NCBI GenBank assembly: GCA_029213065.1
Contig: JARGPH010000019.1
Location: forward strand, 1-64,000
Direction of reading: 5' to 3'
Source: Verrucomicrobiales bacterium
Lineage (GTDB): Bacteria > Verrucomicrobiota > Verrucomicrobiia > Verrucomicrobiales > DEV007
DNA: 64,000 nt
In this document: one piece after another, positions 1 to 64,000 of the stretch
Layout: each line of letters begins with the position of its first letter
Numbering within the stretch: the first letter of the stretch is position 1
Notes under the pieces: model-generated
Told to the model about the DNA's origin: nothing
Seen by the model: the letters and a program-made list of their open reading frames with translations, nothing else
The model's database searches: none
Program-made: the position numbers and the translations under genes

Positions 1-67
1 AAGAGAGCAGGTTCACAACAGCGATCAAAAGGATAGCGACCAAAAGAGCAATAACAGTATTTTTCAT
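1..67 (-). CDS. N-terminal fragment of a membrane or secreted protein (runs off left edge)
   Basis: On the minus strand an ATG at 67-65 opens a frame that stays open to the window edge (22 codons). It begins Met-Lys-Asn-Thr and continues with about 18 hydrophobic residues (IALLVAILLIAVVNLL). This has the look of a signal peptide or a first transmembrane helix. No convincing Shine-Dalgarno sequence precedes it, and too little is present to name a family. The gene would continue to the left of the window, downstream of and in the same direction as the HAD phosphatase. Confidence 0.35.
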   Translation of the reverse strand, partial: MKNTVIALLVAILLIAVVNLLS

Positions 68-149
68 AAAGGGAGTGCAGCCTAAACGAGGCCGGAGAGG
101 AAGGACACCAGATTTTCAGCTCTGTGTAAAGCACTAACGAGCCCTCAAA

Positions 150-854
150 CTAAAAAAGCGCTTCAATTCTCGTGAGCGCTTCTTCGGATTCTGCCAGATT
201 GGAAAGGAAGGCATCCGGCGCCGCGGCCTCTAAAACCTCAGCACTTACCGTTCCTGTGCTTACCGCAAGCACCTTCGCACCGAACGCTCTTGCGCAATAG
301 ATGTCCTTCAGCGTGTCACCGACCACGAGCGTATTCTCAGCCACGAAAGTCTCGCGATGCACTTCAGCAGCCCGGGCCAGAGCAATGGGGCCGAGACGAT
401 TTCGATCGGCATGATCATCACCGAAACCACCCGTTTGAAAATGATGATCCATCTCATAACGCTCCAGTTTAATAAAAGCGCCCCGCATCGTATTCCCCGT
501 CAGCAGGGCGATTTCGTAGCGGTCATCTTTGGAAAGCGCATCCAACAGCGGAAGCACTCCCGGCAGGGCACGTCCCCGTATCTCGTCGCTTTTGAGAAAC
601 CGGGAAGCGAGATCATCTGCATAGGAATGAAAAAACCGCTCCCTTGCCTCAGGCGAATGCTCGATGGCAAAGTGATCGAACAGAAAACCGGCAACACCAC
701 TGTCAGTGGCACCCCCGAGATCGAGAGGAGGAAACTCACGTCCTTCACACTCGGGAAAAGCCGTGTAGAAACCGTTTTGCAACGAAACAAGACCGGCACC
801 CATCGTATCAACGAGGGTGCCGTCTATATCGAATAATATCAGTCTGCGAGCCAT
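150..854 (-). CDS. HAD-superfamily phosphatase, phosphoglycolate-phosphatase-like
   Basis: This 234-aa protein carries the haloacid dehalogenase signatures in order: FDIDGT with nucleophile Asp9 and acid/base Asp11, LLTGN with Thr119, and VVGDTLKD with the Mg-binding Asp180 and Asp184. The helical cap lies between about residues 20 and 90, a C1-type cap as in phosphoglycolate phosphatases. Members hydrolyse small phosphate esters in the cytoplasm; the substrate cannot be read from the sequence. It lies 27 nt downstream of infC on the same strand and may be cotranscribed with it. The family call is secure, the exact substrate is not. Confidence 0.85.
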   Translation of the reverse strand: MARRLILFDIDGTLVDTMGAGLVSLQNGFYTAFPECEGREFPPLDLGGATDSGVAGFLFDHFAIEHSPEARERFFHSYADDLASRFLKSDEIRGRALPGVLPLLDALSKDDRYEIALLTGNTMRGAFIKLERYEMDHHFQTGGFGDDHADRNRLGPIALARAAEVHRETFVAENTLVVGDTLKDIYCARAFGAKVLAVSTGTVSAEVLEAAAPDAFLSNLAESEEALTRIEALF

Positions 855-881
855 TTCAACCGCGTCGCAGCCGGAGAATTA

Positions 882-1583
882 TCACTTCTCCTCTTTGGAA
901 TCGTCGACAGCCGAATCCTCAGTCGCCGCCTCATCATCATGTGAATCGTCATCATGGGAATCGTAGCCATCCGCTTCATCAGAAGCAGACATTTCCGCTT
1001 CGGCTTCATCGAGATCGACTTCTTCGTCATCGAGACGAAACTTCCGCTTCTGCTTCTCTTTCGGAAGTGGCGAAAGCATCATGAGAATGTTCCGGTTGTT
1101 GAGCTTGGGCTCCAAATCGACGTTGGCGACTCCCGCAAGATCCTCTTTGACCCGATCAAGAACAACAAATCCGAGTTCCTTGTGCGCCATCTGACGACCG
1201 CGGAACTGGAGCTGGATACGCACCTTATAACCGGCAGCAAGAAAGTCCTCTGCGTGAATCAATTTGTTCACGTAGTCGTGCTGCTCAATGCCAACACGGA
1301 ACTTAACTTCCTTCTCACGCTTTTTAGGCTTCTCCGTTTTCTTTTGCTTCGAGAGTTCATATTTGTACTTCCCGTAGTCAACGATGCGGCAAACCGGCGG
1401 CTTGGCATGCGGAGCGATCTCCACAAGGTCCAGTCCGAGTTCTTTTGCCTTTTTAAGCGCCTTGTGGGTTTGAAGAACGATATTGTGCTCACCGTAAATC
1501 ACCCGAATCTCGGGTGCACGGATGCGCTCGTTTACTCTCGTCCTTGGTTCACGTGGCCGGCGTCTGATGGGTCTCTTAGCGAT
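882..1583 (-). CDS. infC: Translation initiation factor IF-3 with non-canonical ATC start and acidic tail
   Basis: IF-3 binds the 30S subunit, keeps subunits apart and proofreads initiator tRNA. Both domains are present: the N domain (about 10-90, with VDLVEI-like and PPVCRIVDYGKYKYE motifs) and the C domain (about 110-180, with FRGRQMAHKELG). Homology to other IF-3s continues upstream of the first GTG at 1502 (RVNERIRAPEIRV matches the normal N terminus). The only possible start in that stretch is ATC: a TAA stop is in frame just upstream, and an AGGAGG box sits 9 nt before ATC 1583-1581. A second ATC at 1589 is too close to the box. infC is known for rare starts (AUU in E. coli), which allow autoregulation. 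The 233-aa product ends in a roughly 49-residue tail that is about half Asp/Glu, absent from ordinary IF-3. Confidence 0.93.
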   Translation of the reverse strand: MAKRPIRRRPREPRTRVNERIRAPEIRVIYGEHNIVLQTHKALKKAKELGLDLVEIAPHAKPPVCRIVDYGKYKYELSKQKKTEKPKKREKEVKFRVGIEQHDYVNKLIHAEDFLAAGYKVRIQLQFRGRQMAHKELGFVVLDRVKEDLAGVANVDLEPKLNNRNILMMLSPLPKEKQKRKFRLDDEEVDLDEAEAEMSASDEADGYDSHDDDSHDDEAATEDSAVDDSKEEK

Positions 1584-1585
1584 AG

Positions 1586-1600
1586 CGATTTACCTCCTGT
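1586..1600 (-). promoter_or_regulatory. Shine-Dalgarno that decides the infC start
   Basis: On the minus strand the text reads AGGAGG, then TAAATCGCT, then ATC. The perfect Shine-Dalgarno is 9 nt from the ATC at 1583-1581 and only 3 nt from the ATC at 1589-1587. The TAA between them closes the frame upstream, so no ATG, GTG or TTG start is available that would keep the conserved N terminus of IF-3. Confidence 0.8.
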
Positions 1601-1696
1601 ATTGATATATGGTTAGTCAAAAATTGAGAGAACTATGCAATAGAACCCCCGGGTGCGATACAGCCCCTGGAGGGCAACATCGAAATGGTTGAAAGA

Positions 1697-1721
1697 AGTC
1701 GGACGAAAGAAGTCTCCGACT
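1697..1721 (-). other. Hairpin in the thrS-infC intergenic region
   Basis: AGTCGGA (1697-1703) and TCCGACT (1715-1721) form a perfect 7-bp stem with an 11-nt loop in the 171-nt gap between thrS and infC. There is no T-run, so it is unlikely to be a simple terminator. It would lie in a thrS-infC readthrough transcript or in the infC leader, where it could act in processing or control. The role is not shown by the sequence. Confidence 0.35.
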
Positions 1722-1754
1722 CATGCTGAATTGTGGAAGCTGAAACCAACTTAA

Positions 1755-3641
1755 TCATAAGCTGCGGGAGGCGATCTCTGCGACCACTTTCTCCCTGAAA
1801 TCAACGACGCTGAGTGCGCCTTCATCACCGCGATCACGATGACGGACGGAAACCTGATTCAATTCCTGTTCTTTAGCTCCTATAATTAACATATACGGAA
1901 TCCTGTCCAACTGAGCAAGTCGAATTTTCGCCCCGACTTTTTCGTCAGCGCTGTCGACTTTAACCCGGATTCCGTCTTCACGGAGCTGATCGTAGACCGC
2001 CTGAGCATCATCAACAAACTTCTCCGAGATCGGCAAAATTCGGACCTGCTCGGGAGCAAGCCAGGTGGGAAACTTACCGGCAAAGTGCTCAATCAACACG
2101 CCGACGAAACGCTCCATGGAACCGAACGGCGCCCGGTGAATCATGACAGGGCGATGCGGTGAATTGTCTGAACCGATGTATTCGAGACCGAATCGCTCCG
2201 GCAAATTGTAATCCACCTGAACGGTTCCGAGCTGCCACTCGCGTCCGATGACGTCTTTGACAACGAAATCGATTTTCGGTCCGTAAAAGGCCGCCTCGCC
2301 GGGCTCTTCAGCAAAATCGGTTCCCAGAGTCGTCGCCGCTTCGCGCAAAGCGGATTCCGCTTTGTCCCATTTTGCGGGATCACCGACGTATTTGGAAGAA
2401 TCAGGATCGCGCAGGCCAACCCGCACGCGGTAATCGTCCATTCCCAGCGTTCCGAGAACGATCTTCACCAACTCAAGGCAACCAAGAATTTCATCCTTCA
2501 CCTGATCTTCGGTGCAGAAGATATGGGCATCATCCTGAGTGAAACCCCGAACACGGGTCATTCCGCCGAGCTCACCCGACTGCTCCCAGCGATAGACGGT
2601 GCCGAATTCAGCGAGCCTCACTGGAAGATCGCGGTAGCTGTGATGATTGCTTTGGAAAATTTTGATGTGATGCGGGCAGTTCATCGGCTTCAGAAGAAAC
2701 CCGTCGACTTCGCCCGACTCGAGCTTGTTCGAGAGCTCGCCACAGCCACAACCTTCGTCAGCGAGCGCTTTCATGCTCTCTTTCTCGATCACGGGCGGGA
2801 ACTGAGAATCGGCGTAATAAGGAAAGTGCCCCGAAGTCCTGTAGAGATCGAGCTTTCCAATGTGCGGCGTGAAAACCTGACTGTATCCCTGTCGCACAAG
2901 GTGCTCGCCGATGAAATTCTGCAACTCCTGACGTATCACAGCGCCATTGGGCTTCCAGAGAACGAGCCCCTGCCCGACCGCTTCATCGATATGAAACAGA
3001 TCGAGATCCTTTCCGAGCTTGCGGTGATCACGCAATTTTGCCTCTTCGAGCCGCTCGAGATGCTCCGTTAGAAGTGTCCTGTTTTTAAACGCGGTTCCAT
3101 AAACCCGCTGCAACTGAGGATTTGAGGCGTCGCCTTTATAGAAAGCACTGGCAACACTCATTACCTTGAAAGCTTTGCAATTACCGGTCCGTCCCACGTG
3201 AGGTCCCGCGCAGAGATCCCAGAAATCGCCGTTCTTATAAAGGGAAATTTCCTCGTCCTCCGGAATCTCTTCAAGCAGGTCGATTTTGAAAACACTCGGG
3301 GTATCGCGATCACCAAGAGCGGCAAGCCGACCGCTTTGAGCCATCTTGAGCGCTTCAGCGCGGGAGACGATTTCCTTTTCGAAAACCTGATTCTCCTTCA
3401 CGATCTTTTTCATCTCCCCCTCAATCGCGTCGAAATCATCGGGCGTGATGCGATGCTCGAGGTCGACATCGTAATAGAAACCATTCTCAACCGGCGGTCC
3501 CGCAGCGAACTGAGCATCGGGCCACAGCTTTGCGATAGCCGTCGCGAGAACGTGTGCCGTAGAATGCCTAAGGCGTTCCAGATCAGACATTTGATCACGT
3601 TCTTCGAGAGTTTTTCGCTGCTTTTCCTGAGAGTCCGCCAT
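1755..3641 (-). CDS. thrS: Threonyl-tRNA synthetase lacking the N-terminal TGS domain
   Basis: This 628-aa enzyme charges tRNA-Thr. The editing domain is present (His26-x3-His30 in RHSTAH; Cys144 and His148 in CAGPHV), followed by the class II catalytic core (motif 2 region RVRGFTQDDAHIF, zinc Cys322 in MNCPHH) and the anticodon-binding domain from about 530. The protein begins about 47 residues later than E. coli ThrRS relative to the editing motif, so the N-terminal TGS domain is missing. A roughly 34-residue insertion (about 281-314) with Cys298-Gly-Cys300 precedes the MNCPHH zinc motif. The gene is followed by infC, the classic thrS-infC order. Both oddities could be lineage-typical; the identification is secure. 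Confidence 0.95.
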   Translation of the reverse strand: MADSQEKQRKTLEERDQMSDLERLRHSTAHVLATAIAKLWPDAQFAAGPPVENGFYYDVDLEHRITPDDFDAIEGEMKKIVKENQVFEKEIVSRAEALKMAQSGRLAALGDRDTPSVFKIDLLEEIPEDEEISLYKNGDFWDLCAGPHVGRTGNCKAFKVMSVASAFYKGDASNPQLQRVYGTAFKNRTLLTEHLERLEEAKLRDHRKLGKDLDLFHIDEAVGQGLVLWKPNGAVIRQELQNFIGEHLVRQGYSQVFTPHIGKLDLYRTSGHFPYYADSQFPPVIEKESMKALADEGCGCGELSNKLESGEVDGFLLKPMNCPHHIKIFQSNHHSYRDLPVRLAEFGTVYRWEQSGELGGMTRVRGFTQDDAHIFCTEDQVKDEILGCLELVKIVLGTLGMDDYRVRVGLRDPDSSKYVGDPAKWDKAESALREAATTLGTDFAEEPGEAAFYGPKIDFVVKDVIGREWQLGTVQVDYNLPERFGLEYIGSDNSPHRPVMIHRAPFGSMERFVGVLIEHFAGKFPTWLAPEQVRILPISEKFVDDAQAVYDQLREDGIRVKVDSADEKVGAKIRLAQLDRIPYMLIIGAKEQELNQVSVRHRDRGDEGALSVVDFREKVVAEIASRSL

Positions 3642-3778
3642 AGTCGTTTATAAAGTGATGCTCAAACTACCTATTTTCGGGCATTTACCAACCAGAAAGG
3701 CCCGCAAAAAGAAGAGAAAATCTTCTGTTGATCTTCTGAAAATCTAATGAATACTTTCGGCCCTCACATTCGAGGAAA

Positions 3779-3852
3779 CGGGATGTAGCACAGCTTGGTA
3801 GTGCGCCTGGTTTGGGACCAGGAGGTCGCTGGTTCGAATCCAGTCATCCCGA
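3779..3852 (+). tRNA. tRNA-Pro (anticodon UGG)
   Basis: A full cloverleaf can be drawn. The acceptor stem CGGGATG pairs with CATCCCG, the anticodon stem CCTGG pairs with CCAGG, and the loop TTTGGGA gives anticodon TGG. The T loop is GTTCGAATC. The 3' CCA is not encoded; the discriminator is A3852. UGG reads CCA/CCG and usually other proline codons. A transposase remnant lies just downstream. Confidence 0.95.
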
Positions 3853-3879
3853 CTCTCTTCTGCGACGCAGAAGGATTGA

Positions 3880-4141
3880 GGGTCTCCACCAAAGTTTGGG
3901 GACTGTTCTATTTTTAGCCGCATTCAGCGATGACTCGCAAGCGGTAGTTTTCAAAACTCTTGAAGCCGTAAGCGCGGCGTTGGATGAGTTTCATTTTTCT
4001 GTGGAAGCCTTCGGTGATGCCGTTGCTTTTGCTGAAGCGCCACCTGCAGGCGATCGGCTCATCCCGGTCTGCCAAGGTTTTGGCGAGTCTTATGATCGGT
4101 TTAAAGCCACTCGCTTTGAGAGTTTCGAAACGTTCCGGCAA
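3880..4141 (-). mobile_element. Remnant of an ISL3-family insertion sequence
   Basis: The transposase C-terminal fragment at 3914-4141 is bordered downstream by GGGTCTCCACC from 3880. This resembles the terminal inverted repeat of ISL3-type elements by memory, not by alignment. No matching left inverted repeat and no 5' part of the transposase were found before the next gene at 4299, so the element is truncated. It lies 28 nt beyond the tRNA-Pro gene. Confidence 0.45.
3914..4141 (-). pseudogene. ISL3-family transposase, C-terminal fragment
   Basis: The minus-strand frame encodes about 75 residues ending in SNGITEGFHRK followed by KLIQRRAYGFKSFENYRLRV. That is the typical end of ISL3 DDE transposases, with the N-x-x-x-E-G-x-x-x-K pattern followed by RRARGF-x-x-F-x-N-F-R. 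Intact proteins of this family have about 400 residues, so more than four fifths is missing. There is no proper start codon and no continuation of homology upstream. It is a fossil, not a working gene. Confidence 0.7.
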
Positions 4142-4298
4142 TTGAGGGATTACACGGATGACATGGAAGGGGCTTTTGCTGTACGTTGGATGGAAAAGGC
4201 GGGCGCGGGATCTGATCGTTGCGTCTGAGATGCGGGAGCAATCGAACCGCGATCCAATTCAACGCCCTTTTTCTGAAGCAATTTGACGTCCGGAAATA

Positions 4299-4937
4299 AT
4301 GAGTTCACAGCGTTTTCAACCGGTTTGGAGATTCTCCGCCTCGATTGCGCTGCTGATTATCTCGTTCAATCAAAGCTCCTGTAGAAGTCTCCCCGGGCAA
4401 TCGAAAGCAACGATGAGATTCCCTGAAATTCTGGAGGGCCACTCCATATGCGAAACCACCATCCGAACTTATCCGGGAGTCCCAATTGCCCGACTTAGCC
4501 TGAAACTCACAGGCCGGGTCAAAAGCGATACCCGGTTTGATATCCACGAACAAACAACGATCAATGGCGTGCCGACTGAAAATCGAACCTACCGGCTTAT
4601 GCGATCTGAACATGGAGAATGGCTTGCTACCGCACCCTGTATCGTAGGCGAGGGAGTAGGCACGACATCTCAAAACAAAATACGATGGAAATACGAAAGT
4701 TGGGAAAGGCTTCCTAACGGACGAATAATCAATCTGAAAGTCGCGGAGCGATGGACTGCGATCGCCCCCGATAAAATTCAAATCAATCAGGTGTTCTTTA
4801 AATATGGAATACCATTGGCATTCGGAAAAGGAACCATTATAAAATCACCTGTTCAGGGAGTCTCCTCAACGCATTCGCGTCTATTGATACCGGGTAGGCT
4901 GCGACCATTCAAATATGACACCGGATCCCGCCAATAA
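4299..4937 (+). CDS. Probable lipoprotein, DUF3833-like
   Basis: This 212-aa protein starts with a hydrophobic signal (residues about 12-25) ending in QSSC, a weak lipobox, so it may be lipid-anchored at Cys28. The body follows the DUF3833 layout: FPEILEGHS near the start, then an IVGEGVG motif, then KIRWKYE, then VFFKYGIPLAFGKGTI at the end. DUF3833 proteins have no established activity and often sit near lipid-modifying genes. The next gene starts 23 nt before this one ends, so the two are translated from one message. The family match is by pattern only. Confidence 0.55.
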   Translation: MSSQRFQPVWRFSASIALLIISFNQSSCRSLPGQSKATMRFPEILEGHSICETTIRTYPGVPIARLSLKLTGRVKSDTRFDIHEQTTINGVPTENRTYRLMRSEHGEWLATAPCIVGEGVGTTSQNKIRWKYESWERLPNGRIINLKVAERWTAIAPDKIQINQVFFKYGIPLAFGKGTIIKSPVQGVSSTHSRLLIPGRLRPFKYDTGSRQ

Positions 4938-5502
4938 AGACAAAGCGTTCTTCGAGTTTATCGATATCTGGAAAATCCATGCAGACAGAGAGGAACTTGC
5001 CGCCTGCTCTCTCAATTTTTCCGAGGCAGCTCGATGGTGGCCTGCCTGCTTTCTGAGAACCGAAACAGTCTCACTTGGAGACGAAAACGGAGTCGGCGGT
5101 GAGGTAAGAGCTCTAACAAAGGGACTGCTCCCTTACTGCCTCAACGTCGTTATCAAAGTGGAAGATGCCGACCCTTTAAATTGGTATCGATTTCAGTTCA
5201 GTGGAGATCTCAACGGCTCTTCCCTACTCGAGATCCAGTATCAAGATGGTGTCGCAGAGATGAAGTTCACCTCCACACTGCTCGCTACCAAATCAATCAT
5301 TAGAAATTCGCCACGACTCTTCAAACCAGTCTTTGCTTCGAATCACAACTGGGTGATGCGTCGAGGCGAGACAAGCTTTCAGACTGAGGTCAGGAGAGTC
5401 AGTGGTGAAGAGGAATATTCAGCCGATGTTCCGGGCCCTGCATTTCCACACAATCTCCCATGGGTGGTGAATCGAATTCCATGGGGAAGGTGTGCCAAAT
5501 GA
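4915..5502 (+). CDS. SRPBCC (START/Bet v1-like) family protein
   Basis: This 195-aa protein lacks a signal peptide. It begins with FFEFIDIWKIHADREEL and contains ARWWP, an early LPYCLNVVIKV strand and a LNWYRFQFSGDL strand. This is the beta-strand and helix pattern of polyketide-cyclase/START-like SRPBCC proteins, which bind hydrophobic ligands in a central cavity. It overlaps the DUF3833-like gene by 23 nt, and its TGA overlaps the next start (ATGA), so it is tightly coupled to the exporter. An intracellular carrier or tailoring role for a lipid exported by the neighbour is inferred. Confidence 0.6.
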   Translation: MTPDPANKDKAFFEFIDIWKIHADREELAACSLNFSEAARWWPACFLRTETVSLGDENGVGGEVRALTKGLLPYCLNVVIKVEDADPLNWYRFQFSGDLNGSSLLEIQYQDGVAEMKFTSTLLATKSIIRNSPRLFKPVFASNHNWVMRRGETSFQTEVRRVSGEEEYSADVPGPAFPHNLPWVVNRIPWGRCAK

Positions 5503-7697
5503 ATTTTGAGCGGCTCGCCAATCTCGTTTTTCTCAATCGCAAAGTATCCGCGTCACTGCTGATTGGAATGTCGGTGGTGGCCCTTTATGGCCTGACTCAG
5601 CTCAAATTTGACGACGACCTCGATTCGATTTTCAGAGGAAACAGCAGCGAGCAGGCGCTTCTCGACAAACTCTCCGGGCAGATCCAGTTCGAGCAAACCG
5701 GATTTCTAGTTCTATTCGAAGCTGAAGATCTCTTCTCCAACGAGGTCATCGCAACATTGAGAGAGCTCCATTTCGATCTGCAGGACATCGACGGAGTTGC
5801 GAAAGTCCAATCGATTCTCCAGGCACGCGACGGCAACCTCGCCCCTATCATCCCCGGCCCCGGAGCAGACGAGGGCCAACTCGACAAAGCGCGGACTCTA
5901 CTGCGAGACGTTCCGGGATTTGGAAGCAACGAAGGGAAAAATGCGACACTCCTGATTGTTGACCCCGTAGATCCGGGTGCACACATTGAAGAACTCAATC
6001 AAGTCTACGAGGCACTACAGGCGGCCGCGCTAAACGCATCAAATACAGGACTCGTTTCGACCGGCGTCAGTGGCCTGCCTGCGCTTCGCTGTGAACTCGT
6101 TGACATCGAAAAGCGTGAACTCCCCCTCCTCATACTGGTGGGAGCCCTTCTCGGCACCGCTGTCGCATTGTCTCTTTTTCGCAGCTGGTTCGCGTGGATC
6201 GCCACCTTCCCGGTTCCGCTTATCGCCGCTTTCTGGAGTCTCGGCTTAATGGGCCTGACCGGTCGGACCTTTGACCTCATCTCTATTGTCATCCCGCCTC
6301 TCGCCATGGCAATCGCGATTACCGACGCGGTTCATCTGCTTTGCGGAATCCGCGAGAAAGTCGAAGAAGGCCACTCACCGAAAGAGGCCTCGCGCCTGGG
6401 GATTCGGCTCGTCGGACCGGCCTGCTTTCTTTCATCCCTGACGACGATGTTTGCTTTTCTCTCCCTGACGCTGTCATCGAGCCCGATGCTGTCCCGATTC
6501 GGTGTCACCTGCGCCGGAGTCACTCTGGCCGTTTTCACATCAACTCTGCTATGGGTTCCATTCATCACCACCACTCGCTCCGGTAGATTGATCGGCAGAA
6601 AGAAGCCCCCACCCAGCCCATCGAGTTTCTCACCGGCGACGAAGCACCCCGCTTTGTTTGTCTGGATTTCCGCAGCACTGCTCGGAATCTGCCTCTTCTT
6701 TGTTTCCCAATTTCAGCCTGATTACAAATTCAGCGAAAATCTCTCCGCAACCAATCCTGCGATGGAAACGCTTGCCTCAATCGACGACTGGTTCGGTTTC
6801 TCCGGTCATCTCAACGTCATGATAGAATGGCCTCATGACAAAACTTTCGACTCGATCGAAGTGAGAAATCTCATCACCAACGTCGAGACAACGCTGAAGG
6901 AAATCCATCCGGAGAGTGATCCCATCAGTTTAAACTCTCTCATGAGACAGATCCTCGCGAGTGCCGACACCGGAAGTCCAATTCCCGGGTGGCAGGAGCT
7001 TCCCCACACCGTCACGGAAAGATTCCTCAACCCGGAAGCACGGCGCACGGTGATCACATTCCCAGTAGGCGACCGTGGATCGCGGGAGCTCGTTCCCCTG
7101 TTTTCAAGGATCAATGAAGAACTCAACAACCTTCGCAGAAGTCACCCGGGCTATCGAATCGAACTGACTGGACCTACCTTTGTCCACGCGGTCATGAGCG
7201 AAAAAATGATTCGGAATCTGGGGCAGGGCCTCGCTTTCGCCGCCATCGGAATCTTTCTCATCGTGGGTCTCGTTTTCAAATCTTTCGACTTTGCATTCAA
7301 AAGCATTCTTCCCAACCTCCTTCCACTCGCGGGCACTGCGGCCATTCTCGTCATTGCAGGACAATCGATGCATTACAACACCGTGCTGGCGCTGACGATC
7401 GGACTGGGAATAGCAATCGACGACTCAATCCAGTTCCTCTTCCGATTCAGGCACGAATTAAAAGTATCCGGCGGGGATGCAGTGGCAGCAGCTAACAAAA
7501 CACTAAACTCAGTTGGCTCAGCGCTGACTACCACTTCACTGGTTCTAATCACCGGTCTCGGCGCCCTTCTCTTTTGCAGCCTCCCGATGGCGCGCGTCTT
7601 TGCGATCATCATCATCATGGTCATTATTTTCGCCTTGATCGCAGACCTCTACATACTTCCCGCCTTGATGTGCTTAAAGCAAAAGCCCAAACTGTAA
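5499..7697 (+). CDS. MMPL/RND-type lipid exporter
   Basis: This 732-aa membrane protein has two repeated halves, each with one TM helix, a large extracytoplasmic loop and a five-helix bundle (about 15-33, 205-370, 395-415, 555-725). The conserved charged positions are in AIAITDAVHL and IAIDDSIQFLFRFRHE, as in MMPL and hopanoid/sterol-type RND exporters. Length and lack of an AcrB-type funnel insertion separate it from drug RND pumps. ATG 5499 is preferred to the upstream start at 5460 because it gives the ATGA overlap with the preceding stop and has GGGGAAGG just upstream. With DUF3833-like, SRPBCC and DUF1579 neighbours, export of an envelope lipid is inferred. Confidence 0.8.
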   Translation: MNFERLANLVFLNRKVSASLLIGMSVVALYGLTQLKFDDDLDSIFRGNSSEQALLDKLSGQIQFEQTGFLVLFEAEDLFSNEVIATLRELHFDLQDIDGVAKVQSILQARDGNLAPIIPGPGADEGQLDKARTLLRDVPGFGSNEGKNATLLIVDPVDPGAHIEELNQVYEALQAAALNASNTGLVSTGVSGLPALRCELVDIEKRELPLLILVGALLGTAVALSLFRSWFAWIATFPVPLIAAFWSLGLMGLTGRTFDLISIVIPPLAMAIAITDAVHLLCGIREKVEEGHSPKEASRLGIRLVGPACFLSSLTTMFAFLSLTLSSSPMLSRFGVTCAGVTLAVFTSTLLWVPFITTTRSGRLIGRKKPPPSPSSFSPATKHPALFVWISAALLGICLFFVSQFQPDYKFSENLSATNPAMETLASIDDWFGFSGHLNVMIEWPHDKTFDSIEVRNLITNVETTLKEIHPESDPISLNSLMRQILASADTGSPIPGWQELPHTVTERFLNPEARRTVITFPVGDRGSRELVPLFSRINEELNNLRRSHPGYRIELTGPTFVHAVMSEKMIRNLGQGLAFAAIGIFLIVGLVFKSFDFAFKSILPNLLPLAGTAAILVIAGQSMHYNTVLALTIGLGIAIDDSIQFLFRFRHELKVSGGDAVAAANKTLNSVGSALTTTSLVLITGLGALLFCSLPMARVFAIIIIMVIIFALIADLYILPALMCLKQKPKL

Positions 7698-7702
7698 AAA
7701 CA

Positions 7703-8287
7703 ATGAAAGGAACGCTCTCATTTCTCACCATCTTCATTCTTGCGACAACTGCCACAGTTACGGCTCAAGATTCCCGAAAATCACTTATCAGGGAAATAAA
7801 AGAGGCAGGACAAACAGGAGCCGGGCATCAGATTCTGGCACGACTCGAAGGCAAATGGAAAGTGCGCGGGCTCATTCGGATTACCGCGGGGAGCAATCCT
7901 GAAATGATTAGCGGCAACGCCAAGCTGAACTGGATACACGGCCGCCGCTTCCTCGTTCAGGAATTCGACTGCCCCCAACTCGATTTCCCCTACTCCGGAA
8001 CTGGAATCCTCGGCTACGACAACCTCCTTCATGAATTTACAGGAGTCTGGTGTGACAACTCGAATACCGGTCTCGCAACCTACAAAGGCAGCTTCGACCA
8101 GAAACAAAACAAACTGATCTTCAAAGTGGAACAAACCGATCTTCAGACCGCCACGCGGCGTACCGCAACGGCGACCTACACCTTCAACAGTGACTCGACA
8201 ATCGATTACAAAGTGACAACAACTGATTCAGAAGGTGTTCAATTTTCCCCGATTGAGTTCCAATACCGGAAGCAGAAGGGCCTTTAA
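7703..8287 (+). CDS. Secreted DUF1579-family protein
   Basis: The 194-aa product has a clear Sec signal (MKGTLSFLTIFILATTATVTAQD). The body begins with HQILARLEGKWKV, continues with GRRFLVQEF and GTGILGYDNLLHEFTGVWCDN, and ends as an all-beta fold. These are the hallmarks of DUF1579, a lipocalin-like family of unknown activity. ATG 7703 follows the exporter stop by 5 nt and gives the signal peptide, so upstream in-frame starts inside the exporter gene are not used. It is the last gene of the 4299-8287 unit. A periplasmic ligand-binding role is possible but unproven. Confidence 0.75.
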   Translation: MKGTLSFLTIFILATTATVTAQDSRKSLIREIKEAGQTGAGHQILARLEGKWKVRGLIRITAGSNPEMISGNAKLNWIHGRRFLVQEFDCPQLDFPYSGTGILGYDNLLHEFTGVWCDNSNTGLATYKGSFDQKQNKLIFKVEQTDLQTATRRTATATYTFNSDSTIDYKVTTTDSEGVQFSPIEFQYRKQKGL

Positions 8288-8592
8288 GGGCTCGCCTGTG
8301 GCTAACTGTTTCACCATCCAATCTTCGCGAATGAAGGCCTGAGCTTCTCCCCGCGCTCTCCATGAGAAGCAGCAACCCATCCAATTCGTCCGGGAAGATG
8401 GCTTTTGAATTCCGGATGATTTTCACGATTCTTTCACCGGCAACGAACGCCTGCGCTGGAATTCGGACAATTCGGCGGGTCGAAGTCATCAAAAGTGACA
8501 GCGGCGGCCCCGGCGATCCAACGTATCCGGTCTTTCGTGGGCTGTCCTACGGCGTGCTGTAGTTACGTCCACGACTTGATATGGGGCTGTCG

Positions 8593-8616
8593 AAAAATCC
8601 CCCGGGGTAACCCCGG
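8593..8616 (-). terminator. Rho-independent terminator downstream of the DEAD-box helicase
   Basis: Read on the minus strand: CCGGGG, loop TTA, CCCCGG, then GGGA and TTTTT. It is a 6-bp GC-only stem with a short loop and a T-run. It lies about 120 nt beyond the helicase stop, in the direction of that gene. Confidence 0.7.
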
Positions 8617-8696
8617 AGAGACTCAACAAGCCCGAAGGCTCGATTGTCAACTTGGAGAGCCGAAGCTCACCACTATGACAAAAAAACGAATCAATC

Positions 8697-8730
8697 CCCG
8701 TGCGACAGGCAAGCCTCTGCGCGACACGGG
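8697..8730 (-). other. Second hairpin after the helicase stop codon
   Basis: CCCGTG (8697-8702) pairs with CACGGG (8725-8730), and AGGC/GCCT forms an inner stem. It lies directly after the helicase stop on the minus strand. The T-run (from the A-run at 8680-8686) is 10 nt beyond the stem, so this may be an mRNA 3'-end stabiliser instead of a terminator. Confidence 0.4.
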
Positions 8731-8737
8731 AAACAAT

Positions 8738-10138
8738 CTAGGAACTCGATGAACTGCGCTGGCGTGAGCGATTGCGATTACCGCCACCACTCGAGCGTCG
8801 ATTGCCTCCGCCGCCTCCACCTCCGGAGCGATTTCCACCGCCGCCGCCGGAACGTCCTCCACCGCCACGGCGATCTCCGCCGCCACCACCTGAACGTCCC
8901 CGTCCGCGACCTCCGCCTCCGCCACGACCTCCGCGTCCGCGGCTCACGTTTTTGGCGTCTTCTTTGCCGTCCTCGGGATCCATCTCAAAACCCTCGATCT
9001 TTTTCACCGGAATCGGCTTCTTGAGAAGTTTCTCGATGTCACGGAGGAGGCTTCGCTCATCAGCGCTGACGAGAGAGTAGGCGATGCCCTCTTCCCCGGC
9101 ACGACCGGTTCGACCAATGCGGTGAACGTAGTCCTCAGGCACATTGGGAAGCTCAAAATTCACAACATGAGGAAGCCGGCTGATATCGATACCGCGGGAA
9201 GCCACATCCGTTGCAGCCAGCATACGAATCTTGCCTGACTTGAAATCGGCGAGCGCCTTCGTCCGCGCACTTTGACTCTTGTTGCCGTGAATCGCAGCGG
9301 AAGTCACCCCGTCTTCGGCGAGTTGTTTCGCGAGACGATTTGCGCCATGTTTGGTGCGGGTGAAGACAAGAACCTGCTGCCAGTCACCTTCACGAATGAG
9401 ACGTGAGAGGAGAATTCGCTTATCCGCCTTCGCGACCGGGTGCATGAACTGCTCAACTGTTTCAGCGGTGGTATTTTTACGAGCGACTTCCACGAGAACG
9501 GGATTGTCGAGGAGACCGTCTGCGAGCCGTTTAATTTCATCGGAATAGGTCGCAGAGAAAAGAAGATTCTGACGCCTCCCGGGAAGCAGATTCAAAACCT
9601 TCTTGATGTCATGAATGAAACCCATATCGAGCATGCGGTCCGCTTCATCGAGAATCAAAATCTCAACACCACCGAGGTCGAGCGTCCCCTGTGAGGCGTG
9701 GTCGAGAAGACGACCCGGCGTCGCCACGAGGACTTCCACTCCGCGGCGGAGTCGATCGATCTGAGGATTGATCCCGACACCACCGAAAATCACGGTGGAG
9801 CGCAGTCTCAGCCCTTTGCCATATTCTTCGACACTGGCACCGACCTGAGCCGCAAGCTCACGAGTCGGGGTGAGGACGAGAGCACGCGGTCTGCCGGGTC
9901 GTTTCCCGCGTCCGAAATCGCGACCTTCCTGTGCGGGCTTTCGTGAGTCGAGAAGCTGGAGCATAGGCAGCGTGAAAGCCGCCGTTTTACCGGTTCCGGT
10001 TTGAGAGCCCCCGAGGAGATCCCGCCCTTCGAGGATGGAGGGAATCGCCTTCGCCTGGATCGGAGTCGGCTCGCTGTATCCTTTAGAGGAAACAGCATCT
10101 GCAAGTTCAGCACAAAGGCCAAGTTCATTAAAAGTCAT
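8738..10138 (-). CDS. DEAD-box ATP-dependent RNA helicase with glycine/arginine-rich tail (RhlE-like)
   Basis: This 466-aa helicase unwinds RNA duplexes, typically in ribosome assembly or cold-adapted RNA turnover. The motifs are complete: Q motif (GYSEPTPIQ, 20-28), Walker A (GSQTGTGKT, 44-52), PTRELA (91-96), DEAD (164-167), SAT (195-197) and HRIGRTGR (339-346). Residues from about 400 to 466 form a low-complexity tail of RGG and RSGGGGG repeats, which in other proteins binds RNA non-specifically. It is transcribed alone, with structured leader sequence upstream (10166-10233) and a terminator downstream. RhlE is the nearest subgroup by layout, but assignment within the family is uncertain. 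Confidence 0.92.
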
Positions 10139-10165
10139 AAGAATAGAATTAGATAATCGGTTTGG

Positions 10166-10233
10166 TGCTCAAAATTGAGCAATTAGGAGCCCCGATCGCG
10201 AGATGGCGACACAAGGCCGCTTTCGAATCGGGG
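10166..10233 (-). promoter_or_regulatory. Inverted repeats in the helicase leader
   Basis: TGCTCAA (10166-10172) and TTGAGCA (10175-10181) are a perfect palindrome with a 2-nt centre, 28 nt upstream of the helicase start. A second pair, CCCCGAT (10190-10196) and ATCGGGG (10227-10233), encloses it upstream. The first could be an operator or a short hairpin near the start codon. The second suggests a folded 5' leader. The rest of 10139-10431 shows no gene. Confidence 0.4.
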
Positions 10234-10431
10234 TAGAATGGTGCGAATGGCATGATGCGATTCACATTTCACGGGGTGACACTTGAAGAGCTGTCGTTCA
10301 CTTCCCCCATTCAGGTTGAGACTTTGAAGCATTAGCAACCAGCCCCGGCCGCAATTATATTCATGAAGCCTGACGCTGCGAAAAGACACGCAAATGGCCC
10401 GAAAGTCAAACGATACTCGATGACTGCGATT

Positions 10432-11979
10432 CTAGGGCAACGGTTCGAAATCCTTAATAAACCACGGATCCAAATCCGTTCTGAAGAGGTCATCGACCTG
10501 CGTCGCGTTCGAAACCTCTCCGGCTTTCTTCATCGGCACGAGAGTGAATTTATAGCGCTTGCCGCCCTCGAGGTGAGAACTTTCCTGAAGAACCCGATCT
10601 CTGAAAGCCCAGGCAAACGCGTAGATTTCTTCTTTCCCGTGGTCACCGTTCTCGACAGTAAGATCGGAAAGAAGGAGGGAATAAACCGCATCTTTATAGG
10701 CCGTTTCACGTGGATCGGCGAACTGAGACAACTCCCTGACGGTGGCAGTGACGCTAAGTTGCGCGATCTCGGCGGTGCCAACCTCTACCTCAGCTTTTCG
10801 AAATTCGACCGGCACCCAGCGGATCCCGGCGCGCCGGGCCGGCAGTTCAGCGAGTAGAAGGTCCCGCGCCGAGAGCACCCACACGACAACCTCTTTTGAG
10901 CGAAGCACCTTGTCAGGGAGGCTCGCAAACTCACGTCGAACCGCAGTCGCTCCGTCTCCGTTAATCGCAATCGTATGAAGAGGCTGAGCAAGATTAGCTG
11001 AAAGATGAGCGGCAAATCCCGCACCTATTTTCTCATCTTCCTCGTCACCAAATCCGAGTCCGGGCTCGTCGTAGATATTGACGAAGCTGTCTCCCAACAA
11101 AACGATCGGAGATCCACTGTCGTCGGTAACAGCGCCCTGTGGGACACTCAGCTCAACCTCCTCTTTGACCATATCACGGCGATCCAGCATCCCTGCGAGA
11201 TCGCCTGAATGAGTTCGCTTCTCAGCATGCCACTGAATCTTCCGATCGCCACGCTTCGCGCCACCCATCTTATCGATGACCGTTTCAGCCACGTGCTTTG
11301 CCGCCATCGCCATCGCAACCGGCGTCCAGTGAGTGTCGTGTTTCAGAAACCGGGATGATTCCGGTAACGTTCCCAGAACAGGCAACAGATCAACCACCTG
11401 AATCTCCCGTCGGGAAAGCTCGGCGAGAGCTTCTCTATAGTGCGTTGGCGTATCAACGCTCTCGCCCAACCCCAACCCACTGCGAGCAAGCATCGGCTTT
11501 GTCGGCACCGGCACAATGACAAGCTCGAGTCCCCGTTCATCCAACTGCTTTGCAAATCCTTCAATGACGTCCAAGGGCGCTTCCCACGTCTCCGCGACTT
11601 TCTCGCGGGCGACCGATGAAGGCTCCTCGTAAAACGGTCCCTTCCCGAAGACCGCCTCGAGCTCCGGACGATAGTAGAGCCAGTCATCCTGACCGATGTA
11701 TGCTTTTGCATTCCCCTCCCGAAAAACTTCCTCCATAAACGACTGATCCGCGGGGCGCTCATTCTCGAAAAAGGAAAGACGTTTGACGCGATCTTCGAGC
11801 TGCTTGAGGCGGCTCTGCATGCTTCCCCTTCCCCCTTGAGAATTACCTTCCCCCGGCGCTACCGATTCGACGATCCACGGCCAGACGAGAAACAGCAGAA
11901 AGATCGCAACGAGTCCCCACTGCCCCGCCCGCCCCACTGAGACCGAGTCACTGCCTTTAGACTGTGGAGAATTCGACAT
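10432..11979 (-). CDS. AlgX/AlgJ-like (DHHW/SGNH) O-acetyltransferase component
   Basis: This 515-aa protein has one N-terminal membrane helix (about 22-37) followed by an extracytoplasmic domain. The SGNH-type catalytic elements are visible: DTHW at 215-218 supplies Asp and His, and GDSF at 296-299 supplies the nucleophilic Ser. This is the layout of AlgJ/AlgX and DHHW proteins, which move acetyl groups onto exopolysaccharide in the periplasm. Its stop side is free, and its start is 2 nt downstream of the MBOAT gene, which would supply the acetyl group. Residues after about 380 form an additional region not seen in short AlgJ proteins. The polysaccharide acceptor is unknown. Confidence 0.8.
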   Translation of the reverse strand: MSNSPQSKGSDSVSVGRAGQWGLVAIFLLFLVWPWIVESVAPGEGNSQGGRGSMQSRLKQLEDRVKRLSFFENERPADQSFMEEVFREGNAKAYIGQDDWLYYRPELEAVFGKGPFYEEPSSVAREKVAETWEAPLDVIEGFAKQLDERGLELVIVPVPTKPMLARSGLGLGESVDTPTHYREALAELSRREIQVVDLLPVLGTLPESSRFLKHDTHWTPVAMAMAAKHVAETVIDKMGGAKRGDRKIQWHAEKRTHSGDLAGMLDRRDMVKEEVELSVPQGAVTDDSGSPIVLLGDSFVNIYDEPGLGFGDEEDEKIGAGFAAHLSANLAQPLHTIAINGDGATAVRREFASLPDKVLRSKEVVVWVLSARDLLLAELPARRAGIRWVPVEFRKAEVEVGTAEIAQLSVTATVRELSQFADPRETAYKDAVYSLLLSDLTVENGDHGKEEIYAFAWAFRDRVLQESSHLEGGKRYKFTLVPMKKAGEVSNATQVDDLFRTDLDPWFIKDFEPLP

Positions 11980-11981
11980 AC

Positions 11982-13406
11982 CTAAAATTGGAAATAGAGG
12001 AACGGGTTGAATCCCTGCAGTGACATCATCCTGACACTGACGACAAGCAGGATCAGTCCGAGGACAGCTTTAAAACCCGTAACCTGCCTGAGCCATACTT
12101 GAGTCGCGGGAACGGCCCAGATCACGACGGCTCCGATCAACATCGCAAAAAGATGGTAGGGACGAAAGACCACCGCCGCGAGTGTCGCCGCCGAATCAGA
12201 GCTATCTTGAAAACTGAACATCGCCGACAAATAAGTCAGAGCGGAATCGAGATCGGCAGCTCGAAAGAAAACCCAGGTGATGAGTAAAACGGTAAAGGTA
12301 AGCGGAAGAGCAAACCACTGCGGAAAAGTAAATCCCCTGCGAACCCTGAGAAACCGTTCAACCGCAAGGGCGACGCCATGGATCGCACCCCAGATCACAA
12401 AAGTCCACTGCGCCCCGTGCCAGAGACCTCCAATCAGCATGACCAGCATGAGATTGAGGTAGGTTCGTCCCGCGCCTTTTTGATTCCCACCGAGCGGGAT
12501 GTAAAGGTAATCCCGGAGGAATGAAGAAAGCGAAATATGCCAACGCCGCCAGAACTCGGTGAGGCTTTTCGACCGATACGGGGAGTTAAAATTCTCGGGG
12601 AATTTAAAACCTAACATTCGCCCAAGACCAATTGCCATGTCGGAGTATCCGGAGAAATCAAAGTAGATCTGAAAGGCGTAGGCGGCGACACCGAACCAGG
12701 CGATTCCGCCGGTGAGCGACGCGTCGCCGGCTTCGAAACAAAGATCGGCGATCGCTCCCGCCGGATTCGCGAGAAGGATCTTCTTGGCGAAGCCGTAGTT
12801 AAACCGGGTCATCCCGATAACGAAGCCATCGAGCGAATGCGTCCGCTCGCGAAGCTGATCGGCAACTGATCCATAACGCACGATTGGCCCCGCAACGAGC
12901 TGCGGGAACATCGAAACGTAACAGGCGAAGTCGACAAAATTCCGGGCCGGCCGGGCATCCCCCCGATAGAGATCGATCGAATAGCTCATCGATTGAAAGG
13001 TGTAAAACGAGATCCCTACCGGAAGAATAATTTTCGAAAGAAACTCAGGCGCCTCGACCGCACCCCATCCCCATTGAGCGGCAAACCACGAAGTCGTCTC
13101 CGCGAAGAAGATCGCGTATTTGAAAAAACCGAGAATGCTGAGATTGGAGACAATCGAGGTCCACAGGGCGAGCTTTCGCTTTCGCTTTCGCTTCGACTGA
13201 CCGGGTTTTGAAATCACCTCACCGCAGGCGTAATCGATCACCGTCGAGACGAGCATCAGCGGGAGAAACCAGGGATTCCACCAGCCGTAGAATACGTAAC
13301 TGACGAGAGTGAGGGTCAGAGATTTCCAGCGGACGGGCGTGGCGTAGTAGAGCGCCAGCGCGAGAGCGAGAAAGCCAAACAGGAAAATATGGGAACTGAA
13401 AACCAC
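11982..13406 (-). CDS. MBOAT-family O-acyltransferase, AlgI-like
   Basis: This 474-aa polytopic membrane protein has the MBOAT signatures: a YFDFSGYSDMAIGLG loop at about 248-262, EFWRRWHISLSSFLRDY with His290, and GGLWHGAQWT with the second conserved His330. AlgI-type proteins bring an acyl group across the inner membrane to a periplasmic transferase that modifies a polysaccharide. The partner with the SGNH site is encoded 2 nt downstream, so the two form one acetylation module. No alginate or other polymer synthase genes are near, so the substrate is open. Confidence 0.9.
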   Translation of the reverse strand: MVFSSHIFLFGFLALALALYYATPVRWKSLTLTLVSYVFYGWWNPWFLPLMLVSTVIDYACGEVISKPGQSKRKRKRKLALWTSIVSNLSILGFFKYAIFFAETTSWFAAQWGWGAVEAPEFLSKIILPVGISFYTFQSMSYSIDLYRGDARPARNFVDFACYVSMFPQLVAGPIVRYGSVADQLRERTHSLDGFVIGMTRFNYGFAKKILLANPAGAIADLCFEAGDASLTGGIAWFGVAAYAFQIYFDFSGYSDMAIGLGRMLGFKFPENFNSPYRSKSLTEFWRRWHISLSSFLRDYLYIPLGGNQKGAGRTYLNLMLVMLIGGLWHGAQWTFVIWGAIHGVALAVERFLRVRRGFTFPQWFALPLTFTVLLITWVFFRAADLDSALTYLSAMFSFQDSSDSAATLAAVVFRPYHLFAMLIGAVVIWAVPATQVWLRQVTGFKAVLGLILLVVSVRMMSLQGFNPFLYFQF

Positions 13407-13469
13407 GGGGCGTTACACTGACAAAACGTCATCGCATTATTGCCATTTCAAGCATCGCGGCAAGCTCTT

Positions 13470-14108
13470 CTATCGGGACACCTTTTTCTTCGGGGTCGTG
13501 ATGTAGGGAGCCCTCAAATAATGCGGCTCAAGTGGCGCTGAATCAGACCAGCGCTCCAGAGGCCACTTTGCAGCGACCCCTGCGAGTTGCCGCGCATGAG
13601 GATAGGATAAACGCGCATCAGCAATCGCGGAAACAACCGAAGCATCAGGTGTTAAAATCTCGAGCCCGCGATCACGAAACGCCTTCAGACTCGAATCAAT
13701 CTCATCACTTCCAACGAGCTGAGGCGCTGAGACCAGGACTCTATCCACCACCTCCGCGATAAAAAAGCTCTTTCTCCGTGCATCACCAATCACGACGTAG
13801 GAATCCGAATCGCATTCCCAGGCCTCGAGCGAAGACCCTCCCGCGAGGGTGGAACCGAGAACCAGATTGAGACCGTTCGCGACGGCGATGCCGACACGGA
13901 TTCCGCTGTAATTGCCTGGACCAATTCCCACGGCGATCTCTGAAATCTGCTCCCTTCGCCCTTCAAGGAGAGAATCCAGTGACGCAAAAATTGCGGTATT
14001 GTGAGCGCGATCCGTCACAAAATCACGATGATCAATGATCACGCCGCTGTCCTTCTCCGCCAGCGCCAGCGAGGCATGAGTGGTCGATGTTTCAATGGCG
14101 AGAATCAT
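13470..14108 (-). CDS. tsaB: tRNA threonylcarbamoyladenosine biosynthesis protein TsaB
   Basis: This 212-aa protein starts with MILAIETSTTHASLAL and has the GIGPGNYSGIRVGIA motif, both typical of TsaB (YeaZ). TsaB is the non-catalytic partner of TsaD in making t6A37 of ANN-decoding tRNAs. Its start overlaps the end of tsaE by 4 nt, so the two are cotranslated. The tsaB-tsaE pairing and tcdA at 33 kb together cover several steps of t6A and ct6A formation. Confidence 0.93.
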   Translation of the reverse strand: MILAIETSTTHASLALAEKDSGVIIDHRDFVTDRAHNTAIFASLDSLLEGRREQISEIAVGIGPGNYSGIRVGIAVANGLNLVLGSTLAGGSSLEAWECDSDSYVVIGDARRKSFFIAEVVDRVLVSAPQLVGSDEIDSSLKAFRDRGLEILTPDASVVSAIADARLSYPHARQLAGVAAKWPLERWSDSAPLEPHYLRAPYITTPKKKVSR

Positions 14109-14524
14109 TTGCGTGTCACAGTATGGGCTCCGTTTGCCTCGATCGAAAAGTGAAGCGGGATCATCCCCCCGGGGAGAAGTTCAGGGAATTTGTCGGCCCA
14201 CTCAACCAGAATAATGCCGTCTTCATCGAGATATTCATCCCAGCCGATCCGGATCAATTCCTCCGGAGAATCGATGCGATAAAAGTCGAAGTGAAAGACA
14301 GGAAGCCGCCCGCCGGGGTACTCGTGGACCAGTGAGAAGGTCGGGCTCGTGACCTCTCCTTTCGCGCCAAGACCGGAAACAACCCCCTTCGAAAAATGGG
14401 TTTTCCCGGCACCGAGATCCCCGACGAGAGCGACAACATCTCCGGCTTCGAGCGATTCGGAAAACGCTCTCCCCGCCGCTATCATCTCCTCTTCGGTGGC
14501 CGTTTTAAACAGGAGTTCGCTCAT
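14105..14524 (-). CDS. tsaE: tRNA threonylcarbamoyladenosine biosynthesis ATPase TsaE
   Basis: This 139-aa protein has Walker A GDLGAGKT at 35-42, the TSPTFSLVHEY motif, FDFYRI and EWADKF, the fixed set of TsaE (YjeE). It hydrolyses ATP to reset the TsaB-TsaD complex during t6A synthesis. It overlaps tsaB by 4 nt on one side and thiL by 4 nt on the other, so thiL-tsaE-tsaB form one tight operon. Confidence 0.95.
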   Translation of the reverse strand: MSELLFKTATEEEMIAAGRAFSESLEAGDVVALVGDLGAGKTHFSKGVVSGLGAKGEVTSPTFSLVHEYPGGRLPVFHFDFYRIDSPEELIRIGWDEYLDEDGIILVEWADKFPELLPGGMIPLHFSIEANGAHTVTRK

Positions 14525-15447
14525 GAATTCAAATAGTGTTCCCAGCCACGCTGCAAGGTAACTTCGGTCTCGGCGACGACTTCACCGATGCGGGTGAGCG
14601 GAAGATCAGGCCACTCCGCATTCCATTGCTCCAATACCTGTTCCGACTTTTCCGGACTCATAGTCATGAGCAGTTCATAATCTTCACCGTCAGTCACCGC
14701 CTGCGCAATCGTCACATGCGGATGCAGCGGAAGTGCCTCCAAATCGACCGCATACCCAAGCCCGCTGGAGGCAATCAGCCGTGGCAGGTCCGACCCGAGA
14801 CCATCACTCAAATCCATCATCGAACTGGGCTTAAATCGACCGCAGAGCCATCGGGCTTCCCGGAGCCGTGGCGAAAAGATGAGATGTCGCCCGCTCTCGA
14901 ACGATCCGCCAAGTCTCCCCGTCACCCAGATTCCATCTCCGACTGACGCTCCGCTCCGCTGCACGCAACGATCAGGTGAAACCTCTCCAGTCATGGCAAT
15001 GGAGAGAAGCGCACCATCCCCATCCAGCTTCGCTGTTTCGCCACCGACTATGGAACAGCCGCACTCGCTCGCGACAGCTGACATTCCCTCATACCAACCT
15101 TCAATTTCACTGACCTGCCGATCAGAATCGGTCGCGATCGTGACGAGAGCATGAGAGGGAGTTCCACCCATCGCCGCGATATCACTGAGAACGCGGTTAA
15201 AGGCCTTTCGCCCCACGAGGACGGGATCCGTCCCCGCCACAAAATGCACACTCTCAATGAGACAATCCGTCTTCAGCAATTGCCATCCCCCGTCTCCACC
15301 GGACCTGACAATGGCACAATCATCGCCCGCTCCGGCGATGACATCGGAATTGCCCGGAAGCCGTGCAATGAGTCGCTCAACAAGCGCTTCCTCGCCGACG
15401 TCGCGAAGGCGTTCATTTTCCGATCGAGAGGTCATGAGCTTATTCAA
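14521..15447 (-). CDS. thiL: Thiamine-monophosphate kinase
   Basis: This 308-aa enzyme phosphorylates thiamine monophosphate to the pyrophosphate cofactor. It shows the ThiL/PurM-like pattern: AGAGDDCAIVR with Mg-binding Asp42-Asp43, LKTDCLIESVHF, a Gly-rich VSDIAAMGG, and MMDLSDGLGSDL. The start could be M1 or M5 (MTSRSEN); the former overlaps the CPBP gene by 8 nt. No thiamine genes or TPP riboswitch lie nearby. Grouping with tsaE follows a common bacterial arrangement of unrelated housekeeping genes. Confidence 0.93.
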   Translation of the reverse strand: MNKLMTSRSENERLRDVGEEALVERLIARLPGNSDVIAGAGDDCAIVRSGGDGGWQLLKTDCLIESVHFVAGTDPVLVGRKAFNRVLSDIAAMGGTPSHALVTIATDSDRQVSEIEGWYEGMSAVASECGCSIVGGETAKLDGDGALLSIAMTGEVSPDRCVQRSGASVGDGIWVTGRLGGSFESGRHLIFSPRLREARWLCGRFKPSSMMDLSDGLGSDLPRLIASSGLGYAVDLEALPLHPHVTIAQAVTDGEDYELLMTMSPEKSEQVLEQWNAEWPDLPLTRIGEVVAETEVTLQRGWEHYLNS

Positions 15448-16285
15448 CGGCCTTGGGCGTCAGCATCAAGACAATATTCGTCACATTGAAAAGGGCATGA
15501 ATCCCGATCGGCACCCAGAGCGATTTCGTAATCTCGTAGGAGATACAGAGCAAAATGGAAAAAGCCCAGAGCGGAGCCAATGCCGGCAGATTCCCGTGAA
15601 CAACTGCGAAGATCCCCCCCACGACAACCATCGCGAAAAGCGTGCCGGTCTTTTGCTTCAGGACCCCGTAGATGTATCCGCGAAAGAGAAACTCCTCCAC
15701 CAGCGGAGCAGCAATACAGGCAGTGATGATGGAAAGAGCCAGATAGAAAGTCGAACCGGATGCCTGCACCATTTTGACGGCCTCCTGCTGATCCAGCTTT
15801 CCGAAAATCCCCTCAAGAAAAGACTGCGAAACTCCTCCGAGTGCCCAACCGCAAACGACCATGGCGATAACGCTCCCTGTAATCGTCGCCATAACAATGT
15901 GAGGAAGCGAGAGCCGCTTCAAGCCGAACCAGTCAACGACGCGGCGGTTTCGAACCCACTCCATAATTCCGTAGGTCATAACACCCACAAAAATAAAGTA
16001 ACTGAGGTTCACGAAAACCGTGGTCAGGGTGCCGGTTGGTTCCCCAACCTCCTGTTCCGCCTCCATCCCCGCGAGAAAAACCTCGGCAACAGGATTGATA
16101 AGAAACAGCAGCGCCGGAAACCACATCAGAATGAGATCGAAATGATCAAATTCGTATGCACCGGGCATTTCATTTCCGGGAAACCACTTTGCCTTCAGAT
16201 GATAGAAAAACACCCCCATCGCGGTCGCGATGAGGATGATGATTTCAAAATCCAGAAGGACTTGTTTGGCTGCGAGTTCGTCCAT
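15440..16285 (-). CDS. CPBP-family intramembrane glutamic protease (CAAX protease-like)
   Basis: This 281-aa membrane protein has about seven to eight TM helices. It carries all three motifs of the CPBP/Abi family: EEFLFRG (Glu197-Glu198, Arg202), FAVVHGN with His230, and GIHALFN with His263. Bacterial members include bacteriocin-immunity and processing proteases, mostly of unknown substrate. It heads the operon with thiL, tsaE and tsaB, overlapping thiL by 8 nt, and starts 40 nt after glgP ends. Confidence 0.88.
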   Translation of the reverse strand: MDELAAKQVLLDFEIIILIATAMGVFFYHLKAKWFPGNEMPGAYEFDHFDLILMWFPALLFLINPVAEVFLAGMEAEQEVGEPTGTLTTVFVNLSYFIFVGVMTYGIMEWVRNRRVVDWFGLKRLSLPHIVMATITGSVIAMVVCGWALGGVSQSFLEGIFGKLDQQEAVKMVQASGSTFYLALSIITACIAAPLVEEFLFRGYIYGVLKQKTGTLFAMVVVGGIFAVVHGNLPALAPLWAFSILLCISYEITKSLWVPIGIHALFNVTNIVLMLTPKAVE

Positions 16286-16325
16286 CGGAGCGATTGATCC
16301 GGGACTGTCCCCGGTAAAGCGCTCC

Positions 16326-18791
16326 TTACACCTTCACCGGAGGAAGGTTCCAGATCTGCTCAGCATACTCGGAAATGGTACGGTCGCTTGAGAATTTTCC
16401 AACACGAGCCGTATTCAGGATCGCCATCTTGGCCCAGCCTGTTTTGTCCTTGTAAGCCTCGTCAACCCGCCCCTGTGCTTCGACATAGGCTCGGTAATCA
16501 GCGAGGACGAGATAAGGATCGCCACCTTCAAGCAAACTGTGCCGGAGCTTATCAAAAGATCCTTTAGGAGCGAAGTAATCCGAGCTGATCCAGTCGATCA
16601 CGGCGCGAAGTTCTTCGTCGGCCCAGTACTCGTCGTAGGCACAATAACCGGCATTCCAGAGATCTTCGACTTCTTCAACGGTCTTGCCGAAGATGAAAAT
16701 ATTGTCGTCTCCGACTTCTTCGCCGATTTCCACGTTGGCACCGTCGAGTGTTCCAATCGTAAGGGCACCATTGAGGGCCAGCTTCATATTGCCTGTTCCG
16801 GACGCTTCCTTACCGGCTGTTGAAATCTGCTCTGACAAATCTGCCGCCGGGATGATGACCTCAGCCGAGCTGACACCGTAGTTGGGAATAAAAGCGACCT
16901 TCAGCTTGTCACCGATGCGCTCGTCGTTGTTGACCTTTTCCGCAACCGCATTGATCGCGTGAATGATCTCCTTGGCGAGTTCATATCCGGGAGCGGCTTT
17001 AGCTCCGAAAATGAAGACACGCGGAACGACGTCGAGCTCAGGATTCTGAATGAGGCGACGATACTGTGTCAGAATGTTGAGAAGATTAAGGTGCTGACGC
17101 TTGTACTCGTGGAGACGCTTGATCTGCACATCGAAGAGAGCGGAAGGATTGACGGTGATGCCACAACGCTCCTGAATGAGAGCGGCGAGGCGCTCTTTAT
17201 TCCGATGTTTGATCGCCATGAACTCCGTTTGGAAAGCAGGCTCATCAATGAACTCCTCGAGATCGCGGAGGCGATCAAGGTGACGCGGCCAGTCGCTTCC
17301 GATCTTGTAATCGATGAGAGCGGAGAGTTCCTGGTTACAGGCCCGCAGCCAGCGACGCGGAGTGATTCCGTTGGTCTTGTTCTGGAAACGTTCCGGATAG
17401 AGTTCGTGGAACGTTTTGAAGAGGTCCTTAATGAGAAGCTCGGTGTGCAACGCGGCAACCCCGTTCGTGGCATGACTTCCGATCACAGCGAGATAGGCCA
17501 TGCGAATCTGCTTGGGATGACCTTCCTCAATGATGGAAAGCTCAGCCAGTTTCTCATCGTCACCAGGCCACTTCTTGCTGACGACATCATCAAGGAATCG
17601 CTTGTTGATCTCGAAAATAATCTGGAGATGGCGTGGGAGCACTTTCTGGAAAAGCGGCACACTCCACTTCTCAAGCGCCTCGGGAAGAAGGGTGTGGTTC
17701 GTGTAGGCAAAAGTAGCCTGACAGATCCCCCATGCCTGATCCCACGGAAGCATTTCCTCATCAATGAGAAGACGCATCAGCTCCGGAACCGCAATCGCAG
17801 GGTGAGTGTCGTTCAACTGGATCGCCGCCTTCTCGGGGAGACTGTCCCACGTGTCATTCGAAGCGCGGTGACGGCGCATAATGTCACGCAGCGAACAGGT
17901 CACGAAAAAATACTGCTGCACGAGTCGAAGCTCTTTCCCACCCTCAGTGGAATCATTCGGATAAAGAACTTTGGAAATTGACTCACTCTCCGCTTTCTCA
18001 CGAACCGCTTCGACGTAACCGCCGCGGTTGAAGACATCGAAATCGAAGTCATTCGATGCCTTACTCTCCCAGAGACGCATAAAATTCACGGTCGAACCGG
18101 TATAACCGACAATCGGGACATCCCATGGGACTCCGAGAAAAGAGCGCGTCCCCGTCCAGACAGGACGGCCTTGACCGAGCTCATCAAACTGATTTTCAAC
18201 ATGGCCGTAGACAGGCACCTCCACGGTGTATTCCGGACGGCAAATCTCCCAGGGGCTGCCGTAACGACGCCACTCATCCGGAGCCTCTTTCTGCTCCCCG
18301 TCGATGAAAGACTGTCGAAAGAGACCAAACTCGTAATTGATACCATAGCCGACCGCGGGGAGATCCAGAGTCGCGAGAGAATCCATGAAGCAGGCTGCAA
18401 GACGGCCGAGACCGCCGTTTCCAAGTCCCATATCCGGTCCCTGCTCCAAAATGGTGTCGAAATCCTGTCCAAGATCTCCGAGAGCATCACGGCAGTCGTG
18501 CAGGAGATCCAGATTCACGAGATTGTTCTCGAGAAGACGCCCCATCAAATATTCGAGCGAGAGGTAGTAAACCCGCTTCACATTCTGCTGACGGTGAGCC
18601 CGTCTCACCGTGCAGGCCCGCTCCAGCATGCGTCCGCGGAGAGCCAGGGAAATCGCACACCACCAATCCCGTGGAGTTGCCGTCTCGAGCCCGTGTGCCT
18701 GCACCCGGATCAGTTGCTCAAGAATTTCCTTTTTCAGCAAATCCTTTGAAGAAGTATCAGAGGTAATTGTCGTTTCTGTCATGGTGTCCAT
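16326..18791 (-). CDS. glgP: Glycogen/starch/alpha-glucan phosphorylase
   Basis: This 821-aa enzyme releases glucose-1-phosphate from alpha-1,4-glucans. The full GT35 pattern is present: [15 protein letters not shown] near the start, [16 protein letters not shown] in the middle, the [12 protein letters not shown] stretch, and [28 protein letters not shown], whose Lys carries pyridoxal phosphate. Length equals that of E. coli GlgP/MalP. The first in-frame Met ([11 protein letters not shown]) leaves a short non-conserved lead. No other glycogen genes are in the window. Glycogen storage use in the cytoplasm is the expected role. Confidence 0.97.
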
Positions 18792-18828
18792 ATATGGTTC
18801 GTTTTAGGGGAGTTACGGCCCGTTGAAA

Positions 18829-19296
18829 TCAATCCGGCGCACAAAATGCCCGATCCAGAGTTTCGGTTACAAAACTCTCAATGTGGCTCTCGCTCGCAGC
18901 CCTCGGCCCCGCAATGTTCAACGTTTTTATAAAAAATTCATCAATAAAAGAGATGAGCCGTTTTGCCGGCTCATCCACTTGAGGATAAAGGTGTAAGCAG
19001 GGTCGGTTCCAAGTGCGTGCGAAATTTTTCGTTAGAGCGCTCCCGCCGGTTAATTCCGGGCTGAGAGAAAAGATCACAGTCCCTTCGCTGTCCCTCACAT
19101 TCCACTCGGTTCGTTGAGAATATCCGGTAGAAGGGGTCTCCTTCAATGGGTAACGCGTGTCAATTACTCCATCTTCGGCAAGTCTGCCGGCGGGGCACCA
19201 GCCACCGCATGAAATTCCATTCCCGATTGCCCAGTCGAGCCCGGCGCGATCCGCACCGGTTTGCCCTCCTGAAACAATCGTAATGGATGGAATCAC
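18829..19296 (-). CDS. Putative molybdenum carrier / SLOG-like Rossmann protein
   Basis: This 155-aa protein begins ITIVSGGQTGADRAGLDWAI, continues with CGGWCPAGRLAEDG and RTEWNVRDSEGTVIF, and contains TGGSALTKNF. These are the fingerprints of the putative molybdenum carrier family, a branch of the SLOG/lysine-decarboxylase-like fold that binds nucleotide ligands. The metal-carrier name rests on one structural study and may not apply to all members. It is followed by a short stretch with repeated ACAGGGT motifs. Confidence 0.75.
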   Translation of the reverse strand: MIPSITIVSGGQTGADRAGLDWAIGNGISCGGWCPAGRLAEDGVIDTRYPLKETPSTGYSQRTEWNVRDSEGTVIFSLSPELTGGSALTKNFARTWNRPCLHLYPQVDEPAKRLISFIDEFFIKTLNIAGPRAASESHIESFVTETLDRAFCAPD

Positions 19297-19302
19297 AGAT
19301 TT

Positions 19303-19376
19303 AACAGGGTTAAGTCAGTGATTCAACAGGGTCAGGTGGCGGAGCAAACAGGGTCCACTCCCCCGCCAGACAGGGT
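19303..19376. repeat. Cluster of four ACAGGGT motifs
   Basis: ACAGGGT occurs at 19304-19310, 19326-19332, 19348-19354 and 19370-19376, a spacing of exactly 22 nt each time. Three of the copies have the longer AACAGGGT. The stretch lies between the SLOG-like gene and the FKBP gene. The second copy extends to GATTCAACAGGGT, which recurs in reverse complement at 40598-40610. A shorter ACCCTGTTG lies at 50544-50552 in another gap. Confidence 0.6.
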
Positions 19377-19396
19377 TAAATGAGGAAAAGAGGAGA

Positions 19397-20113
19397 TTAC
19401 TCCCCTTTGATCTCGAGAAGCTCAACCTCGAAAATGAGGGTGCTGAATGGCCCGATGTCGGCCCCTGCTCCGCGCTCACCATAGGCAAGAGAGTAAGGAA
19501 TCGTGAACTTATACTTAGCGCCTACAGGCATGAGCTGAACGCCTTCAGTCCAACCGGGAATAACACGGTTGAGAGGAAATGAAGTTGGCTCGCCGCGATC
19601 CACGCTGCTGTCGAAAACCGTTCCATCGATGAGGGTTCCGTGATAGTGAACGGAAACTTCGTCAGTTGCCTTTGGCTTGGGACCGTCACCGGCTTCAAGC
19701 ACTTCATACTGGAGACCACTGTCAGTCGTCTTTACGCCTTCCTTCTTCGCGTTCTCCTCGAGGAATGCTTTTCCAGCTTCGAGATTCTTTTTCGCATCTC
19801 CTTCAACGGCCTTCTCAGCTTCTTCCATCTGCTTTGCTGCTGCGATCTTCGAGCTTTCCTCGAATGCTGCGGCAACTTCTTCCTCTGAGAGGACAGGCTC
19901 TTCGCCCGCAGTTACCGCTTTGAAAGCGACACTGAACTGCTCGAGGTCGAGATCGATACCGCGCTCAGTGAGCTGGCGCGCGATCATGAGACCGTAGGAA
20001 TAACTGACTCGCTCCTTCAACGACTCTGGTTTTTTGGTTTCTTCTGCTGTCATAAATGAAGGTGCCAGGGCAAAAATGAGACATGCGACCAGCGTTCCGT
20101 TGAATTTTTTCAT
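19397..20113 (-). CDS. Secreted FKBP-type peptidyl-prolyl isomerase
   Basis: This 238-aa protein has a Sec signal (to about residue 23), an N-terminal helical dimerisation region as in FkpA/Mip (about 30-130, rich in Glu/Ala/Lys), and a C-terminal FKBP domain (about 140-238). The domain shows VHYHGTLIDGTVFDSSVDRG, VIPGWTEGVQLMPVGAKYKF and YGERGAG, which line the isomerase pocket. It should assist folding of envelope proteins in the periplasm. It is transcribed divergently from the DUF6807 gene across a 170-nt gap. Confidence 0.92.
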   Translation of the reverse strand: MKKFNGTLVACLIFALAPSFMTAEETKKPESLKERVSYSYGLMIARQLTERGIDLDLEQFSVAFKAVTAGEEPVLSEEEVAAAFEESSKIAAAKQMEEAEKAVEGDAKKNLEAGKAFLEENAKKEGVKTTDSGLQYEVLEAGDGPKPKATDEVSVHYHGTLIDGTVFDSSVDRGEPTSFPLNRVIPGWTEGVQLMPVGAKYKFTIPYSLAYGERGAGADIGPFSTLIFEVELLEIKGE

Positions 20114-20283
20114 GAGCCTTTCGGATAATTGGGGGTGCGGCGATTCGAACTCGTCATGAGTTTTTGCCGCAGTTTGAGAGATTAAACCCGATTACCCAGC
20201 GGTCAAATGGCAACCTGACGCCTGATCTCGGCCCCTGAACGGCGCCAGTTGACGAAAATCCCGCGATTGTATTTAATAGAAGG

Positions 20284-21231
20284 GTGAAAACACTTCCCGC
20301 CGTTTTGTGCCTCCTCCTCCTCCTTTCCCCTGTCATGGCGGAGGAGCCCTTCATGAAAATCGAGGAGACGCCTGAGCGAATCACGATGAAGCGCGGGGAG
20401 AAAGTCATCTTCCATTATAATAAGCAGCCCACCGCTGAATCGACGAACCACGCCGATCACTACACTCGAACCGGCTACATCCATCCGCTCTATTCTCCCT
20501 CGGGACGGGTCATCACAGGCGACTACGCGGAAGATCATCCCCACCAACACGGGCTTTTCTTCGCCTGGACAAAGACCTCGTATGAAGGCCGCCAGCCCGA
20601 ATTCTGGAATCAGAAACTTGAATCAGGTCGCATTTCCTACCGGAAAACCCTTTCGAAGGAGAACGGCCCCGAACGCTGCTCTTTCACCGTTGAGCATCTT
20701 TTCGAAGATCTCACCGCGCCCGGAGGGGCTAAACCTGTTCTTAAAGAGACCTGGGAAGTGACCGGCTACGACCGGGGCGATGAAGTATTTCTTTTCGACA
20801 TCCAATCAACCCAGACTCTGATCGGGGAAAGCCCACTCACGATTGAGAAATACCACTACGGGGGCATGGCGATCCGCGGGACCTCGCAATGGCTGCCCGC
20901 GGATAAAGAATCCTCACCGCGCGGAAACATCGAAACAGGGAAAGGGCTCAACCGGGAAGAGGGAAACCACAGCCGTCCCAACAGGGTTACGATGCACGGC
21001 CCCGTTGATAGCGGACATGCAGGCGTCACCGTTTTCAGCGATCCGGATAACTTCCGCTCGCCGCAATGGGTGCGACTTCACCCCTCGAAACCGTACCTCG
21101 TTTTTGCCCCGATGGTGGAAGAGGCCTTCTCAATCACCGCCGGAAAACCCTGCGTTTCGCGGTATCGATACCTCGTTTTCGATGGTGAGCCCGATAGCGC
21201 TCTCGCTGAGCAGATGGGGTTTACCCCTTGA
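20284..21231 (+). CDS. Secreted DUF6807 (PmoA-like) family protein
   Basis: This 315-aa protein has a GTG start and a strong signal peptide (LPAVLCLLLLLSPVMAEE). It then shows HPLYSPSGRVITGDYAEDHPHQHGLFFAW, YHYGGMAIRG and HPSKPYLVFAPM, typical of the family annotated as methane-oxygenase PmoA in Planctomycetes and Verrucomicrobia. That name is misleading: the proteins are soluble and secreted, and usually occur in carbohydrate-degradation clusters. The conserved His residues (HPHQHG) suggest a metal or substrate site. GTG 20284 is the only start that keeps the signal peptide. Confidence 0.8.
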   Translation: MKTLPAVLCLLLLLSPVMAEEPFMKIEETPERITMKRGEKVIFHYNKQPTAESTNHADHYTRTGYIHPLYSPSGRVITGDYAEDHPHQHGLFFAWTKTSYEGRQPEFWNQKLESGRISYRKTLSKENGPERCSFTVEHLFEDLTAPGGAKPVLKETWEVTGYDRGDEVFLFDIQSTQTLIGESPLTIEKYHYGGMAIRGTSQWLPADKESSPRGNIETGKGLNREEGNHSRPNRVTMHGPVDSGHAGVTVFSDPDNFRSPQWVRLHPSKPYLVFAPMVEEAFSITAGKPCVSRYRYLVFDGEPDSALAEQMGFTP

Positions 21232-21406
21232 TTCCAACAGAACCAGCTACTAATAAAAGAGGAGGCGCATCCGTTCCACCTGCAGTAAACCGCCAAAAAC
21301 TTTTAAAACTTACGAATAGTTCTCCACCCAACTCGTCTTTTGAGCGGCAATTCAGTCCTTTGAACCTTTCATATCAATAAATATCACAGATATACTGAAT
21401 ATTATT

Positions 21407-21435
21407 TTGATAATTACTATAAATCGTGTTAAAGT
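21407..21435 (+). promoter_or_regulatory. Sigma-70-like promoter of the amidase gene
   Basis: TTGATA (21407-21412) and TAAAGT (21430-21435) are separated by 17 nt in an AT-rich stretch just before the amidase start at 21453. They match the consensus at 5/6 and 4/6 positions. Transcription from it would leave a leader of about 10 nt, and no Shine-Dalgarno sequence is visible there. Confidence 0.4.
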
Positions 21436-21452
21436 GAGTTGCTGAACTAATC

Positions 21453-22064
21453 ATGAATACGAATCGCACCCGACTTTTCCTTGCTGTGTTTGCTGCCATT
21501 TTCTTTGCGGCAGTCTCTCCGGCATTTGCATTCAAAACGGTGATCATTGATCCGGGCCACGGCGGTCGCGACCTCGGTGCCTCTGACTCCTACATCTACG
21601 AGAAGCATATCAATCTCGATGTTTCCCGCCGACTTGAGCGTGCTCTTCAGCAGGCCGGTTTTAAAACGGTGATGACCCGCACCAGAGACGAGTTCCTCGC
21701 CCTCTCCGAGCGTTCTTCAAAAGCGAATCGCTACCGCAACGCCGTTTTCGTCAGCATTCACTTCAACTCCGCCTATCGTCTTTCAGCAATGGGCATCGAA
21801 ACGTTCTACCGGAGCTCCAACGCGGAAAAATTCGCCTCCCTCGTGCAGAAGGAACTCATCAAAAACGTCGGCGCCACTGACCGCGGGGTGAAGACCGCCA
21901 ACTTTTCAGTTCTCCGCCACACCAAGCATCCTTCAATCCTCGTCGAGGGCGGCTTTATCAGCAACAAAACGGAGCGAAGCGCCATGGCGGATCCTCTATA
22001 TCGACAGGTCGTCGCCGACAGCATCGCCCGCGGTATCATCCAGTTTGATCGCAAATCATTCTGA
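21453..22064 (+). CDS. N-acetylmuramoyl-L-alanine amidase (Amidase_3)
   Basis: This 203-aa secreted enzyme cleaves the amide bond between MurNAc and the stem peptide in peptidoglycan. After the signal peptide (to about 26) the catalytic set is complete: His36 in IDPGHGGRD, Glu50, His103 in VSIHFNSA and Glu165 in VEGGFISN, binding and activating zinc. It has no AMIN or LysM targeting domain. It is followed after 15 nt by the NAD(P)HX repair gene. Confidence 0.93.
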   Translation: MNTNRTRLFLAVFAAIFFAAVSPAFAFKTVIIDPGHGGRDLGASDSYIYEKHINLDVSRRLERALQQAGFKTVMTRTRDEFLALSERSSKANRYRNAVFVSIHFNSAYRLSAMGIETFYRSSNAEKFASLVQKELIKNVGATDRGVKTANFSVLRHTKHPSILVEGGFISNKTERSAMADPLYRQVVADSIARGIIQFDRKSF

Positions 22065-22079
22065 TCGATTCGATTGCTG

Positions 22080-23561
22080 ATGCTGGTGACCTGTCAGCAA
22101 ATTTCCGAAGCCGAAACCCGGCTTTTCTCCGGCGGAGTCTCCGCCGAACCCTACATGGACGAAGCGGGGCGCCAGTGCGCTGAAGCGATTCGCCAGTTTT
22201 TCCCCGAGCCGGGCAGGGCCTCCGTGTTCTGCGGAAAAGGCAACAACGGCGGTGACGCACTCGTCGTGGCACGCCATCTCAAAACGTGGGGCTGGCAAAT
22301 CGAGCTGCACTTTCTCCAGTCACCCGAAGAAAGAAGTCCCCTCTCCCGCAAGAAGCTCGCAGAGTTCGACGCGCTCGAAGATCTCCCTCCCGGCCCCGAC
22401 GGCGTGCCGCACATCATCGTCGACGGACTTCTCGGCATCGGTGCAAGCGGTGACATTCGCGGCCCGATGCGCGAGGCGACCGATGAGATCAACCGTCTAA
22501 GAGACGGGAACTTTGCGACCTGCTTCGCGATTGATATCCCGACGGGACTCAACGGCGACACGGGAGTTCCCTACGAAGGAGCGGTCCGCGCTGATGTCAC
22601 TCTTTCTATCACCGCTACCAAGAAGGGATTCGCCGCCGATGAAGCGGTCGACCACGTGGGTCGTCTCGTCGAGATCCAACTCGATATACCCATCGACGAC
22701 GCCGACACCGGAGTCCGCTTTCTCTTTCCCTCCAATCTGCGCCCGAGACTGCGACGCCGGGACTTCAACATGCACAAGGGAGAAGCAGGGAGAGTCGCCA
22801 TCATCGCAGGTTCCAAAGGTTTCTCCGGCGCTGCGATTCTTACGGCACTGGGCGCCTCGCGTTCGGGTGCCGGCCTCACCACTCTCTACGTCCCTGATGA
22901 AATTTACGAAATAGTGGCGACACAATGTCCTCCTGAAGTGATGGTGACGCGCCGTTCCGGTTTCAAAGAGAATCAGTTCGGCAAGGCGGATGTCATCGCG
23001 ATCGGGCCGGGAATCGGCACCGGTCACAGTCGAAAAAAATGCGAGGCGCTCCACGACCTGATGAGGAATCATCCATCGCCCATGGTGATCGATGCCGATG
23101 CGCTCACGCTTCTTGCGCAAGCCCCGGAAGCACTGACGCATTTACCCGCGAACCGGCTTCTCACGCCCCACCCCGGAGAGATGGCGCGGCTTTCCGATGA
23201 GCGTGGCGCCCGAATTCAGCTTACGCGAAAGCTCGCTGACGAATGGGGCGTGACGCTTCTTCACAAAGGGTCACGCACCGCCATCGCGACTCCGGGGGAA
23301 CCCGTCGAGCTGAACACCCCCGGCACCCCGGGAATGGCGAGCGGAGGCATGGGCGACGTCCTCACCGGTGTGACCGCCTCGCTGATTGCACAGGGGCACT
23401 CCACTCATGATGCCGCCTGCCTCGGGAGCTGGCTCATCGGGCGCGCCGCGGAATGCGCCATGATTCGGGAAGGCATCGCCGCTGAAGCGTTGAACGCAAT
23501 GCTGGTGGCGGAGCATCTCGGCCACGCGCTGAAAGAACTGCAGACGCCGGGAACTTACTGA
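22080..23561 (+). CDS. nnr: Bifunctional NAD(P)H-hydrate epimerase / ADP-dependent dehydratase
   Basis: This protein of about 493 aa repairs hydrated NADH and NADPH. The N-terminal YjeF-type epimerase (about 1-210) has VFCGKGNNGGDALVVARHL and DIPTGLNGDTG. The C-terminal ribokinase-like dehydratase (about 225-490) has HKGEAGRVAIIAGSKGFSGAA, VIDADALTLLA, TPHPGEMARL and GTPGMASGGMGDVLTG. ATG 22080 is preferred to the TTG two codons upstream. It ends 4 nt from the convergent DUF2752 gene, with no terminator between. Confidence 0.95.
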   Translation: MLVTCQQISEAETRLFSGGVSAEPYMDEAGRQCAEAIRQFFPEPGRASVFCGKGNNGGDALVVARHLKTWGWQIELHFLQSPEERSPLSRKKLAEFDALEDLPPGPDGVPHIIVDGLLGIGASGDIRGPMREATDEINRLRDGNFATCFAIDIPTGLNGDTGVPYEGAVRADVTLSITATKKGFAADEAVDHVGRLVEIQLDIPIDDADTGVRFLFPSNLRPRLRRRDFNMHKGEAGRVAIIAGSKGFSGAAILTALGASRSGAGLTTLYVPDEIYEIVATQCPPEVMVTRRSGFKENQFGKADVIAIGPGIGTGHSRKKCEALHDLMRNHPSPMVIDADALTLLAQAPEALTHLPANRLLTPHPGEMARLSDERGARIQLTRKLADEWGVTLLHKGSRTAIATPGEPVELNTPGTPGMASGGMGDVLTGVTASLIAQGHSTHDAACLGSWLIGRAAECAMIREGIAAEALNAMLVAEHLGHALKELQTPGTY

Positions 23562-23565
23562 AGCT

Positions 23566-24006
23566 CTATTCCGGAAGGTCACTGAGCGGTACCGGGGCGA
23601 GCCAGGAGAACGGAGTTTGACGAACATTTCGCACCACCCCGAAAGCGACGACGATTCCAATGAGAACGAGGGAATAGCCCCACTTCCATCGAAACGGCAA
23701 AGGCTTCCATTTTCCCGGATAAATCCAATCCATCCAGAGGCGAAAGGCCCCCAGACCGAGAAACGGGATTGCGATCACGAAGAGAACATTCTGTTGAACC
23801 GCGCCGGCAATATCACCATGTAAAATCGCATGAGCCGCACGCGTATTTCCGCAACCGGGGCAATGAAGCCCGGTCAGGGAATTTAGAGAACACGAGGGAA
23901 GCCAGCGGGTCCCCGATCGCAAATCGGCACCCCGCAGGTAGAACGCGAGCGAAATCAGCACGAGAGCACTGACGAGGCTGGCGATCCATTTTCCCCGCAG
24001 TGTCAT
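23566..24006 (-). CDS. DUF2752 membrane protein
   Basis: This 146-aa protein has about three TM helices (roughly 8-24, 75-95, 112-130) and the CPGCGNTRA motif at about 50-58 that defines DUF2752. The family has no known activity; the two cysteines suggest metal or redox chemistry at the membrane surface. It is encoded next to the GYF-CD225 protein in the same direction, a pairing of small membrane proteins often seen in this phylum as far as I recall. Confidence 0.85.
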   Translation of the reverse strand: MTLRGKWIASLVSALVLISLAFYLRGADLRSGTRWLPSCSLNSLTGLHCPGCGNTRAAHAILHGDIAGAVQQNVLFVIAIPFLGLGAFRLWMDWIYPGKWKPLPFRWKWGYSLVLIGIVVAFGVVRNVRQTPFSWLAPVPLSDLPE

Positions 24007-24063
24007 CTCAGAATGTCCGGAAGCGGGTTCGCAGCCGCCGGCAAAAGAATTCCGGTTTCCCGG

Positions 24064-24603
24064 TTACATCGCCCCTGCCTCAGCCATTGCGCCGACCACG
24101 ACGAGACCGAGGTAGAGAACCTGCACAACCAAACCAACCCCAAAGGCAATCCAGCACCACATTTTGGCTTTCTTCGAAGCATCACGCGCCTCATCCAGCT
24201 TACCCATCTCGATCGCAGGCTTAACCTTCGTGGCGAAAATCAACGCGGGAATCGCGAGAGGTAAACAGCAGAGCACCATGCAGACGATCGACTGCCAGAG
24301 ATAGTTTGGAATATTCTCACCACCTGTGGATGGCGCAGTGGAGGCCGCCGCAGCAGCGGGTGCGCTCCGGGGCGCAGCACTTGCGGGCGCAGCACTTGCT
24401 GGTGCCGGGCTTTGCGCAGGAGCGGCGCCTGCCGGTGCAGCCTGAGACAATGAGGGAACGTTTCCGAATGGAACCCAGTCTGTCATTGTCTCATTCCAAA
24501 CGAGGTCAGAGGTTTTTACCTCTCCTTTTTGAAACAGCTCCATCAACTGTTCCTGCGAAACCGGGCCTTGCTGCTGCCCGTTACTAGCGTAATACCATTC
24601 CAT
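24064..24603 (-). CDS. GYF_2 domain - CD225/dispanin membrane protein
   Basis: This 179-aa protein starts with a GYF_2 domain (about 1-50: WYYASNGQQQGPVSQEQL, then LVWNETMTDWVPF). An Ala/Pro-rich linker follows (about 55-95). It ends in a CD225 region with two helices (about 100-125 and 150-175), including MVLCCLPLAIPALIFATKV and ARDASKKAKMWCW. CD225 helices remodel or sit in membranes; GYF_2 domains bind proline-rich peptides. A scaffold at the inner membrane is inferred; no function is established. Confidence 0.85.
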   Translation of the reverse strand: MEWYYASNGQQQGPVSQEQLMELFQKGEVKTSDLVWNETMTDWVPFGNVPSLSQAAPAGAAPAQSPAPASAAPASAAPRSAPAAAAASTAPSTGGENIPNYLWQSIVCMVLCCLPLAIPALIFATKVKPAIEMGKLDEARDASKKAKMWCWIAFGVGLVVQVLYLGLVVVGAMAEAGAM

Positions 24604-24630
24604 ACTCTTTTTGTACGTTGAGACCTTTGA

Positions 24631-25065
24631 TCAGTCCAGCGCGATTCTCAATATTCTTTCCTGCTCCGCGTGCATCGCAGAGCGCTCCGGCTCCGAAAGA
24701 TCCGTATGCCCATTGAGGTGGAGAAGCCCGTGAATGATGTAAAGAAGGGTTTCCTCCCGCATACTCAGCCCATGTTCCGGTCCCCCGTTTTTCGCGGTCT
24801 CGACACTGACGAGAATTTCGCCATGGGGGAAAGTAATCACATCCGTCGGAGTCGGATCGTCGAGAAACTGACCGTGCACATCGGCAATCGCCTCGTCATC
24901 TACGAGGCTGATCTCTATCTCCTCCAGATCGCCGAGGACCGGGACCTCTGTCCCCTTCGCTGCCAAACAGTGATCAAGAACACTGTTCGCCTTTTCCAGC
25001 AACCACGAGGAAGAGATGTCTTCCGCGGTGTGAGAATATATCTCCAGCACAGGAGCCGAACTCAT
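24631..25065 (-). CDS. ybeY: Endoribonuclease YbeY
   Basis: This 144-aa zinc-dependent RNase acts in 16S rRNA 3'-end maturation and ribosome quality control. The metal site HGLLHLNGHTD (H-x3-H-x5-H) is intact, and DVITFPHGEI lies before it, as in other YbeY proteins. Its ATG immediately follows the stop of the PgpH-like gene with no spacer. The ybeY-HD hydrolase linkage is widely conserved in bacteria. Confidence 0.95.
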   Translation of the reverse strand: MSSAPVLEIYSHTAEDISSSWLLEKANSVLDHCLAAKGTEVPVLGDLEEIEISLVDDEAIADVHGQFLDDPTPTDVITFPHGEILVSVETAKNGGPEHGLSMREETLLYIIHGLLHLNGHTDLSEPERSAMHAEQERILRIALD

Positions 25066-26763
25066 TTACTTCAATCTCGTAGTTTTCGGAGAATTTCCCG
25101 CGTCATTTGAAGCCGGCTTGCCATCCTGCTTCACGGTTCCCTTGTCAGCCGAAGCGTCGACCGATTTTTTCTTACCGAGAGACTTGGTCTTCGGTTTCGC
25201 GGAATCGTCGTCAAGCTTGGGATACTCGATCCGCGTATGCATCATGCTGCGAAGCGTGTTCGCGAAGCTCCGCTTGATTTTGGCGAGGTCCGACAGGGTC
25301 AGCGCGGCGTCATCCAACTGTCCGTCGTTGAGTCGATCCCGGAAAATATCATCGATCAGCTCGTCGATCTTCTTCGGAGTCGGTTTCTGAAGACTGCGCG
25401 AGGCGCTCTCCACCGAATCCGCGAGGCTGATGATCGCGCTCTCTCTGGTGCGGGGCCTCGGGCCGGCGTAGCGGAAGCTTTCTTTTTTAACCTTGGGAAT
25501 GTCCTCTTCATGAGCATTCCCCTCTTCGAACTGCTTTTGAATCTCATCCCGTTGCTGCAGAGCTCGATGATAGAAAAATCGAATCAACGAGGTCCCGTGA
25601 TGCTCACGAATGACATCGACGATCTGCGGATTCAGCTTGTGCTTGATCGCCATGTCGACCCCGTCTTTGACGTGCGCCATAACAATGAGTGCGCTCATAT
25701 TCGGGGTGAGGTCGTCGTGCGGATTGTGCCCGTCGTGGATATTTTCCACGAAGTAGGCTGGCTTTTTCATCTTCCCGATATCGTGGAAATAAGAGCATAC
25801 GCGACACATCACCGCTCCCGCCCCGATCTCTTCAGCAGCGGTCTCAGCAAGGGTCGCAACAACGAGGCTGTGGTGGTAGGTGCCCGGTGCCTCAATCGTC
25901 ATTTTTTTCAAGAGCGGGTGATTCAAATCAGCCAGCTCAATCCACGAAACATCGGTCGTGATGTGGAAAATCAGTTCCAGCAGTGGCAGCAACCCACTGA
26001 CCACGATCGCCGTCATCGTCGATACGAGGATGGCCGACAAAATCTGCTTCCAGACCATTTCCCATTCCTGGAACTCAGACCCGAAGGCGGGCCACTGAAC
26101 CTGTCCGAGAATCGACCCCAGAATCACGCAGGCGAGTCCGGAATAGGCACCCGCCATGACGAGCCGACTGCGACGCCGAACCCGGTTTGTAAGGAAGATC
26201 GCCACAAAGCCGCAGATCATCGAGAAAATCACGAAAAGGAAGGCCTCCTCTTTCACCACCGTCATCGCCCCGAGCAAGCTCGAATAGACAACGACGAATG
26301 TGGCATGACGTCGTCCCACCAGCAGCGCGACGACGATGGGAGCAAAAATATACGGCTCGACGAGAAATCGAAAACCGCCGGCCGGAGCAAAAGTCGTCGC
26401 GATGTATTCGCTCAGCTTCACGAGCATGAGCTGAAACAGAATCACCGTGAGAATCAGTGAAATTCTGGAATTCCTTCCGAAAGTCTGTGGCAAACTGACG
26501 TGCCAGTGCACCATCAGGGTCGCCGTGATCACGGTCACCACCACCGCTGCCTGCAGAGCATTACCCGCAAAGATGGCCTCCTCGCTTGAAGAGAAAATAA
26601 CCCAGCAGGAGACCAACGCAGCGAACACGAAGAAGAGAAGCCCACAAATCTGCCAGCCGGAGCTGAGCATCGCGGACATCGCGGTTTCATTTGGCTTGAG
26701 TCGCTTTTGGCCACTGGAGAAGCCGCGACTTTTCAGCCGCTTCTGCGAAAGTGAATGGAACAT
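25066..26763 (-). CDS. 7TM HD-domain phosphodiesterase, PgpH-like
   Basis: This 565-aa protein has about seven TM helices (roughly 40-255) followed by a cytoplasmic HD domain. The domain shows HHSLVVATLAETAAEEIGAG, YFHDIGKMKKPAYFVEN and REHHGTSLIRFF. PgpH-type proteins hydrolyse cyclic di-AMP. It is shorter than Listeria PgpH (about 720 aa), because the large extracellular 7TMR-HDED region is missing. The C-terminal about 60 residues are Lys/Ser-rich and poorly conserved. The adjacent ybeY supports the assignment. Whether c-di-AMP is made in this organism cannot be seen here. Confidence 0.88.
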   Translation of the reverse strand: MFHSLSQKRLKSRGFSSGQKRLKPNETAMSAMLSSGWQICGLLFFVFAALVSCWVIFSSSEEAIFAGNALQAAVVVTVITATLMVHWHVSLPQTFGRNSRISLILTVILFQLMLVKLSEYIATTFAPAGGFRFLVEPYIFAPIVVALLVGRRHATFVVVYSSLLGAMTVVKEEAFLFVIFSMICGFVAIFLTNRVRRRSRLVMAGAYSGLACVILGSILGQVQWPAFGSEFQEWEMVWKQILSAILVSTMTAIVVSGLLPLLELIFHITTDVSWIELADLNHPLLKKMTIEAPGTYHHSLVVATLAETAAEEIGAGAVMCRVCSYFHDIGKMKKPAYFVENIHDGHNPHDDLTPNMSALIVMAHVKDGVDMAIKHKLNPQIVDVIREHHGTSLIRFFYHRALQQRDEIQKQFEEGNAHEEDIPKVKKESFRYAGPRPRTRESAIISLADSVESASRSLQKPTPKKIDELIDDIFRDRLNDGQLDDAALTLSDLAKIKRSFANTLRSMMHTRIEYPKLDDDSAKPKTKSLGKKKSVDASADKGTVKQDGKPASNDAGNSPKTTRLK

Positions 26764-26882
26764 GGGGCGGTCTGTGTGTCTCAGCCGTGTAGCGAACGAA
26801 ATGGTTCAGCTTCGACAAGTGTGTGAATCGATATTAAGACCATTTCCAGAATACGACAACACATAATGACGCCAAAAACTGT

Positions 26883-27875
26883 TCAAACAAGCACCATGCA
26901 ATCCCCGTAGCTGAAGAAGCGATACTTCTCCTCGACCGCCTTTCGGTAGGCCTCCATGACAAGGTCTTTACCGGCAAAGGCACTCACGAGCATCAGCAAC
27001 GTCGACTTGGGAAGGTGAAAATTGGTTAACAAGGCATCCACCGATTGAAATTGATACGGGGGATAGATGAAAATTTCGGTATCTCCCCGCCCCGGCATGA
27101 GGCGCTCTGATCCCGCCTCGCGGCTCTTTTTGGCGCACGATTCGAGAACACGAACCACGGTTGTTCCGATCGCAAAAGTGCGTCCTGACGACTCGATACG
27201 ATCGGCAACTTCCGGCCGGAGCTCATAAGTTTCGCTGTGCATGTGGTGCTCGCTCAGCTTATCCACCGAAACCGGACGGAACGTCCCGACGCCAACGTGC
27301 AGGGTCACAAACTCGTGAGGAATACTTTCCAGCATTTCCGCGGAAAAGTGCAGTCCTGCGGTGGGCGCGGCAATCGCTCCGGCCTCGCGGGCGAACACCG
27401 TTTGATAACGATCTCGATCCCCCTCTTCATCGGGCCTTTCTATATAGGGAGGCAATGCGAGGTGCCCGTATTTCCCCTCGTCGGGAACCCGGTCAAACTC
27501 GATAATCCGCTCCCCGCCCTCTTCACACACGTCGACGACGGTTCCGGTGCAATCGCCAATCTCGATGGTCCGACCCGGCTTCAAACGCTTCCCGGGACGA
27601 ACGAGACACTTCCAGCGATTCGGCCCGAGAACGTCGACGCGGAGCAGCTCCTTCGACCCGTCATTGGAGAAATACCTCGCAGGAACCACCTTCGTGTCAT
27701 TAAAGACAAGGAGATCATCCTCCTTCACCAGCGAAGGAAATTCGGAAAACTGACGGTGTTCAATCGTCCCCGCAGCCCGGTCGACCACCATCATACGGGA
27801 ATCGCCCCGACGCTCGGGCGGGCGCTGGGCGATGAGCTCATCAGGCAAATAGTAATCAAAGTCGCTCGTTTGCAT
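26883..27875 (-). CDS. queA: S-adenosylmethionine:tRNA ribosyltransferase-isomerase
   Basis: This 330-aa enzyme adds the cyclopentene-type ring of epoxyqueuosine to preQ1-tRNA using SAM as ribosyl donor. The signatures are YYLPDELIAQRPPERRGDSRMMV at the start, LLVFNDTKVVPARYF, IAAPTAGLHFS and TNFHLPKSTLLMLVSAFAG. Length is normal for the family. No other queuosine genes are close, and the preceding leader shows no preQ1 riboswitch that I can recognise. It is transcribed divergently from the histidine kinase. Confidence 0.96.
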   Translation of the reverse strand: MQTSDFDYYLPDELIAQRPPERRGDSRMMVVDRAAGTIEHRQFSEFPSLVKEDDLLVFNDTKVVPARYFSNDGSKELLRVDVLGPNRWKCLVRPGKRLKPGRTIEIGDCTGTVVDVCEEGGERIIEFDRVPDEGKYGHLALPPYIERPDEEGDRDRYQTVFAREAGAIAAPTAGLHFSAEMLESIPHEFVTLHVGVGTFRPVSVDKLSEHHMHSETYELRPEVADRIESSGRTFAIGTTVVRVLESCAKKSREAGSERLMPGRGDTEIFIYPPYQFQSVDALLTNFHLPKSTLLMLVSAFAGKDLVMEAYRKAVEEKYRFFSYGDCMVLV

Positions 27876-28181
27876 AGCTGCACTGACTTTGCTTCAATCC
27901 TCCGATTGGTCAAAGCTTCAGATAGCCACAGGGCTCGATAAGGCAATCGCAGACACTTTTTACTGCCTATTTCGTAATAGGCACAAATCCCGAAAGTTCT
28001 TTATCTTTTATATAATTGCGATAAATTACATAATAACCAAAATTAATCACCCTTGTTTTTTCGGGTTTGCAGCCCTGCCCGCCCTACCGATCCAACCTGT
28101 TTCGCCCCGTGGCGTTCTCTTCCGGAATCCCCGGAGCCAATCCAGCAACCCGTTCTGACACGGGAGCCCTTCAGTCTACTG
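27876..28181. other. 306-nt AT-rich divergent gap with a small hairpin
   Basis: This gap separates queA (minus) and the histidine kinase (plus). GCCTATT (27965-27971), loop TCGT, AATAGGC (27976-27982) make a perfect 7-bp hairpin. The following 27990-28060 is markedly AT-rich and is the likely promoter zone of the kinase, although no single -35/-10 pair stands out. No gene is supported in it. Confidence 0.5.
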
Positions 28182-29666
28182 ATGACTTCTGAAACCCACA
28201 GGCCAACTTCGAAGCCGGGTCATTCCCGGTTGAGTCCTGTCGGTGCCCTCTACACGAGGCTCATCAGCGCGAGTGACCGACTGATCCCCGAATCGCTGAC
28301 CGGAAACCCGGAACAGGAACGTCGTGCCAGGCTTCTGATTCGCTTCGGAATTCTAGGGAGCCTCCTCGCTGCCTTGTTCGCCGGATTCTATTTTTCGATC
28401 GGGCACCTCTACGGAGGAGTTCTCGTCAGTATTTTCACCGGAGTGTTCTCGCTGGTTCCGCTTGCGTTGAAGCATTCCGGAAATCTCAGAAAATGCTCAA
28501 ACCTCTATATCCTCTGTGTCGCTGCCGGATTCTTCGGCCTCGCTATGATCGAAGGAGGTATCAACGGCAAAACCGTGGTTTGGCTTTCCATCATTCCCCT
28601 GTGTGCGATCATCCTCACCGGCCGAAAGGACGCCATCATCTGGTCAGTTGTCTCAATGGGCCTCGTCGGATTTTTCGCCTTCTGGCATCTCATGGGCGTG
28701 GAATTTCCCGATACCCTCCCGGAACGCTTTTCCCATGTGGTGGATGTCGCCGGATACAGCATCCTCGTGCCGTTCATGGTTCTCATCGGCATCATCTTCG
28801 AAACGGCTCGCAAACGGGCTTTTTCCCAGTTGGAAACAGCAATGGACAAGCTCACCTCGGCAAACACGGGATTGATCAAATCAAATGCGGAAAAGAACGA
28901 GTTCCTGAACATTGCCGCCCATGATCTCAAGAATCCGCTCTCAATCATTACGGGGTTCGCCGACCTGATCGCTTCCACAGACGATCTCAGCCAAGAGGAA
29001 ACAAAATCCTATGCCGGTGAGATCTCAAAATCGGCGAACCGCATGCTCGACATTGTAACGAACCTGCTCGATATCCGTTTGATCGAAGACGGCAAAATCA
29101 CGCTCCGCAAAGCCCCCTGCGAGCTCGCCGACTGTGTCAGCAGAGTCCACCGTGACTTCGAGGTGATCGCGGCGAAGAAAAATATCACCTTGCGGGTATC
29201 TCACCGGGATCCGGGGGCCACCGCGATCGGCGACTGCGGGGCGATCTCTCAAATCCTCGACAACCTCGTTTCCAATGCAATCAAATACTCTCCCCCGGGA
29301 TCGCTCGTGACGATCCGGACGATGGCACTGAAAGAGGCGGTCGGAATCGATATCATCGACGAGGGCCCCGGGCTGAGCGAAGAGGATCAGGCCAATTTAT
29401 TCAAAAAATTCAGCCGCCTCACCCCGCAACCCACCGGTGATGAATCCTCTAACGGCCTCGGACTCTGGATTGTCGACCGCATCGCCAGCTCGATGGGCGG
29501 GAAAGTGTTTTGCAAAAGCGTTTTGAATGAGGGTTCCACCTTTTCCCTCCGACTGCCGGCCCTCGATCCCTCAAAGGCCCCTACCGGAAAATGCCACGCC
29601 CCCGACGAGAGCGAATTCAATCGACGCCTCACGGGGGATCCCTCGGATCTGATTCTACCGAACTGA
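28182..29666 (+). CDS. Membrane-bound sensor histidine kinase (orphan)
   Basis: This 494-aa protein (from the Met at 28182) has six or so TM helices between about 52 and 210. A coiled linker follows, then a HisKA domain with His247 in IAAHDLKNPLS, and a HATPase domain with an N box (DNLVSNAIKYSPPG), IIDEGPGLSEEDQ and NGLGLWIVDRI. It should autophosphorylate in response to a membrane or intramembrane signal. No response regulator is encoded nearby, so the partner is elsewhere. The upstream in-frame stretch from 28053 is Pro/Arg-rich and lacks protein-like character, so the later start was chosen. Confidence 0.9.
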   Translation: MTSETHRPTSKPGHSRLSPVGALYTRLISASDRLIPESLTGNPEQERRARLLIRFGILGSLLAALFAGFYFSIGHLYGGVLVSIFTGVFSLVPLALKHSGNLRKCSNLYILCVAAGFFGLAMIEGGINGKTVVWLSIIPLCAIILTGRKDAIIWSVVSMGLVGFFAFWHLMGVEFPDTLPERFSHVVDVAGYSILVPFMVLIGIIFETARKRAFSQLETAMDKLTSANTGLIKSNAEKNEFLNIAAHDLKNPLSIITGFADLIASTDDLSQEETKSYAGEISKSANRMLDIVTNLLDIRLIEDGKITLRKAPCELADCVSRVHRDFEVIAAKKNITLRVSHRDPGATAIGDCGAISQILDNLVSNAIKYSPPGSLVTIRTMALKEAVGIDIIDEGPGLSEEDQANLFKKFSRLTPQPTGDESSNGLGLWIVDRIASSMGGKVFCKSVLNEGSTFSLRLPALDPSKAPTGKCHAPDESEFNRRLTGDPSDLILPN

Positions 29667-29680
29667 TCCCGCGGCCCGAC

Positions 29681-30820
29681 TCACCGGCACCGCGCCAGTG
29701 ACATCACCGCATAAGCCGTCCCGTAGGGCTTGTGATACGTGTAAAAGGGGAAATCCCACCAGGCGCCGCCCTTTTCCTGCAACGGCAGCAGGATATCGGC
29801 AAGCAACTCCTGATACGCAGGCTGATCTTTCTCCGGAAGCAGATCGATATTCAACGCGGCGTAGTAGTGCCCGTAATAGAAAAAGTAACCGGCAACCTGG
29901 AACCACGCCTCATGGGGAATGGGTCGTTTTCGTCCGATATCGAGCCAGCCGTTCCGGTCGCGCAATCGAATCAACCACTCTTCGGTGATCTCGTCAGTGA
30001 TGCTTTCATCACCCCAGAGACGAAGCGCAAAATTACAGGCCTGGGTCCGTCCGAGACTCGCCGCGGGACGGTTCACATTATAGAGAGGCCGGGCATTGAG
30101 ATATTCCCCGTAAAGGTAACTGTGATCGGGTTTCTGCTGTCTGTTCAATGCAGCAAGAGCACGACTCACCAACTTCTCAGGGACGGCAACCGCCTCGATC
30201 CCCTCCGCCTCTTTGAGAGCGACGAGACAGGTCGCTGTCGTGAAACTGATCGAGCTCGAACTCGGTCGCGCCGTCTGTGCCCGCATGTCGTAATACCCCC
30301 AACCGCCGTCAATCGAAGAGAATCGCTCAAGCCGCTTGATCTGCCCCTGAATGAGTTCAGCCAACTCCGCCTTTCGCTCCTCCGATTCTTCGCGTTCGTG
30401 GAGATCGACGAGAGCTTTGATCCCATAAGAATGCGTCCACACGTTGTAAATCGCCGTGGGCGTGCCGCGGCGCACAGCGGGTAACTCTTCCAGAAACCAC
30501 CGCTCTGCTTTCTCGAGACTCTCGAGGGCCTCACCCGGCTCATCGGCGAGTCCTGAATCACACAACGCGGAGATACACAACGCGGTCACCGCAGCGCGAA
30601 AGGCGTCATGAGCGCCCGGAACCGGAGCGTAAATATTCAAGCCTTTGGTCTGGCGGGCGGAGCCCCAACTCCCGTTCGGATTTTGATCTTCGATCAGAAA
30701 GTCCACCCCGCGGACAATCGCAGAATCAATCGCCGCAAGATCGGCCGATTCGACAGACCCGCTGAGGAAGCAGGCCAGCAGCCCCGGCAGGACAAAGGTT
30801 TTCAGAGAAGAGATCTTCAC
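29681..30820 (-). CDS. Secreted protein with terpene-cyclase/prenyltransferase-like alpha-toroid repeats
   Basis: This 379-aa protein has a signal peptide (about 1-25). It then shows helical repeats with QW-like motifs: GVDFLIEDQNPNGSWG, SSIDGGWGYYD and KGGAWWDFPFY. This is the alpha/alpha-toroid seen in squalene-hopene cyclases and prenyltransferases. The catalytic DXDD of true cyclases is not visible, and export also argues against a cyclase, so it is probably a binding or structural toroid. It overlaps the HlyD-like gene by 4 nt. Function unknown. Confidence 0.65.
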   Translation of the reverse strand: MKISSLKTFVLPGLLACFLSGSVESADLAAIDSAIVRGVDFLIEDQNPNGSWGSARQTKGLNIYAPVPGAHDAFRAAVTALCISALCDSGLADEPGEALESLEKAERWFLEELPAVRRGTPTAIYNVWTHSYGIKALVDLHEREESEERKAELAELIQGQIKRLERFSSIDGGWGYYDMRAQTARPSSSSISFTTATCLVALKEAEGIEAVAVPEKLVSRALAALNRQQKPDHSYLYGEYLNARPLYNVNRPAASLGRTQACNFALRLWGDESITDEITEEWLIRLRDRNGWLDIGRKRPIPHEAWFQVAGYFFYYGHYYAALNIDLLPEKDQPAYQELLADILLPLQEKGGAWWDFPFYTYHKPYGTAYAVMSLARCR

Positions 30821-32433
30821 GACTTCGCTTTGGCACCGGGCTTGGAATCCGCTTCGGGTTTTGCCTCGGAATCAGATTTCGCCGGCGCGTCTTTCTTTTC
30901 AGCCGCCGGCAGTTCAATGACATCACCGGCTTTCAGCCCCTTCAGAATTTCCACTTTCTTCCCGTCGGTCTTTCCCGTCTCCACGCGGCGAACTTTTCCG
31001 CCTTTCAGGGTAACACTTTCTTTGTCTCCCTCCTTTTTAATGGCCGCTTTGGGAACAGTCAGTGCTTTCTCATTTTCGTAAGTTATCACTTCAGCCGTTG
31101 CCGCCATCCCCGGCATGACAGGCTTGCCTTTCGGAGCGGGAGGAAGACTGACAACCATATCAAAAGTGTTCGTTGAAAACGGGACGAAAGACAGGCTCGT
31201 GATCTTTCCTTTGAGTTTCACCTCGCTATTCCATTTCATCTCCGTCTCCGCCGACTGGCCGACCTTGAGATCTTTCAACGAAGTCTCACTGGCGGCGGCA
31301 CGAAGCTGAACCTTCGCCGGATCCACCACGGTCATGACCACCTCACGCATCGTCAACTTGGCTCCCGGAAGCAGTTTCCGCTCCACCGTCGAAGCCGTCG
31401 TCCACTTCCCCCGTTGAGCCATCCCGTAGTATACGATGCCATCGTGAGGCGCCTCAACGGACATCGCTTCGAGGTCCTTTCTCAATTCGTTGAGGGATTT
31501 CACGGACTCTTCGAAGTCCCGATCCATCGCCGCCACTTCCTGACGCTTCTTCGTGAGAGCATCGCGAGTGCTCCTTTCACCCGCTCGCCAGTTGATCTGA
31601 TGCAATTCGAGGTCCTGCTTCAGCTTCTCATGCTCGCGTGGAATCGTCGTGGTGAGAGAACGATCAGCGCGCTCTTTCGCTTTCTCGAGGAGCCACTCGT
31701 AATTTTTAACGGAATGCCGGGCCCGCTGGAGAATGATTTCCTCGGTCTCTTCGGTAAGATCGTCCTCCTCATACATTTTCAAAAGCTGATCCAACTCCTC
31801 CTGCGCGTAGGCCAGGTAATTTTCCGCCGAAGCAACCGTCTCCTTCGCATCGCGTTCGCGGATCTCTTTCGTGATATCCTCGTAATAGGCGAGATCGGCC
31901 TCGGCCTGACTTTTCAACTTACGCGATCTATCGAGTGTAAGAGGTGTCGTCTTTTCGAGCTTGTCCAACTCGAGGTGAGCTTCCTGCCTCGCGAGTTCCT
32001 TCAACGGCATCCCGAGATCGAGATCCCGAATTTTCTCTTTGATATCTTCAGTCGCGAGTTCGATGAGGACATCCCCTTTTTTAACCACCGTGCCGTGATC
32101 AACCGCTGTCACGACGGTGAGATCGCTCCACTGGTCGAGGTCCGGGGCAACAGGGGTTGCCCGGGTCGATTCGACGACGCCCGACACTTTCGTTTTGAGG
32201 ACAAACTTTTCCGCTACGACCTCGTGGGTTTTCGGCTCCTCTTCCCCGGCGTCCTCCCCGCCCTCCGCCTTTTTCTGTTCGACCCCGGCCTTGTCGCCGG
32301 CTCTCTCCGCCTTCGTTGCTTTCGTTGCTTTCGTTGCTTTCTTCTCCGGCTTCTCAGCGTGCAGTGAGACCGGGAAGGTGAGAATGAGAAGAACGAGAAA
32401 GCTTCTCAGCGTTTTCAAAAGTGGCATTCGCAT
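30817..32433 (-). CDS. HlyD-like periplasmic adaptor (membrane fusion protein)
   Basis: This 538-aa protein has a signal peptide, a Lys/Ala/Thr-rich low-complexity lead (about 30-70), a biotinyl-lipoyl-like half-motif (AVDHGTVVKKGDVLIEL), a long coiled coil of about 180 residues, the second half (VEAPHDGIVYYGMAQRGKW) and beta-barrel domains ending with KVEILKGLKAGDVIELP. These are the parts of efflux adaptors. The nearest companion is the toroid protein overlapping by 4 nt; no permease or outer-membrane channel gene adjoins it. It may serve an ABC or RND transporter encoded elsewhere. Confidence 0.8.
   Translation of the reverse strand: MRMPLLKTLRSFLVLLILTFPVSLHAEKPEKKATKATKATKAERAGDKAGVEQKKAEGGEDAGEEEPKTHEVVAEKFVLKTKVSGVVESTRATPVAPDLDQWSDLTVVTAVDHGTVVKKGDVLIELATEDIKEKIRDLDLGMPLKELARQEAHLELDKLEKTTPLTLDRSRKLKSQAEADLAYYEDITKEIRERDAKETVASAENYLAYAQEELDQLLKMYEEDDLTEETEEIILQRARHSVKNYEWLLEKAKERADRSLTTTIPREHEKLKQDLELHQINWRAGERSTRDALTKKRQEVAAMDRDFEESVKSLNELRKDLEAMSVEAPHDGIVYYGMAQRGKWTTASTVERKLLPGAKLTMREVVMTVVDPAKVQLRAAASETSLKDLKVGQSAETEMKWNSEVKLKGKITSLSFVPFSTNTFDMVVSLPPAPKGKPVMPGMAATAEVITYENEKALTVPKAAIKKEGDKESVTLKGGKVRRVETGKTDGKKVEILKGLKAGDVIELPAAEKKDAPAKSDSEAKPEADSKPGAKAKS
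32312..32341 (-). repeat. 9-bp tandem repeat coding for a Lys-Ala-Thr run
   Basis: TTCGTTGCT is repeated three times in a row (32312-32338) inside the HlyD-like gene. On the coding strand it gives a Lys-Ala-Thr triplet run in the low-complexity part after the signal peptide. Repeat number could vary without frameshift. Confidence 0.75.
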
Positions 32434-32528
32434 GAATTGATTAATTTTTATTAATTATTCTGAATATTGAATTTATAAAACTACTCTAAAATCTCGCTTA
32501 ATGTAAATCATTAATCGCGTGCCCTATT
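32434..32528. other. AT-rich gap upstream of the HlyD-like gene
   Basis: This 95-nt stretch between rlmH and the HlyD-like gene (both minus) is far richer in A and T than its surroundings, with ATTAAT repeated. It is the probable promoter of the HlyD-like/toroid operon. No clear -35/-10 pair or terminator could be fixed. Confidence 0.4.
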
Positions 32529-32969
32529 TCAGCGATGGTATGGCTCGCCGCGGAGGATCGTGTGAACACGATAAATCTGCTCGAGGAGAACGACGAGAGC
32601 GAGTTCGTGCTGCATCGTAAAACCGCTCATCGCGACGACGTGATCCGCCTTCTTCCGCAGATCTTTGGAATGACCGTCAGCCCCCCCGATCAGCAGCGAA
32701 ACGCGTTTCACCCCGTCCATCTGCCAGGAACGGACATACCCGGTGAAGTCCTCCGTGGTCCAGTGATCGCCACGCTCGTCCAACACGATTCGGATCGAGC
32801 CTTCGCTGGCAGCGAAAAGCTGAGCGCTGTTTTTTTCCTGCCCTCCGTCCTTCCAATCGGTTTTCAAATCGACGCTCGCATAGCGATTGAGACGCTTCGT
32901 GTATTCAGCGACCCCGGATTTGGCGTAACTGAGAGAAGGTTTTCCGATTGCTGCGATTAGCCACTTCAT
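32529..32969 (-). CDS. rlmH: 23S rRNA (pseudouridine-1915-N3)-methyltransferase
   Basis: This 146-aa SPOUT-fold enzyme methylates pseudouridine 1915 in helix 69 of 23S rRNA. It shows IRIVLDERGDHWTTEDF, the SAM loop LLIGGADGHSKDLRKKAD and the C-terminal knot MQHELALVVLLEQIYRVHTILRGEPYHR, the near-invariant end of RlmH. It starts only 22 nt from the divergent tcdA start. Confidence 0.95.
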   Translation of the reverse strand: MKWLIAAIGKPSLSYAKSGVAEYTKRLNRYASVDLKTDWKDGGQEKNSAQLFAASEGSIRIVLDERGDHWTTEDFTGYVRSWQMDGVKRVSLLIGGADGHSKDLRKKADHVVAMSGFTMQHELALVVLLEQIYRVHTILRGEPYHR

Positions 32970-32991
32970 GAAATTTTATTGAGGCAGTAAC

Positions 32992-33834
32992 TTGCAACCT
33001 TCCCGCCTTCATGCAAGATGCCGCGTTTTGAGCGAAATTTTATCACAGGGATATCTCGATCGGTTTTCCGGGCTGGCACGCCTTTACGGAAAATTCGCCC
33101 TTCCGCGCCTTCGCAATGCGCACATCGCCGTGATCGGACTCGGAGGGGTCGGCTCATGGACAGTGGAAGCGCTCACGAGAAGCGGCATCGGGAAAATCAC
33201 CTTGATCGATTTAGACGACATCTGCGTCACCAATGTGAATCGCCAACTCCCCGCCATCGAAGGCCAGATCGGGCGTCCCAAAGTGACCGCACTGGCAGAG
33301 CGGATGCGACTCATCAATCCGGAAATTGAGATTCAGGAACGCATCAAATTTTTTACCAAGTCGACCGCCGAAGAACTCCTCTGTCCCACCTACGACTGCA
33401 TCATTGACGGAATCGACGACGCCCGACAGAAATCGTTTATGATCGTGGAATGCCTCGAGCGGAAAATTCCTCTCGTCGTGGTCGGAGGAGCGGGGGGAAA
33501 ACAGGATCCCGCCGCCGTGAGCACCGCGGATCTTGCCTTCGCAACCAATGACCGGCTTCTCAAGCTGGTGCGGAAAAATCTTCGGAAGGACTACGGATTC
33601 CCCCGCGAGGAAGCGAAAGCGCCCACCGGTGTTCGCGCCGTTTACAGCACCGAGAATGCAAGATACCCGTGGGAGGACGGCTCGGTGAGAGCAGAGCCGG
33701 AGCCCGGAAGTCATCTCCGACTGAATTGCTACACTGGATTCGGAAGCGCCGCGCCGGTTACGGGAACCTTCGGATTTACGGCAGCATCAGAGGCCATTCG
33801 CCTCGTCCTCGCAGCGCCGGAAAAGGAAGCGTGA
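32992..33834 (+). CDS. tcdA: tRNA threonylcarbamoyladenosine dehydratase
   Basis: This 280-aa E1-like enzyme cyclises t6A37 to ct6A using ATP. Signatures are RFSGLARLYGKFAL, the nucleotide loop VIGLGGVGSWTVEALTRSGIG, DLDDICVTNVNRQ and the IDGIDDARQK strand, as in E. coli TcdA. The TTG at 32992 has a GAGG box 7 nt upstream; an in-frame TTG at 33028 would match the family N terminus more closely, so the exact start is uncertain. The gene faces rlmH and ends back to back with the FecR gene. Confidence 0.92.
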   Translation: MQPSRLHARCRVLSEILSQGYLDRFSGLARLYGKFALPRLRNAHIAVIGLGGVGSWTVEALTRSGIGKITLIDLDDICVTNVNRQLPAIEGQIGRPKVTALAERMRLINPEIEIQERIKFFTKSTAEELLCPTYDCIIDGIDDARQKSFMIVECLERKIPLVVVGGAGGKQDPAAVSTADLAFATNDRLLKLVRKNLRKDYGFPREEAKAPTGVRAVYSTENARYPWEDGSVRAEPEPGSHLRLNCYTGFGSAAPVTGTFGFTAASEAIRLVLAAPEKEA

Positions 33835-35475
33835 TCAGTTCAATGCCACGAGCACGCGAATCTGATCGACCTCGGCGACGCCACCTTTGAGCTTAAGGTT
33901 CAAAGTGCGACGATCCTCACTCAGGAGAATCTGGTTGTTCCCCGAGTCGAGACCGCGCCGGGCGTTGAATGTTTCACCAACATTGGTGATTGAGGAACCC
34001 ACTGACGCATCCGAGCCGGCGAGGCGATCCGAGGAATAAATCACCCCCACAACCGGGTGGTCGAAAGTAAGTGAAGCCTCGACCTCACCCTCCGGGCCCG
34101 CGCCGTTTCCGTCGGATGGCCAGAGCTGAAGGAGGTAACTCCGCAAATCGCCCTTTGCCTGCAAATTCTGGCCGGGATTCGCGACCGCCGAGGCAAATTC
34201 ACCCACCCGGATGGTGTCCACCTCAAGATCATCTTCAGGACGGAATGATTCATTTTCGACAAAAACCTGCACCTCGCTCTCAACCTGCTTCGAAGGCCCG
34301 ATCTCAGATCCCGGCAACTCGATCCGAACCGATCCGATATTCTTTTCCACCCCGGAGAGAAGCGCCCAGGCCTTGCTGAAGGCATGCGGGTTGAAAGGAA
34401 TATCAACAAACCGGTCTCCGCTTTCCCCCGATTTGACCGCCTCCCTCTCAAAGAGATTCCGGCAGCCGCCTCCGCCTTCAAGACAAACCCCGCCGCCCCC
34501 TTCAAAAAACAAGGCGGCAGATGAATTTTCGGAACGCGCATCGATTCCCACGAGTTTCGTCGGCTCTGAAATATTCAATCCCTTCGACTTCAGCGAAATC
34601 CCCATGTCATTCGGAGCAATTCGCGCCAGAGCAACGCCGGCATGGACATGAGCCGAGGCATCGTCACGAACCTCGAACAAGGCGGGTCCTTCCACCGTTA
34701 TTTCACTGCCGGAGGCCATCGTCAGCGATACCACGCCGCTGTCCAGCTGATACATGCCCGACTTCACATTGCCATCCGAATCGGGCGAGGAAAACTCCGA
34801 CCAACTGACATCACTCGAAGCTTTTGAAACCGAGGCCACTGCCGGGGAAAAATCAACGCGCCCCGAAAACTGCTGAACGGTAAAGAAAGCACCAATCGCA
34901 ATCGCAGCAGCGACTGCCGTCATCTTCGCCACGGTGCGGAAAAGAGACGGGGCGAAAGCGACGATATTATCGGCTTCGTCACTCTCCGCAAATTCCTGTT
35001 CGAGGCGCAAAGTGAAGTCCTCAACAAAATGATCCTGTCTCGTCTCGGCCCACATTCTCGTTTCCAGCGCCTCGATAAAAGCACCTTCGCTTTTCGATTC
35101 AGAAAGAACCTGAGAAAACCATTCATCCTCAATCAAATCGCGGCGCAGATCCTCAATTTCCCCCGGATTCTCCCAGAGACGCTTCACAATCTGATCGTAA
35201 TCGAAGGAAGTCGCTTTCCCCTCACTGACCAGCGATTGGAGTGCCGACGGCTCCCGCCCCTGCGACTCCAGCGCTTTCTCAAAATTGCTCTGAGCAGCCG
35301 GACTGCGATCATCGAGCGCCTGCCGAATCAGCTCGGAAAAAGAAAGCTCGTCCCCGATTCGATCCGCCAGCTCGGCATTTCCCTCCGCCGCTTCAATAAG
35401 AGCATCGAGGGACACACTGTCGATCGAACCGTCAACGAGCTGACTGAGCCATAATTCTGTCGGGTCGTGTTTCAT
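33835..35475 (-). CDS. FecR-domain protein, probable anti-sigma partner of the adjacent ECF factor
   Basis: This 546-aa protein has a cytoplasmic N-terminal region (about 1-180) rich in acidic residues, one TM helix (about 185-201) and an extracytoplasmic FecR-type domain (about 230-320: SGVVSLTMASGSEITVEGPALFEV, then AHVHAGVALARI). A beta-rich C-terminal domain follows, with two Cys-containing GGG loops. ATG 35475 was chosen over 35529 because it follows the sigma-factor stop by 1 nt. Sigma factor plus membrane FecR protein is a standard signalling pair; here the long N-terminal part would bind the sigma factor. Signal and regulon are unknown. Confidence 0.78.
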   Translation of the reverse strand: MKHDPTELWLSQLVDGSIDSVSLDALIEAAEGNAELADRIGDELSFSELIRQALDDRSPAAQSNFEKALESQGREPSALQSLVSEGKATSFDYDQIVKRLWENPGEIEDLRRDLIEDEWFSQVLSESKSEGAFIEALETRMWAETRQDHFVEDFTLRLEQEFAESDEADNIVAFAPSLFRTVAKMTAVAAAIAIGAFFTVQQFSGRVDFSPAVASVSKASSDVSWSEFSSPDSDGNVKSGMYQLDSGVVSLTMASGSEITVEGPALFEVRDDASAHVHAGVALARIAPNDMGISLKSKGLNISEPTKLVGIDARSENSSAALFFEGGGGVCLEGGGGCRNLFEREAVKSGESGDRFVDIPFNPHAFSKAWALLSGVEKNIGSVRIELPGSEIGPSKQVESEVQVFVENESFRPEDDLEVDTIRVGEFASAVANPGQNLQAKGDLRSYLLQLWPSDGNGAGPEGEVEASLTFDHPVVGVIYSSDRLAGSDASVGSSITNVGETFNARRGLDSGNNQILLSEDRRTLNLKLKGGVAEVDQIRVLVALN

Positions 35476-35476
35476 T

Positions 35477-36043
35477 TCAGGCTTCGCAATACCCTCCGTT
35501 CGATTCGGAATCGACGCCGAGACGCTCATCCATGCACTTCTTCAGCGCCGTTCTCGCCCGCTCCAGCGCTTTGCGCACTGCCGGCGGCTTCATTGAAAAT
35601 TCTTCTGCAATGTCCTGAGCCGAACTTTCGTTCTCATACCGGGACTTGAGGAGGCCGAGGCTCTTTTCCGGGAGAGACTTGATGCATTCTCTGAGTGCAT
35701 TCAGCTTGGCGAGACCCCGGTCGCCCAATTCCTCCTCTTCGTGATCCGATGCCGACGAACTGGAAAGGAGGACATCTGTTAAATTGTCAGACAGGATCCG
35801 CTTACGGCGCGCGTCTTTGCGGCGCTCATTGATGACCAGATTGCGCGCAATCCCCCGAAGCCAGGCACCAAAATCACGCTCCCTGTCGAATTCGTCGAGT
35901 CGGTTGTAGGCCACGATAAAGGCCTCTTGCGCGACATCATCGACCCACATAGGCGCGACGCCGAGCGATCGCACGAACCCACGCAATGTTGCGTGATGTT
36001 CGCGAACCTGCTCAATAAACAGCTCGCGGTCTTCCTTCTCCAT
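35477..36043 (-). CDS. ECF-type RNA polymerase sigma factor
   Basis: This 188-aa protein has region 2 (about 10-80: DDVAQEAFIVAYNRLDEFDRERDFGAWLRGIARNLVINERRK) and region 4 (about 115-175: LPEKSLGLLKSRYENESSAQDIAEEFSMKPPAVRKALERARTALKKC). They are joined by a Ser/acidic linker and lack regions 1 and 3. The MW-x-DD-x-AQE form is typical of planctomycete/verrucomicrobial ECF factors. The FecR-domain gene follows after 1 nt. It probably directs transcription of a small stress or surface regulon. Confidence 0.92.
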   Translation of the reverse strand: MEKEDRELFIEQVREHHATLRGFVRSLGVAPMWVDDVAQEAFIVAYNRLDEFDRERDFGAWLRGIARNLVINERRKDARRKRILSDNLTDVLLSSSSASDHEEEELGDRGLAKLNALRECIKSLPEKSLGLLKSRYENESSAQDIAEEFSMKPPAVRKALERARTALKKCMDERLGVDSESNGGYCEA

Positions 36044-36133
36044 CTTCTTTAATAAATTGCCATGAAAACGCCCCGCGTGACACCCTTTTTAAAAGTTTTC
36101 CGGAAAATCGCGTTTCCCCCGTCATCGAAGCAA

Positions 36134-36161
36134 TTGACAGAAACATTCTCTCGACTAGATT
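36134..36161 (+). promoter_or_regulatory. Promoter of the tRNA-Thr / repeat unit
   Basis: A consensus -35 TTGACA (36134-36139) is followed after 16 nt by TAGATT (36156-36161), a 4/6 -10. The predicted start is near 36168, about 28 nt before the mature tRNA 5' end at 36196. The GC-rich stretch after the -10 resembles a discriminator. Confidence 0.6.
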
Positions 36162-36195
36162 CCACGCCGCGCCGGCCATCTCGCCGGAGCAGTTT

Positions 36196-36270
36196 GCCGG
36201 AGTAGCTCAGGGGTAGAGCAACGCATTCGTAATGCGTGGGTCGGCGGTTCAATTCCGCCCTTCGGCTCCA
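36196..36270 (+). tRNA. tRNA-Thr (anticodon CGU)
   Basis: The cloverleaf is complete: acceptor GCCGGAG with CTTCGGC (one G-U pair), anticodon stem ACGCA/TGCGT, and loop TTCGTAA giving anticodon CGT. The T arm is GGCGG-TTCAATT-CCGCC. The CCA end is encoded (36268-36270). It reads ACG codons. The last 23 nt of the gene (36248-36270) are also the start of the first of three 108-bp tandem repeats. Confidence 0.95.
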
Positions 36271-36592
36271 TTCCTATGGAGACGCAAACTGCAAAAGGTT
36301 GAACCGACGAAGGCACTGCGGTCCCCCGCAGGTCATCCGCCTCAGTGGAGGACAATTCAATTCCGCCCTTCGGCTCCATTCCTATGGAGACGCAAACTGA
36401 AAAAGGTTGAACCGACGAAGGCACTGCGGTCCTCCGCAGGTCATCCGCCTCAGTGGAGGACAATTCAATTCCGCCCTTCGGCTCCATTCCTATGGAGACG
36501 CAAACTGTAAAAGGTTGAACCGACGAAGGCACTGCGGTCCTCCGCAGGTCGTCCGCCTCAGTGGAGGACAATTCAATTCCGCCCTTCGGCTC
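36248..36592 (+). repeat. tRNA-derived tandem repeat, 108 bp x 3 plus 21 nt
   Basis: Units run 36248-36355, 36356-36463 and 36464-36571, with a partial fourth at 36572-36592. Each unit begins with the 3' end of the tRNA-Thr gene (half the T loop, acceptor strand, CCA), the first being the tRNA itself. The units differ at only a few positions (the base after AAACTG is C, A or T; loop TCCC or TCCT; CATCC or CGTCC). Each holds perfect hairpins: CTCCAT-TCCT-ATGGAG, which buries the CCA, and CTGCGG-4 nt-CCGCAG. The period is a multiple of 3. Confidence 0.97.
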
Positions 36593-36649
36593 TGTTTCTG
36601 AGCGAATTCAGAAAAGGACACCTTCACTAGGTCAGCTTGTCTTTTTTTT
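36271..36649 (+). ncRNA. Candidate rtT-like trailer RNA of the tRNA-Thr transcript
   Basis: The stretch between the tRNA CCA end and the terminator would be transcribed with the tRNA and released by tRNA 3' processing. The repeats are nearly identical and rich in perfect hairpins. In E. coli the tyrT transcript likewise carries 3.14 repeats containing the tRNA 3' end and yields rtT RNA. The sequences are unrelated; the parallel is in architecture. Each repeat could be cut out by enzymes that see a pseudo-tRNA end. RNA status is inferred. Confidence 0.5.
36617..36649 (+). terminator. Rho-independent terminator of the tRNA-Thr / repeat unit
   Basis: GACA (36617-36620) pairs with TGTC (36638-36641), enclosing CCT/AGG, and eight T residues follow (36642-36649). 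The stem is weak but the T-run is strong and lies right after the repeats. Confidence 0.6.
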
Positions 36650-36736
36650 GAAAAACAATGTCACAAAGGGTTCCCTTTTGATCAATAAACTGATAGATAT
36701 CCCGTCTCACCTTCGAATTTCACCTTTCCACCGACT

Positions 36737-39151
36737 ATGTCATCCACCGAACTCAGGCCCCTACTTGAAGCAGACCCAGGAAGCTGGTCGCTTCGCCAGG
36801 CACTTGTTGAAGCTCTTGTTGCAGAAGGCCAGCACGATGCCGCTGTTGAAGTGGTGAATGCCGGAGAGGCGATCCCGAGAGAACCTCAGCCCTGGGTGGA
36901 TGCGGCGAAAGCCTACGCGGCCGTCGGCGCTCTCGAACAGGCACGCGGTCTCATCGCGGGTTCTCTCGAAATCGACCCGGAATACGCCCCCGCGCTGGAG
37001 TATCAAAAGACCATTGAAGCTGCCGTAGCGGCGACGCCGGTGGCTCTCACCGCCGACGATGTTGATGCGGACGAAAATTTATCGACTGATTCCGGCGCCT
37101 CTGCCGTTCCTGTGATCGCCGTTGGATCGGCTGACGGGAACGATCCCATCGCCCTTCCCCAGGTGAGCTTTTCCAGCACCGAAATGGACGCAATCCATGC
37201 GGCGGAAGAGGAGGCAAGACGTATCCGCGAGAAAACAATCGGCCGGGACAAGATGAACTCCATTTTGATCACCGTGGTCGTTCACGTCGCGATCATCGCG
37301 CTGCTGACCTTCGTGGCGACGAAAACGCCGCCTCGCGTTCCACCGCAAATCGTCGCCTCCTCCGCTCCCCCGACGCAGGAGGAAGTGATCGAAAATGTGA
37401 AGATGGACAAACCGACGGTGGAACCCACCTCGGTGAACTCAGCCGTCGCTGACATTATTTCGGTGAGCGCGACCTCTTCCTTTTCCGTTTCCAATGTCGA
37501 CGTGCAGGTCTCCAACATGGCCGTCGAGACCGGAGTCGCCTTCAACCCTTCCATGAGCCTCGGTATGCCGACCTCAACCGAGTCAAAAATGATGTTCGGT
37601 CAGGAAATGGAAGGTGAAGTCCTCGGTGTGATTCTTGACGTTTCCGGTTCGATGGCGGAGTTCCTCCCCGCCGTGGTTCGCGAAGTGGACAAGAATTTCA
37701 AGGATGCCCCGATCGTCTATGTGCGGAACATGCTCATTCGTGACGACAACCGCAAAGAGAGCGGTGAAGTTCGCCTCATTGTCCCTGAGGATGTTATCCC
37801 CTACTACAAAGACGAAACAAACCGGAATGTGCGCTCCCCCTACTGGTTTCTTTGGCACGATCTTCCGAGAAAGGCACCGCAGCGCTATGTGGACCGCCTC
37901 ATCGATACCTTCAAAGAACGTCCCAATCAGTTTCTCTCGGTGGGACGCTGGGAGCAAAGCAGCACCGATGCTGCCGTTGATTTCCTCATGGAGCAGGGAA
38001 TCGATTCTTTATACATTTTCTCCGATTACGAGGATTTCGTCGACGAGGATATTGCTCTCGAAATCGGGCAGAAGCTGGGACGCCGCAAGATTCGCACGTA
38101 CCTGCAACCTGCAGAGGCGGGCAGTGATTTCCTCGACATCATGACGAAGAAAATTGCGAACCGCACCCTCGGTCGCAGAATGCCTTCACTCGTTTCACTC
38201 CTGAACGGCAAGCTCGACGAGCAGCCCACGTCTCTCACGATGCAGAAGCCTGAGGAAGACACCACCCTCGCCGACCTTGATATCAACCTCGCGACGCCCC
38301 GCCCTGAACCGGTTGGCCTCGAATGGTATGCCGACAAGCCAAGTGAGAAACTGGTCGAAATCCACCGTCTCTCTGAACCGGAATACGACGCTGTATTCTA
38401 CGGCCCCGAAGCACGGGTTTACATCTATCTGAAAGATGACAACGGCCAGTATATTCAGAATCCGATTAAGTTCTTCTATCACAGTTGGAAAACGATTCCC
38501 GACCACCCCGACCCCCGCTACCGGACTCGTCGACGAGCTTTCCTGAGAAACGCCGAAGAACCATCCTTTGACGGAAAAGAGATCGTCTGGAAGATGATTC
38601 TCGAAGACGAGCTCAAGTTCGACGTCCATCTCTACCTTGGAAGAAAGGGCATGAATGCGACCTACGTTGCCGACAACCCTACCGATGGCACGAATGACTC
38701 GGCGCACATCTACTTCTCAGTCCCAGCTCTCGCACGAGAGAGAGAAGACCGCTATTACGGTTTCGATTTCCCTGAAGATGGCCTCAAACTCGATCACGTT
38801 CGCGAAGCCAACAAAGAGAACGTCGTCATCATGAATCTGCCCCGCCAGTTCCGGGACCGGTTTGCGAAGAACTGGTCTCAATCCGGCTTTGAAATGGGTG
38901 AAAACACTCGTCATTTCAACGAACTGATCCGTCGACTTCCTGCGGGCATCCGTGAAATGGAGGTAAAAGGACCCTCATTCGGCCCGCGTATCTACAAGGC
39001 CCGGACGACGAGTAACAAGATTCTTCTCAATGGTGGTGCCGGCCGCGCCGATATCGAACCATGGGAAGGATTTTACGCCAGCCTTGCCCGCTCCAGGGAC
39101 ACTCGTGAGAAATTCACGAAGACCGAAGCGATCGAGATCGAGATTAAGTGA
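36737..39151 (+). CDS. TPR - transmembrane - VWA-like protein of unknown function
   Basis: This 804-aa protein has three visible parts. Residues 1-95 look like two or three TPR helices (WSLRQALVEALVAEGQHDAA, then WVDAAKAYAAVGALEQARGLI). A coil follows, then one TM helix (about 173-196), then a Pro/Ser/Val-rich spacer. From about 295 a VWA-like domain shows VILDVSGSM, the first part of a MIDAS metal site. A roughly 270-residue C-terminal region (about 510-780) has no recognisable family. The TPR part would be cytoplasmic, the rest periplasmic. Its start is 87 nt after the tRNA-unit terminator. No named function. Confidence 0.7.
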   Translation: MSSTELRPLLEADPGSWSLRQALVEALVAEGQHDAAVEVVNAGEAIPREPQPWVDAAKAYAAVGALEQARGLIAGSLEIDPEYAPALEYQKTIEAAVAATPVALTADDVDADENLSTDSGASAVPVIAVGSADGNDPIALPQVSFSSTEMDAIHAAEEEARRIREKTIGRDKMNSILITVVVHVAIIALLTFVATKTPPRVPPQIVASSAPPTQEEVIENVKMDKPTVEPTSVNSAVADIISVSATSSFSVSNVDVQVSNMAVETGVAFNPSMSLGMPTSTESKMMFGQEMEGEVLGVILDVSGSMAEFLPAVVREVDKNFKDAPIVYVRNMLIRDDNRKESGEVRLIVPEDVIPYYKDETNRNVRSPYWFLWHDLPRKAPQRYVDRLIDTFKERPNQFLSVGRWEQSSTDAAVDFLMEQGIDSLYIFSDYEDFVDEDIALEIGQKLGRRKIRTYLQPAEAGSDFLDIMTKKIANRTLGRRMPSLVSLLNGKLDEQPTSLTMQKPEEDTTLADLDINLATPRPEPVGLEWYADKPSEKLVEIHRLSEPEYDAVFYGPEARVYIYLKDDNGQYIQNPIKFFYHSWKTIPDHPDPRYRTRRRAFLRNAEEPSFDGKEIVWKMILEDELKFDVHLYLGRKGMNATYVADNPTDGTNDSAHIYFSVPALAREREDRYYGFDFPEDGLKLDHVREANKENVVIMNLPRQFRDRFAKNWSQSGFEMGENTRHFNELIRRLPAGIREMEVKGPSFGPRIYKARTTSNKILLNGGAGRADIEPWEGFYASLARSRDTREKFTKTEAIEIEIK

Positions 39152-39153
39152 TA

Positions 39154-39176
39154 CGCACCTTCAGTGCGGAATTTTT
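39154..39176 (+). terminator. Terminator of the TPR-VWA gene
   Basis: CGCAC (39154-39158), loop CTTCA, GTGCG (39164-39168), then GAATTTTT. It lies 3 nt after the stop codon at 39151, on the coding strand. Confidence 0.65.
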
Positions 39177-39241
39177 CAGTTCGAAGTTTCAAGTGCCCGG
39201 AGAAATCCAGCACTTGAAACTGAAAACGACTAACTGAAAAC
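39173..39241. repeat. Long nested inverted repeat between convergent genes
   Basis: AGTTTCAAGTGC (39185-39196) and GCACTTGAAACT (39210-39221) form a perfect 12-bp stem with a 13-nt loop. Outside it, a TTTTCAGTT/AACTGAAAA pair can extend the structure. It fills the 93-nt gap between the TPR-VWA gene and the adenylate-kinase-like gene and could terminate transcription in both directions, although no T-run adjoins the inner stem. Confidence 0.7.
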
Positions 39242-39244
39242 TTC

Positions 39245-40468
39245 CTAAACCATCTTGAAGCGGCTCGTGAGTCGAATCTCCGAGCCTTCAAAGTAGACCC
39301 GAATTCGATAAGTCGTGTTCGGGCGAAATTCGATCTCACCGGTCTTCACATTAACCCGCTCGGGAATACGGGTGAGCTGCTTGTCGACCACTGCGTGATA
39401 TCCCCGATCAGAAAAGATGTCGATCAGCATCGCGAGAGCGAGCGGATCAGCGAGAATCTCATCCTCGTTGTTGATCACAGCGCGCCCCGAAATAGCATGG
39501 CGCTCGATGATAGGAATAAACTTGGCATTGATCAGTTCAACAACCTTAACAAATAGAGCACGGTGCTCTCTCGTGTAGGTGTCGAGACGCTTCACCAAAT
39601 CCTGGCGGGCATGAACAACGATTTCATCAGCGAGTGGAATCCCGCGAATAATCTCAAAGGTTTCCTGCTCCAGTTCGAGAGAACTCTGATACTGCAGCTC
39701 GTTGAAGATATTCTGCTCCACCTCCTCGAAAGAACCCTGCGCATTGATGAGGTGATAGAAAAACACCTCACGAAGTGACTGAAGCGCATCCCAGGTGCTC
39801 TCTTTAAAAATACGGTAGCGGTGCTTTGCCGCCTCAATATCGAGGTCAGTGGCTCGCAATTCCTCCAGCTCACCGACGCCGGTCGCTTCGACCTCCGCGT
39901 TGTGCTTCGCGATCTGGCGTCCGCGATACAGTTGACGCTCCACACTCGTCTTCTCATCCACGAAGAGAACCATGACGTGAATCGTGGGCTGCCGGAAATA
40001 GCGTGCGAGTTCAGTTTCAGCATACTTGCGATGCAGCTTGCCGATTTCATCGACGAGCAATTTCATGCACTCCACCTGAACCTTCGTGCGGGGGAAACCA
40101 TCGAGGACCGCTCCGTCGTGAAATTCTTCGCCCAGCATGGTCCGAAGCAAAATACCCATGACCTCGCGATCACCGACAAGCATGCCGTTATCCTTCAACG
40201 CCTTTGCCTCGGGACTGTCGAGCAGCGAACTCACCACGATGGGCGGACAGGTAAATCCGCGTGCCTTCATGATAAATTCCGTGTTCGTCCCCTTTCCGGC
40301 TCCGGGAGCCCCTCCGAGGAGAATGATCTCCTTTGGAAAACGAAGCATTTCGATACCGAACTCCGCTTCGAGGTCTTTCCAGACGGCACTGAAAATCACC
40401 TGAGCATCTTTGATCTCCACGTCTGTCAGATCTGTGCTCTCTATCTTCAGGGCATCGGCATCACTCAT
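39245..40468 (-). CDS. Adenylate-kinase-like nucleotide kinase with long extension
   Basis: This 407-aa protein has a P-loop GAPGAGKGT at about 53-61 and a DGFPRTKVQVE motif at about 121-131, which are adenylate-kinase signatures. Normal adenylate kinases have about 215 residues. Here the first 45 residues are extra, and a further 180 residues follow the kinase part (about 220-407), ending in a beta-rich segment (FRPNTTYRIRVYFEGSEIRLTSRF). No LID zinc cysteines are seen. It may be a nucleotide kinase with a regulatory or oligomerisation tail, or may have lost kinase activity. Confidence 0.75.
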   Translation of the reverse strand: MSDADALKIESTDLTDVEIKDAQVIFSAVWKDLEAEFGIEMLRFPKEIILLGGAPGAGKGTNTEFIMKARGFTCPPIVVSSLLDSPEAKALKDNGMLVGDREVMGILLRTMLGEEFHDGAVLDGFPRTKVQVECMKLLVDEIGKLHRKYAETELARYFRQPTIHVMVLFVDEKTSVERQLYRGRQIAKHNAEVEATGVGELEELRATDLDIEAAKHRYRIFKESTWDALQSLREVFFYHLINAQGSFEEVEQNIFNELQYQSSLELEQETFEIIRGIPLADEIVVHARQDLVKRLDTYTREHRALFVKVVELINAKFIPIIERHAISGRAVINNEDEILADPLALAMLIDIFSDRGYHAVVDKQLTRIPERVNVKTGEIEFRPNTTYRIRVYFEGSEIRLTSRFKMV

Positions 40469-40739
40469 AAAGAATGCAATCCATCTGTTTCACAGCTCCC
40501 GCAAGCGCAATTGTAGTGGAATTACGCCTTTTTGCGAGACGCCCCGATTTCAGAGCTTTCGATTCGTATGACCCAAGAGGGTTAACCCACTCACCCAACC
40601 CTGTTGAATCACATGCAAATACGATGAATGCCACTCCGTATCGCCCATCACCTCCGGCGGGCCGCGCCCGGTATTAGAGAAAGAGAGTCTCCACGCATGG
40701 CGAATAGATGCCTGAAAAACTGTGCGCCTTTCCGCGTCG

Positions 40740-40754
40740 ATTCTGATACAGAAT
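40740..40754 (+). promoter_or_regulatory. Palindrome just upstream of the DUF1080 gene
   Basis: ATTCTG-ATA-CAGAAT is a perfect 6+3+6 palindrome ending 7 nt before the ATG at 40762. Position over the likely promoter end or ribosome binding site suggests an operator or an mRNA hairpin. No regulator gene adjoins. The rest of the 40469-40761 gap shows no gene; it contains GATTCAACAGGGT in reverse complement (40598-40610). Confidence 0.45.
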
Positions 40755-40761
40755 ACAGTAA

Positions 40762-41502
40762 ATGAGATCGTTACTTACCTTCGCCCTTCTTGCCCTGCTC
40801 CAACCTGCTCTTTGCCATGCAGCTCCCGACGAGGCGCCTGAGGGCTTCCAATCTCTTTTCAACGGAACGGACCTGACCGACTGGATCATACCTGAAGGCG
40901 ACAACGATCACTGGAAAGTGCTTGATGGAGTGATCGACTACGACTCCCAGTCAGAAGCCACGGGTGACAAAAACCTCTGGACCGCGAAAGAATACGGAGA
41001 CTTTGAGCTCAAAATCGATTGGAGACTCAAGCGGACGACCGGGTTCTATGATGTCCCCTACGTCCTTCCCGACGGAAGCTACGTGCTCGACGCCGACGGG
41101 AAAAAGGTCACTCATCCGATGCCGAATGCCGATTCCGGAATTTATCTTCGAGGTGAGTCAAAATACCAGCTCAACATCTGGTGCTGGCCGATCGGATCCG
41201 GCGAAATGTACGGAGTTCGGAACAACCCCGCAACCGATCCGGAAGTCCGTGCCGGTGTAACCCCGAAACTCAAAGCCGACAACCCCATTGGCGAATGGAA
41301 CACCTTTCACATCACGATGAAAGGCGATCGGCTCACCGTAGTCCTCAATGACCATACCGTGATCGAGAACGCCCTCATCCCCGGGATTCCGGAGACAGGA
41401 AAGCTCGCCCTGCAACACCACGGAGGCAAAAGACCGGACGGAACCTTTTCTCCTGCTTCGAGCCTTGTTCAATTTCGAAACATCTTCATCAAGGAACTTT
41501 GA
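40762..41502 (+). CDS. Secreted DUF1080 protein (3-keto-disaccharide hydrolase-like)
   Basis: This 246-aa protein has a signal peptide (about 1-19). It then shows FQSLFNGTDLTDWIIPEG, WKVLDGVIDYDS, LWTAKEYGDFELKIDWRL, SGIYLRGESKYQLNIW and GEWNTFHITMKGDRLTVVLND, the full DUF1080 pattern on a concanavalin-like fold. The family is abundant in Planctomycetota and Verrucomicrobiota and includes 3-ketoglucoside hydrolases; others have unknown glycan targets. The next gene begins 23 nt downstream in the same direction. Confidence 0.9.
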   Translation: MRSLLTFALLALLQPALCHAAPDEAPEGFQSLFNGTDLTDWIIPEGDNDHWKVLDGVIDYDSQSEATGDKNLWTAKEYGDFELKIDWRLKRTTGFYDVPYVLPDGSYVLDADGKKVTHPMPNADSGIYLRGESKYQLNIWCWPIGSGEMYGVRNNPATDPEVRAGVTPKLKADNPIGEWNTFHITMKGDRLTVVLNDHTVIENALIPGIPETGKLALQHHGGKRPDGTFSPASSLVQFRNIFIKEL

Positions 41503-41525
41503 TCGGATCCGCCTTCCATCCCTCC

Positions 41526-43820
41526 ATGAAACACTTCGCGACACTCCTTCTCGTTTTTCTCACGCCCCTTACTCTCTCTGCTGAAAACGAAAGCACTGAG
41601 ATCGCTCCGGGCCACTCCAGCCATGGTGAAGTCTTCAACGAAGGCCCTCGGCAGTCAGCAGTCCTCATTCCGGGCACAGGAGAAGTCACCCTGAAGGTTT
41701 CGACCGAATCCGGGGAGGCGCAGACTTTTTTCAATCAGGGGCTCGGGCAACTACACGGATTCTGGGATTTCGAAGCCGAACGGACCTTTCGTCAGGTCGC
41801 CGCAATCGATCCCGATTGCGCAATGGCCTACTGGGGAATGGCGATGGCCAATTTCAAAAATGACAGCCGCGGGAAAGAATTCATCGAGGAAGCTGTCGCC
41901 CGGAAAGAACACTGCAACGAATTCGAGAAACTCTGGATCGACGGACTCGCCGCTTACTACAAAGACACCAAACTGGATCTCAAAAAGCGCCTTCGCGAAT
42001 TCGTTCGCTCACTTGAGAAAATCGCCACCGCCTATCCTGACGAAATCGAGGCACAGGCATTTCTCTTGAAGCAGATTTATTACAACAACGGCAAAGGTCT
42101 CACCATTCCGAGCCACTACGCCGTGAATCTGCTCGCGGAGAAAATCCTCTCGAAAGCGCCCAACCATCCCGCGAACCATTATCAGATTCACCTGTGGGAC
42201 AAGGAAGACGCGGCAAAGGCCCTCACCGCCGCCGCCAACTGCGGACCGGCCGCCCCCGGGATTGCCCACATGTGGCACATGCCCGGGCATATCTATTCGA
42301 AGCTGAAGCGATACGACGATGCCGCATGGCAACAGGAAGCCTCCGCCCGTGTCGATCATGCTCACATGATTCGCTACCAGATCATCCCCGATCGCATTCA
42401 TAACTTTGCCCACAACAATGAATGGCTGATCCGCAACTTAAACTCGCTCGGCAAATACGATCGATCAGTCGAGCTCGCGGCAAACATGATTTCACTCCCC
42501 CGTCTCGCCAAGTTCAAAAAGAAGGAGGATGAATCCACCTACGATCCGAATGGCAGCAGTTGGAACTACGGCCGCCAGCGTCTCCGCGACACCTTCATCC
42601 GATTTGAACAGTGGGATGATTATATTTTTGAAGCAGAAAAAGGCACTCTCAAGCCTGACGGCAAATCCATCAGTGACAACGATCACGATCGATTCCTTGG
42701 CATAGCTAAATTTGAGACCGGCGACCTCGCGGGTGGAGCAAAACACCTCGAGGCAATCAATGAGCGGCTTGCTCTGAAAAAGAAAGAGCGCGACGAAGCC
42801 GTGGCAAAAGCGGAGACGAAAGCGAAAGAGGACAGGAAAGACGAGAAAGGAATTACCGGAGCGAAAACGGCCGCAGAAAAACCCTTCAAAAGCAAGATCG
42901 AGACACTCGAAGACATTCAGCGCGAACTCACGGTCTATTCAGCCCTGACCGCAGAGAAACCTGACGCGGCATTGGCGAAAGAAAACCTCGAGAAACTGAA
43001 GAACGTCGCAAAGCACCGACACGCCACACTCTGGCAGCGCGCCGGAGACAATGAGAAGGCCATCAAACTCGCCGGAGAGGCCGTCAGCAGCGCGAAGAAC
43101 GAGGTGCTCCCTCTCGTTGCTCAGGTGAAAATTTTACATAACGCCGGAGAGAAAGAAAAAGCCACGGCCGCCTTCGAAACACTCCGCACCGTTGCTCATG
43201 GAGCCGACAGCGAAATACCTCTAATCACTTCACTCAACCCCATCGCGACGGATCTGGGAATCGCGCTGCCCTGGCAGAAGCAGCCTGCAGCCGCCGACGA
43301 TCTCGGGGAACGCCCTCCTCTCGATACGCTGGGGCCCTTCCGCTGGAGCCCCCCGAAAGCAACTCCCTTTCGCCTCACCAATGCAGACCACGTCAATTCT
43401 TCACTCGAATCCCTCACCGCGCGTCCGGTCCTCCTCATCTTCTACCTCGGGCGCGGCTGCACTCATTGCATGGAGCAACTCAATGCTTTCGCGCCTGTCT
43501 ATCAAAAGTACAAGGACGCAGGAATCGACATCGTCGCGATCAGCACTGACTCCGTTGCCGGTCTGGAAAAGACCTTTCAAAATGCCGACGAAGGGAAAAA
43601 CCCGTTTCCGTTCCCCCTCTACTCGGATGAAAGCCTGCATACATTCAAGGATTACCGGGCCTACGATGACTTTGAGAAAACCCCGCTTCACGGAACCTTT
43701 CTCATCGATACCAGTCAGCACATTCGCTGGCAGAATATCAGCTTCGAACCCTTCATCTATCCCAACTGGATGCTGGAGGAATCGATCAGGCTGCTGGGCC
43801 TCGACAAGACAAAGAGTTAA
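41526..43820 (+). CDS. Secreted TPR-region protein with C-terminal thioredoxin-like (AhpC/TSA) domain
   Basis: This protein of about 764 aa has a signal peptide (MKHFATLLLVFLTPLTLSAE). A helical TPR-like region follows (about 50-370, with AYWGMAMANF and HMWHMPGHIYSKLKRYDDA), then a charged coil (about 415-455), more helices, and a thioredoxin-fold end (about 615-760). That end shows VLLIFYLGRGCTHCMEQLNAFAPVYQKYKDAGIDIVAIS with a CTHC motif and LHGTFLIDTSQHIRW with the cis-Pro region. ATG 41526 was chosen because it starts the signal peptide; 41499 is an earlier in-frame start. The CTHC pair suggests periplasmic disulfide or peroxide chemistry; the partner is unknown. Confidence 0.8.
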   Translation: MKHFATLLLVFLTPLTLSAENESTEIAPGHSSHGEVFNEGPRQSAVLIPGTGEVTLKVSTESGEAQTFFNQGLGQLHGFWDFEAERTFRQVAAIDPDCAMAYWGMAMANFKNDSRGKEFIEEAVARKEHCNEFEKLWIDGLAAYYKDTKLDLKKRLREFVRSLEKIATAYPDEIEAQAFLLKQIYYNNGKGLTIPSHYAVNLLAEKILSKAPNHPANHYQIHLWDKEDAAKALTAAANCGPAAPGIAHMWHMPGHIYSKLKRYDDAAWQQEASARVDHAHMIRYQIIPDRIHNFAHNNEWLIRNLNSLGKYDRSVELAANMISLPRLAKFKKKEDESTYDPNGSSWNYGRQRLRDTFIRFEQWDDYIFEAEKGTLKPDGKSISDNDHDRFLGIAKFETGDLAGGAKHLEAINERLALKKKERDEAVAKAETKAKEDRKDEKGITGAKTAAEKPFKSKIETLEDIQRELTVYSALTAEKPDAALAKENLEKLKNVAKHRHATLWQRAGDNEKAIKLAGEAVSSAKNEVLPLVAQVKILHNAGEKEKATAAFETLRTVAHGADSEIPLITSLNPIATDLGIALPWQKQPAAADDLGERPPLDTLGPFRWSPPKATPFRLTNADHVNSSLESLTARPVLLIFYLGRGCTHCMEQLNAFAPVYQKYKDAGIDIVAISTDSVAGLEKTFQNADEGKNPFPFPLYSDESLHTFKDYRAYDDFEKTPLHGTFLIDTSQHIRWQNISFEPFIYPNWMLEESIRLLGLDKTKS

Positions 43821-44219
43821 CCCTGCGGCGGTTCCGCCACTGACAAAACACTAATCCCCGGGAAAGTCACAACTTTCTCATTAAATTTTGCCGCAAAGTG
43901 TAACTAACTTCAGAAAAATCCGTAGAAACAGGTGGAGGCGCACAGTAAAATTTGCGACATGCTCCAACCAACACTTAACGAACCACAAACAAAAACAATC
44001 ACCCCCCTAATCTAGGGGGATGACACACGAGACAAACATAGTTAGTCTCTTTAACGTAGCGATTTTTTCTGAGCATATAAACACTAAGACTCAGTAACTA
44101 ATTTGTGTCTGGATACAGTCTCTGTTCCGCACAATAGGGGAGGAAGTCCAGCGTTCCACTGTTAACGCAGTGGGACGTTGGCAACCCTCAACTCCCCCTG
44201 ATTTCCAAAGATTTACGTC
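43821..44219 (+). other. 399-nt gap with a series of hairpins before a small ORF
   Basis: No gene is supported here. Hairpins read on the plus strand are CCCCCTA-ATC-TAGGGGG (44003-44019), GAGAC/GTCTC (44029-44033 with 44045-44049), CTGAG/CTCAG (44069-44073 with 44090-44094) and the large structure at 44137-44197 listed separately. The stretch is richer in A and T than the flanking genes. It may be a separate small RNA or a long leader of the 44220 ORF. Confidence 0.55.
44137..44197 (+). ncRNA. Strongly structured RNA element of unknown class
   Basis: A 14-bp stem with two G-U pairs joins 44148-44161 to 44168-44181 around the loop TTAACG. GGGGAG (44137-44142) pairs with CTCCCC (44192-44197) to enclose it, leaving short internal loops. 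The element ends 22 nt before the ATG of the 44220 ORF. It matches no riboswitch or RNA family I can recognise. It could be an attenuator, a cis-regulatory element or part of an independent RNA. Confidence 0.5.
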
Positions 44220-44606
44220 ATGCCTTCGGAATCACAGTGGAACGCTATTCTTAACGCCTCACTGAGGATTCATCGATCCAGCTCCATCGTCGAAGCTGGT
44301 GAAGAAGCGCTCCACGCACTGAAGACAGTGCTCTCTACCGACTGCGTCGAACTCAACCTCCTCCGCGCGGCACCCGCTGATCCGGCATCAGGAAACAACT
44401 CGCTTCAGCGAAGCGTCGATGCCGGTCCTGAGTGCTGCCTTCATTTTCAGGCAAATTACACAGCTCCCGTTTCAAAAGAAGAGATGCAGTGTTTCGACGT
44501 GATCGTAAAGCACGTCATCTGCGCAAGCCGTCGCCTTCCTCCCCCTGCCCGGGACAACACCGTTTCGATATCATCCCCGCTCAACCAAATCCACGGGCAG
44601 AATTAA
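44220..44606 (+). CDS. Small orphan protein, possibly a truncated GAF/LuxR-type sensor
   Basis: This 128-aa frame has no signal peptide or TM helix. The N-terminal helical part (SQWNAILNASLRIHRSSSIVEAGEEALHALKTVL) and the end (VSKEEMQCFDVIVKHVICASRRL) resemble, in outline, the sensory half of LuxR-type regulators common in this phylum, but the DNA-binding half is absent. It may be a truncated regulator, an independent small sensor or not a true gene. There is no Shine-Dalgarno sequence. It ends 3 nt from the convergent oxidoreductase gene. Confidence 0.4.
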   Translation: MPSESQWNAILNASLRIHRSSSIVEAGEEALHALKTVLSTDCVELNLLRAAPADPASGNNSLQRSVDAGPECCLHFQANYTAPVSKEEMQCFDVIVKHVICASRRLPPPARDNTVSISSPLNQIHGQN

Positions 44607-44609
44607 TTC

Positions 44610-46706
44610 CTACTCGGCCAACCACTGGACCGCGTCGATGACGACGTAGCCATCAGTGCCGGCATTGCTGATCGTCACTGACGCTGTCGCTCCCGCTTCG
44701 AAAGTGAATGTGCCCAGATCATGAAATGGATCATGCGAACCCTTTTCCTTCTGGTTCAGCGTCACACTCGACTCACCGCCGGCATGACTGACAACCACCT
44801 TGATATTTGAGGCCCGATTATTGTTCCGGGGATAGGAAGCACGCACGGAATATTTGCCACCCTCTTCCAACTTGGTGCTGAACGTGGCAGTTGCCTCTCC
44901 CTTGTCCTGGTTGTTATCGTGACGATACCCAAATCGGACGAACGGGCCGTTCGTGGCACTCGGCTTCCAGTTTCCGCTCATCTCAGCCTGCTCATCGTCA
45001 ACCACGATCCCTTCCACTTCTTCAATCGCCTTGCCTTTTCCGAGGGAAACAGGACCGTCATATTCGAGGATTTGACCGTCTTTCTCGAGTCGCTCACGCA
45101 ACTCTGCGTAGGGCACATCCTGCACCGGAATGCCCTGATCGATCGCAATCGACGCCGCCGTCGCTGCGCTCTGTCCGAGAATCATGAAAACCGGCTCCAT
45201 GCGAATCGATCCAAAGGCAATGTGAGTGCTGGAAACACAAACAGGAGCAAACAGGTTCTGACACTGCTCTTTCTTCGGAACAAGCGCTCCGTAGGCGATC
45301 TCGTAAGGGCCGTTCGTGCTCACACCGATATCTCCCTCATTCTGCACATAACCTTCAGGCGTGATGTAACGCTGCACATTGTGAGAGTCGATCGTGTATG
45401 ACCCCATACCGACTGAATCAGGTGTCGGCACGACCTTGCGAAGCTCGTTCTCGGTCATCACGAAGTCCCCCATCATGCGGCGGGCCTCACGAATGTAGAG
45501 CTGCGGAGACCAGTTTCCGGTTTCCTCATACTCGTCTTTGGGAAGCCCCCACTTCTGCATCGCCTCCCGCACCTCTGCCGGAACACGGGGATCGTTTGCA
45601 ATGAAGTAGAGCCAGCCCTTCTGATAGGTCTCATGCTCCGCAATGATCTCACGACGACGCTCATAGCTGCCGTCGGGATAGTCGTAGTTGTAGCCGATAT
45701 TGTCCGTGCTCATCGGCCCGTGGTTATTCGTATCGGTCTTGTGATTTGGAAGTGGATCGAATTTTCCGAAGGTGTCACGCCACCCGGCGTCGTAGATCCT
45801 CAAAAGCAACTCATACTGCTCGGGATCGTATCCTTCAGGCTTTTCGAACGGGATCCGGTTTTCAGGATGATCGGTGAGACACATCCGGAAGCAGTAGGCC
45901 TGGACGCGATGATCGGCCTCGCCTTTCACGCCGGGATCTTCCGCACTGACACGGGCAATCACGCCACTGGATGGGTCACCGGGCACCTTGTAGGGGCTGA
46001 TCGGCTTGGCAACAGCGCCAAAATGGTGACGGTGATGAAGCACGCCGGTCTGAACGCCGTTCCAATTTTCATTGAACTCGGAGTTCGCTTCACGGCCGAC
46101 ATGATAGTCGACGCCGGCTGCGGCGATGAGATCACCTTCATAGGTCGTATCGAGAAACATTTTCCCGGGGTATTTCTTTCCGCTCAAAGTGGTGATCGAA
46201 ACGATACGACCGTCTTTGAGCTCAACGCCGTTCTCGCGGTCGAGCCATTCGTCACGGACGACATGGAGGTCGTATTCGCTCACGTAATCCTCAAAAACAG
46301 TCTTAGCGATACTCGGCTCGAAAATCCACATCGTCTTCTCCTCCCCGTCAATCGCAGGGGTTCCCTGACCTTTGCCGCCGTATTCCTCTTTCGCCTGCCA
46401 CTTCCAATTTTCGGGCTTCTGGTATTCTTTCCAGACACGGTGATAAAAGTCACGGGCGAGACCGCCGATGACCGCCTTGTTGCCAGTATCAGTCCAGCCA
46501 AGGCCACCGCTGGAAAGTCCGCCGAGGCGTTTATCAGGGCTGACGATGATGACAGACTTGCCCATTTCCTTCGCCTGCACTGCCGCAATCACTGCCGCGC
46601 AGGTGCCCCCGTAGATGACAATATCGTGAGTTTCCTCTTCGGCCTGACCGGAAAGAGGCATCACGACGAGGCACAGCGCGAGAAATGATCGGAGTATAAA
46701 ATTCAT
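44610..46706 (-). CDS. Secreted FAD-dependent oxidoreductase with golvesin/CBM-like C-terminal domain
   Basis: This 698-aa protein has a signal peptide (about 1-22) and an FAD_oxidored-type dinucleotide site (DIVIYGGTCAAVIAAVQAKEMGKSVIIVSPDKRLGGLSSGGLGWTD). It has the long middle typical of secreted planctomycete/verrucomicrobial oxidoreductases. A beta-sandwich tail of about 120 residues ends in FTFEAGATASVTISNAGTDGYVVIDAVQWL, like golvesin/xanthan-lyase carbohydrate-binding modules. It probably oxidises or binds a sugar polymer in the periplasm or outside. It sits downstream of, and in the same direction as, the DUF1501 gene, 100 nt away. Confidence 0.85.
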   Translation of the reverse strand: MNFILRSFLALCLVVMPLSGQAEEETHDIVIYGGTCAAVIAAVQAKEMGKSVIIVSPDKRLGGLSSGGLGWTDTGNKAVIGGLARDFYHRVWKEYQKPENWKWQAKEEYGGKGQGTPAIDGEEKTMWIFEPSIAKTVFEDYVSEYDLHVVRDEWLDRENGVELKDGRIVSITTLSGKKYPGKMFLDTTYEGDLIAAAGVDYHVGREANSEFNENWNGVQTGVLHHRHHFGAVAKPISPYKVPGDPSSGVIARVSAEDPGVKGEADHRVQAYCFRMCLTDHPENRIPFEKPEGYDPEQYELLLRIYDAGWRDTFGKFDPLPNHKTDTNNHGPMSTDNIGYNYDYPDGSYERRREIIAEHETYQKGWLYFIANDPRVPAEVREAMQKWGLPKDEYEETGNWSPQLYIREARRMMGDFVMTENELRKVVPTPDSVGMGSYTIDSHNVQRYITPEGYVQNEGDIGVSTNGPYEIAYGALVPKKEQCQNLFAPVCVSSTHIAFGSIRMEPVFMILGQSAATAASIAIDQGIPVQDVPYAELRERLEKDGQILEYDGPVSLGKGKAIEEVEGIVVDDEQAEMSGNWKPSATNGPFVRFGYRHDNNQDKGEATATFSTKLEEGGKYSVRASYPRNNNRASNIKVVVSHAGGESSVTLNQKEKGSHDPFHDLGTFTFEAGATASVTISNAGTDGYVVIDAVQWLAE

Positions 46707-46806
46707 GAGCTATCGTAGGGAGAATTATCCTTACAGACAAGCCACCAGTTCACGCCAAATTTTTCGTGACCAATTCCGCCGAATCACGAATCCGCGCCGG
46801 ATCCGC

Positions 46807-48228
46807 CTACGCCAAAAGCGCTTCGACGACCTTGCCGTGAACGTCGGTGAGGCGGAAATCCCTTCCCGAAAAGCGATAAGTCAGCTTTTTGTGATCGAAT
46901 CCGAGGAGATGCAGAATCGTCGCGTGGAGATCGTGGACGTGCACCGGATCAGAGGCAATCCCGAGTCCGAAATCATCGGTGGAACCATAGGTCATGCCCC
47001 CTTTGACACCGCCTCCAGCCATCCAGACGGTGAAACCGTCGACATGATGATCGCGCCCGTATTTCTCAACATCCTTTGGCCCTTTCTGAATCGTCGAAGT
47101 CCGTCCCATTTCCCCGCCCCAAATCACGAGGGTGTCCTCAAGCATCCCCCTCATTTCAAGATCGGTGAGCAAGGCGGAAATCGGCTGATCAGACTCTTTG
47201 GTGAGCGTTTTAATTCGCGGAAGCAAAGCCCCGTGATTGTCCCACGGTTGGCCGGCCCCGTGGTAACACTGCACATATCTGACACCCCGCTCAACAAGAC
47301 GCCGCGCCATGAGCAGGTTCCGTCCCGTCGGAGTATCGCCATAGCTCTCGCGAATCCCTTCGGGTTCTTTCGTAATATCAAATGCGTCTGTCGCTGCCGT
47401 CTGCATCCGGAAAGCGAGCTCCATCGAATGGATGCGCGAGTTCAATCGCTCATCGCCCTCACGAAAATTCTGATGCCGCTGATTCAGCGCCTGGGTGAGT
47501 CGAACCAGATTTCTCTGAGTCCCCGTCCTGATATCGCTCCGCTTCAGATGGGGAATCATCTCCCCCTTTTTCACATTTGTTTCAATGTGAGTTCCCTGAT
47601 ACACCCCCGGCAGAAACGAACTGGTCCAGTTACGTGACTGAGCCGTCGGCATTCCGTTCGGCATCAAAACGACATAGCCGGGAAGGTCTTCACTCTCAGT
47701 CCCCAGTCCATAGAGCACCCACGAACCGATACTGGGACGCGCCAGAGTCGGATGACCGCAGTTCATCATGAGGAGCCCCGGCGAGTGATTCGCAATCTCA
47801 CTCTGCATCGAGCGGATCACGCACAACTTATCGGCGTGCTTCGCGACCTGAGGATAGAGCTCACTGATCTCGAGGCCGCTTTCCCCGTGTTTGGAAAATT
47901 TGAAAGGAGACGCCCAGACCGTTCCGGCACGGTTCCGCTGCGTTCGCTGGAGGGTTTTCTTGATCGAATCGGGGAGCTCCTGCCCGTCGAGTTTCGCGAG
48001 CGAAGGCTTGGGGTCGAACGTATCAATTTGCGACGGCCCCCCGTTCATGAAGAGGTGGATGACCCGTTTCGCCTTTCCCGGAAAATGAGAATCGCGGGTC
48101 GCGAGTGGCGATTCGCTGCTTGAATCGCCCTTCATCGCCGCCATGAGATCTGACGCCGCAAGCGCACCGAAACCAAAACCGACTTTTTGGAGCGCTTCCC
48201 TTCTTGAAACAGTGAAATCAGAATTCAT
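46807..48228 (-). CDS. DUF1501 protein (secreted sulfatase-like fold)
   Basis: This 473-aa protein starts with SRREALQKVGFGFGALAASDLM, a Tat-like signal. It then shows AKRVIHLFMNGGPSQIDTFDPKP, VIRSMQSEIANHSPG, GYVVLMPNGMP, RRLVERGVRYVQCYHG and TLVIWGGEMGRT, the full DUF1501 set. The family adopts an alkaline-phosphatase-like fold and occurs almost only in Planctomycetota, Verrucomicrobiota and relatives. It lies 12 nt downstream of the PSCyt1 gene; the two form the standard pair. The substrate is unknown. Confidence 0.93.
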   Translation of the reverse strand: MNSDFTVSRREALQKVGFGFGALAASDLMAAMKGDSSSESPLATRDSHFPGKAKRVIHLFMNGGPSQIDTFDPKPSLAKLDGQELPDSIKKTLQRTQRNRAGTVWASPFKFSKHGESGLEISELYPQVAKHADKLCVIRSMQSEIANHSPGLLMMNCGHPTLARPSIGSWVLYGLGTESEDLPGYVVLMPNGMPTAQSRNWTSSFLPGVYQGTHIETNVKKGEMIPHLKRSDIRTGTQRNLVRLTQALNQRHQNFREGDERLNSRIHSMELAFRMQTAATDAFDITKEPEGIRESYGDTPTGRNLLMARRLVERGVRYVQCYHGAGQPWDNHGALLPRIKTLTKESDQPISALLTDLEMRGMLEDTLVIWGGEMGRTSTIQKGPKDVEKYGRDHHVDGFTVWMAGGGVKGGMTYGSTDDFGLGIASDPVHVHDLHATILHLLGFDHKKLTYRFSGRDFRLTDVHGKVVEALLA

Positions 48229-48240
48229 TCGGCAATGGGG

Positions 48241-50532
48241 TTAGTCGACATACAAAAACTCGTTCGACATGAAAAGTGACTGAGCCACGAGCGACCAGGG
48301 AGGCACATTCCGACCTTCTTCAATTTCGACGAACCGCTCGACCTGCTTAACCTCATTCGCAACCGGTTCCCGGTGAAAAACCTCCTCGTAGATTGCCGAA
48401 ATCCGGGAGGGCCCGTCGAGTTTCTCATCAAACTCGAGCGAAGCCACGAGCGCCTCGCTTTGTTCGATCACAAAGGGTGAATTCATCAGGAAGAGCGCCT
48501 GAGGAGCGACGATATTTTCGGTCCGCTTCGATTCCGTCTGCATCGGTGACGGGAAATCGAAATTCCGGAGCGTCGTATCCTGATTGAATCGATTCACGAA
48601 ACCGTAGATGCTGCGGCGCTTTGAGTATTCATCGCCCCAGAGCTGACCACTTCGGCCATGCATCCTCAAATCAAGCTGCCCCGAGAGAGCGAGGAGAGAA
48701 TCGCGAAGCTCCTCGATGCGAAGGCGCTTCCGATTCGCCCTCCAATAAAGTTGGTTCTGAGGATCCACCTCAGCACTTGCTTCCACGGTGCGACTGCTTT
48801 GACGAAATGTTTTCGAAGTGACAACAAACTTCACAAGCTGCTTCGTCGACCAGTCGTTCTTCACGAACTCAGCGGCGAGGTAATCGAGCAACGCCGGATG
48901 GCTCGGAGCCTCGCCCTGCAGCCCGAAATCAGAGGGCGTATCGACGATGTAATCCCCCATCAGCATTCCCCAGATCCGGTTCACGTAGACGCGCGCCGTG
49001 AGCGGATTCTCCGAGTCGATGATTTTTTCTGCGAGTTCAAGTCGCCCGCTGTTCGCTCTCGTAAACTCGGGCTGAGCAGCATCGAGAATTTTTAGAAACC
49101 GTCGTGGAACCCGGTCGCCTTTTTGGGAAGGTTCTCCGCGAACGAAGATGAAAGCGTTTTCCGGCTTCCCCCGCTCGGAGACGCTCATCGCTCTAGCGGG
49201 CGCGCCATCATGACTCACAAGCAGCTGAGCAAGTTCGGTCTGCTTGATCGCTTCCGCGACAGAACGATTATTTCCCTTCTTCTTCGAGGCACCGGCGTCC
49301 TTAATCTTTTTCTGAATCGCCTGATTTTGCGTTTTGTAATCAGCGATCAGTTTCTCATCAGGATCGTATCCGTCGATTACCGGGAACTCGTCGATATCCC
49401 AGGGTTCAGGTCTGTTGATTGAATTAAAGACTCCGTAGAACGAGTAATAATCCGCCGTGGGAATCGGCTCAAATTTGTGGTCATGACATCGCGAACACGC
49501 AACCGTCATTCCCATGAAACCACGCGTCGTCGCGTCAATCGCGTCATCCACGAAATCGTGAGACTTATTTCGATGCGGAGAAACGCCGAGAAATCCGAGC
49601 GCTGCCAGTTCCGGAGCCCGCTTTTCAGAAACAATCAGATCAGCGGCGAGTTGCTCTTTCACGAATTGATCGAACCGCTTATCCGAGTTGAAAGCATCGA
49701 TCACATAATCCCGAAACGTGAACGCATACGGATAGTAATGAGGCGTCTTCGTGTCAGGCCGATAAGTCGAAGCGGTATCCGCGTATCGCGCCACATCGAG
49801 CCAGGCCCGACCGAGGTGTTCCCCATATTGCGGCGAGGCGAGAAGCTCATCGACAAGCTCATCCGGTGACTTTTCAAAAACGCTCTCGTCACGCGGGGGT
49901 AACCCGGTAAGCGCGTAACTCACCCGGCGGGTCAGGGTTCTCGCGTCAGCCTGAGGCGACGGGGCGATTCCCTTTTCCGCCAGCTTCGCAAAAATAAAAC
50001 GGTCAATGGGATGAGCGTTCCAGGCTTTGTTTTCCACCTCGGGCGGAGACGGCGCATCAACCGGTTGGAATGCCCAGTGATCGGCAGCTTTTTCAAAAAT
50101 CACCTCCTGATTTCCCAGCTGGGAAAACTCGGTATCGCCCATGTCCTCAGCAGGTCCGGGAGCCCCCATCTCGACCCACTTCCTGAGCAGCTCGATCTCA
50201 TTCTCCTCAAGCTTATACTTCGGAGGCATTTCAAAATCCGGATCTTCGTAAACCACCGCAGTGATTAAAAGTGACGCCTCGAGACTGCCGGGAACGACCG
50301 CCTTCCCCGAATCGCCGCCTTCCAGCCATGCCGACTCGCGATCAAGGAGGAGCCCGCCCTTTTGCGCTTCCTCCGCCTCGGAATGGCATTCGTAGCAATG
50401 CTTCACGAGAATCGGACGCACATGCTTTTCGAAATACTCCGTCCCGCTCATTTTGCCTTTCGGCTGCGCATGAGCAACCGAAGCGACAGTCAGGAGGAGA
50501 CTGATCAATGTTCTGGAGCTAAGAGGGTTCAC
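48241..50532 (-). CDS. PSCyt1 - DUF1549 - DUF1553 protein (planctomycete-type cytochrome)
   Basis: This 763-aa protein has a signal peptide (about 1-22), then PSCyt1 with a heme-c CYECH motif (VKHCYECHSEAEEAQKGGL). DUF1549 follows (HPIDRFIFAKLAEKGI, then LTRRVSYALTGLPP and the CSRCHDHKFEPI segment, which is a second CxxCH). DUF1553 ends it (TARVYVNRIWGMLMGDYIVDTPSDFG). These fused cytochromes always travel with DUF1501 genes and are thought to take electrons from polysaccharide-oxidising enzymes in the periplasm. It is the first gene of the DUF1501 pair. Confidence 0.94.
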   Translation of the reverse strand: MNPLSSRTLISLLLTVASVAHAQPKGKMSGTEYFEKHVRPILVKHCYECHSEAEEAQKGGLLLDRESAWLEGGDSGKAVVPGSLEASLLITAVVYEDPDFEMPPKYKLEENEIELLRKWVEMGAPGPAEDMGDTEFSQLGNQEVIFEKAADHWAFQPVDAPSPPEVENKAWNAHPIDRFIFAKLAEKGIAPSPQADARTLTRRVSYALTGLPPRDESVFEKSPDELVDELLASPQYGEHLGRAWLDVARYADTASTYRPDTKTPHYYPYAFTFRDYVIDAFNSDKRFDQFVKEQLAADLIVSEKRAPELAALGFLGVSPHRNKSHDFVDDAIDATTRGFMGMTVACSRCHDHKFEPIPTADYYSFYGVFNSINRPEPWDIDEFPVIDGYDPDEKLIADYKTQNQAIQKKIKDAGASKKKGNNRSVAEAIKQTELAQLLVSHDGAPARAMSVSERGKPENAFIFVRGEPSQKGDRVPRRFLKILDAAQPEFTRANSGRLELAEKIIDSENPLTARVYVNRIWGMLMGDYIVDTPSDFGLQGEAPSHPALLDYLAAEFVKNDWSTKQLVKFVVTSKTFRQSSRTVEASAEVDPQNQLYWRANRKRLRIEELRDSLLALSGQLDLRMHGRSGQLWGDEYSKRRSIYGFVNRFNQDTTLRNFDFPSPMQTESKRTENIVAPQALFLMNSPFVIEQSEALVASLEFDEKLDGPSRISAIYEEVFHREPVANEVKQVERFVEIEEGRNVPPWSLVAQSLFMSNEFLYVD

Positions 50533-50589
50533 TCCTCAATCTAACCCTGTTGGACCGCCCCGTCGCCGGAGATTTCGAGCGGGCTTGCG

Positions 50590-52029
50590 CTACTCCTGAG
50601 ATTCCAAATCCGCCTCCGGGATTGGAACTTCCCAACCGCCACCGAGCGCCTGGATCAACTGCACGCTCGTGACGAGTCGCGCCGACTCGGCCTGAATCCG
50701 GCTTCGCTTGGCATTGAGACTGGAGTTCTCGGCATCGACCACTTCGAGGTAGCTCACGAGGCCGCCTTTATAGCGCTGACTTGAAAGCCGCGTCGCCTCC
50801 CCGGACGAAGCAGAGGCCCGACGTCTCGATACGATTTCTTTGTCGAGATAGCGCATCGCGGAAAGAGCGTCCTCCACTTCGCGGAACGCCTTCAGGACCG
50901 TCTCGCGATAGAGAGCGACGGCTTCATCCGAGTTCGCGTAGGCCCGTCCGATGTCGAGACCGGAGCGCCCCGCCTGATACAGCGGCACCTGCACCTCGGG
51001 ACCGATCTCCCCGAAGAGACTTGAGGGATCGAAAAAGGTTCCCAGGTCAAGGCTCGAGAGACCGCCCGACGCCGCCAGGTTCACACGGGGTAAATACGAC
51101 GCCTTCGTCGCTCCGATCTGTGCCACAGTCGCGGCCATGCGTCGATCCGCAGCAACGATATCAGGTCGCCGTGTCAGTAATTGTGAAGGAAGTCCACTCG
51201 GAATACGCGGAGGATCCTTGATTCCACCCGCAGGGATTTTCAACTGCCCCGGCACCTCGCCGCAAAGCGCGGCGATCGCGTTGAAAAGACTCGCGCGGGA
51301 GCGGGAGAGCTCATGCTCCTGCGCCTTTGTCGAATCCACTTCTGTCTGAGCGCGGGCAAGACCAAGCCCGGTCTCCTCTCCTCCGTTCACCCGCGCGCGG
51401 ACGAGCCGTAAATTTTCCTCACGAAGCGAAACCCCGCGTTTCAGAATTTCCATTTCAGCATCCGCGTAGCGGAGCTGGAAATACTGCTTCGCCAGTTCCG
51501 CCTGCAGAGAAAGCCTCGCCGCGGCGACATCCGCAGCCGCAGCTTTTTCCTCCGCTTGTGCCGCTTCAACGGTCTGGCGAACACGACCCCACAGATCGAT
51601 TTCGTATTTGAGATTGAGCGCCGCCCGGTATTCCGAATAATTGATTTCCGGCGGAACAAAAACACCGCTCGCCGAATCCCGCTTCCGCTTCCAGACGACA
51701 TCCCCGCTCACCGAGGGAAAGCGATCCGCCTGCGCCAGTCCGAGTTCGTTACGCGCACGATCATAGCGCGCCAATGCGACCGCGAGCGAGGGGTTGTCGG
51801 CTTCGAGCTTGCGAATCAACTGGGTCAAAACCGGATCGTTGAAACAGGCCCACCAGTCTCCGGCTGGCAGGAGAGGACGCTCACTGCCACCATTTTTATA
51901 CTTCGCACCGGCGTTCACCGTCGAGCTGCTCAGCTCGGAAGGATCGACGTTGCAACCTGTCATCGCCACAGCAAAACCGCCCGTGGCAGCGAGAAGGAAA
52001 AGCTTAAATGGAAAGGTCGAAAAATTCAT
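50590..52029 (-). CDS. NodT-family outer-membrane efflux lipoprotein
   Basis: This 479-aa outer-membrane channel protein has a signal peptide and lipobox (AMTGC, Cys26 lipidated). It has the two-repeat OEP layout: LAVALARYDRARNELGLAQADRFPSVSGD at the start of repeat one, and RRPDIVAADRRMAATVAQIGATKASYLPRVNL at the start of repeat two. It would form the trimeric exit duct for the adjacent RND pump. ATG 52029 overlaps the RND stop (TGATG). It is the last gene of the efflux operon. Confidence 0.93.
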   Translation of the reverse strand: MNFSTFPFKLFLLAATGGFAVAMTGCNVDPSELSSSTVNAGAKYKNGGSERPLLPAGDWWACFNDPVLTQLIRKLEADNPSLAVALARYDRARNELGLAQADRFPSVSGDVVWKRKRDSASGVFVPPEINYSEYRAALNLKYEIDLWGRVRQTVEAAQAEEKAAAADVAAARLSLQAELAKQYFQLRYADAEMEILKRGVSLREENLRLVRARVNGGEETGLGLARAQTEVDSTKAQEHELSRSRASLFNAIAALCGEVPGQLKIPAGGIKDPPRIPSGLPSQLLTRRPDIVAADRRMAATVAQIGATKASYLPRVNLAASGGLSSLDLGTFFDPSSLFGEIGPEVQVPLYQAGRSGLDIGRAYANSDEAVALYRETVLKAFREVEDALSAMRYLDKEIVSRRRASASSGEATRLSSQRYKGGLVSYLEVVDAENSSLNAKRSRIQAESARLVTSVQLIQALGGGWEVPIPEADLESQE

Positions 52030-55000
52030 CACGAAGCAGTTTGCGGAACGGAACCGTCAGTTTGAACTACCGGGGAGTCGTTGCGCCGGATCGCAAACAT
52101 CGCACTGAGAACGGTCGGAACAAGAAACAGAGTAAAGACCGTGGAGACAACCAGCCCCCCGACGACGACAGCTCCGAGTCCGCGATACAATTCCGATCCC
52201 GCACCGGGAAGGATCACGAGCGGAAGCATTCCACCGACGCTCGTAAGCGTTGACATCAGAATCGGGCGCACCCGGCTCTCAACCGAAAGGCGAATCGCCA
52301 GTTGCGGATCGAGCGAAGGATCTTCGCGGAGAAAGTTCAAGGTCTGATGCACGATGAGAATCGCATTGTTCACCACCACTCCGGCAAGAATCACGAAGCC
52401 GAGAATGCTGAGCATATCGAGGTTCTGAACCGGTGCGTAACGATCCATCACGCTGACCTGGTGAACCATCGCCAACCCGACAAACCCGCCGAGAGTCGCG
52501 AGCGGAACACTGATCATGATCACGAGAGGGTAGGTCCAGCTTTGGAACAAAATCACGAGAAGCAGGTAGATCACGAGAAAGGCGAGAAAGAGGGTGCTCG
52601 AAACAGTTCCGAGGAAACTGCCGTCACCGAGAAGAACGGTTTTAATTTCATTCAGTTTGCCAGCCGAGCCGGACAACTGCGATCCGACCGACGCAGGAAT
52701 CACACCGCCTTCACGCAACCCCGCTATCGTCTCCTCGACCTGCTTGATCGCCACTTCCAACGGAATCGAAGCGTCGGGGGTCAGCTCGATCGTGACCGCG
52801 CGGAGACGATCCACATGACGGATTTCATCAGGTCCCTGAACCCGCTTCAACTCTGCGAGACTTCTGAAATCCACGACCGCACCCGCCGGAGTCGCCACAG
52901 GCGCGTCGAGCAATTGCTCCATGGCATCGTCACCGCGTGAGTAACGGCTCAAAATCTTCATATCCCGAAGCTCGCCGTTCTGCTCGTAGTCGCGGAAGAG
53001 GAGAATCCCGTCACCGTTTGCCTGCACCGCGAGGCCGAGATCGGCACGACTCATCCCGAGTTCGCGCAGGCGTTCATCCCGCGGCACGAGCTGCAATTCA
53101 GAAAGCGGCTGGGCAAAATTTGGCGGCTCCGGCTTCAAGGTTGTCGGCCCGAACTGCCCCATCAAGGTTCCGAAAACAGCTCCCGCCGCTCCGCTGACCT
53201 CGTCGAGATTGTTTCCTGTGAGATCGATTTTGATGGCCGATCCTGTCGCTCCGCCGACTCGGAAAAGAGGCATTTGGAAAGCAAAGGCCAGAGTATCGGG
53301 TGCAGCGACACCGGAGGTCGCGTAGTTCAGGAGAGGAACCGCATCGACAGCACGTTTTTTATCACTTGGAATCGCCCCATGGAACATACGTCCTTCAAAA
53401 CTGACCAGAAAGTAGTGATCCAGCGGAGGTGGCATCACGGTTGCGCCCTCCGGTGCCCCCATCCCGATCGCGACCGGCTCTCGCTCGTCGACCGGATCGT
53501 TGGAAAGGCCGGCTGCTTTTTCCATGACATCTTCGACACCGAATTTGTTCGGGGTCGTTTCCCACGATGACTGCACCCGTGATTCGATTCGCTCCCCCAT
53601 CTCAGAGAGCTGATCGAGATTGTAACCCGGAGGCGGGAAGAGCAGTCCGAAAATGATATTGCGGTTTCCGGTGGGGAGATAATCAAGCGGCGGTAAAAGA
53701 AGCTGCGTCCCGAAAATCGTCACCATGCTGAATCCGATGATGACGATTCCACGACTCGCCCAGTTTCCCGTCCCCAGCGAGACGAGGCGCGAAACGCCGG
53801 TAGGAAGCGACTCAATAAATTTGGTAACAGGACTGAGGAGGACTTCGAAAAAACGCCCAAGCCAACTGCGTTCCTTGGTGTTATTCACATCACTCCGGTG
53901 CAGAAACCGCGCCGACGCCGCCGGAATCACGGTGATCGAAACGATCATACTCAACCCTACCGAAGCCATAATCGCGAGGGCGATGTCACGGAAAAGCTGA
54001 CCGGCAGTCTCCTGAATGAGAAGGATAGGGAAAAACACCGCGAGGGTCGTCAGGGTCGAAGCGACAACCGCGCCGGCGACTTCTTTCGCTCCGTCGCGAG
54101 CCGCCTGCCGCGCCGGCTTATCCATTTCAAGATGACGATAAATATTCTCGATCACAACGATGGCATTATCGACCACCATCCCAACCGCAAAGGCGAGCCC
54201 CGCGAGGGAAATGATGTTAATCGATCGCCCTAACGCAACAAGAACCACAAAAGAGGCAATCACGGAAACGGGGATTGCAATTGCAATGATTCCAACGCTG
54301 CGAAACGAGCGGAGGAAAAAGAGCAAAGTGATCGTCGCAAGAACGCCCCCGAGCATCAGATTCGAACGGACCAGGGTCACCGCGTCGCGCACATAAGTGG
54401 TGGAATCGTAGGTTTTGATCAATTCCAAACGCCCGTCCAATCCCAGCTCCTTCGATTTCTCCTCTAAAACGCCCCCATCAGCATTCATCGCCTCCACCTC
54501 GGCCGTGAGAGCGCCCATCGTCTCGAGCAGGTTCGCGCCGCGCTCGAGCTGAAAATTGAAAAACGGCATTTTGTATCCCCTCGCCCGGGCCCAGCTCGAG
54601 GGTTCCTTAAACGCCTCCTCCACTGTCGCGATATCGCCGAGGTAAACAGGGCCCGATTCGTCCTGTGTCAGGATCATCCGGGCAACGTCTTCAGAGCTTT
54701 GAAAACGCCCCATGCTGCGCACCCGAATGTCGCGCTTTCCCTCGACGATTCGCCCTGCGGAAACATCGACGTTGGCTTGCTCAATTGCAGCGCGCAATCC
54801 GGCGTAGGTAATCCCGCGGTTCGCCATCGCAATCGGATCGACGACAATGTGCAGCTCGGATTGGACCGCCCCGCGGATCCCCACCTGAGAAACCCCCGGA
54901 ACCCGGTCGAAACGCGGACGAAGCCGTCGCTCCATGAAATCGTAAAGTGTCGCGGAATCAAATTCCGGATCGGTCGAAGCGAGCCCGATCCAGGAAATGT

Positions 55001-55403
55001 AATCAACGGATTCGGGATCAACGCCTTCGACAACCGGCTGGAGAACCCCTTCGGGATACCCGGGCACCTCATCGAGTTTTTGAAGGACTTCAGCAAGAGC
55101 GCCGTCGATGTCAGTGCCGGTCTCGAACTCAAGCCGAACCGTTCCCTGGCCGGCCGCACTTGTGGAAGTCATCGCGCTCAATCCGGTGACTTCTCCGAGC
55201 ACTTTTTCCTGCTCTTCGACGACGTCACTTTCAATCTCCTCGGAGGAAGCACTTTCCCAGGCCGTCACGACCGAAACGACCACTGAGGCCACTTCCGGGG
55301 TCATTCGAATCGGAACGCGCGTCACCGCGAGGAGACCTGCGAAGACGCTCAAAAGCACCGCTACAGCAACCGTGATCGGCTGATTGATCGCTCTATCAAT
55401 CAT
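52029..55403 (-). CDS. RND efflux pump permease (HAE1/AcrB-like)
   Basis: This 1124-aa inner-membrane pump has a first TM helix (INQPITVAVAVLLSVFAGLLAV), a large periplasmic loop, a TM bundle (about 345-540) and the same again in the second half (last helices about 940-1110). It shows VVDNAIVVIENIYRHLEMDKPARQAA, GAVVASTLTTLAVFFPIL and VVNNAILIVHQTLNFL, with the proton-relay region in the helices. It exchanges protons for drugs, metals or other toxic compounds. It overlaps the NodT gene by 1 to 4 nt and follows the adaptor by 9 nt, so all three parts of the pump are encoded together. Confidence 0.96.
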   Translation of the reverse strand: MIDRAINQPITVAVAVLLSVFAGLLAVTRVPIRMTPEVASVVVSVVTAWESASSEEIESDVVEEQEKVLGEVTGLSAMTSTSAAGQGTVRLEFETGTDIDGALAEVLQKLDEVPGYPEGVLQPVVEGVDPESVDYISWIGLASTDPEFDSATLYDFMERRLRPRFDRVPGVSQVGIRGAVQSELHIVVDPIAMANRGITYAGLRAAIEQANVDVSAGRIVEGKRDIRVRSMGRFQSSEDVARMILTQDESGPVYLGDIATVEEAFKEPSSWARARGYKMPFFNFQLERGANLLETMGALTAEVEAMNADGGVLEEKSKELGLDGRLELIKTYDSTTYVRDAVTLVRSNLMLGGVLATITLLFFLRSFRSVGIIAIAIPVSVIASFVVLVALGRSINIISLAGLAFAVGMVVDNAIVVIENIYRHLEMDKPARQAARDGAKEVAGAVVASTLTTLAVFFPILLIQETAGQLFRDIALAIMASVGLSMIVSITVIPAASARFLHRSDVNNTKERSWLGRFFEVLLSPVTKFIESLPTGVSRLVSLGTGNWASRGIVIIGFSMVTIFGTQLLLPPLDYLPTGNRNIIFGLLFPPPGYNLDQLSEMGERIESRVQSSWETTPNKFGVEDVMEKAAGLSNDPVDEREPVAIGMGAPEGATVMPPPLDHYFLVSFEGRMFHGAIPSDKKRAVDAVPLLNYATSGVAAPDTLAFAFQMPLFRVGGATGSAIKIDLTGNNLDEVSGAAGAVFGTLMGQFGPTTLKPEPPNFAQPLSELQLVPRDERLRELGMSRADLGLAVQANGDGILLFRDYEQNGELRDMKILSRYSRGDDAMEQLLDAPVATPAGAVVDFRSLAELKRVQGPDEIRHVDRLRAVTIELTPDASIPLEVAIKQVEETIAGLREGGVIPASVGSQLSGSAGKLNEIKTVLLGDGSFLGTVSSTLFLAFLVIYLLLVILFQSWTYPLVIMISVPLATLGGFVGLAMVHQVSVMDRYAPVQNLDMLSILGFVILAGVVVNNAILIVHQTLNFLREDPSLDPQLAIRLSVESRVRPILMSTLTSVGGMLPLVILPGAGSELYRGLGAVVVGGLVVSTVFTLFLVPTVLSAMFAIRRNDSPVVQTDGSVPQTAS

Positions 55404-55412
55404 CTCACGCCG

Positions 55413-56681
55413 CTAGGGCTTCACCTCCGTTTTAACTTCTTCAGCATTCTCCGATTTCTTCTCAGGAGTCGCCACCATCAGCGGCGTTCCCGGGAAAAGT
55501 CGCTCGTTGCCCTCGACCACGACCTGATCACCCGGTTTCAAATCGGGTGATTCGACATAGACGATTTCGTTGCGTCGGAACAAGGTCGTTACCGGGACGC
55601 GTTCAGCGACGGGGAGACCGTCGCCGGTTTGAACCACTTTCATCACCGAAGCGCCTTGATAGGATTCAATCACCGCGTTGACCGGAACTCCGAGACGGGC
55701 ACTTTCCTCACCTACAGGTAAATCGGCATGCACCGAAAGCCCCGGTGCGAGCGAACCGTTTTTATCATTCAAGGTCACCACGACGGGAAATAAACGCGTC
55801 ACTGGATCAATGTCAGCGACCTGGCGCAGTGAAATCACCTCAGCCGATTCTCCGGAGCCGTCTGCGATGATCGAGAGGCGGTTTCCCGACGAAGTGATCT
55901 GACCGATAAACCGTTCAGGGACGCTCATCCACGCTTCCACTTTCCCGGTGGAGATCAGGGTCACGACCGGATTTCCCGGCGCGATCCACTCGCCCGGGTC
56001 AACGTGTCGACTCACGATACGGCCATCAAAGGGGGCTTTAATCGTGGCATCAGAGAGGCGGACCTCCAAAAGTTCGAGCGCACTCTGCATCGCATCGACC
56101 TGATCTTTCGACGCTTTGAGCCGCGCCTCCTTTACCTCGGTCGATTCCCGGGCATCGAGCACCTCACGTTCCGCGACGGCGCGCTGGGAGAAAAGCTTCT
56201 CCTTCATTTCGAGATCACGTTTCGCCCGCTCCGACTCGGCACTTCGCTCCGAGATCGCCGCCTCGCTCGCGGTTAAATTCGCCTTCGCCTCCAAAAGAGA
56301 GGCTTTGAGCCTTCTTTCATCCAGCAAAGCAATCACGTCGCCCTTCTTAACAGAATCCCCGACGTCGACTTTCACTTCGAGAACCGCACCGGATTCCTGC
56401 GCCGCCACATTCGCCCGCTCCATCGCGCGCAGCGTTCCTGTAACGCTGCGAGTCTCCTGAACCGGAGTTTGCGTCACCGGGGCCACGATAACCGTCGCCG
56501 GAGGTGGTCCCTGTGACGCTCCACCACCCTGAGACCCGCCGGCCCCCGCCGGTTCGGCATTGCGCAGTGCCTGAATCCCGAGCCAGAGACCACCAACCAG
56601 AACCAGAGCTAGAATCACCCAACGAAGGCCTCCGCCCGTGGACGCAGCATTGCCTTGATTTTCCTGATCAGAATCTTCCAT
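55413..56681 (-). CDS. RND efflux periplasmic adaptor (HlyD/AcrA-like)
   Basis: This 422-aa adaptor has a membrane anchor (about 22-40), a Gly/Ser/Pro linker, a biotinyl-lipoyl half-motif (AAQESGAVLEVKVDVGDSVKKGDVIALLD), a coiled-coil hairpin (about 110-200), the second half (TIKAPFDGRIVSRHVDPGEWI) and beta-barrel and membrane-proximal domains (about 225-390). It links the RND pump to the NodT channel. It is the first gene of the operon. A palindrome at 56739-56753 lies 58 nt before its start. Substrate unknown. Confidence 0.93.
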   Translation of the reverse strand: MEDSDQENQGNAASTGGGLRWVILALVLVGGLWLGIQALRNAEPAGAGGSQGGGASQGPPPATVIVAPVTQTPVQETRSVTGTLRAMERANVAAQESGAVLEVKVDVGDSVKKGDVIALLDERRLKASLLEAKANLTASEAAISERSAESERAKRDLEMKEKLFSQRAVAEREVLDARESTEVKEARLKASKDQVDAMQSALELLEVRLSDATIKAPFDGRIVSRHVDPGEWIAPGNPVVTLISTGKVEAWMSVPERFIGQITSSGNRLSIIADGSGESAEVISLRQVADIDPVTRLFPVVVTLNDKNGSLAPGLSVHADLPVGEESARLGVPVNAVIESYQGASVMKVVQTGDGLPVAERVPVTTLFRRNEIVYVESPDLKPGDQVVVEGNERLFPGTPLMVATPEKKSENAEEVKTEVKP

Positions 56682-56738
56682 GTCTCTCTGTGTTTCGCTT
56701 CATGAGAAGCGATGCTTAGTCTGTTGCCGTTAAATTAA

Positions 56739-56753
56739 CTTACAGACTGTAAG
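56739..56753 (-). promoter_or_regulatory. Palindromic operator candidate upstream of the efflux operon
   Basis: CTTACAG-A-CTGTAAG is a perfect 7+1+7 palindrome in the 126-nt divergent gap between the efflux operon and the DUF2237 gene. TTACAG...CTGTAA cores are typical of TetR-family operators that control drug pumps. No TetR gene is in the window, so the binding protein would be encoded elsewhere. Confidence 0.6.
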
Positions 56754-56807
56754 AAGCTCGTTTTCCCTCTGGAAAATCACGATACTCCGCTGCAAGCTAC
56801 GGATAAG

Positions 56808-57191
56808 ATGAATCCGGAAAAAAACAAGAGTGTCCTTGGCGGAGAATTAATCCCCTGCAGCATGGAACCGCTAACCGGTTTTTACCGTGACGGACAGTGT
56901 CAGGTGGGCCCCGAAGATCATGGCTGTCATGCGATTTGCTGCGAAGTGACCGCCGAGTTTCTCGCCTTCAGCAAAGAAACCGGCAACGATCTGAGCACGC
57001 CGATGCTCATGTATGGCTTTCCCGGCCTGAAGCCCGGAGATCGCTGGTGCGTCTGCGCCGACCGGTGGCGCGAAGCGCTCGATGCCGGGTATGCCTGCCC
57101 CGTCGTCCTCGAAGCCACCTCCGAAGCCGCCCTCCAATACGTGAGCCGCAGCATTCTCGAAGAATACGCCATCGTCGAGGAAGAAGACTGA
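56808..57191 (+). CDS. DUF2237 family protein
   Basis: This 127-aa protein shows NVLGG-like VLGGELIPCSMEPLTGFYRDGQCQ, GCHAICCEVTAEFLAFSKETGNDLSTP, FPGLKPGDRWCVCADRW and APVVLEAT-like CPVVLEATSEAALQYV, which define DUF2237. The many conserved Cys (residues 16, 28, 37, 42, 43, 79, 81) suggest a metal or redox site. Members occur in bacteria and plants without a proven role. It stands alone between the efflux operon and folE. Confidence 0.92.
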   Translation: MNPEKNKSVLGGELIPCSMEPLTGFYRDGQCQVGPEDHGCHAICCEVTAEFLAFSKETGNDLSTPMLMYGFPGLKPGDRWCVCADRWREALDAGYACPVVLEATSEAALQYVSRSILEEYAIVEEED

Positions 57192-57199
57192 AAAGGCGA

Positions 57200-57781
57200 C
57201 TAACGGGTCGTTGCGAGGATCAGTTGCAGAACCTCTTCGCGCGAGGACGGGTTGTTTCTGAAAATCCCGCGCATCGAGGAAGTCACCGTGCTCGTCCCCG
57301 GCTTTTTCACCCCGCGCATCGACATACAAAGGTGCTCAGCCTCGACAACGACGGCGGCACCGCGGGGACGAAGCTTTTCCTCGATCGCATTCGCGATCTG
57401 ACCGGTTAAGCGCTCCTGAACCTGAGGTCGTTTCGCATAGCCGTCGACGAGCCGCGCCAGCTTGGAAAGCCCCGCGATTCGTCCATCCGCTTCCGGAAGG
57501 TAGGCAACGTGCGCCTTTCCGAAAAAAGGCACGAGATGGTGCTCACAAATCGAAAAGAAAGGGATGTCGCGAACAATGATGATTTCATCGTGATCAACTT
57601 CGAAAGTCTTATCGAGATGATCACTCGGATCCTCCAGCATCCCGCTGCATATCTCGGCGTAAAAGCGCGCGACACGGGCGGGTGTCTGAACGACCCCGTC
57701 ACGATCAGGATCCTCACCAATAGCGATGAGAATCTCGCGGACAGCTTTCTCGATTCTGGGTTGGTCGATTTCTTTACTCAC
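57200..57781 (-). CDS. folE: GTP cyclohydrolase I
   Basis: This 193-aa enzyme makes dihydroneopterin triphosphate, the first step of folate synthesis. It shows [45 protein letters not shown] with zinc ligands Cys and His, [23 protein letters not shown] and a third zinc Cys in [16 protein letters not shown]. All match type I enzymes. Length is normal. It is 102 nt downstream of selO. Confidence 0.97.
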
Positions 57782-57883
57782 GAGATATCAGGTTAAACTA
57801 AATTTCGGCGGCAGAAACTAACACACCCCGTCCCGATCATCATCCAATCATCGAAAAAAACCGTCGCCCGGAATATTTCCCGA

Positions 57884-59332
57884 TCAAGTGCCGCAAAACG
57901 TCGCCTCAACGACTTCCCCGGGTCCGGGTGGCGATTCCAAATCTTCGTTCTGAGAGGACTCTGCAAAGGGATTTCGCCACGCCTCGGTGAGCCGGTTGAA
58001 CACCGTAAAATCGCCCTTGTAAGCGGCCGCAATCGCCTCTTCAACACGGTGATTCCTCGGAATAAGAACCGGATTCGCCGATGCCATCAGCTCAGAATCC
58101 GGTTCTCCAAACGCTCTCCATTTCTCCAGCCATGCCGCGCCGGCCGACGGTTCCCTGAGCAGCGCGAGCCACTTTTCCTCCGCCTTTCCTTTCGCCACCT
58201 TTGTGAGATGGCGGAAGAAAAGCGTGAAATCGGCCTCCTGATCAGCCATAAAACTGAGGGTGTCCTCGATGAATTCAACTTCCCCCGGCTGGGCCGCCGT
58301 CAAACCGAGCTTGTTTCGAAAACGACCGAAGTAGGCCTCTTTGAAAGCCTCCTCATACCTTCCCAGAATCTCCTCCGCAATCGGGATCGCCCTATCCCTC
58401 TCCTCATCAAAGAGAGCGAGCAAAGTCTCGGCGAGACGGGTCAGATTCCAATGCCCGATCGCCGCCTGATTCCCCCACGCATAGCGTCCCCCGCGATCGA
58501 TTGAGCTGAACGTTTTCGCCGGATCAAAGGTGTCCATAAACGCACATGGCCCGTAGTCGATCGTCTCGCCGGAAATCGTCATGTTGTCGGTATTCATGAC
58601 GCCGTGGATGAAGCCCGAAGTCATCCAGTGAGCAATCAGCGAAGCCTGCGCCTCGACCACTTTTCCGAGAAAACACTGATAGGGCGTGTCGCTGTCTGCA
58701 CACTCCGGATAGTGCCGGGCAATCGCATAGTCAGCGAGGGCCCGCAGCCCGTCGGTATCCTGCTGCCCGAGAAAATATTGAAATGTCCCCACCCGGAGAT
58801 GGCTCGAAGCGACACGGGTGAAAACGCCTCCTTGAAGCGCCTCCTCGCGAAAAACCAAATCTCCCGTCGAGACAAGCGCGAGGGCACGGGTCGTGGGCAC
58901 ACCCAGTCCCGCCATCGCCTCACTCATGAGATACTCACGCACCGCCGGTCCGAGAGGTGATTTTCCGTCACCACCGCGCGAAAACGGAGTCCGGCCCGCG
59001 CCCTTCAGTTGAATGTCCTTTCGAACGCCGTCCGAACCGATCACCTCACCGAGAAGAATCGCCCTGCCGTCACCGAGCTGAGGCACCCAGCCTCCGAACT
59101 GGTGACCGGCGTAGGCCTGCGCAATCGGATCGGAGCCTTCCGGCAGTTCATTGCCGGAAAACCACACAGCGAGTTCGGACTCCGATGCGGAATCCAGATT
59201 CAACCCCAACACTTCAGCCAATTCCTCATTAAACCGAATCAGCTTAGGTCCTGTCACCTTCGCCGGCTCAACCCTGCGATAGAAATGTTCCGGAAGGGTT
59301 GTGTAAGAGTTATCGAAGGGAATCTCGCTCAT
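57884..59332 (-). CDS. selO: SelO/YdiU-family protein adenylyltransferase (pseudokinase fold)
   Basis: This protein of about 482 aa matches SelO along its whole length: PLAQAYAGHQFGGW-like IAQAYAGHQFGGWVPQLGDGRAILLGEV, ELQLKGAGRTPFSR-like IQLKGAGRTPFSRGGDG, GVPTTRALALVSTGD, HGVMNTDNMTISGETIDYGPCAFMD and the C-terminal NPVLIPRNHRVEEAI. It ends in CGT, and some homologues carry selenocysteine or Cys at this site. SelO transfers AMP to proteins and is linked to oxidative stress. The Met at 59332 (MSEIPFDN) is preferred to 59338. Confidence 0.93.
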   Translation of the reverse strand: MSEIPFDNSYTTLPEHFYRRVEPAKVTGPKLIRFNEELAEVLGLNLDSASESELAVWFSGNELPEGSDPIAQAYAGHQFGGWVPQLGDGRAILLGEVIGSDGVRKDIQLKGAGRTPFSRGGDGKSPLGPAVREYLMSEAMAGLGVPTTRALALVSTGDLVFREEALQGGVFTRVASSHLRVGTFQYFLGQQDTDGLRALADYAIARHYPECADSDTPYQCFLGKVVEAQASLIAHWMTSGFIHGVMNTDNMTISGETIDYGPCAFMDTFDPAKTFSSIDRGGRYAWGNQAAIGHWNLTRLAETLLALFDEERDRAIPIAEEILGRYEEAFKEAYFGRFRNKLGLTAAQPGEVEFIEDTLSFMADQEADFTLFFRHLTKVAKGKAEEKWLALLREPSAGAAWLEKWRAFGEPDSELMASANPVLIPRNHRVEEAIAAAYKGDFTVFNRLTEAWRNPFAESSQNEDLESPPGPGEVVEATFCGT

Positions 59333-59393
59333 GATCAAAATACGACCTCGTCTTGATTCGGGGCCGCGTCAATGATACGACAGGTCGCAGCCA

Positions 59394-59651
59394 ATGATTC
59401 GGAATCTCCTCAACGCCATTCCCGCAGGAACCTCCCGCGGTCAGTTTGATGGAAAAACCTACCTTGTTTCGAAATCAATCCACAACGCGGGCCGCTCCAT
59501 CAAACTCTTCGCTGAGGAAGCGGGTGGAGACGACTTCGTGAGCCTCAATTTCTACGAAACGAGCCACGGCGAATCCTTAAAGCCCTGTGAGATGCCCGCC
59601 GAAAAAGTGCTCACTTTTCTGCGGGGATACGAACCCGACGCCTCAGCGTGA
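59394..59651 (+). CDS. Small conserved-looking protein of unknown function
   Basis: This 85-aa cytoplasmic protein has a well-formed alpha/beta sequence: TSRGQFDGKTYLVSKSIHNAGRSIKLFAEE, DFVSLNFYETSHGESLKPCEMPAEKVLTFLRGY. I recall similar short proteins ending in LRPCEMP-x-KV-x-FLRG in other bacteria but not a function. Its start is 62 nt from the divergent selO start, and its 3' end overlaps the convergent hydrolase gene by 9 nt. Confidence 0.65.
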   Translation: MIRNLLNAIPAGTSRGQFDGKTYLVSKSIHNAGRSIKLFAEEAGGDDFVSLNFYETSHGESLKPCEMPAEKVLTFLRGYEPDASA

Positions 59652-60854
59652 GGAGAAATCGAACTGCAGCGGCTTCATTGCCTCGGAAACCGCGACCCTA
59701 ATCGGAGCATCGCTGCCCGGTGAGAGTGAGGTGAGAGCAACTGCCTTGTCTTCAGCTTTCCCCGTCGCCTCCCAGATACTGCCTTCAAAGGTGAGCGTCG
59801 AGCTTCCCAAAACAGGTCCGTCCTCCGGCTTGGCGGAGAAGTTGCCGCGACGAACGCGAACTGAAGTCACCGGCAGATTCGCATCCTCAGGATGAAAAGT
59901 GACCACCCCCCAACTCACCGGCTCTCCGTCGAGATTGACTTTTCCGCTCACCGCCGCCTGAGGTTTCGGTTCAGCATAAAACGAATTCACGAGAAGCCAG
60001 TTTTTCAACAAATCCGACCAGCCCCCGAGAATGGGGTCCCCCCGGTAGAGTCCGACTCCGTGAGGTCCGTTCTGATAGCAATGAAACTCCACAGGCACGC
60101 CATGCTCGCGGCAGGCGAGAAAGAAGCGGGTCGCATTTTCTGCCGGAACCGCGGTATCAGCGTTCGTCTGAAAAAGGAACGTCGGCGGGGTCTCTGCAGT
60201 GACATTTTTCTCCGAGGATAACGTCGCCGCAAAGGCATCGTCGGCGGCTTTGTCAGGGCCGAGGAGATTGTTTCTCGAACCTTTGTGGGTGATTTCGGAA
60301 TCCATGCTGATGACCGGATAACACAGGATCGCAAAATCAGGCCGCGCACTGACTTCGTCGATGGCATCGGACGCCTCGTAAGCTTTCTCATCAAACAAAG
60401 TCGCCGCCATGCTCGCGAGATGACCGCCCGCCGAGAAGCCCATCACCGCGATCCGATCTGTCGCCAAATCGAAATCGCCGGCCTGTGATCGCACCCAGCG
60501 AATCGCCCGCTGCACATCAGCGAGCTCCGTCGGGTAATGATGTCCCTGGCTTCCGAGACGATATTTAAGCACGAATGCGGAAACGCCCTGCTCGTTGAAC
60601 CACTGCGCCGGCTGGTGGCCCTCGTGATCTTTGGCAAGCCCTCCGTAGCCACCTCCGGGACAAATCACGACCGCAGCGCCGGTATGATTGTCAGCCCCTT
60701 TGGTTGAATACACTTCGATCGACGGCGAACCCGTTTCCTTGTCGATCGGCTTGCTGTAAGGCGTTTTCTCTTCCGGCCAAAGCGGAACCGGCTCCGCCGT
60801 GAGCGAACTAACACAGGTAAAAATTAAGAGAATCGCGAGTGGGATAAATTTCAT
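59643..60854 (-). CDS. Secreted alpha/beta-hydrolase (carbohydrate esterase-like) with extra C-terminal domain
   Basis: This 403-aa protein has a signal peptide (about 1-20) and a BD-FAE/acetyl-xylan-esterase-like hydrolase domain. It shows AVVICPGGGYGGLAKDHEGH, FVLKYRLGSQGHHYP, VMGFSAGGHLASM with nucleophile Ser141, a loop with TPPTFLFQTNADTAVPAEN and a catalytic His in NGPHGVGL. Residues from about 310 to 403 form an additional beta-rich domain (SGKVNLDGEPVSWGVVTFHPE and later) not part of the hydrolase. It probably removes acyl groups from plant or algal polysaccharides. It starts where the YceH-like gene ends (4-nt overlap). Confidence 0.85.
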   Translation of the reverse strand: MKFIPLAILLIFTCVSSLTAEPVPLWPEEKTPYSKPIDKETGSPSIEVYSTKGADNHTGAAVVICPGGGYGGLAKDHEGHQPAQWFNEQGVSAFVLKYRLGSQGHHYPTELADVQRAIRWVRSQAGDFDLATDRIAVMGFSAGGHLASMAATLFDEKAYEASDAIDEVSARPDFAILCYPVISMDSEITHKGSRNNLLGPDKAADDAFAATLSSEKNVTAETPPTFLFQTNADTAVPAENATRFFLACREHGVPVEFHCYQNGPHGVGLYRGDPILGGWSDLLKNWLLVNSFYAEPKPQAAVSGKVNLDGEPVSWGVVTFHPEDANLPVTSVRVRRGNFSAKPEDGPVLGSSTLTFEGSIWEATGKAEDKAVALTSLSPGSDAPIRVAVSEAMKPLQFDFSSR

Positions 60855-61558
60855 ACGCCAAGATTGTTTTTCAGTTCTTCCAGTTCAGATCGAAGTGATA
60901 ACACCTCCGCTTTCAAGCTGGCGATCTCTTCTTCCACGTCTTCGCGCCAAGAGGGTGAGGCAACCGCCTGCGGCTGAACCGCGGAAGAGGCAGGAGCGGA
61001 AAGCTCCACTTCTCCGCACAGCAAGTGAACGTAGGTCGCAACCCGGCGTCCCCCTCCGGCGGGAATGTGTCGCACCAATGGAGCGGGCTGAAACTCAGCA
61101 AGCTGGTCGAGTACAGCCTGAGTGCGCTCAATATCGGCGAAGGGATGAAGACGCTCCGTTCGGGTGCGGATCTCACCGACGGTCTGCTGGCCACGCAAAA
61201 GGAGGACACAGATAATCGCCCGCTGACCATCGGTCAGGTAGGGAAACTTGTTCTCAATCGTGTGCTTGTATTTGGGAACCCGGGCACCGGCCTGACGGAG
61301 CAATACCGCCAGCTTCTTCAATCGCAATCCTTCGAGTGTTTCCTCGACGACGTCCGTCCCGAAATCCACGACCGGATCCCGGTTGCTGGACTGGTTGCAG
61401 GCGGAGTGGAGACTGTTCAGCGTCAGTGGATAGTGATCAGGAGTCGTCGTTTCCTTCTCGATGAGACAACCGAGAACGCGAGCTTCCTCAAACGTAAGCA
61501 TCGGCTCTTTGCCAACCGCTTCGTTTCCCTCTTCAATAGTGTCAGTTTCTTCAGACAT
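60851..61558 (-). CDS. YceH-like (DUF480) winged-helix protein
   Basis: This 235-aa protein has FEEARVLGCLIEKETTTPDHYPLTLNSLHSACNQSSNRDPV, a long winged-helix pair (about 20-180) and the signature RRVATYVHLLCGEVE. DUF480/YceH proteins have two winged helices, but their DNA targets are unknown. The last 35 residues form a Leu-rich coiled coil (EEEIASLKAEVLSLRSELEEL). It overlaps the esterase gene by 4 nt and follows the GlcD-like gene closely. Confidence 0.88.
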   Translation of the reverse strand: MSEETDTIEEGNEAVGKEPMLTFEEARVLGCLIEKETTTPDHYPLTLNSLHSACNQSSNRDPVVDFGTDVVEETLEGLRLKKLAVLLRQAGARVPKYKHTIENKFPYLTDGQRAIICVLLLRGQQTVGEIRTRTERLHPFADIERTQAVLDQLAEFQPAPLVRHIPAGGGRRVATYVHLLCGEVELSAPASSAVQPQAVASPSWREDVEEEIASLKAEVLSLRSELEELKNNLGV

Positions 61559-61560
61559 GA

Positions 61561-62961
61561 TTATTCAATAAATTTGCCGGGATTTAGAATTCCGTTAGGA
61601 TCCAGAGTCGCTTTCAACATGCGATGAACGTCGTTCGCGACCGGAGTCACCGCATCTTTAAACCAGCGTTTCTTCGCAAGACCAACCCCATGTTCGCCCG
61701 TTATTTTCCCGTCATTCTCTATGATCCATTTAAAAAGCACATCGAGCGCCTCGTCTGCTTTTTCGCGAGCAGCCTCGTCGGTGTCGTAATCCTCAACCAT
61801 GAGGTTGGTGTGGATATTTCCATCCCCGGCATGACCGAAGCAGGCAACCGGGATGCCGGTATCCGCTTCCAGCTTCCTCGCAAACTGCACCAGCTCGACA
61901 AGCTTGGAGCGGGGCACGACAATATCCTCGTTCAACTTGGTCAAACCCGTTGCCCGGAGGGAATAGGAAAATTCACGACGCAGGGTCCAAATTGCCTCGC
62001 AAGCAGCTTTGTCCTTCGCCTCTTCGACCGAAATCGCACCGAGAGAAGTAACCAGATCTTTCAAGGCGCTCAAATCCTTAAGCACGGTCTCCTTCCGACC
62101 ATCGAGCTCAACAATGAGATGAGCATTGCCATCCGGAAGCGTCTCCGGCCCGAGATAATTCCGCGCGGCACGCAAGGTGAATCCGTCAGTGATTTCAAGA
62201 CCGGACGGCTGCCAGCCCGAATTCAGAATCGTCTGCACCGCCTCCGCCGCCTCTTCGAACTCGCCAAATGTTGCCGTCAGCATCGCTCTCGCCTCCGGAT
62301 GAGGAATCAATCGCAAGGTCGCTTTCGTCACGACCCCTAACAAACCTTCAGAGCCGACAAACATTCCAATGAGATCGAGCCCTGTCTTGTTTTTGTGGCA
62401 ACGCCCGCCCGTTTCCAGAATCTCGCCATTCGGCAAGACCACTTCGAGCCCGAGAATGTAGTGCCTCGTCACGCCGTATTTCACACATCGGGGACCGCCT
62501 GCATTCGTCGCGATTGTTCCTCCCACGGAGCACTCTTTCAAACTCGCCGGATCCGGTGGATAATACCAGCCCTGCTCACGAACCGCTTCCTGGAGATCAT
62601 TTAAAATAACCCCGGGTTCGATCACGGCAACACCATCAGCGGGATTGATTTCCAGAATGCGATCCATCTTCCTGACCGACAGCAAAATGCCGCCCTTAAC
62701 CGGAACGCAGCCGCCAACATAACCAACGCCTGCTCCACGCGTCGTCACGGGAATCTTATGCTCATTGGCGTAGCGCAGCGTCGCGGCAACCTCGTCCCGC
62801 GATTCCGCCTGCACCACCGCCTCCGGCATCGCTGAAGCGTGCCAACGATCAACACCGAATTCCGCCCGCACCGCCTCGGCGGAGGATACGCGGCATTCGG
62901 GCAGAGCTTGAATCAATCCGGCCAGCCAGACAGGTGAATTTACTTCGTTAAGAGACTCCAT
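61561..62961 (-). CDS. glcD: FAD-linked oxidase, glycolate oxidase subunit GlcD-like
   Basis: This 466-aa protein has the FAD_binding_4 domain (about 55-235: TTRGAGVGYVGGCVPVKGGILLSV, DPASLKECSVGGTIATNAGGPRCVKYG) and the FAD-oxidase_C domain (about 235-465: HAGDGNIHTNLM, GEHGVGLAKKRW). It oxidises a 2-hydroxy acid such as glycolate or D-lactate. GlcE and GlcF are not encoded next to it, so it may act like a stand-alone D-lactate dehydrogenase. It overlaps dgkA by 22 nt and is 2 nt upstream of the YceH-like gene. Confidence 0.9.
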   Translation of the reverse strand: MESLNEVNSPVWLAGLIQALPECRVSSAEAVRAEFGVDRWHASAMPEAVVQAESRDEVAATLRYANEHKIPVTTRGAGVGYVGGCVPVKGGILLSVRKMDRILEINPADGVAVIEPGVILNDLQEAVREQGWYYPPDPASLKECSVGGTIATNAGGPRCVKYGVTRHYILGLEVVLPNGEILETGGRCHKNKTGLDLIGMFVGSEGLLGVVTKATLRLIPHPEARAMLTATFGEFEEAAEAVQTILNSGWQPSGLEITDGFTLRAARNYLGPETLPDGNAHLIVELDGRKETVLKDLSALKDLVTSLGAISVEEAKDKAACEAIWTLRREFSYSLRATGLTKLNEDIVVPRSKLVELVQFARKLEADTGIPVACFGHAGDGNIHTNLMVEDYDTDEAAREKADEALDVLFKWIIENDGKITGEHGVGLAKKRWFKDAVTPVANDVHRMLKATLDPNGILNPGKFIE

Positions 62962-63320
62962 ATTTTGGGGATAAAAATGATAGCGGCAACCGTGGCCGCC
63001 GCAAGAGATGCAACGAGAACAGCTCCGGCACTCGCGTCTTTTGCTTTGCCGATTCCCGGATCCACTTCCGGATGAACGGTGTCTGCAAGGTATTCAAGAG
63101 CCGAATTCAAAATCTCAGCGAAAAGGACGAACCCCACGCACAGTGTCAGAGCAATCCATTCCACCGCACTCACTTCAAAGAAGCACCCGAACACTATCAC
63201 TGGCACCAAACAAGCCAGATGAACACGAAAATTAAATTCGGATTTTGCCACTGAAACAATCCCTCTCCAGGCATCTCTGAATGTCTGCAGTCCCCGATGC
63301 CGCCCGTCTCTCTCTTTCAT
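62940..63320 (-). CDS. dgkA: Diacylglycerol kinase (DgkA family)
   Basis: This 126-aa membrane protein has an amphipathic start (about 1-30), three TM helices (about 33-50, 55-75, 100-122) and the family motif VLFAEILNSALEYLADTVHPEVDPGIGKAKDASAGAV with catalytic Glu and Asp. It phosphorylates diacylglycerol, or undecaprenol in Gram-positives. It overlaps glcD by 22 nt and is divergent from the dehydrogenase gene at 63388. Confidence 0.93.
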   Translation of the reverse strand: MKERDGRHRGLQTFRDAWRGIVSVAKSEFNFRVHLACLVPVIVFGCFFEVSAVEWIALTLCVGFVLFAEILNSALEYLADTVHPEVDPGIGKAKDASAGAVLVASLAAATVAAIIFIPKIWSLLTK

Positions 63321-63387
63321 AAATGTTTGGCGAAGAAGTAAATTCAGCTACACTTCTGTTTTTCCCTGAACAATCTGTGATTTCATC

Positions 63388-64000
63388 ATGAGTAAAACAA
63401 CCCCAAAGAAGAAAACCGCCCGTCGTCCCAGCCCCAAGAAAATCGGATTCGTTGGAGTCGGCAGAATGGGAGCCAACATGGCCCGTCATCTCAATGACCT
63501 CAATTACAATGTGACGGCTGTTTTTGATGTTTATCGCCCCGCCGCAAATGAGCTCGCCGAGGAACTTGGCGCTACCGCTTACACAAAACTCGCCGATGTC
63601 ACAGCCAATGCCGACATTATTTTCACTGTGGTGACCGATGACGCGGCGATGAAGAAGATTTTCCTTGGGAAGAAAGATTCGCTCTTCACCGCCGCCGCCG
63701 GAAAAACCTTCATCAACTGCGCCACTCTCAGTCCTGAAATGCAAAAAACCATCGCAACCGGTTCGAAGCGTCGCAAAGCCGATTGCATTGAGGCCTGCAT
63801 GGCGAGCAGCATCAGCCACGCCCGAAACGGTGAACTATACCTCATGATCGGAGCCGATGACGATGTCTTCAAAAAGAACAGGAAGCTCCTCGAGAACCTC
63901 AGCCTGAACCTTCGCCACATCGGAAAAGTCGGCAAAGCAGCCGAAGTCAAAGCTCTCGTGAACATGGTAATGAACATCAATACCGCCGGCCTCGCCGAAG
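63388..64000 (+). CDS. NAD(P)-dependent beta-hydroxyacid dehydrogenase, N-terminal part (runs off right edge)
   Basis: 204 codons are present. After a Lys/Arg-rich lead (about 1-18), IGFVGVGRMGANMARHL is the Rossmann loop of the 3-hydroxyisobutyrate dehydrogenase family, TVVTDDAAMKKIFLG follows, and GKVGKAAEVKALVNMVMNI near the edge holds the catalytic Lys in K-x3-N. The substrate loop reads IEACMASSISHARNGEL where most relatives have DAPVSGG, so the usual Ser is replaced. ATG 63388 has no strong Shine-Dalgarno sequence. Activity on a glyoxylate- or hydroxyisobutyrate-like substrate is likely; which one is not shown. Confidence 0.9.
   Translation, partial: MSKTTPKKKTARRPSPKKIGFVGVGRMGANMARHLNDLNYNVTAVFDVYRPAANELAEELGATAYTKLADVTANADIIFTVVTDDAAMKKIFLGKKDSLFTAAAGKTFINCATLSPEMQKTIATGSKRRKADCIEACMASSISHARNGELYLMIGADDDVFKKNRKLLENLSLNLRHIGKVGKAAEVKALVNMVMNINTAGLAE

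Follow-up and report, generated by a model that had tools for sequence, protein, structure and literature searches.

Why should a tRNA gene be followed by several copies of its own 3′ end, each set in a longer repeated unit? The question is raised by a tRNA-Thr gene in a 64,000-nucleotide stretch of a Verrucomicrobiales bacterium genome (contig JARGPH010000019.1, positions 1 to 64,000), hereafter the window. The array of similar build in Escherichia coli, rtT, has to our knowledge no accepted origin. Knowledge of it goes back to 1991 (Bosl and Kersten, as cited in PMC2965389 and PMC4986893). Here we describe the window array together with its homologues in relatives, and propose as a somewhat probable answer a palindromic element anchored at tRNA genes.

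Results

The tRNA-Thr locus

ARAGORN places tRNA-Thr(CGT) at 36196–36270 of the plus strand, on which all features of the locus given in this and the next paragraph lie, with the CCA encoded at 36268–36270. Tandem Repeats Finder reports 3.2 copies of 108 bp at 36248–36592 (period 108, 98% matches, score 662, against 109 for the runner-up array in the window), and the three copies differ pairwise at 2, 3, and 2 of 108 positions, which bears out the tRNA and array of the original prediction. The tRNA 3′ end recurs at 36356–36378 (TTCAATTCCGCCCTTCGGCTCCA) and at 36464–36486, and a partial final one of 21 nt, identified by Tandem Repeats Finder and by comparison of the copies, lies at 36572–36592. 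The predicted burial of the CCA is likewise found, in hairpin P1 (CTCCAT/ATGGAG, 36266–36281, again at +108 and +216), which encloses the tRNA 3′ terminus. The tRNA T-arm recurs in inverted form, TTGAACCGACGA, at 36299–36310 and again at 36407 and 36515, and this copy agrees with the T-arm of the array's own tRNA-Thr at 11 of 12 positions (shuffle p 0.007). Next comes a REP-like palindromic core at 36314–36355, again at +108 and +216, recognized by covariation and by a covariance model that matches at 36314–36358, 36422–36466, and 36530–36574; copy 1 consists of stem P2 (CTGCGG/CCGCAG) and hairpin P3 (GTC...GAC). The repeat had been taken to be tRNA-derived, which is true of the tRNA ends but not of this core, a REP-like palindrome that is found at other tRNAs as well and, in relatives, away from tRNAs. 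The folding energy of one unit is only mildly unusual (z −1.6).

The tRNA and the array had also been thought to be bracketed by transcription signals. A promoter-like TTGACA-16-TAGATT (36134–36161) does precede the tRNA and is the sole promoter-like site in the scanned stretch; a comparable TTGACA...TAGATT stands upstream of the tRNA in relative G023 (L006). The terminator is weaker than claimed, as a strict scan past the array finds none and a possible one, a hairpin with a T8 end at 36592–36649, comes from folding only. With a promoter before the tRNA and a T-run after the array, a transcript common to both is plausible from the sequence. The array is flanked by a minus-strand sigma-70-family (ECF-like) gene and a TPR protein gene (window 35477–36043 and 36737–39151), and a TPR gene lies downstream of tRNA-Thr(CGU) in several relatives too.

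A 92-aa frame runs through the array solely because 108 is divisible by 3. Protein coding was rejected, since the unit spacings of relatives (140, 145, 147, 148, 149, 163, and others) are out of frame; unit lengths vary in the genus, so that there is no conserved reading frame like the tpr of rtT.

Homologous units in relatives

Searches of related genomes, with the tRNA and a reading of the DNA downstream of it and also with covariance models as suggested for the original prediction, yield homologous units behind tRNA-Thr(CGU) and tRNA-Val(UAC), and these occur in many species of the genus in up to 3 copies. The genus sample comprised 34 genomes, and copy numbers are uncertain because nearly all are draft or metagenome assemblies; every named genome with the motif beside tRNA-Thr(CGU) is a metagenome assembly that bears the label Verrucomicrobiales or Verrucomicrobia. 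Our home-made covariance models give rough E-values and were built partly from the very sequences that they later recovered. Homologues behind tRNA-Thr(CGU) are present in G002, G004, G005 (two), G013, G025, G027, and G032, with a decayed unit in G006 and a further one in a different genus (G046), and their presence is patchy among close relatives. In G026 the unit lies 3 kb from its tRNA-Thr, with a 3-kb insertion between the two (L013, 4050–7318) whose right end is a truncated AAA-ATPase-like gene stopping at a unit's inverted T-arm. The covariance model of the unit also places the core behind tRNA-Val(UAC) in the array's own genome and in others, and a core-only model finds tRNA-Val cores in nine species, in tandem in G004, G011, and G031.

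The Thr units have in common GTTGAACCGACGAAGTCACTGC (with changes), the stem CTGC/GCAG, the hairpin GTC...GAC, and an end GACAATTC followed by the tRNA 3′ end; a hairpin at the position of P1 is kept in relatives with a different sequence. In these units the stems are retained while the intervening sequence varies freely. Compensatory changes are seen in P1 and P2, pair cells are paired in 91.5% of cases against 83% in shuffles, and the covariation score was reached by 0 of 500 shuffles.

With the core-only model the insert was also traced, in the same layout, behind tRNA-Pro(UGG), Glu(UUC), Cys(GCA), and Asp(GUC) of the genus. In G016, G025, and G029, tRNA-Glu is separated from its unit by a terminator-like hairpin that has a T-run. 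When 67 tRNA contexts were checked for a second tRNA 3′ end, a divergent case with a different insert appeared behind tRNA-Arg(ACG) of the array's own genome. Acido-Lenti-1 RNA is matched twice near this tRNA, in opposite orientation (L084, 746–791 and 896–941; G000 contig C2), at 33.9 and 35.9 bits, close to the gathering threshold of 37. Cores in G011 were also seen at the 5′ end of tRNA-Ser(CGA), repeating the first bases of the tRNA and not its 3′ end (L263, L264); the contigs at these loci break inside repeats.

Formula of the full unit

The full unit, clearest in the Pro, Cys, and Glu cases, consists of an inverted copy of the T-arm of the host tRNA, the 5′ half of the T-arm, the palindromic insert, and the 3′ half of the T-arm with the acceptor 3′ end. 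Let A denote the T-stem 5′ strand plus the initial half of the T-loop, and B the remaining tRNA 3′ end; the locus then reads: tRNA ...A B, trailer, [rc(B) rc(A)] [A] [insert] [B], trailer. It follows from this formula that the upstream tRNA stays whole and that the unit closes with a further tRNA 3′ end. The Pro unit of G007, for example, reads GACTGGATGAGAACCAGC, CT, GCTGGTTC, insert, AATCCAGTCACCCCG. Inverted T-arms matched the local tRNA better than shuffled spacers did in 25 of 28 units (p ≤ 0.05), and in 22 of the 28 the unit's own tRNA was a better fit than every T-arm of another class; T-arms were located by script, and one unit (Asp_G014) was misparsed, so its low score is one uninformative failure among the 28. 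The window units are a trimmed form of the formula, the inverted T-arm being reduced to the T-stem 5′ side and the T-loop and the T-arm 5′ half before the core being nearly gone.

The same formula is present four times at tyrT/tyrV of E. coli K-12, as GGGGAAGGATGAGAAGCTTCGA, AAGGTTCGA, insert, AATCCTTCCCCCACCACCA, and in the inverted T-loop GA replaces TC in E. coli Tyr as in the Pro and Glu units of the genus. The likeness to tyrT/rtT drawn in the original prediction thus goes deeper than was claimed, with the parts of the K-12 rtT unit in the same order. Rfam's RtT model RF00391 fails to match the window (E ≤ 5) or any of 11 further unit-bearing verrucomicrobial tRNA loci (E ≤ 1); E. coli in the same search as these loci gave four matches (133–138 bits). 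In build the window unit resembles rtT, yet the sequence model places it outside RF00391.

Core copies away from tRNA genes

Dispersal as a generic repeat had been named as an outcome that would speak against the original prediction. The core is dispersed in relatives, but the whole 108-bp unit has a single location in its own genome, as found by whole-genome search, and at E ≤ 0.1 the core is confined there to the tRNA-Thr and tRNA-Val loci. Relatives have a few dispersed copies, and among the 387 genomes of the order that were searched, matches outside the genus came only from G044, G046, G052, G205, and G349, the one in G046 being the sole one at tRNA-Thr. Away from tRNAs, cores lie in an RHS-like gene, inside hsdM, and at or near the points where FGE-like genes end, the gene names being taken from the DNA; the reading frame runs through the hsdM copy, as judged by eye from the sequence. 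The in-frame cores of hsdM-like genes are in L194, L195, and L167 (G044, G205, and G014), with NPPFNDSDTALRGSAFLQSEAKPQVVSEAKDNFRKDDDVRW in G044, and a second insert-like stretch lies slightly further on in the same genes, before FGVPPKGN. Similar cores in L182, L236, L246, and L248 (G025, G005, and G014) end with about GGGTCAATTC and keep a constant position with respect to AGGGACTTGC, seemingly where FGE-sulfatase-like genes have their 3′ end.

The G(C/T)AG before P3 covaries with CTGC/CTAC, strict GTAG being found in G032 only. Covariance model R3 matches a canonical E. coli REP, CTAC...GTAGGTCGGATAAGCGAAGCGCATCCGAC, at E 0.005, a value near the limit for a model whose E-values are rough.

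Several other candidates were rejected. The window unit has no phage match, and in viral contigs the motif gave 5 matches, 0 of them near tRNA-Thr. An integron attC was considered because GTTGAAC fits the core consensus by eye, yet this pattern derives from the T-loop. By eye, the motif pairs with the acceptor strand in GCCACTG-type tRNAs but not in others.

Empty and filled sites

Compared with the tRNA-Thr of G029, which has no unit, that of G002 has 140 bp extra at the tRNA 3′ end, and the post-tRNA flank of G029 follows the last tRNA end in G002 with 80% identity over 294 bp. The alignment of this pair fits an insertion, or a loss through recombination between repeats. The tRNA-Thr(CGU) gene is also a target of integrative elements in G007, G014, and G020 (L021, L025, L026, L188–L190). 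The far end of these elements keeps 48 nt of the tRNA, starting from the anticodon arm, whereas the units have a 20–23-nt block from the T-loop; because of this longer copy, the resident integrative elements are an unlikely source of the units. In G014 and G020 the far end is followed by a TPR gene, as is found downstream in the window.

Discussion

On balance we lean, with modest confidence, towards the reading that the array is a tRNA-anchored palindromic element of the REP/BIME type, of the same kind as E. coli rtT. Such elements would come to sit at tRNA genes, moved perhaps by a RAYT-type transposase, and would carry or acquire the matching T-arm of the local tRNA; recombination between identical tRNA ends would then multiply the units in tandem, here to three near-identical copies. 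Co-transcription of the array with the tRNA is probable, and tRNA processing would release an rtT-like RNA as a product. REP transposition alone is insufficient to explain the matching T-arm. Also counting against this reading are the two core loci of the array's own genome, which are few for a REP family, and the inverted T-arm of the window, which suits a CCGAC-type T-stem and not the current GGCGG of the tRNA.

The compensatory conservation of the stems counts against it as well, in that it suits a functional RNA too. The units could be a conserved, structured trailer of certain tRNAs that is released as small RNAs when the tRNA is processed and kept by selection, with copy number setting the dose, and the changes in P1 and P2 together with a fast-evolving middle whose structure is kept are what such a trailer would show, as are the promoter upstream and the T-run downstream of the array. 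A role in the stringent response has been proposed for rtT. The existence of an rtT RNA in E. coli (PMC4986893) speaks for the same idea, which we nevertheless hold to be rather doubtful: the units are patchy in close relatives, terminator-like hairpins stand between tRNA-Glu and unit in three genomes, cores occur within protein genes, and REP-like DNA elements need stems too.

The matching T-arm could instead come from a replication error, in which, through fold-back at the T-arm hairpin, the tRNA end is triplicated (direct-inverted-direct) and later multiplied in tandem, with no mobile element involved. A short tandem inversion duplication has this same order (T-arm, inverted T-arm, T-arm), and the match to the local tRNA is accounted for; as a complete explanation this is improbable, as it leaves unexplained a core shared by different tRNAs and non-tRNA sites, but the matching T-arm may still originate in such an error. 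The shared core is also unexpected if the units are scars of a tRNA-directed tyrosine integrase, each being an attachment site left behind by an integrative element since lost, and the 22-nt tRNA end being the identity block. The position of the insertion at the end of the tRNA, the old flank resuming beyond the last tRNA end, and the targeting of tRNA-Thr in three relatives agree with such scars. We consider them quite unlikely, given that the resident elements leave an anticodon-arm copy and not one from the T-loop, that phages give no match, and that the presence of the core at many tRNAs and in hsdM, at many sites with no integrase nearby, already weakens the case.

Returning to the REP/BIME-type element, we tentatively raise a broader possibility, that rtT, rather than being peculiar to E. 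coli, belongs to a broad class of mobile palindromes at the T-arms of many tRNAs in distant phyla. These would spread from tRNA to tRNA, each time carrying the local T-arm in one inverted and one direct copy, and the T-arm hairpin would be the recognition target of the enzyme. Because the verrucomicrobial anatomy is found at several tRNAs and in graded states (absent, single, tandem, trimmed), the origin of rtT becomes testable by comparison. The finding connects rtT to REP elements, and provides a natural system for studying how tRNA genes take up neighbours without loss of function.

Comparison with known systems

Rickettsia palindromic elements (RPE) share with the units described here a palindromic element lying in frame within protein genes, here hsdM, and differ in that tRNA loci are the main sites here. 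The likeness to GTAG-type REP, BIME, and REPIN elements lies in dispersed copies and in a G(C/T)AG beside a hairpin with a complementary CTGC/CTAC upstream, in most copies; the verrucomicrobial element is longer (about 45–95 bp), has mostly GCAG rather than GTAG, and sits mainly at tRNA genes, and in the array's own genome the many dispersed copies of REP/BIME are replaced by the Thr and Val loci only. Enterobacterial rtT-like elements belong to BIMEs (PMC2965389), and the verrucomicrobium Opitutus terrae is rich in GTAG repeats (PMC3733652). The rtT of E. coli (RttR; RF00391) has a unit of 178 bp against 108 bp in the window and sits at tyrT/tyrV, whereas the verrucomicrobial units are at other tRNAs in another phylum. 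Both are tandem units behind a tRNA with an identical order of parts, each unit closing with a tRNA 3′ end and bearing an inverted T-arm that pairs with the tRNA end.
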